Source: Pseudomonadota bacterium (GTDB taxonomy: Bacteria > Pseudomonadota > Gammaproteobacteria > Pseudomonadales > Moraxellaceae). Taken from it: a stretch of DNA of 35,453 nt. The notes under the pieces are model-generated. The model was not told the origin of the DNA. It searched no databases and worked only from the letters and a program-made list of their open reading frames with translations. The translations under genes were made by a program, and so were the position numbers. The stretch spans positions 1 through 35,453 of the forward strand of contig JAJZHP010000014.1 of NCBI GenBank assembly GCA_021804355.1. Direction: 5' to 3'. Each line of letters begins with the position of its first letter. The first letter of the stretch is position 1. This document shows positions 1 to 35,453 of this stretch, piece by piece.

Positions 1-404
1 TGGGACAGGCCATAGCTGTCCCAGACCTTGTAATGCTGGCCGTTGAAGTAGACCTGACCATGCTTCCACTGGGCTGCACCGGTATTGACTGGGATCCAGC
101 CCAGTGAACGGTGAACACCCGAAGACTTGCGCCATGACAGCTTGGATTTCTTAAATTGTTTTCGCCGTGTCACATATTCAGCCGCAACCACTTGGACGGT
201 TTGTGAATGAAGTCCCAGTTCCTTGGAAGCGCCTGTGGTGTAGGCGTGCATATCGAAGGCGGAAAGGAATTTGCCTCGTTCCCGTATGCTACGACTGGAC
301 AACTCATTCAGGTAATTCCAGACAAAGTTCACCGCCCTTGCTTGTGCTGCAAGAACCTTGGCGTGTTTGTCACGCACTCGAACTTTTAGGGTCTTGGTTG
401 CCAA
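1..404 (-). CDS. tnpB: TnpB (IS200/IS605 OrfB), N-terminal part, runs off the window
   Basis: This is the N-terminal ~134 residues of an RNA-guided nuclease/accessory protein TnpB of the IS200/IS605 (IS1341-type) family. The minus-strand frame is open from a TTG at 404-402 to the window edge. The TTG is preceded by AAGAGGA with a spacing of about 8 bases, and no ATG is available nearby. Family hallmarks seen are FVWNYLNEL, the block around SAFDMHAYTTGASKELGLHS followed by QTVQ, SLGWIPVN, and VYFNGQHYKVWDS, the usual wedge/REC region. The RuvC catalytic part lies outside the window. No TnpA (Y1 transposase) is seen next to it, so movement would need a TnpA elsewhere. Whether the gene is intact cannot be judged. 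Confidence 0.85.
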   Translation of the reverse strand, partial: MATKTLKVRVRDKHAKVLAAQARAVNFVWNYLNELSSRSIRERGKFLSAFDMHAYTTGASKELGLHSQTVQVVAAEYVTRRKQFKKSKLSWRKSSGVHRSLGWIPVNTGAAQWKHGQVYFNGQHYKVWDSYGLS

Positions 405-471
405 CGTATCAATCCTCTTGATACTGTTATTATAGGCAGCTCAAAACAAGCAGTCAACGACATGCTTATAT

Positions 472-491
472 CCTCGCCATGAATGGCGGGG
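472..491. repeat. IS200/IS605 left-end hairpin (subterminal palindrome)
   Basis: A compact hairpin pairs CCTCGCCA with TGGCGGGG (one G-T pair) around a TGAA loop, 68 bases upstream of the tnpB start. It is followed by TTTTACGC. Imperfect CCCCGCC-type hairpins just before tnpB are the subterminal structures that TnpA recognises at the left end of this family. The exact element boundary and its flanking TAM cannot be fixed, because no empty site is available for comparison. Confidence 0.6.
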
Positions 492-507
492 TTTTACGCA
501 CAAACTG

Positions 508-529
508 ATAAAAATAGCGTTTGCTATTT
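508..529 (-). terminator. AT-rich hairpin with T-run, weak candidate terminator
   Basis: Read on the minus strand, a perfect 7-bp stem (AAATAGC / GCTATTT) with loop AAAC is followed by more Ts and TATC. It lies downstream of the NfeD-like gene and upstream of tnpB, where a terminator would separate the two. The stem is A/T-rich, so termination would be weak. It could equally belong to the left end of the IS element. Confidence 0.35.
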
Positions 530-621
530 AAAAAGTTCGTTCGCAAAGCCCACCTTTCTGTCTTTTCAACGATAGGAACAGACTAGGAGGGCCATGCAAC
601 GAAGCCCTCAGCGTGTCCCAA

Positions 622-888
622 CTAGGTATTGACCAAAACCTCTACTCGCAGCACTTCCTCCTCAACACCTATAATACGCACACGTTCACCTGCCTTCGCA
701 CAACCGTCAGGGATGACGTACCGATGTTCCCCCATGACCAAGGTAAACTCTCCGTGTGTATTGGCTCGACCCACCACAAAAACCCTGCCTACCACGTCCT
801 GCCTAGCTTGCTGCAACATTGACTGCATATGAATTTCACCTAAATAAGACAATGTTTCTTTCAACTCATCGTCAGGATACTTCTGCAC
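622..888 (-). CDS. Small NfeD-like OB-fold domain protein
   Basis: An 88-residue protein whose second half reads like the C-terminal OB-fold domain of NfeD proteins: VVGRVFVVGRA, then LVMGEHRYVIPDG, then GERVRIIGVEEEVLRVEV. The N-terminal ~25 residues are a charged helix. There is no transmembrane segment, unlike full NfeD proteins, and no stomatin/SPFH partner gene is visible. The start is GTG at 888 with AGGGA about 8 bases upstream. An alternative ATG at 828 also has a good AGGTGA site and would give 68 residues. It could be a free-standing OB-fold protein or the tail of a decayed NfeD gene; an in-frame TAG directly precedes the GTG. The function is unknown. Confidence 0.55.
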   Translation of the reverse strand: MQKYPDDELKETLSYLGEIHMQSMLQQARQDVVGRVFVVGRANTHGEFTLVMGEHRYVIPDGCAKAGERVRIIGVEEEVLRVEVLVNT

Positions 889-1205
889 CTAGTATTTCCC
901 TGCCGTGAATCAGAGCGACCTAGCAAGGCATCATACACCCGGAGATGAAAACATACCTGCACATAGCCGCAATACCGTAACCAGCTAACTGTCATTTTAG
1001 TTCCAGAGAAATGGCTAGAAATAGATGGGTGCTCAGATCTATTGCTTCAAAACGGGAACGATGACTATCTCCGCTTCTCTATTCCCTTGAAGAACAGGAA
1101 TACCTTATTCTCCAAAAGTCTCAGGGAGGTTGTAAATCTTACGTTAAAATCTAAGTAGCCTATACCTGATCGGCATTCCCCTTAAACACCCATAGCGATG
1201 CCCTC
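889..1205. other. Intergenic stretch without a recognisable gene
   Basis: These 317 bases separate the divergent NfeD-like and MATE genes. I find no open frame with protein-like content, no RNA gene and no strong hairpin. Promoters for both genes should lie here, but no box pair is convincing enough to place. Confidence 0.6.
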
Positions 1206-2576
1206 ATGAAGCCACGTCCATCTTCTATCAAGGATCTGCTCGGTCTTGCTTGGCCCATATATATTGCGCAGATGGCTATGATAGCTAACAGTATCATCGA
1301 TACCGTCATGGCTGGCAGGCTGTCTGCATTTGATTTAGCGGCTGTGGGCATAGCAGCCTCTATACAGACAACGCTGCTCATGTCCTTGACGGGCATTCTA
1401 CTGGCACTTCCTCCTCTCATTGCCCACCTCCAGGGCTCAGGACAGATGCAGGCCATCGGGCGTGAGATTCACCAAAGCCTATGGATTTCCCTAGCACTCA
1501 GTGTACTGGGTATAGTGTTGTTGCGCTGCCCCGGTCCATTCATTCAACTGTCACATCTGCAACCTGTCGTAGAACTCAAGGTACGTGCCTACCTTGATGC
1601 TTCATCATGGGGTGTGCCTGCCATGTTGCTGTTCAGAGTCTTCGGTGGCCTTTTTACGGGCATTGCAGAGCCCCAGATCGTCATGCACCTTACCCTATTA
1701 ACCCTGGCACTTAAATTCCCCATGAACGCCCTATTCATGTACGGATGGCTGCACCAGCCTGCCTTGGGTGCCGCTGGCTGTGCCTGGGCTACATCCCTGC
1801 TTAATTGGCTGGTCGCTCTTGTTGCTTGGAGCTGGTGCCTCACTCGCCCCCGGTATGCCGTATTCATGCTTTCACGGCGTCTGTCTCCACCCGACTGGGC
1901 GGCTATCCTGATATTTCTGCGTATTGGTCTGCCCATAGCCCTGACTTTCATCGCCGATCTGACAGCCTTTACTTTCATGGCCTTGTTCATTGCCCGGCTA
2001 GGTCCGATCATGTCCGGAGCACACCAGATCGCGGCTAACTTGGTCGTCATTGCCTTCATGTTGCCTCTATCACTGGGCAATGCCGCTACGGTTCTGGTAG
2101 GAAAAGCCATGGGAGCCAACCAGCCACTTCTGGCTAGGAATATCTGTCAACGCGCTCTTGGCCTGGGAATTCTGCTAGCCCTAGCCGTTAGCCTCACGCT
2201 CTGGAGCTGGGCACCACAGATCGCAGCCCTCTATAGCTCAGATGAGCAAGTCAGAGCGGCAGCCATCCCGCTGATTATGATGGTGGGTTGGTATCATCTG
2301 GCCGATGCCCTGCAAGCAGTAACAGTCAATGCTCTGCGGGGTTACCAGCGTACTGCCATACCCATGTTGATCTATAGCCTGGGGTTATGGGGATTAGGTC
2401 TGGGCGGAGGGTTTGTGCTGGGATTAACCCCCTGGTTAGGGCCAGCTCGCGGCGCAGCCGGGTTTTGGCTAGCTGCCGTGATTAGTCTGACTCTGGTAGG
2501 ATGCTTGATGACCATCTATCTTCATCATATCAGTCAGAAAGAAATCTCTCATCGTCCGCTAGATCACCCATGTTGA
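1206..2576 (+). CDS. MATE-family multidrug/sodium or proton antiporter (NorM-like)
   Basis: A 456-residue inner-membrane protein with twelve predicted hydrophobic segments in two similar halves, the normal size and layout of MATE (NorM/DinF superfamily) exporters. These expel cationic drugs, dyes and metabolites using Na+ or H+ gradients. Supporting blocks are the first-helix region LAWPIYIAQMAMIANSIIDTVMAG, which is split here only by description, the second-half GAHQIAANLVVIAFMLPLSLG with the typical small-residue/NAATVLVGKAMGA continuation, and LQAVTVNALRGYQ. No Shine-Dalgarno sequence is evident before the ATG; GTG or TTG alternatives are not better. It stands alone on the plus strand with no regulator beside it. 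The transported substrate cannot be predicted. Confidence 0.9.
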   Translation: MKPRPSSIKDLLGLAWPIYIAQMAMIANSIIDTVMAGRLSAFDLAAVGIAASIQTTLLMSLTGILLALPPLIAHLQGSGQMQAIGREIHQSLWISLALSVLGIVLLRCPGPFIQLSHLQPVVELKVRAYLDASSWGVPAMLLFRVFGGLFTGIAEPQIVMHLTLLTLALKFPMNALFMYGWLHQPALGAAGCAWATSLLNWLVALVAWSWCLTRPRYAVFMLSRRLSPPDWAAILIFLRIGLPIALTFIADLTAFTFMALFIARLGPIMSGAHQIAANLVVIAFMLPLSLGNAATVLVGKAMGANQPLLARNICQRALGLGILLALAVSLTLWSWAPQIAALYSSDEQVRAAAIPLIMMVGWYHLADALQAVTVNALRGYQRTAIPMLIYSLGLWGLGLGGGFVLGLTPWLGPARGAAGFWLAAVISLTLVGCLMTIYLHHISQKEISHRPLDHPC

Positions 2577-2912
2577 TAGCAGATACACTATTTAGCTGGT
2601 CCGAGAACTGTTTGCATTTATACAGCATGACGTTTACCGACATGGGCGAGGTCTGATTCGTTCCCTTCTTAGAGGCAATACGCCTAGGCATCCGGTCAAT
2701 AGCGCACGTGATACTTTCCCACCTCATGGGTACAGATGCTTGGAACAACTTGCCTGACGTGTATCAGAAGAAGATGTACGAGAATGCCATCGACGAGGGC
2801 CGCAAGGCCGGACGCGCGAGGCCTTGACACCGGAACAGCGGATCTATGCCGACCTGCAGGCGGAACTAAGTAGACACCGATGGAAGAAATGCCAGGGAGG
2901 ACATGCTAGACA
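2577..2912. other. Intergenic stretch holding a gene relic
   Basis: These 336 bases lie between the convergent MATE and DUF4325 genes. The first ~145 bases hold nothing recognisable. The second half contains a short, frameshifted, protein-like reading frame described separately. Confidence 0.5.
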
Positions 2913-2919
2913 TCAGTGA
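2726..2919 (+). pseudogene. Frameshifted gene relic, family not recognised
   Basis: From the ATG at 2726 the frame reads MGTDAWNNLPDVYQKKMYEN and goes on through AIDEGRKAGRA to a TGA at 2825. In another frame the text continues at once as EALTPEQRIYADLQAEL and runs on to a TGA at 2917-2919. The two pieces look like one charged, helical protein broken by a small indel. The segment is visibly richer in GC than the surrounding intergenic DNA, which suggests imported DNA. It overlaps the end of the convergent DUF4325 gene by 7 bases. I cannot name its family. Confidence 0.4.
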
Positions 2920-3221
2920 GCATGAGCCTTTATGTACTGCTCACAGCGATCAGAGACCACGAATCTTATTATTGCACGCACATTGTCAGAACAAGTCTTA
3001 AAAACGATCCTGGACAGAAGTTCGGGGCCCTGTCGCAAAATCATGCCGCCCACTAGTTCATCTATGAATGACTGAGTGACCTCAACCGAAGAAAAATCGA
3101 AGACGACCTGCTGCCCCTGCGCAAGTATCTCCTCTGCGTTATGGCGCAACGGCAACGCAGACGCACGAGCCCCGATGAAATGCCCATCAGCATATTCGCT
3201 TATGGTAATCTGAGTCCGCAT
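2913..3221 (-). CDS. STAS-like DUF4325 protein
   Basis: A 102-residue protein matching the STAS-like DUF4325 pattern: a strand-rich N-terminus, then VVFDFSSVEVTQSFIDELVGGMI, named here by its key residues DFS, SF, DE and GG, followed by alternating helices and strands ending in IRFVV. DUF4325 proteins resemble anti-sigma antagonists and are commonly found with GHKL ATPases, as here. The start is ATG at 3221, with GGGAG about 9 bases upstream. It is the last gene of a minus-strand operon, 66 bases after the ATPase gene. Its molecular role is not known; a protein-protein switch with the upstream ATPase is an inference. Confidence 0.7.
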   Translation of the reverse strand: MRTQITISEYADGHFIGARASALPLRHNAEEILAQGQQVVFDFSSVEVTQSFIDELVGGMILRQGPELLSRIVFKTCSDNVRAIIRFVVSDRCEQYIKAHAH

Positions 3222-3287
3222 GGCTGAAATTCTCCCTGTCTGCTGAATATAGCTGAAGATATCTGGAAGTGGAAGCGGCGCTCTTTT

Positions 3288-3857
3288 TTACTCAAACTGG
3301 ATTCCTGGGATATCCTGATTATCTCGTGGGAAGTATTTGCGAAAATCGACAGACGAGAGAAGATCCCGTTTAAGCTCCACAGAAACGGCAACACCTTGCC
3401 ACAAACCCCCATCATCGAGGTAGTTACCGCTTTCTTCATCCGAACGGTACACGGCGTCCCCGCTAACTATGATAAGTCGCCCTTTCGTTCCATCAGCGAT
3501 ACGGCGCGTTGTTGTTAAACCAAGACCTTCGTTCACAGAATCAGCGAAACCCAGAGCAACTTCCCTGTTGCAACTTACCTTTTCCAAAAGGGACGCTTTG
3601 ATGGCATCCAGATGAGAGTTCAAGCCCAAATTCTTTTGGTTTTTAAGTGTTTCCCAGATGCCGCACCCATTATCAGCCACAGCCAAGACAGCGGTATCAG
3701 CCTTGGGGTAGTACTGACAAGCGACCCAGACATTAGCGTGTACATACCCGTGCCGGCGAGAATGCGTCAGGGCATTCTCAAGCAACTCATTGAGTGCATA
3801 CCGGATGGGCTCGATTATCTTATCCTGTGGGCTTCGCCCGCTTACATCTTCAGGCAT
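3288..3857 (-). CDS. GHKL/HATPase_c ATP-binding protein (anti-sigma-factor-kinase-like)
   Basis: A 189-residue stand-alone histidine-kinase-type ATPase domain. The Bergerat fold motifs are present: N-box NELLEN (residues 23-28), G1 box DNGCG (62-66) and G2 box GLGL (111-114). There is no phosphoacceptor-histidine domain and no membrane segment, which resembles SpoIIAB/RsbW-type serine kinases more than a sensor kinase. The ATG at 3857 overlaps the upstream STAS gene by 16 bases and has a strong AGGGGGAG site about 9 bases away, so the two are translationally coupled. The three-gene order STAS, ATPase, STAS-like DUF4325 suggests a partner-switching module. The target is not encoded next to it. 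Confidence 0.75.
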   Translation of the reverse strand: MPEDVSGRSPQDKIIEPIRYALNELLENALTHSRRHGYVHANVWVACQYYPKADTAVLAVADNGCGIWETLKNQKNLGLNSHLDAIKASLLEKVSCNREVALGFADSVNEGLGLTTTRRIADGTKGRLIIVSGDAVYRSDEESGNYLDDGGLWQGVAVSVELKRDLLSSVDFRKYFPRDNQDIPGIQFE

Positions 3858-4279
3858 GTTGTCAGCTCCCCCTCGCGAAAAAAACCGAGTAATGCTCTAG
3901 CCAACCGACTGGATGTACCTTCGACGGAACTAGGATTGCTCAGCATCGTGAGCTCAACTAGCGAGTTGCTCCTATCGTGACGCCGTTGATGAGAGGACTT
4001 TTGATTAATAAACACAACGCCAGGGAATCCATCCATCCTCTGAAGGTATTCTACAGCAGTGGTGATCGCGCCCGAGACCTCAACGCTACGTTTATCCCTT
4101 TGTTGGATCATATGTAGCGTAGATCCGAGCATGGCAATACCTAATGGGTCCACGAAAACAAGGGAACTCGCATCTATCTTCAAGTCACCTTCGGAAAACA
4201 ACATGGATTGGCAGGTATCTACAACCATACCTGGGTTCTTAGCGCTGAGGTATCGCGGAAAAAGGACTTTGCTGTTCAA
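3842..4279 (-). CDS. STAS-domain protein (anti-sigma-antagonist-like)
   Basis: A 145-residue protein. Residues ~1-90 form a STAS-type alpha/beta domain: LKIDASSLVFVDPLGIAM, then a helix, then RSVEVSG and a second helix. The position that normally carries the phosphorylated Ser/Thr in D-S/T-x-G reads D44-P-L-G47, so the usual phosphoacceptor is absent. Residues ~100-145 form a basic/helical tail ending in ARALLGFFREGE. The start is TTG at 4279, preceded by GGAGGGG with ~7-base spacing; no ATG fits. The stop overlaps the ATPase start. It is the first clearly recognisable gene of the operon. Binding to the ATPase encoded next is likely by family analogy. Confidence 0.65.
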   Translation of the reverse strand: MNSKVLFPRYLSAKNPGMVVDTCQSMLFSEGDLKIDASSLVFVDPLGIAMLGSTLHMIQQRDKRSVEVSGAITTAVEYLQRMDGFPGVVFINQKSSHQRRHDRSNSLVELTMLSNPSSVEGTSSRLARALLGFFREGELTTCLKM

Positions 4280-4326
4280 CGGTACACCCCTCCATGGGCT
4301 TGAGGCAGAATCAGCCTCACCAATAG

Positions 4327-4548
4327 CTACGGTATATATCTATCAGCGTTGAGCACATGGATCTCTTCAAGCATGACGTAGACATCGGATATCCCATCAC
4401 AAACAGGGCAGTTATCTCTGTCAAATGTCGTGTGTGAATCCCACGACTCAGGCTTGATCCATAGAATGCGGGCATAGCATGACAATCGCGTAACGTATTC
4501 TTGACATTCAATAGTTACGCCATAAAGCAAAAAAGCCATGTTTTTCAT
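4327..4548 (-). CDS. Small hypothetical protein with a CPVC motif
   Basis: A 73-residue reading frame with protein-like composition and four cysteines, two of them in C47-P-V-C50 near the centre. It lies 47 bases upstream of the STAS gene on the same strand and may be the first gene of that operon. Its possible ATGs (4548 and 4539) fall inside the rho-independent terminator of tRNA-Ser, and no ribosome binding site is evident. The gene may therefore be cut off at its 5' end by whatever event placed this segment beside the tRNA. A CxxC knuckle could bind zinc or be redox active; the function is unknown. Confidence 0.4.
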   Translation of the reverse strand: MKNMAFLLYGVTIECQEYVTRLSCYARILWIKPESWDSHTTFDRDNCPVCDGISDVYVMLEEIHVLNADRYIP

Positions 4549-4554
4549 GGCTTT
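4528..4554 (-). terminator. Rho-independent terminator of tRNA-Ser
   Basis: On the minus strand a perfect 9-bp stem (AAAGCCATG / CATGGCTTT) with an AAAAA loop runs into a stretch of six Ts. It begins about 45 bases after the CCA end of tRNA-Ser, the expected place for its terminator. Confidence 0.8.
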
Positions 4555-4598
4555 GCGTGTTTATTTTGGATCTTTTTGGACTTCTTTGAACGAACAAC

Positions 4599-4689
4599 TG
4601 GCGGAGAGGGTGGGATTTGAACCCACGGTAGGGGAGACCCCTACTTCGGATTTCGAGTCCGACCCGTTCAGCCGCTCCGGCACCTCTCC
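4599..4689 (-). tRNA. tRNA-Ser(CGA)
   Basis: A 91-base type II tRNA. The acceptor GGAGAGG pairs with CCTCTCC, followed by discriminator G and an encoded CCA. The anticodon stem TCGGA/TCCGA encloses the loop CTCGAAA, giving anticodon CGA, which reads UCG. A long variable arm (GTAGGGG...CCCCTAC) and the T-arm GTGGG-TTCAAAT-CCCAC are as expected for serine tRNAs. A promoter-like pair lies directly upstream and a terminator downstream, so it looks like a separate transcription unit. Confidence 0.95.
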
Positions 4690-4703
4690 GCACGAGGGCA
4701 GCA

Positions 4704-4732
4704 AAGATACATGCTCTGCTGCCTTTAAACAA
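4704..4732 (-). promoter_or_regulatory. Candidate sigma-70 promoter of tRNA-Ser
   Basis: Minus strand TTGTTT, a 17-base spacer and TATCTT sit 14 bases before the tRNA 5' end. The spacing is ideal and the boxes are moderate matches. A GCAGCA/TGCTGC stem overlaps the same stretch and might instead end the upstream lipoprotein transcript. Confidence 0.45.
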
Positions 4733-4741
4733 GCCTTTTGG

Positions 4742-4954
4742 CTACAGAGGAACGTCATCCACGGTATCTGCAGCCGTCTGAATGGCTGAGTTACCCGTAT
4801 TACCTGCTACCGGAATGATGGAAACAATAGCCCCGACAAGACGCATAGGCACCGTCACCAGCTTGGTCAGCACGCAACCATTCAGGCTAAGGGCCAGCAA
4901 GGCCATGACGCCACCACGAACCAACCAACGTTCAACTTGTTTGCTCTTCATCAT
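4742..4954 (-). CDS. Small lipoprotein (DUF6726-like)
   Basis: A 70-residue predicted lipoprotein. A basic N-terminus and one hydrophobic stretch end in a lipobox LNGC with the lipidated cysteine at C27. The mature part is about 44 residues with a hydrophobic, glycine-containing middle. The start ATG at 4954 is immediately followed by a second ATG; GAGGGA lies about 7 bases upstream. Small lipoproteins of this kind are often found next to purC in pseudomonad-like genomes, and here purC is 48 bases upstream on the same strand. The function is unknown; residue +2 is valine, so no Asp retention signal, and outer-membrane sorting is likely. Confidence 0.7.
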   Translation of the reverse strand: MMKSKQVERWLVRGGVMALLALSLNGCVLTKLVTVPMRLVGAIVSIIPVAGNTGNSAIQTAADTVDDVPL

Positions 4955-5002
4955 GACTCATTCCCTCTATGTTTGATGACCCGAAAAATTCTTCCAAGTT
5001 TT

Positions 5003-5716
5003 TCAATCAAACTTGATACCTAAACGATGACCCACTTCTTCGTAGGCCTCAACTACCCCGCCTAAACCTTGACGGAAGCGATCCTTGTCCAGCTTTTTAC
5101 GGGTTGCCTTATCCCAGAGGCGGCAACCGTCAGGCGAAAACTCATCACCCAGCAAGATCTCACCATGAAACAACCCAAATTCCAGCTTGAAGTCAACTAG
5201 CATCATGCCCGCTGCATCAAACATGTTAGCTAAAACATCATTGACTTGCATGGATAGCGCTTGCATACGAACCAGTTGCTCATGCGTTGCCCATCCAAAG
5301 GCTAGTGCATGAGCTTCATTGATCATAGGATCTCCTAAGGCATCACTCTTAAGAAACAGCTCAAAGGTGGGGGGATGCAAAGGCAAACCCTCTTCAACAC
5401 CTAAACGTTTGACCAGCGACCCCGCCGCATAGTTGCGCACCACACACTCAACAGGAATCATCTGCAGACGTCTAACCAACGACTCGGTATCTGACAACTG
5501 TTTTACCTGGTGAGTAGCTATACCGGCCTGCTCCAAACGCTGCATGATGTATGTGTTAAAAATATTATTGACCTTACCCTTACGCGCCAACTGTTCAAGT
5601 TTTTGACCATTAAACGCCGAGGTGTCATCCCTGAACTCAATAATGAGGTAGTCAGAGTCTGGGGTCGCAAATACAGATTTTGCTTTGCCGGTATACAGCA
5701 GTTCTCGCTTTTCCAC
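5003..5716 (-). CDS. purC: Phosphoribosylaminoimidazole-succinocarboxamide synthase (SAICAR synthetase)
   Basis: Joins CAIR and aspartate with ATP in step 7 of IMP synthesis in the cytoplasm. The first strands read [12 protein letters not shown]; the family block [20 protein letters not shown] (substrate-binding signature) is intact; DFKLEFG and [13 protein letters not shown] follow. I place the start at GTG 5716, not at an upstream in-frame ATG (5731). The GTG has AGGAGAG 8 bases upstream, and the resulting 237 residues begin (V/M)EKREL, the same length as the E. coli enzyme. The ribosome site lies in the last codons of bamC, so purC is translated with the dapA-bamC mRNA. Confidence 0.97.
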
Positions 5717-5727
5717 AGTAGCTCTCC

Positions 5728-6375
5728 TCAATCGGCGGACTTGGGCCAGGCCGCCATAATTTTTTGCAACAAAACTCGACTGCTATCAGCAGGCGCCATG
5801 CTATCTGCATTCTTTTGTACAGCCAGCTGCCAGGAATCCACGCCACGCACTAACTTCAGCTGGCCTTGATCATTAGCCTGACCTTTCTTACTCTTACTCT
5901 TTTTGCCCGAAACCTGCCCTAAGTAAACTAGGGCAAGCTGACGATTGCGGTCACTGGTGTGTATATGAGCCAGAGTCAGAACATTCTGCAACTCATCCCA
6001 AATCTGGTCAAAACCTGCACCGCTGATCGACAGTATGGGAAAACCATTACCATCCTCCGTCATACCCAGCACCCACTTGAAACTACCCAGTTTGGTTCCT
6101 GATCCAGAACCGTTGAGCTTGAGTGGAATCGGAGGCGGAACCGCATCATTCTCGGTACTTACCCACGTGGTTTTGGCGGTGGCACCCACGGGAGCCTTGA
6201 TATCAGGAATGGGGTAAAGTTCCTGAGCTGGCCGCATCGTAATTCCTGGCGGCACCACTATGGGTTTTGCTGACTCAGCGGTACGATAAGGGTCATCGTG
6301 TCTTAGCCAATGACAACCCTGCAACATAACCAGAGCCAGCCCTACGACGACATAACACGATAAGCATTGCTTCAC
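5728..6375 (-). CDS. bamC: BamC-like outer-membrane lipoprotein (short form)
   Basis: A 215-residue lipoprotein with lipobox LQGC (C21), encoded between dapA and purC, the usual place of bamC (nlpB/dapX). BamC is a subunit of the BAM complex that inserts beta-barrel proteins into the outer membrane. The flexible N-terminal segment keeps the conserved pattern [11 protein letters not shown]. After it there is room for only one helix-grip domain (about residues 115-210), whereas enterobacterial and pseudomonad forms are about 340-370 residues with two. The start is GTG at 6375, whose GTGA overlaps the dapA stop, indicating translational coupling. The identity rests on position, lipobox and the N-terminal motif; the C-terminal domain is divergent. 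Confidence 0.8.
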
Positions 6376-7250
6376 AAAAGACCCGCCTGTTGTAATGCTT
6401 TAGCCACCACCGGCTGTGCTGATTCAGACAACCAGGTCAGTGGCAGGCGGATACCTGTATCAATACGCCCCATGGCATGCAAAGCCCATTTGACCGGGAT
6501 AGGATTGGATTCCACAAACAAATCACGATGCAGCGCACGCAAAGGTGCATCCCAACGCTCGACACCTTTAATATCCCCTAACATAGCTGCCTTACATAGC
6601 TCTGCCATGGCATGCGGAGCGACATTGGCTGTTACCGAGATATTGCCCTGGGCTCCCTGCAACATCAGTTCACCCGCTGTGGCATCATCACCCGAATAAA
6701 CTGCCATACGTCCCGCCAAAGCGTGGATAAGCTCAGTCCCTCGTCGTATATTGCCTGTAGCATCCTTAATGCCGACAATATGAGGTACTCCCGCCAGACG
6801 CAAGACCGATTCATTGGTCATATCCACCCCTGTGCGGCCAGGTACATTGTACAAAATCTGCGCAACCGGAACCCGTTCAGCAATGGCACAATAGTGTCTC
6901 ACTAGTCCCTCCTGGGTCGGCTTATTGTAATAAGGGGTCACCAACAAACAGGCATCGACGTTAAGTTTGGCAGCCGACTCAGTCAATTCTATAGCCTCCC
7001 GGGTGCTATTAGCTCCGGTGCCGGCAATCACTTTGATCTGGCCTGCAGCAGCTTCCATGACCAAAGCAATGACACGCAGATGCTCAACAACATCCAGCGT
7101 TGCCGATTCGCCCGTCGTGCCCACGGCCACAATAGCATCCGTGCCCTCATGAACATGCCAGGCGACCAGTTGGCGTAACGCTTCCTCATCCAAGCTACCA
7201 TCAGCCTGCATGGGCGTTACTAATGCCACCATACTGCCTCGGATCATCAA
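6372..7250 (-). CDS. dapA: 4-Hydroxy-tetrahydrodipicolinate synthase
   Basis: A 292-residue TIM-barrel aldolase that condenses pyruvate with aspartate semialdehyde, the first committed step of lysine/diaminopimelate synthesis. Visible motifs are GTTGES (44-49), YNVPGRTG with catalytic Y134, and GIKDATGN with the Schiff-base lysine K162; length and spacing match E. coli DapA. The ATG at 7250 is preceded by GGAG with ~8-base spacing. It heads the minus-strand run dapA-bamC-purC and is divergent from the copper ATPase gene, sharing a 144-base upstream region with it. Confidence 0.98.
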   Translation of the reverse strand: MMIRGSMVALVTPMQADGSLDEEALRQLVAWHVHEGTDAIVAVGTTGESATLDVVEHLRVIALVMEAAAGQIKVIAGTGANSTREAIELTESAAKLNVDACLLVTPYYNKPTQEGLVRHYCAIAERVPVAQILYNVPGRTGVDMTNESVLRLAGVPHIVGIKDATGNIRRGTELIHALAGRMAVYSGDDATAGELMLQGAQGNISVTANVAPHAMAELCKAAMLGDIKGVERWDAPLRALHRDLFVESNPIPVKWALHAMGRIDTGIRLPLTWLSESAQPVVAKALQQAGLL

Positions 7251-7343
7251 ACCTGCTCCAGTTTCCTTAAAGATGTAATCTTAGCGGTCGCAGCCTTGCC
7301 AAACAAGCACAGACTGATCAGGATCAGGATATCTTGCAACAAG

Positions 7344-7373
7344 TTGATGGATGCTAGATTAAACTTCTAGCAT
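7344..7373 (+). promoter_or_regulatory. Perfect dyad in a MerR/CueR-like promoter layout
   Basis: A perfect 8-bp inverted repeat (ATGCTAGA, 7 bases, TCTAGCAT; 7351-7373) begins one base after a TTGATG -35-like box (7344-7349). The next plausible -10 (around CATTTT, 7371-7376) would leave a long spacer of about 20 bases containing the dyad. This is the layout of MerR-family activators such as CueR at copA promoters. The sequence is not the enterobacterial CueR box, and no merR gene is nearby. The short T-run after it means a hairpin in the leader is an alternative. Confidence 0.45.
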
Positions 7374-7394
7374 TTTAGACACGGGAGATTACCG

Positions 7395-9620
7395 ATGAGT
7401 CACCGTACCTATCTAGCCCTGAACGGCCTGCACTGCGCAAGCTGCGTACAGCGTGTGCAAAGCGCATTGGCTGCTGTTCCTGGTGTTGAACAAGCGGTCG
7501 TTAACCTAGCAGACCGTAGCGCTGAAGTGCGCGGCGTGGCTGATGAGACAGCTCTGTTATCTGCTGTTGTGAAAACCGGATACCAAGCATGGGTGGTCCA
7601 TGACCCTCGCGAAGCGCTGCTGACACAAACACGAGAGGCGCGTACTGAGTTTCTGACCAAGTTAGCGCGTACAGCTCTAGGTTTGATATTTGGTTTGGGC
7701 TTGATGTTACGAATGCCGCATATCCCTGATATCCCCCTGATCTGGAATGAACAGCGATTTGACTGGTTACTTTTGACCCTAATTACCGGAACCGTGATGC
7801 TGCTAGGTGGATGGCACTTCTACCGTGGTGCCTGGAAAGCGATGCGCTCAGGCTCCACCACCATGGATACCCTGATCAGTCTGGGAACATTGTCCGCTTA
7901 TCTATACTCCTTGACCGTAGTCCTTTTCGCCAATGCGTTTCCGGCTGACGCCAGACACCTCTACCTGGAAGCGGCCGTCATGATCATTGCCCTGGTCAAT
8001 CTGGGCTCGCTTTTGGAAACCCAGGCTCGACGCAATGCTCAGGCAGCCATACGTGAATTAATCGCCCTACAACCCGATGAAGCTACCGTACTCAATGAGT
8101 CCGGCGAACAATTGATGGCCATCAGCCTGATTCGCCCGGGCGATCATCTGCTGATTCGTCCCGGCGAACGTATCCCAGTTGATGGCCAGGTACTCTCAGG
8201 GCAGTTGCATGTGGATGAATCCATGCTGACGGGTGAATATCGTCCTGTTTTGAAACAAAAAGACAGTACCTTGCATGCCGGTAGCCAGAATCTGGCAGGT
8301 TCAGCGGAAGTCGAGGTGTCTCATATCGGTGAAGAAACGGCGCTCGCTGAAATTATCCGCAGGGTGCGTGAAGCGCAAAATGCCCGCCCTCCTATCGCCA
8401 ACCAGGTTGACCGGATTGCTTCTATCTTTGTTCCTGCCGTCATGGCGATTGCGTTGTTGACGCTGTTAACCTGGCTAATTTTTGGACCATCCCCTCATCT
8501 CACCCATGCTTTGGTTGCTACCGTCTCGGTACTAATAATCGCCTGCCCCTGCGCTCTAGGCTTGGCGGTTCCCATGTCCATCATGATGGCCTCCAACCTA
8601 GCCTCCCGCCATGGCATCCTGATTCGTGACGGCGTAGCCTTACAGATGGCCAGTCACCTGACTACCTTGATTTTTGATAAAACCGGTACGCTGACCGAGG
8701 GACGAGGCTCCGTCAACCATGTGGAAATCTGTAATGGCTATGATGAGCCCCAGCTGCTGGCATGGGCGGCAGCTGTTGAACACAACTCTGAACATGCCTT
8801 TGCTCAGGCCATCCTGCGCCGCGCTCGCCAGACGGGGGTGACTGTGCCTACCTGCAGTCATTTTCTGTCGGTAGCAGGAAAAGGGATACAGGGTATGGTC
8901 GATGGCCACCTTATCGTCATCGGCAATGAAGCCATGTTGCAGGATTCCAAGGTAATCCTGGATCCTGTTAAGCATTTACTTATGCAATGGACCCAAGCTG
9001 GCATCAGCCCCTTGCTGATGGCCGTAGACGGACAGCTGGCAGGAGCATTTGGTATCGCTGACACTATTCGTCCTGATGCGCGCAGAGCCTTAGGACGCCT
9101 ACGTAAGCTAGGCATACAAACCATGTTGCTCAGTGGCGATCACCAAGGACCTACCGCGAGCTTGGCCGCAGAGCTAGGTATCGAGACTTACTGGGGTGGC
9201 ATGCAGCCGCAACAAAAACTGCAGGTTATTCATGAGCAACAACTACGAGGCGAAATCGTCGGCATGGTTGGCGACGGCATCAATGACGCTCCGGCCCTGG
9301 CTGCTGCCGACGTAGGTATTGCCCTGGGGCGAGGCACCGATGTAGCCATGGCGGCCAGTGGCATTACTCTGACCAATGACCATCTTGACAACCTATTCCT
9401 GGCCGTACGCATTTCACGAGCCACCCTGCGCAATATCCGCCAGAATCTTTTGGCGGCATTCATCTATAACATTATTGCCATACCACTGGCGGCCGGAGCC
9501 TTGTATCCCTGGACCGGTTGGCAACTCAACCCGATGATTGCCGCTGCTGCCATGGCGGCCTCATCACTGACCGTGGTACTCAACGCCGGACGACTCCGAT
9601 TTCTGCGACTTAAACGGTGA
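7395..9620 (+). CDS. copA: Copper-translocating P1B-type ATPase
   Basis: A 741-residue inner-membrane ATPase that probably exports Cu(I). Order of parts: one N-terminal heavy-metal-associated domain with C14-A-S-C17; transmembrane helices; actuator loop with MLTGEY; the ion-binding helix with C384-P-C386; phosphorylation site D428-KTGTLTEG; nucleotide domain; [10 protein letters not shown]; and a last transmembrane pair with [15 protein letters not shown] (the Met-Ser region of Cu+ pumps). Two details are odd: the HP dipeptide of the nucleotide domain reads H467-A468, and the TGE motif is followed by Tyr. GGGAGA precedes the ATG. The dsbD-type gene follows on the same strand. FixI/CcoI (cytochrome oxidase assembly) is an alternative, but no cco genes are present. 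Confidence 0.92.
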
Positions 9621-9688
9621 TAGTTACCTAGCCAAATGATAAGGCACTATGGGATTATGCCATGCCATTTTTTGATGGAAGTCATTTT

Positions 9689-11356
9689 ATGCGCCTACTG
9701 CGACATCTAGCCCAGACTCTAAGCATCGTGATACTGACGTTGCCTGCCGTCTACGCCCAAAACATCCTGAGCGCAGCTCAAGCCTTTACCGTAACCACAA
9801 CGGCCCAACCCGGGCATCTGCTGGTCCATTTTCACATTGCCGATGGGTGTTATTTGTACCAGAAACGCATGAGTTTCACACCTCTGGATCATACCCTGAG
9901 TATGGGCAATCCCAAGTTCATGTTACCTCCTGACACGAAAGATGACCCCGAATTTGGCGTGGTACAAGTTTATCACCACGATGTGGATGTCGATCTTCCA
10001 CTACAGGGTCAAGGCAAGCTGCATCTCAGTTGGCAAGGTTGTAATGAAAAAGTAGGCATTTGTTACCCACCCCAAACGCAGGATATCAAGGTCAACAGCA
10101 AGCTAATGCCTCCCGTGAGTACCCGAAGCATGGAAAAACTGCTGCCTTTCTACCTAGGTGGTTTGGCCATGACACTCACACCCTGTGTCTGGCCCATGAT
10201 ACCCATCCTGTCGGGCATCATTGCCCGACAGCATAGCCGTCGGCGGCGAGACAGCATTTTATTATCGTTGAGTTATGTCCTAGGCACGGCCAGCAGCTAT
10301 GCCTTGCTCGGAGGCGTGTTTGCCTGGCTAGGACATAGCATCAATCTGGCAGCCTGGTTTCAGCAACCCTTCTGGATTATCACGCTAGCGATTATCTTTG
10401 TAGTGCTATCCCTGAGTTTGTTTGATATTTATGAATTACGCCTCCCCAGCGCGCTCAGTAATCGCCTCGACCACTTAAGCCGTCACCAAACAGCGGGCAG
10501 CTTGACAGGCACCTTTCTTATGGGTGGATTGGCTGCTCTCGTCGTCTCCCCCTGTATCTCTGCCCCCCTGGCTGGGGCCATGATCTTTGTATCCTCAATA
10601 GGTAGCGTCTTGTGGGGTACCGTTCTGCTGTTTGTCTTGGGGCTAGGGCTAGGAACCCCCCTGATGCTCTTGGGTATCACACAGGCACAAATCCTGCCCC
10701 GCTCAGGCGCTTGGATGCAAGGAGTCAAGGCCGCTTTTGGGGTTGCCATGCTGGCAACCTCCGTATACCTGCTGTCCCGTATACTTCCAGCTCCTATCAC
10801 AGGGCTGTTAGCAGGCGCCCTCGCCCTAGGTTCGGGTGTAGCGCTGGGAGGATTAGAACCCGCTGCTTACGGCTGGCCCAGGACTCTGAAAGCCTTAGGA
10901 CTGATATTAATGCTCGCGGGTGGAATCTGGATAACGCAGTCCTTACAGGGAACAAGATCTCCTGACCTGGCTTCAACCACGACACCGGCATCACCCACCC
11001 GACAGAATATGATCATGGTACATAATCCACAGGAACTTGATCAGGCTTTGCATGAGGCTTTAGGACACCCGGTCATGCTGGATTTATGGGCAAGCTGGTG
11101 TATCAGCTGTCAACACCTTGAACAGGATGTGCTAGATACCCCGGTACTGCAACAACGCCTGGCAGGCTTGAAAATGATACGTCTTGATGTCAGTGCCAGC
11201 GGCCCTGGCAGTGACGCCTTGTTGCAACGCTTTGCTCTTCCGGGGCCACCCGCCCTGCTGTTTCTGGACAGTCAAGGTCATGAAGTGGCGCCCCCCTTGG
11301 TCGGTGAAATCACCCAACAGGATATCGAGCAAGTGCTCACAAACCAACATTGGTGA
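9689..11356 (+). CDS. dsbD: Thiol:disulfide interchange protein DsbD
   Basis: A 555-residue inner-membrane protein that passes electrons from cytoplasmic thioredoxin to periplasmic thiol proteins. All three domains are present: a signal peptide ending near PAVYA; a periplasmic N-terminal domain with the CNEKVGICYPP motif; a membrane core with the paired cysteines in LTPCVWP and VVSPCIS; and a C-terminal thioredoxin domain with W-C471-I-S-C474. The N-terminal cysteines are separated by six residues where most DsbD proteins have five. I prefer the ATG at 9689, which has GGAAG 8 bases upstream and puts arginines before the signal helix; an in-frame ATG lies at 9662. It follows the copper ATPase gene by 68 bases, consistent with keeping periplasmic thiols reduced under copper. 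Confidence 0.93.
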   Translation: MRLLRHLAQTLSIVILTLPAVYAQNILSAAQAFTVTTTAQPGHLLVHFHIADGCYLYQKRMSFTPLDHTLSMGNPKFMLPPDTKDDPEFGVVQVYHHDVDVDLPLQGQGKLHLSWQGCNEKVGICYPPQTQDIKVNSKLMPPVSTRSMEKLLPFYLGGLAMTLTPCVWPMIPILSGIIARQHSRRRRDSILLSLSYVLGTASSYALLGGVFAWLGHSINLAAWFQQPFWIITLAIIFVVLSLSLFDIYELRLPSALSNRLDHLSRHQTAGSLTGTFLMGGLAALVVSPCISAPLAGAMIFVSSIGSVLWGTVLLFVLGLGLGTPLMLLGITQAQILPRSGAWMQGVKAAFGVAMLATSVYLLSRILPAPITGLLAGALALGSGVALGGLEPAAYGWPRTLKALGLILMLAGGIWITQSLQGTRSPDLASTTTPASPTRQNMIMVHNPQELDQALHEALGHPVMLDLWASWCISCQHLEQDVLDTPVLQQRLAGLKMIRLDVSASGPGSDALLQRFALPGPPALLFLDSQGHEVAPPLVGEITQQDIEQVLTNQHW

Positions 11357-11367
11357 ACCTCCCGTTG

Positions 11368-12417
11368 CTAAAGCGCCAGATGGTAATTTCTACGCAAGGC
11401 AGCAGGCAGACGATCAACGGCTTCAGCCTTGATGAGCGGTTGAGGGTCAGCTGAGCTTAGCGTATGCCAGTAAAGCAGGTTTTCATCAGGAAACTTTTGT
11501 TGATACCGTAGCGCTGCCGCAAAGGACTTAGCCGTATAAGTTTCATCCAGGGAAAGTCCGGTCACAGCCTGAAAATGCTGACTTGCTTTTTTCCCGGCGT
11601 CGGTAGCCCTACCATAGCCTGCACCATACTCCTCTTCATCCAAGAAAAAATGAACTTCAGGCAAGTGGATATGGGACTGCTGCAAATAACGCCTCAACCG
11701 ATTGACCTGAGTTTGTACCGTAGCTGCGGTACAAACTTGCCAGGGTCCTAAATAGGCAGGAGCTACCCGCACTCCTGTTATCCGGGTAGGCCATCCTAGA
11801 AGAGCTATCCCAGCAGCCAGTCCTGCCAGCGTTGCTGCTGAACCCACAGCGACCACCATATGATCAGGCCGAGGCAACGTACCGGCCTCGACCTGATCAG
11901 CTAACTCAAAGGCTGCGTTAATAAATGCCAATCCCCCCTCAACACACGATCCTCCTGCAAACAAACGCATAGCCTGGGGATGGCGCAAAGGAGCCTCAAG
12001 GGCATAGGATAAGACCGTTGCTGCTAGGCTACGCCGATACCATATTTCTGCGCCCAGGGAAGCCATTAGCTGCAAACTGAGCGCAACAGACGGGGTAGAT
12101 GGTTGATCAAAAAGTATGAGAGTCGTCGCTAGGTCGGCCTCGCGCGCGAAGTAGGCCGTGGCCACACCATGATGGGTACCGGCCGCACCAAAAGTGACAA
12201 GACGTTTGACACCTTGATCCCGCGCGCGCCCTAGAATAAGTTCAAGTTTTCTGACCTTGTTGCCACCATAAACAGCATGTGTCAGATCATCGCGTTTGAT
12301 CCAGAGGCTGCTGGCTGCACAGCCGCTGATTTCTTTAACAGGGGTATAGCCTTTCAACAAAGGCCAACGTTTTAGCCTTCCCCTTAGCACAGGATAGGCA
12401 GATTCAAGACTATACAT
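11368..12417 (-). CDS. PLP-dependent enzyme, D-cysteine desulfhydrase / ACC deaminase family
   Basis: A 349-residue fold-type II PLP enzyme. The cofactor lysine is K54 in YGGNKVRKLE, the signature of the family that includes D-cysteine desulfhydrase (DcyD) and 1-aminocyclopropane-1-carboxylate deaminase. KRDDLTHAVYGG, FGAAGTHHGVATA and the glycine-rich phosphate loop VGSAATLAGLAAG support it. At the substrate-sensing position the segment reads GAAGTHHG where ACC deaminases usually have SNH, so ACC deaminase activity is unlikely. D-cysteine or another D-amino acid is a guess. ATG 12417 fits the GGGGGTG site better than the GTG at 12420. The gene is convergent with dsbD (11-base gap) and 80 bases downstream of the GMC gene. 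Confidence 0.8.
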   Translation of the reverse strand: MYSLESAYPVLRGRLKRWPLLKGYTPVKEISGCAASSLWIKRDDLTHAVYGGNKVRKLELILGRARDQGVKRLVTFGAAGTHHGVATAYFAREADLATTLILFDQPSTPSVALSLQLMASLGAEIWYRRSLAATVLSYALEAPLRHPQAMRLFAGGSCVEGGLAFINAAFELADQVEAGTLPRPDHMVVAVGSAATLAGLAAGIALLGWPTRITGVRVAPAYLGPWQVCTAATVQTQVNRLRRYLQQSHIHLPEVHFFLDEEEYGAGYGRATDAGKKASQHFQAVTGLSLDETYTAKSFAAALRYQQKFPDENLLYWHTLSSADPQPLIKAEAVDRLPAALRRNYHLAL

Positions 12418-12497
12418 CACTTCACCCCCATAGCCTCAGCAAAGAGCTGACAAACTAACGGTTTTAGGGGCGTACTGACAAGTCTATCTTTAGTCCG

Positions 12498-14087
12498 CTA
12501 TGACCAGAAATAGCTTTTCTTATTTTTGATAATGTAATCAGCCACATAACTTGCCACTGCTGCCACGGTCATTTTAGGACTCACTGTGACCGATTCAGGT
12601 AAAACGCTGGCATCTGTTACGAAAACTCCGTGCGTGTCATGCAACTCACAAACATCATTAACGACCGATGTAAAGGGATCCATACCCATACGGCAAGTGC
12701 CTTGCGGATTTAGCGAAGCTACACGCAGGCTATACATACCCAACGGAGAGTATTCGACCTTCTCCAAAGCCTTGTCCAATTCAAAAACCGAAGTCACTTC
12801 CATTTTATCGAAGGTCGGTAGCAAGACAGCTTCCGCACCCGCCGCAAAGAATATGCGAGCCGATCGGGCAATTCCCTGCTTGAAATCCTCTAAGTTCTTT
12901 GGGCTTAAGTTCCATTCAATATGTTTTGCACCCAGTACAGGATCACCAGTCCAATGCACATAGCCCTGCCCTTCATCCTGAACAAAGACTTGCAGCATGG
13001 CATAATAGCGGTAATCACCCATGAACTGCATATGCGATTTACCTACCCCCAAACCACCGGTTGATAATAACTGTACGGGCTCAGGCAAGCCGGACATCAT
13101 GAACATCTGACCATCATGAGGCCCCAGGAATTGATCCACATAGACCCCGGTCAAGGCACCGCGCCAACCATAAACAGCTTGGGGGAATCGACCCACCATG
13201 GAAATAAACGGGTTGAGATAAAGATTATGACCCAGTAGACCTGATTGATTACCTAAACGACTCTTCTGCAAAAGCATGGGACTCTGAACTGCACCCGCGG
13301 CCAAAATGACCAATTGGGCATCGACCCGAATCTCGGTGACTTTCTCGTTAGACTCTGAGTCGATGACATTCGCCAAAACACCAGATGCACGCCCGTTCGT
13401 CGTCAAAATCTGCCATACATGGCAATCTGAATACAGTTTGGCCCCCATAGCGACAGCCCAAGGCAGGTAGGTCACCAGGGCTGACTGCTTGCGGTCAGAA
13501 ATACATCCAGACAGACAGTGCCCTGTCAATGCACACTCTCTCACGGTTCTTGCCAGAGGTTTCCAGGACCATCCCAAGTCATCGCAGCCCTGGATGACCT
13601 TATTGGCGCACTCATTGATTTCATGAGGTTCATTGATATGTACCGAAAGACGGCTCTCCACCTTCTCATAAAAAGGCCGGAGCTTGTCAGGAGACATCGC
13701 CGTCAAACCAAGTTTATCCGCCCAGGATTGAAGTATGTAATCGGGAGCCCGAAAGGCTATCCCTGCATCGATAACCGTGGAACCCCCCATACCCTTGCCC
13801 TGGAATACAGGTACATCAAATGTCGAATTTACCTGTAAAGCGCCATCAACATAACTTCGCTGCAGCGTTTCGGCCATATCTTCATGCATATCACTGCTAG
13901 GAATATACGGCCCTGACTCCAGGATAATAACGCTATGCCCTGCACTTGCCAGTTCAAAAGCCAGGATCGAACCGCCACATCCCGCCCCTACGATCACCAC
14001 GTCTGCTTTCAAACGCAGGATTTTGTCTACGTGGTCCCGTGCCTGTATCACGGGCAATCCATCCTTGGGCACTTCACGAAAGATCAT
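12498..14087 (-). CDS. GMC-family FAD oxidoreductase with a probable [3Fe-4S] cysteine motif
   Basis: A 529-residue flavoprotein of the glucose-methanol-choline family. The FAD-binding GAGCGGS (34-40) and ESGP follow an N-terminal strand; the flavin-attachment region GKGMGGSTVID is at about 98-107; the C-terminal block NPQGTCRMG and VFVTDASVLPESV...SPKMTVAA are typical. C185, C191 and C195 have the C-x5-C-x3-C spacing that binds a [3Fe-4S] cluster in FAD-glucose dehydrogenase (Burkholderia GDH alpha). There is no signal peptide. The gene 58 bases upstream encodes a Tat-signal small subunit of the matching kind, so export as a complex is likely. The substrate is an alcohol or sterol-like compound, not identifiable from sequence. 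Confidence 0.85.
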   Translation of the reverse strand: MIFREVPKDGLPVIQARDHVDKILRLKADVVIVGAGCGGSILAFELASAGHSVIILESGPYIPSSDMHEDMAETLQRSYVDGALQVNSTFDVPVFQGKGMGGSTVIDAGIAFRAPDYILQSWADKLGLTAMSPDKLRPFYEKVESRLSVHINEPHEINECANKVIQGCDDLGWSWKPLARTVRECALTGHCLSGCISDRKQSALVTYLPWAVAMGAKLYSDCHVWQILTTNGRASGVLANVIDSESNEKVTEIRVDAQLVILAAGAVQSPMLLQKSRLGNQSGLLGHNLYLNPFISMVGRFPQAVYGWRGALTGVYVDQFLGPHDGQMFMMSGLPEPVQLLSTGGLGVGKSHMQFMGDYRYYAMLQVFVQDEGQGYVHWTGDPVLGAKHIEWNLSPKNLEDFKQGIARSARIFFAAGAEAVLLPTFDKMEVTSVFELDKALEKVEYSPLGMYSLRVASLNPQGTCRMGMDPFTSVVNDVCELHDTHGVFVTDASVLPESVTVSPKMTVAAVASYVADYIIKNKKSYFWS

Positions 14088-14145
14088 TGATCATCCACCC
14101 TCGTTTATATTCCTGGAATAGCGGCACACCATCAAGCCCTGCCTT

Positions 14146-14742
14146 TTAGATATCGTTAGGCAAAGGCGCATTACCCAGCTTGCGCACTCCCCAACGTACG
14201 GAAACCGGGCCATCATAATCGAGGAAGGGATCGATGCGAGCATCTCGCCAATAAGCCAGAGCTACCACGGATTTCAAACTGGTGATAAGCCCTCGCTGAA
14301 AAAAATAACCCCTCTGCCATTTTTCCATATAGGCCTGTGCAGAATCATTGGACATGGATGAGAAACGTGAGAATCGGTAACCTGGACTGTATTCGAAAAT
14401 TTTACCAGCCAGATTAACATTGGCGCGCACCGACTTGCTCAAATGCCCGACCATATTATCAATGTTCTGCATGACGGGAATTTCAACGGTCGAGGGCATA
14501 CCTAACAGTTCAGGAGCAATAAAAACCTGACGCATTTTATTTAAGACGCGATATTCCAATAAGGTCAGATACTGAATTTCTGAAGGCAGGGCGCGCACAT
14601 CATCATCGGCCCAGGCATCACGAACAGTCCATAAACCAGCTGCTGTAGCCGCCGCCACCGAACAACCCGCCCTGAGAAATCCCCGACGTGTCAGAGGCGC
14701 CAGCTGTTGCGCCAGAACCGACTCTAACTCCCTGTCCTGCAC
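14146..14742 (-). CDS. Tat-exported small subunit (gluconate 2-dehydrogenase subunit 3-like)
   Basis: A 198-residue protein with a twin-arginine signal: T18-R19-R20-G-F-L-R-A-G, then an alanine-rich hydrophobic stretch and AWA before DDD. The mature part is helical with the pattern LTLLEYRVLNKMRQVFI near its start, typical of the small subunits that chaperone and export GMC dehydrogenases. In the FAD-glucose and gluconate dehydrogenase systems this subunit carries the flavoprotein through the Tat pore. Start GTG at 14742 with GGAGG 5 bases away. It lies between the carboxylesterase and GMC genes on the same strand. No cytochrome c subunit gene accompanies the pair. Confidence 0.75.
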   Translation of the reverse strand: MQDRELESVLAQQLAPLTRRGFLRAGCSVAAATAAGLWTVRDAWADDDVRALPSEIQYLTLLEYRVLNKMRQVFIAPELLGMPSTVEIPVMQNIDNMVGHLSKSVRANVNLAGKIFEYSPGYRFSRFSSMSNDSAQAYMEKWQRGYFFQRGLITSLKSVVALAYWRDARIDPFLDYDGPVSVRWGVRKLGNAPLPNDI

Positions 14743-14860
14743 GATGCCTCCACGCTTTCGAATGCCCCATTATTTTTGTTTTTTGAACAGCAGCTGCCCG
14801 ATGAGCAGCCTGCCCAGTGTACAGCAGATCGCAGCAAAACCCTAGGGAGCTGGCGCTCAC

Positions 14861-16354
14861 TTACAATTTTTCAGCAAAACCTATATACGGAAACCACAAT
14901 TGCCGACGATCTCCCTGAGAATCAGCCTCATATCCCCGATCTCTATCCAAGCGATGCGTCCAACGTTGCTGACCATAGACCGGCCAATCGAGGGCAGGAA
15001 CACCGTCACGCGCAAACCTTGCCCAGCATTGCATCATATACGATGACAACGCAATGGCATCTTCATCCCCTCCGGTAAAAAACTTGCCCAAGGGACTGTC
15101 GACTTGCCCCCATATCAGTGGCAGATCGATGACATGACAAGCACCCAGGCGGCGATTGCCTACACACGACCAGTCTAGCCGATAGACATAGCTACTTTGT
15201 GCCTGTTTGCTTGCCAAGGCCAGAGAGCTGATGCGAAATACCCTATCTGTTTCAAAGGCCACTATCCGCTCGGCTGGTGTCGATCCCGGCATGAGCCGCC
15301 GGTAGCTTTGCATCATCTCTTGGGCAATTTCGGGCACCCCTCGGCTCACCACCTGTTCCCATACCTGTTCATCCACGTTGATATCACCTCGTGCAGGCCT
15401 TCCTCCCATCAACTCAGGCATGTAAAGGTAAAGTGACCATTCATCCCGTGCCGTACCTATCAACAAAGGCATATTGACCTCAGTTTGCATGGGCAACCCA
15501 GGCAAGAAGTCATCGTCCAGACAGGGCAAGGCCGGCATACCAAACTGCATATTGGCTATGACATAGTGGCTACGCGGCAAGGTCATACGCAAGATTGCAC
15601 GCTGCGCCAGCAACACATCCTGCCAGGAACCTGTACTGAAAAGCTCATGCAGCGAGCCGCTTTGCATGGCCAGCTTGGCAGTCACCTGCTGGGCAACTTC
15701 CGGCATCAGGATATGATCGGCACTACCACTTTGTAAGATGGCGCGGTGAAACAGCCCTCGAGCTGAGGGGACGGCTAAGAGCGCACTGATAGCCATGGCG
15801 CCGGCAGACTGCCCAAACAAGGTAATGGATTCAGGATCTCCACCAAAAACATGAATATTATTTTGTATCCATGTCAGAGCCAGCACGATATCGCGCAGAC
15901 CACAATTGGTTGCCCCCTGCAGTTCAGGCCATGCCCGCCAATCAGCAAATCCCACCAAACCGACGCGGTAGTTGATACTGACGATGATCACATCATGGTC
16001 TCGTGCCCAGGGATGCCCACGGTACATCGATTGTGAAGATGACCCATTGAGATAGCCTCCGCCATGTATCCAAACCATGACGGGCCGTTTACCCTGTACA
16101 CGGGGAGACCAGATATTAAGGTTAAGGCAATCATCCCCCATGTTCTCGACACCCAAAAATGCAGGCACTTCCTGAGGTACGGAACAACCAAACTGTCTGG
16201 CATCGCGTACGCCTACCCAGGGACGTCGGGGCTGCGGCGCACGAATTCGACCCAATCCCTGCAGAGGCTCGGCATAAGGAATCCCGTACCAGCACAGCAC
16301 ATCCTGTTCCATGCAGCCACGCAAATATCCCTCAGCAATTTCCACATCCAACAT
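14861..16354 (-). CDS. Type-B carboxylesterase
   Basis: A 497-residue alpha/beta hydrolase of the carboxylesterase/cholinesterase family. The oxyanion loop HGGG is at 97-100, the nucleophile is S183 in FGQSAGA, DEW holds the probable acid, and GACHVIDLPLIW holds the probable catalytic histidine. EDCLNLNIWSP is represented by DDCLNLNIWSP. There is no signal peptide, so it is probably cytoplasmic. Start ATG at 16354, with GGGAGG about 7 bases upstream. It leads the minus-strand group esterase, Tat small subunit, GMC oxidase; the 118-base gap to the next gene leaves room for a second promoter. An ester whose alcohol is then oxidised is a plausible substrate (inference). Confidence 0.88.
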   Translation of the reverse strand: MLDVEIAEGYLRGCMEQDVLCWYGIPYAEPLQGLGRIRAPQPRRPWVGVRDARQFGCSVPQEVPAFLGVENMGDDCLNLNIWSPRVQGKRPVMVWIHGGGYLNGSSSQSMYRGHPWARDHDVIIVSINYRVGLVGFADWRAWPELQGATNCGLRDIVLALTWIQNNIHVFGGDPESITLFGQSAGAMAISALLAVPSARGLFHRAILQSGSADHILMPEVAQQVTAKLAMQSGSLHELFSTGSWQDVLLAQRAILRMTLPRSHYVIANMQFGMPALPCLDDDFLPGLPMQTEVNMPLLIGTARDEWSLYLYMPELMGGRPARGDINVDEQVWEQVVSRGVPEIAQEMMQSYRRLMPGSTPAERIVAFETDRVFRISSLALASKQAQSSYVYRLDWSCVGNRRLGACHVIDLPLIWGQVDSPLGKFFTGGDEDAIALSSYMMQCWARFARDGVPALDWPVYGQQRWTHRLDRDRGYEADSQGDRRQLWFPYIGFAEKL

Positions 16355-16434
16355 GATGAGCCTCCCGCTTTGCTTGCTTTTGACGGATAATGCACGCCTT
16401 CATCTACCTTAGTAAATCCGGAAACCGGCGTATT

Positions 16435-19400
16435 ATGCTGACCCTGCCTGAACAACTCCCACCTGCGGGCCAATTCAAAAACTGGCATCACCTCTTTGGC
16501 GCAGGTAAAGCATTAGCCTTGGCTGAACTAAGTGAACGCGAACAACGTCCTGTGGTCGTGATCTGCCATGATAATCAGAGCCTGGCGCGCCTAACCAGGG
16601 AGTTGAACTTTTTCCTCGAAAATAAACCTGGAAGGTTGATCACGCTACCTGACCGTGAAACATTACCCTACGATCAATTTTCTCCACATCAGGATATTTT
16701 ATCCGATCGTATCGCTACCCTGGCTAACCTTCCCAAGCTGCAAAATGGTCTGGTTATCGCTGCCGTCAGCACCTTGTTGACCCGCTTACCCCCAGTCGGC
16801 CATATCGGCCTGCAGGCCTTAAGCTTACAGCGTGGACAAAAAATCAACATCAGCCAGCTCCGGCGACAACTGGAAAGCAGCGGTTATCGTGCCGTGGAGA
16901 GCGTCTATGAGCATGGCGAATTCGCGGTACGCGGAGCCATCATCGATCTATACCCTATGGGACATACATCCCCGGTCAGGCTCGAACTTTTTGACGATGA
17001 CATTGACACGCTCAGGCATTTTGATACCGAGACACAACGTTCGACACTCTCCCTGGATGAGCTAAGGTTGTTACCGGCACAGGAGTGCCCTCTCGACAAA
17101 GCTTCCGTGCAACGCTTCCGCACCCGCTGGGAAGAGTTTTTTGATGTCGATCCGCGAACTTGCCCCATCTATCAGGATGTCATCAACGGCATTCATAGCC
17201 CTGGTCTTGAATATTTTCTACCTCTTTTTTTTGAGCGTACTGATAGTTTTTTTGACTATCTGCCCGCTACTAGCCTGCTGATCAGCGATGGCGATTTATT
17301 GCATCCGCTCAGGCATTACTGGCAGGAAATCGAGCGGCGCCATGATGAGTTAAAGCATGATCATCGGCATCCTCTATTACCCCCATCGGCAGTTTTCATA
17401 CCAGAAAATGAATTTTTTGCGGCTTTTAATCCCTGGCCTCGTATCCGATTGATGGATGGCACAGATCTATCCGCACCTGGTTATGATTTCAAACAGCAGG
17501 CTTCACCTGAATTACCCGTACAGCCTCGAGAATCTGACCCCCTGGCTCAGCTTAGACAGCACCTGGCACAACACCCTGGACGCCGCGCGCTCATCACGGT
17601 AGAAAGTGCCGGACGACGTGAGTCTTTGCGCGAACAAATGCAGCGCAGCGGCATGCAACCTGCCTACAGTGAATCCTGGAAGGATTTTATCCATACCTCC
17701 CATGCACTTAGCCTCACGCTCGGAGAACTTGAACAAGGTGTCCAACTTGGTGATGTTGAGATTATTGCCGAAGCGCAGCTCTTCGGAGCTCGGGTCATGC
17801 AAAGGCGACGCCGTCGCCACAGCAACCAGGACTTTCATGAAGAACTGGCTCTGCGCAGTCTGGGTGAGATGACACCTGGGGCTCCCGTTGTTCATATTGA
17901 TCATGGCGTTGGCCGCTACCAAGGGCTAGTTACCCTAGAGGTTGAAGGTCAAACACAAGAATTTGTCCTGATGACGTATGCGGATGAAGCCAAACTCTAT
18001 GTTCCCGTAGCACAACTGCACTTAATTGCCCGCTATGCAGGCCAGAATGATGAACATGCCCCCTTGCATCGCCTTGGCACTGACCAATGGCTTAAAGCTC
18101 GTAAACAGTCCGCTGAGAAGATCCATGATGTAGCCGCTGAACTTCTCGATATTTATGCACGCCGCGCTGCTCGCCCGGGGCTGGCTTGTCGACTTGATGG
18201 CATAGACTACGAAACTTTTGCAGCTGGCTTCCCCTTTGAAGAAACCGCTGATCAAGCCGCCGCCATCACTGCCACACTGGCCGACATGGCCAGTCCACGT
18301 CCCATGGATCGCCTGGTTTGTGGTGATGTAGGTTTTGGTAAAACTGAAGTGGCGATGCGCGCAGCTTTTGTAGCCGTCCAAAATAACCTGCAAGTTGCCA
18401 TTCTGGTACCCACCACCTTGTTGGCACAACAACACTACGAAACCTTCCGTGATCGATTTGCCGACTGGCCGGTACGCATTGAAGTGCTATCACGTTTTCG
18501 CTCTGCCCAAGAAGTCAAAAGCAGCCTGGAAGCCCTGGCCCAAGGTAAGCTCGATATCGTCATTGGCACCCATAAACTGCTGCAGCCTGATGTCAAGTTT
18601 TATAATCTTGGCCTGATGATTGTTGATGAAGAGCACCGTTTTGGCGTTAAACACAAAGAAACGCTCAAACACATGCGTGCTGAAGTCGATATGCTCACAT
18701 TAACGGCTACGCCTATTCCTCGCACCCTGAATATGGCACTGTCTAGTTTGCGCGACCTCTCCATTATCGCCACTCCCCCTGCCCGTCGACTGGCCATACG
18801 AACCTTTGTACGAGAACACCAGCCAGCCCTAGTGAAAGAAGCTATCCTGCGTGAGCTGTTGCGTGGAGGGCAAGTCTATTATTTACATAATGAAGTAGAG
18901 AGCATTGATCGCTGCCAACGAGAGCTAGCCAGCTGGATTCCTGAAGCGCGCTTAGGTATTGCTCACGGACAAATGCGTGAGCGCGAGCTTGAGCAAATCA
19001 TGCAGCAGTTTTATCACAAACAGTTCAATGTGCTCGTTTGCACCACCATTATTGAAACCGGCATTGATGTCCCTTCCGCCAATACCATTATTATCGATCG
19101 GGCTGATAAGCTGGGGCTGGCTCAATTACACCAGTTACGCGGACGCGTCGGACGCTCACATCATCAAGCTTATGCCTATTTGCTCACCCCTCCCGAAAAG
19201 AAGATGACTCCCGACGCGCAAAAGCGTCTGGATGCACTGGAACTCGCCCAAGACCTGGGATCAGGATTTGTCCTGGCCAGCCAAGACTTAGAGATTCGTG
19301 GCGCCGGTGAACTACTCGGTGACGAACAAAGTGGAGGCATGCAGGCTCTGGGCTATAGCATGTATATGGAAATGCTGGAACGGGCCGTCAAAGCTATTCA

Positions 19401-19881
19401 GGAGGGGCGCACGCCCTTGGCTGAAGAACCCCTGGCCTTGCATAGCGATATTAATTTGCGCATCCCTGCGCTGATTCCTGATGATTATCTACCTGACATC
19501 CAACTGCGTCTGATGATGTATAAACGCATCGCCAGCACCCGGGAAATTGGCTTGTTGCAGGACCTCAAGGTAGAAATGATCGACCGATTTGGCTTGTTAC
19601 CACCCTCAGCACAGCATCTTTTTGCCGTACAGGAGATACAGATTCAAGCCCATCAGATGGGTATTAATCGCCTGGATGCCAGCGCAGAACAGGGACGCTT
19701 GGAATTTTCACCGCAAACTCGAGTTAATCCTGCCAGCCTGATACGTTTAATACAGTCGGCTCCTCGGCGTTATAAACTTGAAGGCAGCACACGCCTGCGA
19801 TTCAGCATGGAGATGGCAACCCCACAACAACGAATCGAACAAGTTCGCAACCTGTTGGATACCCTGTCAAAGCCCTCGTAA
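16435..19881 (+). CDS. mfd: Transcription-repair coupling factor Mfd
   Basis: Removes RNA polymerase stalled at DNA lesions and recruits UvrA. I choose the ATG at 16435 over an in-frame ATG at 16390: the protein then starts MLTLPEQLP and has 1148 residues, the same as E. coli Mfd. Parts in order: UvrB-like N-terminal domains (with the YDQFSPHQDI segment), the RNA-polymerase-interacting region (HIDHGVGRYQGL onward), and the RecG-like translocase with Walker A GDVGFGKTE (~residue 630), DEEHRFG (~730), TATPIPRTL and the RGRVGRS motif VI; the C-terminal UvrA-binding-like domain follows. It is convergent with nagZ, overlapping by 15 bases. Confidence 0.98.
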   Translation: MLTLPEQLPPAGQFKNWHHLFGAGKALALAELSEREQRPVVVICHDNQSLARLTRELNFFLENKPGRLITLPDRETLPYDQFSPHQDILSDRIATLANLPKLQNGLVIAAVSTLLTRLPPVGHIGLQALSLQRGQKINISQLRRQLESSGYRAVESVYEHGEFAVRGAIIDLYPMGHTSPVRLELFDDDIDTLRHFDTETQRSTLSLDELRLLPAQECPLDKASVQRFRTRWEEFFDVDPRTCPIYQDVINGIHSPGLEYFLPLFFERTDSFFDYLPATSLLISDGDLLHPLRHYWQEIERRHDELKHDHRHPLLPPSAVFIPENEFFAAFNPWPRIRLMDGTDLSAPGYDFKQQASPELPVQPRESDPLAQLRQHLAQHPGRRALITVESAGRRESLREQMQRSGMQPAYSESWKDFIHTSHALSLTLGELEQGVQLGDVEIIAEAQLFGARVMQRRRRRHSNQDFHEELALRSLGEMTPGAPVVHIDHGVGRYQGLVTLEVEGQTQEFVLMTYADEAKLYVPVAQLHLIARYAGQNDEHAPLHRLGTDQWLKARKQSAEKIHDVAAELLDIYARRAARPGLACRLDGIDYETFAAGFPFEETADQAAAITATLADMASPRPMDRLVCGDVGFGKTEVAMRAAFVAVQNNLQVAILVPTTLLAQQHYETFRDRFADWPVRIEVLSRFRSAQEVKSSLEALAQGKLDIVIGTHKLLQPDVKFYNLGLMIVDEEHRFGVKHKETLKHMRAEVDMLTLTATPIPRTLNMALSSLRDLSIIATPPARRLAIRTFVREHQPALVKEAILRELLRGGQVYYLHNEVESIDRCQRELASWIPEARLGIAHGQMRERELEQIMQQFYHKQFNVLVCTTIIETGIDVPSANTIIIDRADKLGLAQLHQLRGRVGRSHHQAYAYLLTPPEKKMTPDAQKRLDALELAQDLGSGFVLASQDLEIRGAGELLGDEQSGGMQALGYSMYMEMLERAVKAIQEGRTPLAEEPLALHSDINLRIPALIPDDYLPDIQLRLMMYKRIASTREIGLLQDLKVEMIDRFGLLPPSAQHLFAVQEIQIQAHQMGINRLDASAEQGRLEFSPQTRVNPASLIRLIQSAPRRYKLEGSTRLRFSMEMATPQQRIEQVRNLLDTLSKPS

Positions 19882-20886
19882 GCGTTGCGCCCAACTGACC
19901 GCTTGAGCATAAGCAGGCAACTGCTGATGCTCTCCCCACACCGCATGCGCCTTGCCGCGCAAGGCAGCATGCCGCCAGGCTTGAGGAGACCACGTTAACT
20001 TGCTCAGCGCCTCAAGCACTTCCCTGGCCCCATCGGGCTGATTACACACCAGCACCATATCACAGCCTGCCGATAAGGCAGCATAGGCCCGTTCTGAAAA
20101 ACTGCCCTGACTAGCCGCGCCCTGCATGCTTAAGTCATCACTAAAAATAAGTCCACCAAAACCTAAACGCCTGCGTAAAACCTCCTGCAACCAGAAGGCA
20201 GAAAAACCAGCAGGATCAGGAGCCACTTCACGATAAACGACATGGGCCGGCATGATGCCCTGCAACTGATCCATCAGCGCCACAAACGGCTGCAAGTCAT
20301 AGGCTTCTATTTCCTGCATGGAACGGTTGTCTACCGGCAAGGCCCAATGAGAATCCAGGGCTACCGAGCCATGTCCAGGAAAATGCTTGCCTGTCGCTGC
20401 CATACCTGCAGCATGCATTCCCCTAATATAGGCGCTGAGCACAGCTACCGTGACAGCAGGTTCATGATGCACAGCACGTCTACCGATAATCTCACTGACG
20501 CCAGGATTAAGATCTAGTACCGGCGCAAAGCTGATATCCAGACCTAAGGCCAGAATCTCCGTTGCCATGAGCCATCCCAAGCTATAGGCAGCCTCCTCGG
20601 CTTCAAAGGGCGATTGCTGCCATAAATCCCCCAAGGATCCTAAGGAGGGAAGTTCAACCAATCCTTCACGAAAACGCTGTACCCGCCCGCCCTCTTGATC
20701 CACCGCGATAATAAGATCCGACCTTAATTGTCGCAGCGAGGCCACCAGCTTCATAACCTGCTCAGGGTTCCGGTAATTGCGACCGAACAGAATCACTCCC
20801 CCTACTGCCGGATGTTGCACCATGGCAACTTCCTCTTGCAGTAGTACCTCGTCTTGTAAGTCCAGCATCAATGTACCTGGGGCCAT
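19867..20886 (-). CDS. nagZ: Beta-N-acetylglucosaminidase NagZ
   Basis: A 339-residue cytoplasmic glycoside hydrolase family 3 enzyme that removes GlcNAc from anhydromuropeptides during cell-wall recycling, affecting AmpC induction in some species. The proton-shuttle loop KHFPGHG is at 167-173 and the nucleophile lies in SDDLSM (249-254). VDQEGGRVQRF and FAPVLDLNP are also typical. It is a single-domain form, the size expected for gammaproteobacteria. The start ATG follows GGAG/AAGGG. The gene overlaps mfd tail to tail and is divergent from prc with about 218 bases between. Confidence 0.97.
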   Translation of the reverse strand: MAPGTLMLDLQDEVLLQEEVAMVQHPAVGGVILFGRNYRNPEQVMKLVASLRQLRSDLIIAVDQEGGRVQRFREGLVELPSLGSLGDLWQQSPFEAEEAAYSLGWLMATEILALGLDISFAPVLDLNPGVSEIIGRRAVHHEPAVTVAVLSAYIRGMHAAGMAATGKHFPGHGSVALDSHWALPVDNRSMQEIEAYDLQPFVALMDQLQGIMPAHVVYREVAPDPAGFSAFWLQEVLRRRLGFGGLIFSDDLSMQGAASQGSFSERAYAALSAGCDMVLVCNQPDGAREVLEALSKLTWSPQAWRHAALRGKAHAVWGEHQQLPAYAQAVSWAQRLRGL

Positions 20887-21104
20887 GCCCTTGAATCTCC
20901 ATGCATAAATTTTGCTTGTGTAAGCGTAATCTTATTGTAGGCATCTCTCAAGTTTCCACCAATTCTTCCGCACGTCTCCCATTACGAATATTTAAAATCA
21001 AGACCGGTTGCAAAAAGATTGTGACAACGGTATCGACGTCATATACTTCGTTGGTGAATCATCCTTACCAATGCGATCTGTGCAGATCGCCACCGGATAA
21101 TGCA

Positions 21105-23240
21105 ATGCCTTTTACTCTCCATCGTCGGCAGCTTTTGATCAGTGGGTTCCTCGGACTTATCGTTTTTACCGGGGGTTTTACCAGTCAGACGGCTCCTCAT
21201 GCCTCTTTTTCTGAGCTGGCTCCGACACCGCAGGAATCGGACGCGGCTATGGAAGTTGCTCATGACCTTGAGCATTTTCACTATTTAAGACCGCACTTGG
21301 ATGCCCATTTTTCTGAACAGGTCTTCACGCGCTATCTTCAGGACCTTGATCCTACACACAGTTACTTCCTTGCCAGTGATATCCACGACTTCCAAGTTTA
21401 TCGTGATAGCCTGGCCGTGAACATTAAACGCGGAGACCTGCACCAGGCCTTTGTCATTTACAACCGCTTCGAACAGCGCATGATTAACCGCCTGAATTTC
21501 GAATTGGCCCTGGTCCAGAAAAAGCCCTTGATGGACTTCACTCGTAAGGAAGCTCTGGAAACTAACCGGGAACATGCTCCCTGGCCTGCTACCCAGATAG
21601 CCATGGATGATTTATGGCGCAAACGGGTGAAAGCTGCTGAACTCAGCCTGACCCTGGCCGGCAAAAAGCCTGATGACATCAAAAAACTTTTAGTCAAACG
21701 CTATGACAATCAACTCAGTCATCTTTATCAGACACGACCTGATGATGCTTACCAGGTATTTATGGATTCACTCACCGAATCCATAGATCCCCACACGGAA
21801 TACTTCTCCCCCAGGGTCTCTGAAAACTTCAACATCAATATGAGTTTATCCCTGGAGGGAATTGGTGCTGTCCTGCAAACTGATGATGAATACACAAAAG
21901 TAGTTCGTCTCGTCACCGGGGGACCTGCTGATAAGGCCCACCAGCTTAAAACCGGCGATCGTATTGTTGCCGTAGCTCAAGCCGGCGGCGATTTTGTGGA
22001 TGTCGTTGGCTGGCGTATCGATGAGGTTGTTGACCTGATACGTGGCCCGAAAAACTCTATCGTCCGTTTGCAGATATTGCCAGCTGGCGCGCATGACGAA
22101 CACCAAACCCATATTATCAGTATCACGCGCAATACCGTGACCCTGCAGGACCAGGCGGCCAAGAGTCATGTTATCGAAATTGAGGCCGGAGGTCTGAAGC
22201 ATAAAATAGGCATTATTGAGTTACCTACCTTTTATGCAGATTTCCAGGCTGAACAGGATGGCAATCCCAATTACCGTAGCACTACGCGAGATGTTCGTGC
22301 CCTGATCGAAGCTCTGAAAAAAGAGCAGATAGAAGGTCTGATCATGGATTTGCGTAACAATGGTGGTGGGGCTCTGCAAGAAGCCAACAGCCTGGTCGGG
22401 CTATTTATTGATACAGGGCCTACCGTGCAGGTACGTGATTCTGCTGGTCATGTTGAAGTTCTGGGTGACTCTGACCCCGGCATGACGTACAGCGGTCCAC
22501 TAGTCGTACTGGTTAATCGTCTTAGCGCATCAGCTTCTGAGATCTTTACAGGAGCCATACAGGACTATCAACGCGGCTTGATCGTAGGCTCAACCACCTA
22601 TGGCAAAGGTTCGGTACAGGCGTTAAGAGATGTTGGCTACGGTCAACTTAAGGTGACTGAGGCTAAATTTTATCGGATTTCCGGGGGATCCAATCAAAAC
22701 AAAGGGATCATCCCGGATATCGTTTTCCCCAGCCTGATTGATGATAAGGATATTGGAGAAAGTGCCCAGCCTAATGCCATGCCTTGGGACAGCATAGCTC
22801 CTGTTCAGTACCAGCCTTACTTTGATTTCAAAGCACAGTTACCTGCCTTGAGATTACTTGATCAACAACGTATCAAGAGCGCACCCGACTTTATCTACAC
22901 CAATGCAGAGCTTGCTTTACTGCGTGAACAGAAGAACAAAACGCTTATAAGTCTGCAAGAAGCCACTCGGCGTTCCGAACAGGATGCTTGGGATAAGCGT
23001 CAGCTCGAGATTGAGAATGCTAAACGCACCGCGAAGGGTTTAACACCCCTCAAGGCCTTGGCCAATGCAGAGGATGAAAGCTCGGCTGACTTATCCACCA
23101 GTGCCACGCCTAGTGATGAAGACATCAAAAATGATGGGTTTTTAAAAGAATCCGGCTATATCATTTTAGATTGGAATCGTTTAAGTCGCAGTGCTCCTGC
23201 TCCTTTGCCGGTAGACACAGCTCGCGCCTCCCTGCATTAA
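21105..23240 (+). CDS. prc: Carboxy-terminal (tail-specific) processing protease Prc
   Basis: A periplasmic S41-family serine protease that cuts hydrophobic C-termini, for example of cell-wall hydrolases or penicillin-binding proteins. I place the start at ATG 21105 (711 residues), since it begins a normal signal peptide (RR, then a hydrophobic stretch to ~residue 27); the 68 in-frame residues upstream look non-coding. An N-terminal helical domain is followed by a PDZ domain (about residues 245-325, GIGAVLQ...GGPADKA...GDRIVAV), then the protease core with S476 in SASASE and K501 in TYGKGS, 25 residues apart as in E. coli Prc. The C-terminal DUF3340-like region is present. Confidence 0.95.
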   Translation: MPFTLHRRQLLISGFLGLIVFTGGFTSQTAPHASFSELAPTPQESDAAMEVAHDLEHFHYLRPHLDAHFSEQVFTRYLQDLDPTHSYFLASDIHDFQVYRDSLAVNIKRGDLHQAFVIYNRFEQRMINRLNFELALVQKKPLMDFTRKEALETNREHAPWPATQIAMDDLWRKRVKAAELSLTLAGKKPDDIKKLLVKRYDNQLSHLYQTRPDDAYQVFMDSLTESIDPHTEYFSPRVSENFNINMSLSLEGIGAVLQTDDEYTKVVRLVTGGPADKAHQLKTGDRIVAVAQAGGDFVDVVGWRIDEVVDLIRGPKNSIVRLQILPAGAHDEHQTHIISITRNTVTLQDQAAKSHVIEIEAGGLKHKIGIIELPTFYADFQAEQDGNPNYRSTTRDVRALIEALKKEQIEGLIMDLRNNGGGALQEANSLVGLFIDTGPTVQVRDSAGHVEVLGDSDPGMTYSGPLVVLVNRLSASASEIFTGAIQDYQRGLIVGSTTYGKGSVQALRDVGYGQLKVTEAKFYRISGGSNQNKGIIPDIVFPSLIDDKDIGESAQPNAMPWDSIAPVQYQPYFDFKAQLPALRLLDQQRIKSAPDFIYTNAELALLREQKNKTLISLQEATRRSEQDAWDKRQLEIENAKRTAKGLTPLKALANAEDESSADLSTSATPSDEDIKNDGFLKESGYIILDWNRLSRSAPAPLPVDTARASLH

Positions 23241-23392
23241 GGATTAAGGACAGGGACCTGCATCTCCCCTGGAGAAATCCGATGAACCAGCAGGTCATCG
23301 GATCACCCACGCAACACAGATTCTCAGAGGACTTGCCTATCGCACTTCACGGTAACGCCACATGCTCTGCAAACTACAGTGGCCCTACCTAT

Positions 23393-24262
23393 TCAGGCAA
23401 AGTGTCCAGCCGCCCTGACGCGCCCACCGCCATCACAAACTCTAACCAGTTGCTCTCCAGAGCCCCCCCTTCCCGTTTCAACGGTTAATACCCCAGAGGG
23501 TAACGGGACAGGGCGCAGAAAGCGCAAATCCAGTTCACGGATGGTTTGGTCGCGCTGTAATCCTTCATAGGTCCTGGCGAACATACCCAGTCCTTGAAGT
23601 ACAGTTCTCCCAAACGGAGATTTGCGCCCTATCCTATCCACCCAATGTATAGGATTGAAATCACCCGTCAGTACTGCAAACTGAAAGCCATCATGTGGCT
23701 CAGCCTGCCATTGATTGACCGTTGACCAGCTCAAGGCTTGTTGGCGCGGGCTACGTAAAACAGAACGACGGGCTGATGGGCTAAGAAAGGTGGTAAATAA
23801 AGTTGCTTCCACCAGCTGATGACAATCTTTATTGCCCGTGACGATACGAACCGCCATATCAGCTCGACCATCATGCTCTTGCACGGACACCAAACTAGCA
23901 CGCACCACCAGAGGCATATAGCTGGATATTTCACCATAACAACGCATATTTACACCCTGATTAATGATATCAACCAAGTTGTATTTGGATTGTTCGATCA
24001 CCTGAAGAGCTAAATGCAATCCCCACTGTGCAAACATATGTGGTGGCAAGGTTCCTTCATAGTGTCCTCCCGACCAGCGAGCATAGGCATTTACCAATTC
24101 AGGCGCAGGTGGGGCGACAATAGCCACCAGATCGCGAAAGGTTTCCGGATTGGTTTCTGGTCGAGAAAATGGTAGCCATGAGCGAGCCAAGGCCCTCCCC
24201 CAAGCCCGTAGCATAGGACCTTGGTAACGAATCAATGACAAGGGAACAGCTTCCGATAACAC
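23393..24262 (-). CDS. MaoC-like (R)-hydratase/dehydratase, double hot-dog
   Basis: A 289-residue protein. The C-terminal half is a MaoC-type hot-dog fold with the catalytic D201-x4-H206 in TGDFNPIHWVD and the following GRTVLQGLGMFA helix. The N-terminal half looks like a second, non-catalytic hot-dog. Such proteins hydrate trans-2-enoyl thioesters. I prefer the GTG at 24262, preceded by AGGAG at 7 bases, over a GTG at 24286 with no ribosome site. It is convergent with prc; the 152 bases between show no clear terminator. Neighbours give no pathway. Similar genes occur in many pseudomonad-like genomes as stand-alone acyl hydratases. Confidence 0.82.
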   Translation of the reverse strand: MLSEAVPLSLIRYQGPMLRAWGRALARSWLPFSRPETNPETFRDLVAIVAPPAPELVNAYARWSGGHYEGTLPPHMFAQWGLHLALQVIEQSKYNLVDIINQGVNMRCYGEISSYMPLVVRASLVSVQEHDGRADMAVRIVTGNKDCHQLVEATLFTTFLSPSARRSVLRSPRQQALSWSTVNQWQAEPHDGFQFAVLTGDFNPIHWVDRIGRKSPFGRTVLQGLGMFARTYEGLQRDQTIRELDLRFLRPVPLPSGVLTVETGRGGSGEQLVRVCDGGGRVRAAGHFA

Positions 24263-24327
24263 GTTGATGCTCCTCAGCATGGCCACAATGAAACATTATG
24301 ATACAGATTGATTGAAATGTTAACTAA

Positions 24328-25278
24328 TTATTCAACATCTCGATCGACCAAACGATCAGTGGCTCGAATCAGAGCATCGGTTATCCCAGGCTCACTGGCC
24401 GCATGACCTGCATCACGAATGATCTGTAACTGCGATCCAGGCCAGGCCTGATGCAGACTCAGGGCATTATCCAAGGGACAGACCATATCATAACGACCAT
24501 GGATGATGGTTCCCGGAATACCCTCCAGACGATAAGCGCCTGCCAGCAGCGGAACACTCAGGAAACTGTCATGCATAAAGTAATGCGACTCAATCCGCGA
24601 CATCGCCAGCGCTTTTCTGGGATCTGCAAATTGTTCAACCAGACTATGGCTAGGGTGCAGGGAGGAACAGACTCCCTCCCAGATAGACCACGCTTTGGCA
24701 CATGCCATTTGCTGCAATTCATCACGACCTGTCAAGCGTCTATAATAGGCACCCAATAAATCATGACGCTCCGCTTCAGGAATGAGCTTGAGAAAATCTT
24801 CAAAAGCATCCGGAAAAACTCGACTGGCACCCTCTTGATAAAACCAGTGTATGTCGCAGGGACGACAAAGAAAAATCCCCCGAAGTATCATGGCCATCAC
24901 GCGCTCAGGATAAGTTTGAGCATAGGCCAGCGACAATGTCGACCCCCAGGATCCGCCAAAAAGCACCCACCGCTCTATCCCCAGATCCTGACGAAGGACT
25001 TCCATATCTGCGACCAGGTCTTGCGTTGTATTTCTCTCCAGGGATGCGTAGGGAGTACTGCGACCACAGCCTCGTTGATCAAACAGAATGATGCGATAAC
25101 GTTCTGGGTCAAAAAAGCGACGATGTACCGATTGAGTACCTCCGCCCGGGCCACCATGCACAAACAGAACCGGCAGTCCATCTAGCTGACCTGACTGCTC
25201 GACGTATAATCGGTGCAGGTCATCTACCTCTAGCATTTTGTGCTGAAACGGCTGTAATTCAGGGTATAAAACTCGCAT
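24328..25278 (-). CDS. pip: Proline iminopeptidase
   Basis: A 316-residue alpha/beta hydrolase (peptidase family S33) that releases N-terminal proline from peptides. HGGPGGG (41-47) forms the oxyanion loop, S110 is the nucleophile in GGSWGS, IHGRYDMVCP holds the aspartate and DAGHAASEPG the histidine. FDQRGCGRSTP is a strong family block. The start ATG is preceded by GGGAG at 8 bases. It lies just upstream (65 bases) of the MaoC-like gene on the same strand and is divergent from the HDOD gene. Confidence 0.96.
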   Translation of the reverse strand: MRVLYPELQPFQHKMLEVDDLHRLYVEQSGQLDGLPVLFVHGGPGGGTQSVHRRFFDPERYRIILFDQRGCGRSTPYASLERNTTQDLVADMEVLRQDLGIERWVLFGGSWGSTLSLAYAQTYPERVMAMILRGIFLCRPCDIHWFYQEGASRVFPDAFEDFLKLIPEAERHDLLGAYYRRLTGRDELQQMACAKAWSIWEGVCSSLHPSHSLVEQFADPRKALAMSRIESHYFMHDSFLSVPLLAGAYRLEGIPGTIIHGRYDMVCPLDNALSLHQAWPGSQLQIIRDAGHAASEPGITDALIRATDRLVDRDVE

Positions 25279-25395
25279 AAAGCACTCCCTTTACTTCATG
25301 GCTATAGCATATGGCTGAAACCCGCTAATAGCTATGCCTCATGGCTTCAGGGTGTTCTACACTTGGCGTAACTCGAATGGCAATAGGATATTTGC

Positions 25396-26934
25396 GTGGC
25401 CAATTACGATCTAGGTGTGCTGGCCAGCCAGCCGTTACCTTTGCTTGAATCCGATAAGCGCCGCCACTTAAATGTGTTGGCCAAGCCTGACATGTCCGTG
25501 GCCGAGCTGGTGCGATCGCTAGCTACAGATCCTGCCGCTGTACAGCATATTTATCGAGCTGCATGCACTCGCCAGCGCCAAGCCGACAAGGTCAGGCCCG
25601 TTCGTAGTCTTGACCAGGCCATCAACATGCTAGGCATGAACGGAGTTTCCCAACTTCTGAGTAATTTACCTGTTCTGGGCGCCATGGGTCGGCATGAAGT
25701 ACGTTATCGTGCCTTACTGGGACAAAGTTTGGTGGCAGCAGAGCAATCCCGGCGCTGGGCTATCCAGCAGGGTCAACGCCATGTTGAGGAGGTATGGCTG
25801 GCCACCCTGCTCTACAACCAGCTCTCCTGGCACCTGGCCATCCATGAATCGGACAAACTCGAGATGCTGGCTACTGCACTGATTAAGCCACGCCATGTCG
25901 TTAATACTGAGAAAGAAATTTTTGGTGCCACCTTACTGCAGTTAAGCCAGCGTTGGTCACAATGGCAAACACCTCTGGATTTATTAATCAGTAGTCTGGA
26001 TAGCCAACAACAACCGAATGCGCACGAGCTTCATAGACTTACCCATGCCGATATGGACCTGATACGACGTTTTAATAGCAAACCAGCGACGTGGGTACTC
26101 TTCGCCAATCAGGCAGCAGCCACCCTGCGCCGACGTGGATCAGGGGCTATGGTGCATCTGCGCTTTATCAGTGGTTTATTTCGTACCGAACCACAGCGAG
26201 CATGGCACGACCTGGTTGAGAACGCTCTCTTTGTTGCCCATCATTCCAATTTTACAGGTCAGGCTGCTGCCAGCCTGCTCTGGGATCAGGCCAATCGCCA
26301 ACAGCGAAGATTAACGCTACCGATGTGGCTATCCATACCCACCCCTCAACCCAAAATACTTGCCGCTCCCGCTGCAGTTATTTTTAATCCGCCACCCCAA
26401 CTACCCGATGAACACTTTTTGCCACAGTTCATCCAAGATCTCGGGCAATGTCCTGATCTCAACCACCAACTACGCTTAGTTGTACAATCCTGGCATGAAC
26501 GCATGGGCATAAATCGCGTGATCTTGCTGGTATTTAACAGTGATCGCAGCAAGATACGTACCCTGCTATATGCAGGTATTGATGCTAATTCCGACATGGC
26601 CAAGCTGCAGTGGCCAGTGGGTATCAACCCGCTGGTGACAGCGTTGATCAAACAGCCCAGCTTTCTCATGATTGATTCTGCCAATCAAGCCAAATATCAA
26701 CCCCATCTTCCGGAAGCTCTGGCACTGCATCTTAAACTTCCAGCTCTGTTGGGCAGTATCATGGCGGGTGAGCGCCCACTGGCGCTCTTGGTGGCTGACT
26801 GTCAGGGAAAAACCCTCTCAGCTCGTCAACTGCAGGCATGTCGACTAAGCCTACCTGCCCTCCAAAAAGCTGTCGATAAACTTCGAAAAGTGTCACGGAC
26901 TCCCACCGCAGCGAGTCGGCATGATAAAGTGTAG
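25396..26934 (+). CDS. HDOD-domain signalling protein with GAF-like C-terminus
   Basis: A 512-residue soluble protein. The N-terminal ~220 residues match the HDOD domain: helical repeats with LATDPAAVQHIYRAA, then SLDQAINMLGMNGVSQLLSNL, whose key residues are the LG and the hydrophobic run after it. The C-terminal ~150 residues (from about 350) look like a GAF-type sensor fold: RLVVQSWHERMGINRVILLVF and an end helix. The start is GTG at 25396 with AGGA upstream. It is followed after 24 bases by rhdA, the same order as PA4955-rhdA in Pseudomonas aeruginosa. HDOD proteins often scaffold second-messenger or stress pathways; the signal is unknown. Confidence 0.8.
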   Translation: MANYDLGVLASQPLPLLESDKRRHLNVLAKPDMSVAELVRSLATDPAAVQHIYRAACTRQRQADKVRPVRSLDQAINMLGMNGVSQLLSNLPVLGAMGRHEVRYRALLGQSLVAAEQSRRWAIQQGQRHVEEVWLATLLYNQLSWHLAIHESDKLEMLATALIKPRHVVNTEKEIFGATLLQLSQRWSQWQTPLDLLISSLDSQQQPNAHELHRLTHADMDLIRRFNSKPATWVLFANQAAATLRRRGSGAMVHLRFISGLFRTEPQRAWHDLVENALFVAHHSNFTGQAAASLLWDQANRQQRRLTLPMWLSIPTPQPKILAAPAAVIFNPPPQLPDEHFLPQFIQDLGQCPDLNHQLRLVVQSWHERMGINRVILLVFNSDRSKIRTLLYAGIDANSDMAKLQWPVGINPLVTALIKQPSFLMIDSANQAKYQPHLPEALALHLKLPALLGSIMAGERPLALLVADCQGKTLSARQLQACRLSLPALQKAVDKLRKVSRTPTAASRHDKV

Positions 26935-26958
26935 CTCTTTGCCTTTGAGGACGGACAT

Positions 26959-27780
26959 ATGCCTGCCTTTGCCCGGCTCATTGAGCCTGAATTCCTGGTT
27001 GAACATCTAGACGCCCCCCAGCTACTCATTGTCGATCTAAGCAAGGCTCAGGTACATGCCGAAGCTCATATTGCCCAAGCTATCCATGTGCCGGCTTCGC
27101 AACTCTTACGAGGTTTACCTCCCGCTCATGGCCTGCTACCGGAGGCATCTCACCTGGAGGAGCTACTTTCGTATTTGGGGCTACGTGAGGATATGCATGT
27201 TGTCGCCTATGACGATGAAGGAGGGGGCTGGGCTGGACGTTTTTTATGGACTTTGGAACTTGTCGGTCATAAAAACTATTCCTACCTTAACGGCGGACTG
27301 GTAGCTTGGCTAGCTGCCAACCTGCCTGTTGAGACGGCCCTGCATAGCCCTGATTCTACTCGCTATACCTTGAGGATTCATGACCAGCACCTAGCCGAAC
27401 TGGACTATATCCTGCGAAGACTAGGTCAGGAGGACCTGGCTATCTGGGATGCCCGTAGCCCTGAAGAATTTGACGGTACCCGTCAGTTTGCCCAGCGAGG
27501 GGGGCATATACCTGGGGCCGTTAATTTCGAATGGACCCGGGCCATGGACACCTCACGCCATTTACGACTACGCCCACTGGAAGAACTGCGGACTGAACTG
27601 GCAAGCATGGGCATCACTCCTGACAAAGAGATCATTACCCATTGCCAGACACATCATCGATCTGGATTAACCTGGTTGATCGGCAAACTTCTGGATTTTC
27701 CCCGTTTGCGCGCTTATGCAGGCTCTTGGGGTGAATGGGGCAATTTACGCCATACTCCGATCACAACGAGTTCAAACTGA
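26959..27780 (+). CDS. rhdA: Thiosulfate sulfurtransferase (rhodanese)
   Basis: A 273-residue two-domain rhodanese that moves sulfane sulfur from thiosulfate to cyanide or other thiophilic acceptors. The inactive first rhodanese domain (1-135) carries the usual VVAYDDEGGGWAGRFLW; the active domain has WDARSPEEFDG and the active-site C229 in HCQTHHRSG. That loop is the same as in Azotobacter vinelandii RhdA, rather than the CG-type loops of eukaryotic and SseA enzymes. The ATG at 26959 follows GAGGA. It lies between the HDOD gene and psd, 3 bases before the psd start, so the three probably form one operon. Confidence 0.93.
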   Translation: MPAFARLIEPEFLVEHLDAPQLLIVDLSKAQVHAEAHIAQAIHVPASQLLRGLPPAHGLLPEASHLEELLSYLGLREDMHVVAYDDEGGGWAGRFLWTLELVGHKNYSYLNGGLVAWLAANLPVETALHSPDSTRYTLRIHDQHLAELDYILRRLGQEDLAIWDARSPEEFDGTRQFAQRGGHIPGAVNFEWTRAMDTSRHLRLRPLEELRTELASMGITPDKEIITHCQTHHRSGLTWLIGKLLDFPRLRAYAGSWGEWGNLRHTPITTSSN

Positions 27781-27783
27781 ACC

Positions 27784-28674
27784 ATGCAAAATGACACCCG
27801 GAACCAATTATTTGTATTACTACAATACCTGTTACCTCAGCATCTCATCTCTCGCTGGGTAGGTATTTTGGCGGCCAGTGAGCTACCGTTAATAAAAGAC
27901 TTTCTGATCCAACGCTTCATACATCGCTACACCGTTGATCTTTCTGAAGCTGTACACCAAAATAGTAGAGATTTTGCCAGTTTCAATGACTTCTTCACCC
28001 GCGCTTTGCGCGAGGATGCCCGCACGTGGCCCGCCCAAGCCTCCATCATGGGGTGTCCAGCTGATGGCTGTATTTCTCAAATCGGTCAGATCGAGTCTGG
28101 GCGTATATTTCAGGCCAAAGGCCAATACTTTGACCTGCTGGAGTTACTTGGCGGCGATGACCGTACTGCCCACCCCTTCATGGGTGGCAATTTTGCCACG
28201 ATTTACCTTTCACCTCGTGACTATCACCGTGTTCACATGCCCTGCCGAGGCCAGCTCGTGCGTATGATCCATGTTCCTGGTGACCTTTTCTCGGTCAACG
28301 CTGCTACCGCGCAACATGTTCCACGCTTATTTGCGCGTAATGAACGTGTCATTTGTCTTTTTGATACCGACCATGGCCCTATAGCTATGGTCCTGGTAGG
28401 CGCCATGATTGTCGCCAGCATTGCCACACCCTGGGCAGGCTTGGTGACTCCCGTGGAACGCAAAATCAGAGTCACCGACTATGGCCAACATCAACCGCCC
28501 CCCCTCCTGGAGCGCGGTGATGAAATGGGACGCTTTTTGTTGGGATCTACGGTCATTTTATTGACAGGACCGCAACAAGCCCGCTGGTCTAGCGATTTGA
28601 TGGCCGGGTCTCCCGTAAGGATGGGCTCAGCCTTGGGTACTTGGTCTGAGGCGGCTACTCCCTCAGCTTCATGA
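27784..28674 (+). CDS. psd: Phosphatidylserine decarboxylase proenzyme
   Basis: A 296-residue inner-membrane-associated enzyme that makes phosphatidylethanolamine. It self-cleaves at L-G-S-T; the serine that becomes the pyruvoyl group is S255 in LLGSTVI. FNDFFTRALRE, YLSPRDYHRVHMP and VPGDLFSVN are conserved blocks. The start ATG is 4 bases after the rhdA stop. Its 3' end overlaps the convergent SemiSWEET gene by 20 bases. The synteny rhdA-psd is as in Pseudomonas. Confidence 0.97.
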   Translation: MQNDTRNQLFVLLQYLLPQHLISRWVGILAASELPLIKDFLIQRFIHRYTVDLSEAVHQNSRDFASFNDFFTRALREDARTWPAQASIMGCPADGCISQIGQIESGRIFQAKGQYFDLLELLGGDDRTAHPFMGGNFATIYLSPRDYHRVHMPCRGQLVRMIHVPGDLFSVNAATAQHVPRLFARNERVICLFDTDHGPIAMVLVGAMIVASIATPWAGLVTPVERKIRVTDYGQHQPPPLLERGDEMGRFLLGSTVILLTGPQQARWSSDLMAGSPVRMGSALGTWSEAATPSAS

Positions 28675-28906
28675 ACAAAATATACCCAGCGAGCAACATG
28701 GTCAAAGCGTTGGAATACACGATGGGCCCTCGTTGCAAAACCAGCCCATAGGCAAGCCAAAGACCAATGCCCAAGGTAAATATGGCAAACATGGCCAAAG
28801 AAAGATCATGGGTCTTTCCGGTCTGATAAACTCGCCAAGCCTGGGGAATAAAAGCAACGGTCGTAAAGGTAGCGGCTGTGTACCCCAAGACATCAACACC
28901 ATGCAT
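28655..28906 (-). CDS. SemiSWEET sugar transporter
   Basis: An 83-residue membrane protein with three transmembrane helices, the size of bacterial SemiSWEETs (MtN3/PQ-loop family), which work as dimers to let sugars across the inner membrane. The PQ motif lies in AFIPQAWRVYQTG, followed by DLSL, and a second helix GIGLWLAYGL; the third ends LAGYILFMKL. The ATG at 28906 has AAAGGAG 9 bases upstream; upstream in-frame ATGs would add a non-membrane tail. It is divergent from a LysR gene with only 54 bases between, so regulation by that LysR protein is likely. Confidence 0.85.
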   Translation of the reverse strand: MHGVDVLGYTAATFTTVAFIPQAWRVYQTGKTHDLSLAMFAIFTLGIGLWLAYGLVLQRGPIVYSNALTMLLAGYILFMKLRE

Positions 28907-28960
28907 GCTTGGCGCTCCTTTGGTTGAACTCAATGATAACGAAAAGGATATCCGATCACC

Positions 28961-29851
28961 ATGCGTATTACTCTCAAACAACTGGAAGTGTTTGTTGCTA
29001 TTGCACAGGAAGGAACCATTTTAAAGGCAGCAGACCGGCTTAACCTGACTCAGTCAGCCAGCAGCATGTCGCTGGCCGATCTGGAACGGCAACTTGGACG
29101 ACAACTGTTTGACCGGGTTGGACGCAGGGTTCAGCTAAATGATACTGGAAATTTATTACTACCCAAGGCCATCGATATCCTATCCCGCACGGATGACCTG
29201 GAGAAACTGGCCATGGATGACACTTCCCAGGCTGGCCAGTTACGCATTGGTTCCAGCCTGACTATAGGTGGCTACCTGATTCCCTCACTGATGGGTTCCT
29301 ATCTTTGTGATTATCCTGCTTCGCGCCTTAGTCTTGATATGGGCAATACGCGTCATGTCATTAGCAATATTGAAAAGTTCAACCTCGATATAGGATTTAT
29401 CGAAGGCTACTGCCATGTGCCGGACATGGATGTTTTACCCTGGAGAGAAGATGAGCTGGTGGTCTTCACAGGCAAAGATCACCCGCTGGCTCATCTCTCA
29501 ACCGTGACTCTCAAGGATCTAGCCCATTGCGATTGGGTATTGCGCGAGCCTGGATCCGGTACACGTGAGACTTTTGACAATGCAGTCTTTGGTAAATTAC
29601 CCCAAATTAAATTAGCCATGGAACTCAGCCAGACTGAAGCCATTAAACAGGTGGTAGAGAGCGGTTTTGGCGTTGGCTGTCTTTCTCGTATCAGCTTGCA
29701 AGACGCCTTCACACAGGGGCGGCTGGTTCCTCTCGCCACCCCGTATTTGAATTTGCAACGACAATTTTTAATCATCATACACCGACAAAAATATCGGGGC
29801 AGCCACTTAAGCCGGTTTCTGGAGTATTGCCTAGCTAAACAACCTCGTTAA
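28961..29851 (+). CDS. LysR-family transcriptional regulator
   Basis: A 296-residue LysR protein. The N-terminal winged helix-turn-helix covers residues 1-60 (TLKQLEVFVAIAQEG..., with LTQSASSMSLADLERQLG as the recognition helix area), followed by the linker helix and a periplasmic-binding-protein-like effector domain to ~290. The N-terminus resembles the YeiE/CysB-CbbR branch; the effector is not predictable. It is divergently paired with the SemiSWEET gene. AAGGAT lies unusually far (about 14 bases) from the ATG. Confidence 0.88.
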   Translation: MRITLKQLEVFVAIAQEGTILKAADRLNLTQSASSMSLADLERQLGRQLFDRVGRRVQLNDTGNLLLPKAIDILSRTDDLEKLAMDDTSQAGQLRIGSSLTIGGYLIPSLMGSYLCDYPASRLSLDMGNTRHVISNIEKFNLDIGFIEGYCHVPDMDVLPWREDELVVFTGKDHPLAHLSTVTLKDLAHCDWVLREPGSGTRETFDNAVFGKLPQIKLAMELSQTEAIKQVVESGFGVGCLSRISLQDAFTQGRLVPLATPYLNLQRQFLIIIHRQKYRGSHLSRFLEYCLAKQPR

Positions 29852-29874
29852 ATCCAAGTCTTTTCGTGTCAATT

Positions 29875-29904
29875 TTGCATGAACAGCTATCCTGAGTGTA
29901 TAGT
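29875..29904 (+). promoter_or_regulatory. Candidate sigma-70 promoter of the PilZ-fimX genes
   Basis: TTGCAT, an 18-base spacer and TATAGT precede the PilZ-protein start by 39 bases. The -10 box is good (5 of 6); the -35 is only fair. Confidence 0.35.
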
Positions 29905-29943
29905 TTTAAATATTACCGTTAATGAACTTTTCAGGATGGTTGG

Positions 29944-31710
29944 ATGAGCCAGGTAGTTCTTAGCCTCAAATCTAGGCTACCCCGACAGGATCTTACACAT
30001 CTGAGCCTGGTGACCGCTCACCCTGTTAAAATTCAGGAGTGGACTTCCAGCCTGCCTAAGGTCAATGTCGGCGAAAGTGCGCGTCAGGTGTACTTGACGC
30101 TGCAGGAGATGAATCGTCTGCAAGTGGACGCTCGTGCACGTCTCGCTATGCTTGAATCATTACGTCCCACGGTCTATTTTTTATGTGAGGCGTTGTCCAA
30201 ACATTATATTGGTCAACCCGTCATCCTCCCTGAGAAACCAGCTAAGGTAGCCACCTTGGCGCAAGCCCTGCAAAACCATCTGGCTACAGGCTATAAGCTG
30301 GTGTGCGTCCAGCTAGCTGGCCAGAAAATGGATCAAGATACAGAGCGCCATTTAGCTTTAGCATGTCATCGTGCCTTATCTGACCTCAGTTCCACCCTGC
30401 TTCGCTGCTGCCAGTTGTATCTTAGCCCCCCCCAGTTTCTCTGGCTGGAAATTCACGCTACCTACTTGTTAGCCAGCCAGTTCCAATTAGCAGGGCGTGT
30501 GATCAATGATTCTTCGCATAAACTGGTGGCTGATACCACGGTCGAGTCGGCCTATTTACGTACCCTGCTGCTGGCTACCAGCCGACCTTACCAGCTTCGG
30601 CAGATTGAGATAGCTCAAACTTACGAAACCTGTGAGCTTTGGACCTCACGAGTTCATTTGTGCAAGGCAGGAAAAGATGACCGAATTTACGTGTTCAATC
30701 CTAATGCAGATCTCCCACCGGTCTACTTCAGCCAATTACAAGAAGATGAAAAGTTCCTGAACCTCCAGACCATCAACATGGACAATCTGGTGGGCCATTT
30801 ACAGGATTTATTGCTAGCACACTCGGGACAACCCGTGGCTCGTCAAGGTGAACAGTCGCTGAACCAGGATTTACTCAGACATCTTATTCATGCCTGGGGC
30901 GACCTCAGTGAACGCGGGTTTAAACGTATGCGCGGTCAGGGGCATGTTGATCTCGCGGTTGGCATGTCGCCTACCCACTATTTTGTGGCTGGTGAAAAGG
31001 ATTTCGAAGCAACCCTGCAACGCGACACAGAAGGCAATCAATTTCTGGAAAAGCTTAACCATGTCAATACATCGGCTGACCCCTGGTCCGGAGCCTATCG
31101 AGATGGCCATGGACAAGATGCTGTCCTAACACATATCGAATTCACCAGCACCAGCGATCAAGCCTCCGCCCGTCGACAGGACAAATTTCGCTGCCAGGTG
31201 ATTAATACCAGCCCTGGTGGTTACGGGCTGATGTGGAAAGGAGAGATGCCCAGTAATGTACGGAATGGCGAAATTCTCGGCATTGATGAGCATCAAAACG
31301 GTCAACTCTGCATAGGAGTCATTCGCTGGTTACGACAAATACCGGGTACTGGCGCTGAACTGGGGATTGAAATCTTTGCACCCTATGCCACCCCCTGTGG
31401 CATCAAGCTACTGAGAAAGTCAGGTGAGTCCAGCGAATACTTACGGGCATTATTACTTCCTGAGTTGTCTAAAATTGGTCGACCTGCTTCTTTGCTGGTA
31501 CCTAATCTCATCTTCAAACATGGCGCCAAGATACTTCTCAATACCAACGGTGAAGAAACTAAAATTGAACTTGGGCGTATGGTGATGAGCACCCCAAGTT
31601 TCTGTCAGTTTGAAATTGGATCTTCTGACAAAACTTCATTGCAGGCATCACCTAATGCTTTATCCTCACAACCCGAAGAGGATTTTGATTCTATATGGTC
31701 CAGCCTATAG
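29944..31710 (+). CDS. PilZ-domain protein, PA4958-like
   Basis: A 588-residue soluble protein of two parts. The first ~390 residues are mainly helical with no family I recognise. A PilZ domain follows from about residue 400: NTSPGGYGLMW fits the N-x-S-x-x-G motif, but the upstream arginine motif is weak (ARRQDK in place of RxxxR), so cyclic-di-GMP binding is uncertain. After the domain (~residue 500) comes a short extension to the C-terminus. The gene lies 78 bases upstream of fimX on the same strand, where P. aeruginosa has PA4958. An adaptor role with FimX in type IV pilus or surface signalling is an inference. Confidence 0.75.
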   Translation: MSQVVLSLKSRLPRQDLTHLSLVTAHPVKIQEWTSSLPKVNVGESARQVYLTLQEMNRLQVDARARLAMLESLRPTVYFLCEALSKHYIGQPVILPEKPAKVATLAQALQNHLATGYKLVCVQLAGQKMDQDTERHLALACHRALSDLSSTLLRCCQLYLSPPQFLWLEIHATYLLASQFQLAGRVINDSSHKLVADTTVESAYLRTLLLATSRPYQLRQIEIAQTYETCELWTSRVHLCKAGKDDRIYVFNPNADLPPVYFSQLQEDEKFLNLQTINMDNLVGHLQDLLLAHSGQPVARQGEQSLNQDLLRHLIHAWGDLSERGFKRMRGQGHVDLAVGMSPTHYFVAGEKDFEATLQRDTEGNQFLEKLNHVNTSADPWSGAYRDGHGQDAVLTHIEFTSTSDQASARRQDKFRCQVINTSPGGYGLMWKGEMPSNVRNGEILGIDEHQNGQLCIGVIRWLRQIPGTGAELGIEIFAPYATPCGIKLLRKSGESSEYLRALLLPELSKIGRPASLLVPNLIFKHGAKILLNTNGEETKIELGRMVMSTPSFCQFEIGSSDKTSLQASPNALSSQPEEDFDSIWSSL

Positions 31711-31788
31711 TTGGCTTGATGTGTACACCCAAGAGATTTCATTGCATAATGAAGCACTGTTCATTCTTTAAATTCGTTTCATGATCCT

Positions 31789-33876
31789 ATGCTGCTAAAT
31801 CGTTCTGAAACACTGCGACTGCTCATCGCCAGCGATTCCGCTGATGGTGCGGAGCGTATTGTCAGCAGTCTGAAAAACTCCGGGATTGCTACTCGTCCTA
31901 CGCGAGTTGAAGATCTTGAGGACATGCACCAGCATCTTGATGAGGGTAATTTTGATATCTTGATGGCGGCTGAAAGTCTTGGAGATGCCAGTTATGAAGA
32001 TCTGTTAAATGATGTTCGAACACTAGAGCGCGATATCCCAGTCATTATCATCATGACCCAAGCTGATATCAGTGTGCAAAGTCGTGCTTTGGATATCGGA
32101 GCTGCCGATGCTGTTCCGGTGGATGAACCCAAGTTGATTGCCCTCGTCATTCGTCGCGAATTAGCCAATCTCTATGCTCGCCGTGCACAAAGGCGCCTGG
32201 AATCTGCCCTGCACGAGGCAGAGTCACGCAATCGCCTCCTCCTGGACAACTCGCGAGATGCCATAGCCTATCTGCATGATGGCATGCATATTTACGCCAA
32301 TGAAGCTTATATCGAACTCTTTGGTTATACCAAAGCAGACAACCTGGACGGGATGCCCGTCATCGATCTGGTAGACCCCAAAGATCTGGCTAATTTCAAA
32401 AACTATCTCAAAGCCTATAGCAGTAAAGGAGAAGCGCCTACCTCTGAACTTCGCTTTCACGGCTTGCGTAATGATGGCCAGACTATCAATGCCATGATGA
32501 CATTATCCTCTGCCAGTTATGAAGGCGAGCCCTGCACACAAATCATTATACGGATTGATCAGGGTGAGGAAGTTCGCGCAGAGCTTGCCGAAAAACTAAG
32601 AGAAGCCTCCACACTTGATACGCTAACGGGCTTGGGCAACCGCAATTTGTTTGAAAGCAGCCTGGAAAAAGCTGTCAGTCAAGCCCGGTCACGCGAACAC
32701 ACTTTTGCGCTGCTTTATATCAGCATCGATCATTTTAATACGCATACCGCGACCTTTGGACTTGCTGGCTCAGACAGCATTACCCAAGAGATAGCAACGC
32801 ATCTGACTGAACATCTGGGCAGAGATCATGTGTTCAGATTTGCAGACTCTACATTTACCGCACTCATGCTGGATACCGATGCGACCCAGGTAGAAAAAAC
32901 TGCAGGGCAATTGCTTGAACACGTTAAGGCGCAGGTTCTGGAATTACCTGATGGGCGCAATGTTCAATTAACACTATCGGCTGGAGCCGTATGTTTCGGG
33001 GAAACAGCAAGAAATCCGGATGACCTGCTTTCCTTGGCCGCTGCAGAAAAGGCGCGAGCCAGTGAACGTGGCGGCCATGCCCTGAGCATTTATGATCCGG
33101 CACAAAATGCCATGCAATCCTCGACGGCCATGTTGGAGTTGCTGCAAGCTGCCTTGGAAAAAAATCAATTTAAGTTGCTCTACCAATCCCTGGTTGATGT
33201 TAATTCAGAAGGCATTGGTTTCTATGAAGTCTATCTACGACTTCCTTTAAATGATGGTGAGGTACTGGAGCCGGATCAGTTTCTGCCAACGGCCCAGCAC
33301 GAAAAACTGGCGACCAAAATTGACCGTTGGGTCCTGCTTAATGCCTGCAAGCAACTCAAGGATCACATCAAGCACGAGCCCAATAGCCGATTGCTGATCA
33401 ATTTGTCAGGTGAATCCTTGCTGGAACCGGGCTTGGCAGCCTGGGTAGGGAAACTGGCCCGCGCGACGAGCAAACGACCAGGCACTCTGGTTCTGCAATT
33501 TCAGGAACAGGACATAACTAATTACCTTAAACAGGCAGGAGCTTTAGCCCTGGCGCTCAAGGAAGTAGGTTGCGATCTGTCGATTTCTCGCTTTGGTTGT
33601 TCACTGGATCCGATGAACACCTTGCGACATGTCGAAGCCAGTTATATCAAGCTCGATGGTTCTTTCACTCAGGACTTGGGGTCAGAGGAAAACCTGGCTA
33701 GCATCAGGCAACTTACTGCTGAGATTAACGGACTGGATAAGAAAATCATCGTGCCGTACGTTGAATCAACCGCTGTTTTAACCAAGTTATGGTCAGCCGG
33801 AGTACGTTACCTGCAAGGCTACTTCTTACACCGCCCCGAAGAAAAACTGGGAGCTAATCCTGATGAAGAGCATTAA
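31789..33876 (+). CDS. fimX: FimX-type degenerate GGDEF/EAL protein
   Basis: A 695-residue cytoplasmic protein in FimX order: an N-terminal REC-like domain (~1-130) without a clear phosphoacceptor site, a PAS domain (~145-260), a GGDEF domain (~275-435) and an EAL domain (~445-690). The GGDEF motif reads ADSTF and the EAL motif EVY; the DDFG metal motif reads SRFG. It should therefore have neither cyclase nor phosphodiesterase activity and act as a c-di-GMP receptor, as P. aeruginosa FimX does for type IV pilus assembly. Position, next to a PilZ gene and tail to tail with serB (4-base overlap), matches PA4959. No pil genes are in the window. Confidence 0.88.
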   Translation: MLLNRSETLRLLIASDSADGAERIVSSLKNSGIATRPTRVEDLEDMHQHLDEGNFDILMAAESLGDASYEDLLNDVRTLERDIPVIIIMTQADISVQSRALDIGAADAVPVDEPKLIALVIRRELANLYARRAQRRLESALHEAESRNRLLLDNSRDAIAYLHDGMHIYANEAYIELFGYTKADNLDGMPVIDLVDPKDLANFKNYLKAYSSKGEAPTSELRFHGLRNDGQTINAMMTLSSASYEGEPCTQIIIRIDQGEEVRAELAEKLREASTLDTLTGLGNRNLFESSLEKAVSQARSREHTFALLYISIDHFNTHTATFGLAGSDSITQEIATHLTEHLGRDHVFRFADSTFTALMLDTDATQVEKTAGQLLEHVKAQVLELPDGRNVQLTLSAGAVCFGETARNPDDLLSLAAAEKARASERGGHALSIYDPAQNAMQSSTAMLELLQAALEKNQFKLLYQSLVDVNSEGIGFYEVYLRLPLNDGEVLEPDQFLPTAQHEKLATKIDRWVLLNACKQLKDHIKHEPNSRLLINLSGESLLEPGLAAWVGKLARATSKRPGTLVLQFQEQDITNYLKQAGALALALKEVGCDLSISRFGCSLDPMNTLRHVEASYIKLDGSFTQDLGSEENLASIRQLTAEINGLDKKIIVPYVESTAVLTKLWSAGVRYLQGYFLHRPEEKLGANPDEEH

Positions 33877-35117
33877 GGCTTGCTCACTGCACTTGTCTGC
33901 AAATCCAGATGGTCACGGTCACTGAGTCCTAGCAAATAAAGCACACCGTCTAGCCCCAAGGTTGAAATAGCCTGCTGTGCATTGGCTCTCACCAGCGGTT
34001 TAGCTCGAAAGGCAATGCCCAGCCCTGCCAGCGATAGCATGGGCAGATCATTGGCTCCATCGCCCACAGCGATGACCTGCTCAAGTGCCAAACCCTCCCG
34101 CTCAGCCATTTCCTGCAATAAACTGGCTTTGCGTGCACCATCAACCACCTCGCCAATAACACGTCCCGTGACCAGGCCATCGACTATCTCAAGCTCATTG
34201 GCATAGACATAGTCAATACCCAGGCGCTGCTGCAAACTTTGACCAAAATAAGTAAACCCGCCCGACAGGATGGCCGTCTTGAATCCAAGTTTTTTTAAGG
34301 TGGTAATTAGCTGCTCGGCACCTTCTGTAAGCGGCAGTTGATCAGCAACACTCTGCAATACGGATGCATCTAATCCAGCCAGCAGCGCCACTCGTTGAGC
34401 AAAACTCTGCCTGAAATCGAGCTCACCATTCATAGCTCGTTCCGTGATGGCAGCAACCTGCTCACCGACACCTGCCCGCCGCGCCAGCTCATCGATCACT
34501 TCTGTTTCAATCAGCGTTGAGTCCATATCAAAACAAACCAAACGACGATTGCGGCGCCAGGCATCATCACGTTGAAAAGCAATATCCACGCCCAGTTCAC
34601 TAGCAATTTCGAGAAAGCGTCGACGCATGGCCGTAATATCCAGGGGATCACCACGCACGGCCAATTCAATACAAGCCTTGTTGGTATCCGCTGACTTGCC
34701 TTCTAAAGCAACTCGCCCAGATAAACGCGTGATATCTTCGATATTCAGACCATTTTCTGACACAACCTTTGCCGCCGCCGCCATATGGCGCGCAGTGATT
34801 TTTCTGGCCAACAAGGTCACGATAAAACGCGACCTTCCTTGTCCACCTACCCATTCATCATAAGAGGCTTCAGCCACAGGCGTGAATCTAACCTTAAGCC
34901 CCTGGGCATGACAAAGAAATAGAACATCCTTAAGTAAAGGTGATGAATCTACAGAGCAAGGAATTTCAACCAGCATACCCAGCGTCAATTGATCATGAAT
35001 AACGGCTTGACCAATATCAAGAATCTGAACTTCAAAACCGGCCAGAATGTGCATTAAATCCGAAGTCAGACCGGCGCGATCAGCACCTAGCACATTGATC
35101 AGATAAATTTCACCCAT
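33873..35117 (-). CDS. serB: Phosphoserine phosphatase SerB
   Basis: A 414-residue enzyme for the last step of serine synthesis. Two N-terminal ACT-like domains (~1-180) precede the HAD domain: nucleophile D197 in FDMDST, SGGFTYF (motif II), the catalytic lysine in GARK and GDGANDLPML (motif IV). The long, ACT-bearing form is typical of pseudomonads; E. coli SerB is about 322 residues. Allosteric control by serine through the ACT domains is known for some relatives. ATG at 35117 is preceded by GAGGAGAG at some distance. Confidence 0.97.
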   Translation of the reverse strand: MGEIYLINVLGADRAGLTSDLMHILAGFEVQILDIGQAVIHDQLTLGMLVEIPCSVDSSPLLKDVLFLCHAQGLKVRFTPVAEASYDEWVGGQGRSRFIVTLLARKITARHMAAAAKVVSENGLNIEDITRLSGRVALEGKSADTNKACIELAVRGDPLDITAMRRRFLEIASELGVDIAFQRDDAWRRNRRLVCFDMDSTLIETEVIDELARRAGVGEQVAAITERAMNGELDFRQSFAQRVALLAGLDASVLQSVADQLPLTEGAEQLITTLKKLGFKTAILSGGFTYFGQSLQQRLGIDYVYANELEIVDGLVTGRVIGEVVDGARKASLLQEMAEREGLALEQVIAVGDGANDLPMLSLAGLGIAFRAKPLVRANAQQAISTLGLDGVLYLLGLSDRDHLDLQTSAVSKP

Positions 35118-35258
35118 TCCCGGTTCTCTCCTCGCTCACAACAAGAGACGCATTGTACTTCAGTTGCTCATATACGCTCAGGACAGTTCATGCTTTTTTT
35201 ACATGCCACAAGCACAGTATTAACATGACATATTGGCTACCAAATCCACTAGTCTTCT

Positions 35259-35373
35259 TTGACATCCTCCCCTCCCTCAGCCGATGGCTGCCGCTTACGC
35301 GGGCCCCTGAACCCCTTGGGGTCTTAGGAAAGGGAGTGGATTCCTTCTGCAAGACGCTCATGTCCAATCCTTA
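35259..35373 (-). ncRNA. IS200/IS605 right end with probable omega-RNA scaffold
   Basis: Downstream of the tnpB stop the minus strand carries a run of small hairpins: CCCC-AA-GGGG (35312-35321), GCCCGC-GTAA-GCGGC (35290-35304) and CAGCC-ATC-GGCTG (35278-35290). It ends in GGGGAGGATGTCAA (35272-35259), the typical right-end terminus of IS1341-type elements. In this family the 3' part of tnpB plus this end forms the omega-RNA that guides TnpB, with the guide read from DNA directly after the TCAA, here 35258 downwards. The boundaries are inferred from the family pattern. Confidence 0.5.
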
Positions 35374-35453
35374 GACCCCAATATTTTCAGGGGACGCGAG
35401 AATGTTGGTGGCGGCATTGATGTCGCGGTCGTGGAGTGTACCGCACTCCACAC
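35371..35453 (-). CDS. tnpB: TnpB C-terminal end, runs in from outside the window
   Basis: The frame is open from the window edge to TAA at 35373-35371. The 26 codons visible read VECGTLHDRDINAATNIL and then ASPENIGV. C-G-x-x-x-DRDxNAAxNIL is the end of the zinc ribbon plus the last RuvC motif of TnpB (the catalytic aspartate in DRD). It is a different copy from the one at 1-404, though on the same strand. Nothing can be said about its N-terminal part. Confidence 0.85.
   Translation of the reverse strand, partial: VECGTLHDRDINAATNILASPENIGV

Follow-up and report, generated by a model that had tools for sequence, protein, structure and literature searches.

Three minus-strand ORFs lie close to one end of the window, by which we mean the whole stretch of 35,453 nucleotides that was analyzed, and they are transcribed in the order STAS, GHKL, DUF4325 (Table 1). 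Each has a plausible ribosome-binding site as judged by eye, in agreement with the first-pass annotation, and the domain identities given there also hold. Those of the DUF4325 protein (PF14213, 1.8e-11) and of the ATPase (HATPase_c, 9.9e-8) are certain; the STAS assignment is weak in Pfam (STAS_2, 0.0086, below the cut-off) and gains its firmness from homology with that domain in relatives. By eye, the ORFs of window positions 1-12000 include no recognizable sigma factor or phosphatase. A gene relic separates the DUF4325 gene from a transporter-like gene which, read by eye, is on the other strand. The reported tRNA and TnpB element are both present: the tRNA is tRNA-Ser(CGA), the only match in an Rfam scan, and the TnpB-like ORF, which is cut by the contig end, has 70.0% DNA identity to an annotated transposase.

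Table 1. Positions of the kinase and partner genes and of adjoining features in the window.
Feature	Positions	Strand	Remarks
5' half of kinase gene, N-terminal STAS domain	3842..4279	-	145 aa; motif F-V-D-P-L-G
3' half of kinase gene, GHKL domain	3288..3857	-	189 aa; Bergerat-motif residues present
Partner protein, DUF4325, STAS-like	2913..3221	-	102 aa; TQSF motif, no wHTH
Run of seven T (coding strand), junction of both kinase frames	3878..3884	-	-1 relation
tRNA-Ser(CGA)	4599..4689	-	border of variable segment
Terminator-like hairpin behind tRNA	4532..4554	-	contains ATG of supposed CPVC gene
Gene relic	2577..2912		between transporter-like gene and DUF4325 gene

Comparison with relatives indicates that the STAS and GHKL ATPase ORFs are two halves of one kinase gene. 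The 304-aa phage profile PHROG 3364 is matched by the first ORF at positions 6-116 (E=0.0002) and by the second at positions 142-290 (E=2.5e-31), and a Pseudomonas conjugative plasmid encodes both parts in a single protein of 343 aa, after which comes a STAS-like protein of 102 aa. A search with the kinase peptides only gave 24 close relatives, 13 from genome contigs and 11 from viral contigs. STAS and GHKL matches fall in a single ORF in 23 of the 24, and a DUF4325 gene comes next after the kinase in 23 of the 24, the pattern that an examination of DUF4325 neighborhoods for STAS and HATPase_c genes had been proposed to look for; the two exceptions, L100 and L088, are both cut by contig ends. 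Among the 23 one-ORF kinases, L088 is cut inside the GHKL part, L087 is frameshifted further on (8001-8950) and L089 has an in-frame deletion of much of the GHKL part (7995-8708). The lesions in L087 and L089 are independent and leave the partner gene open; possibly such losses of the kinase recur and spare the partner. Two more distant copies, G439 and G204, carry internal stops. Because the relatives encode one protein, a coupling of two separate genes was rejected: the 16-base overlap of the first two ORFs exists, but not as a junction between genes. As proposed earlier, the module is of the partner-switching type, a kinase plus a STAS substrate, but its genes number two and not three.

A small CPVC ORF had been put forward as a possible leader of the operon. 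Searches of Pfam, PADLOC, NCBIfam and PHROGs gave it no family match at E ≤ 1, and it lacks relatives both in the viral contigs and among the ORFs of the collected loci (best match outside the window, E=4.0). These missing matches and relatives, together with an ATG that lies within the terminator-like hairpin, led us to leave it out of the module. Taken alone the hairpin is no more than suggestive, since such hairpins occur 1.3 times per shuffled region.

The kinase-partner pair occupies a variable site bordered by the tRNA, with the truncated TnpB-like gene. In 11 of 20 loci from relatives, purC is found no more than 1.5 kb from tRNA-Ser(CGA). Past the tRNA, each of the eight longer stretches containing it looked different by eye, which is why the site is considered variable, and in one of these an integrase-like ORF adjoins the tRNA (by eye). 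An integron-type integrase-like ORF was seen by eye about 2 kb past the same tRNA-Ser in a relative (L158:4248-5273). Direct repeats that could serve as attachment sites, sought in window positions 1-5100, comprised two weak families, with no clear attachment repeat.

The kinase family has a conserved ATP site: the E, N, H and D residues and the glycines are 100% conserved (one glycine 97%) in the 68-70 of 72 rows that have a residue there. The conservation alignments left out 27 loci, mostly duplicates; L088 has the same length and match as L031. The L077 kinase was modeled with AlphaFold2 (22 rows, mean pLDDT 83.3, pTM 0.86). The GHKL part of the model matched SpoIIAB best (1til_E; Z 13.4, rmsd 2.8, 138 aligned), and for the N-terminal part the matches were STAS domains, those of sulfate transporters as well as those of anti-sigma-factor antagonists (Z about 10, with about 90 residues aligned). 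SpoIIAB was also the top match of a modeled fused wHTH-GHKL-DUF4325 protein (18 rows, pLDDT 85.2, pTM 0.80). No VapS or CapS chain was among the best 50 Foldseek and VIA-align rows, an absence that excludes nothing. The GHKL half also matches PADLOC DrmA (1e-6, profile positions 133-273 of 1750); a DISARM assignment was rejected, and the match is taken as shared GHKL homology.

The STAS domain of the kinase has Pro at the usual place of the phosphorylated Ser in 97% of 36 sequences. Two residues before its D-P, an aromatic residue is present in 21 of 21 sequences (F 18, Y 3). Judged by position only, this residue may be the equivalent of the single-stranded-DNA-contacting W68 of CapK and F54 of VapK. 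The window kinase gave no HTH family match, its STAS match beginning at residue 5 of the first ORF, and no HTH was found in P0005, the one close relative scanned in full.

The partner, by comparison, has a conserved serine. Its TQSF motif is invariant in all 24 close partner proteins, and in a wider set 38 of 41 separate DUF4325 proteins have Ser at that place. The three exceptions are L069, L059, which is a short second copy, and L039, where Ser is one residue earlier (TSAF), a row that may be an alignment artefact. Because Ser stands in the partner and Pro in the STAS domain of the kinase, the DUF4325 protein is the candidate substrate, and the STAS domain inside the kinase is not. The original description of two STAS-type proteins therefore had to be given up, since the N-terminal STAS domain belongs to the kinase and adds no second substrate.

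The window partner has DUF4325 alone above the cut-off and no wHTH, and none of the 24 aligned partner proteins extends more than about 25 residues beyond its STAS-like part. When a profile of these proteins was compared with PDB sequences, the best match was Escherichia VapS (9z7o_A, E=0.46) and the third was RsbS (E=1.5), neither of which is significant alone. Both weak matches place Ser on Ser, that with VapS only with a one-residue insertion. The phosphorylated residues of RsbS and SpoIIAA are Ser59 and Ser58, respectively. Neither plasmids nor viral contigs gave a match to a VapS fragment. The aligned Ser of VapS has chain number 66, which equals S48 of PMC13373217 if the chain carries an 18-residue tag (lengths 134 and 116).

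Single proteins that unite wHTH, GHKL and DUF4325 domains share the last two domains with the pair, but in one polypeptide; PHROG 5816 is a related fused profile. Fused GHKL-DUF4325 proteins occur in L045, L047 and L052 (scanned, with wHTH), in most of L047-L076 and in 18 of L101-L124. The place of the partner's Ser is taken by Ala or Gly in 26 of 27 proteins fusing GHKL and DUF4325. The same holds for 18 of 18 aligned viral fused proteins, a set recovered with a kinase pattern plus the pattern GQAFADE, which favors Ala; the 18 come from 24 loci, and L104 and L105 are 99% alike. The fused GHKL-DUF4325 proteins with Ala or Gly are possibly a DNA-binding form no longer dependent on phosphorylation.

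DUF4325 was found in 54 of 369 genomes of the class, and the family profile matched in 17 of the 369, the source genome included; the window's GHKL half matched in 1 of 97 genomes searched, its own. The earlier idea of an accessory module recurring in several genera was borne out, and the recurrence extends to phages and plasmids and is in part beside defense genes. In a Marinitoga phage a hypothetical gene comes after the pair, and after that a serine integrase. In the type I restriction operons of L079, L082 and L084, the kinase start overlaps the HsdS stop by 1, 4 and 4 bases, respectively, the HsdS ORFs having been assigned by us from neighbor family matches. An HsdR gene lies just upstream of the pair in L077, and in L084 the pair precedes, as read by eye, a gene for an AAA-type ATPase and another small gene.

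Neighbors were tallied for 23 of the 24 close loci (L088 excluded) as ORFs of 90 aa or more within 3 kb. We kept 93 of 127 such ORFs, the others being dropped by eye as antisense or spurious-looking, and the associations have no matched control. Pfam matches among the 93 comprised five phage integrases, four D12-class methylases, three C5 methylases, three N6_Mtase and three Methylase_S proteins, three impB/mucB/samB proteins, three S24 peptidases and two SRAP proteins. The corresponding PADLOC tally gave methyltransferase and specificity-subunit models and mad2/mad5 (three members each), which we took to be the same restriction genes. Some relatives adjoin integrases, DNA methylases or genes of the SOS type; several, L078 and L086 among them, have ordinary-looking neighbors.

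Some more distant relatives lie beside candidate or known defense genes; these loci were chosen by eye, so that no rate can be given. At L036 (7367-9064), a single protein combines STAS, GHKL and DUF4325, kinase and partner being fused. It comes directly after the candidate defense genes PDC-M07A (an AAA ATPase) and PDC-M07B, in a locus that also encodes DpdE- and DrmMI-like proteins, and it has no relative in the viral contigs. L039 (6836-8614) has a kinase, a STAS partner and a PIN gene in a row, as in vapKSC, near an AriAB-like protein and a type III methyltransferase. Four STAS-GHKL kinases were seen without an adjacent detected DUF4325 gene (L007:3566-4570, L009:3950-4906, L030:7840-8937 and L032:7914-8903), and a HisKA match was obtained for the protein that comes after the kinase in L030.

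The nearest known systems are CapKS and VapKSC, whose theme is DNA damage, not a sigma factor. As described in the available portions of one paper, these switches turn on bacterial antiviral genes after DNA damage (PMC13373217, 2026). CapK is an HTH-STAS-GHKL protein paired with CapS (STAS-wHTH), VapK is a STAS-GHKL protein with VapS (STAS) and the PIN toxin VapC, and one kinase-STAS logic thus has two outputs, a repressor and an RNase toxin (PMC13373217). For VapKSC, the same portions give the signal of CapKS plus toxin release as the authors' proposal, with the signal not directly tested, and they count 88 of 443 capKS pairs that have restriction-modification genes immediately upstream (PMC13373217). 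The window pair resembles VapKSC in its accessory nature, in the STAS-GHKL order of the kinase (here in two frames) and in its small STAS partner with a conserved serine; it differs in that it has no PIN gene and its kinase is split by a frameshift. The partner motif also differs, being TQSF(I/V/M)D in place of the S-P-F-F-N of VapS.

With CapKS the pair shares the kinase-STAS pairing, the conserved phosphorylatable Ser of the partner and, for some pairs, a place downstream of restriction genes (three behind hsdS and one behind hsdR among the 24). Unlike CapK, the window kinase has no HTH before its STAS domain, and its partner has no C-terminal wHTH and so is no repressor of the CapS type. 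Nor is there an immune operon beside the window pair, where the relic and then the transporter-like gene were read by eye. In the library searched by the CapKS and VapKSC names, PMC13373217 was the sole relevant paper. DUF4325 was named in only two papers of the library searched, in one of them in a prophage gene table. No such pair was seen in the available text of PMC13092281, where HATPase is named in a figure legend and the word STAS does not appear, or in that of PMC12137116, which deals with a GHKL-Shedu protein.

We consider it probable, at roughly two chances in three, that the pair is a mobile two-gene kinase-STAS switch of the CapK/CapS and VapK/VapS kind that has neither known output part. 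This reading builds on what can be observed directly, namely the domain make-up and gene order, the conservation of the ATP site and of the serine, the carriage by phages and plasmids, and the neighborhood. By analogy with CapKS and VapKSC, the STAS-GHKL protein would be silent until it senses single-stranded DNA arising from DNA damage or phage attack. Once active, it would phosphorylate the serine of TQSF in the minimal STAS-like DUF4325 protein, and phosphorylation would change what that protein binds. The kinase activity, the single-stranded DNA signal and the phosphorylation are all carried over from those systems. The target is probably a protein, because the partner has no recognizable DNA-binding domain, and in some relatives it is possibly the type I restriction enzyme of the same operon. 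A more specific proposal, which we offer as tentative, is a third output mode of the CapK/VapK family, responsive to single-stranded DNA, in which a partner with neither a DNA-binding domain nor a toxin switches a protein target, in some lineages the type I restriction enzyme made from the same operon and in temperate phages a prophage function close to the integrase. Counting against the main reading, no output gene recurs next to the pair, several relatives have ordinary-looking neighbors, the sequence link of the partner to VapS is below significance, and the window kinase is split.

A classical anti-sigma switch, in which the kinase would be the anti-sigma kinase and the DUF4325 protein the antagonist of a system whose sigma factor is encoded elsewhere in the genome, is an improbable alternative. 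As in SpoIIAB/SpoIIAA, RsbW/RsbV and RsbT/RsbS, a GHKL kinase fold is combined with a STAS-like substrate candidate having a conserved Ser. In fold, the GHKL part corresponds to SpoIIAB and the STAS part to anti-sigma-factor antagonists, the Ser motif of the partner weakly resembles that of RsbS, and on an Alicyclobacillus plasmid a sigma-like HTH gene stands just upstream of the pair. However, no sigma factor family was among the families matched by two or more of the 93 neighbors, and the ties of the group are to phages, plasmids and restriction operons instead. SpoIIAB and RsbW, moreover, have no STAS domain of their own, whereas the window-type kinase has an N-terminal one with Pro for Ser. 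Still less probable is a vapKSC operon that lost its PIN toxin gene, of which the downstream relic would be the remnant. The kinase has the VapK architecture, and in one distant relative, L039, the PIN gene does directly follow the partner gene; but PIN (PF01850, E ≤ 1e-6) was found in at most one of the 93 neighbors of 23 close relatives, a search that could miss a divergent PIN, and such near-absence would make the loss older than the whole group. The window contig has no PF01850 match, the six PIN matches of this genome all being on other contigs, and no PIN-like reading was seen by eye in the relic.

Within the preferred reading of a mobile kinase-STAS switch, the window copy itself calls for caution. 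A frameshift breaks up its kinase gene and probably impairs this copy, except if the two parts are translated on their own and come together again, or if the shift is an error of sequencing. The frames stand in a -1 relation, and the seven-T run is their meeting point. Across the junction, the distance between conserved motifs, compared by eye, is 110 nt in the window versus 111 nt in 8 of 14 relatives and 102 or 108 nt in the remaining six. As the cause of the frameshift we lean to a lesion or a sequencing error, a functional split being the other possibility. The functional alternative, which appears unlikely, holds that one gene yields two products, either as separate proteins from their own starts or with a full-length fraction made by -1 slippage at T_TTT_TTT. 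The run does stand in frame as a slippery heptamer, the second half could start independently at an ATG that has an SD-like GGGGGAG, and both halves are free of stops and retain the ATP-site residues. Yet no unusually stable RNA structure lies downstream of the run (z = 0.79), giving no structured frameshift stimulator, and none of the 23 relatives has a T-run of five or more in the linker (one has five A). An SD-like sequence and start occur at the same place in 4 of 23 relatives that are not split there. In addition, the GHKL half has lost conserved positions, a sign of divergence or relaxed constraint: of 58-61 strongly conserved positions it retains 47-48, compared with 54-58 in every one of 20 relatives. 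For the STAS half the figure is 13-17 of 14-18, similar to that of the relatives (13-14). These counts used equal reference sets of 19 relatives, a position being called conserved if 18 or more were alike.

Taken as a group, these loci keep a kinase and a phosphorylatable partner that come without a known output, and phages, plasmids and restriction operons carry them. Candidates for what the partner protein binds, placed where they can be tested directly, are HsdR, HsdM and HsdS and prophage regulators. The switch could link DNA damage to the control of restriction, or of prophages, without transcription, and DUF4325 thereby gains a testable role.
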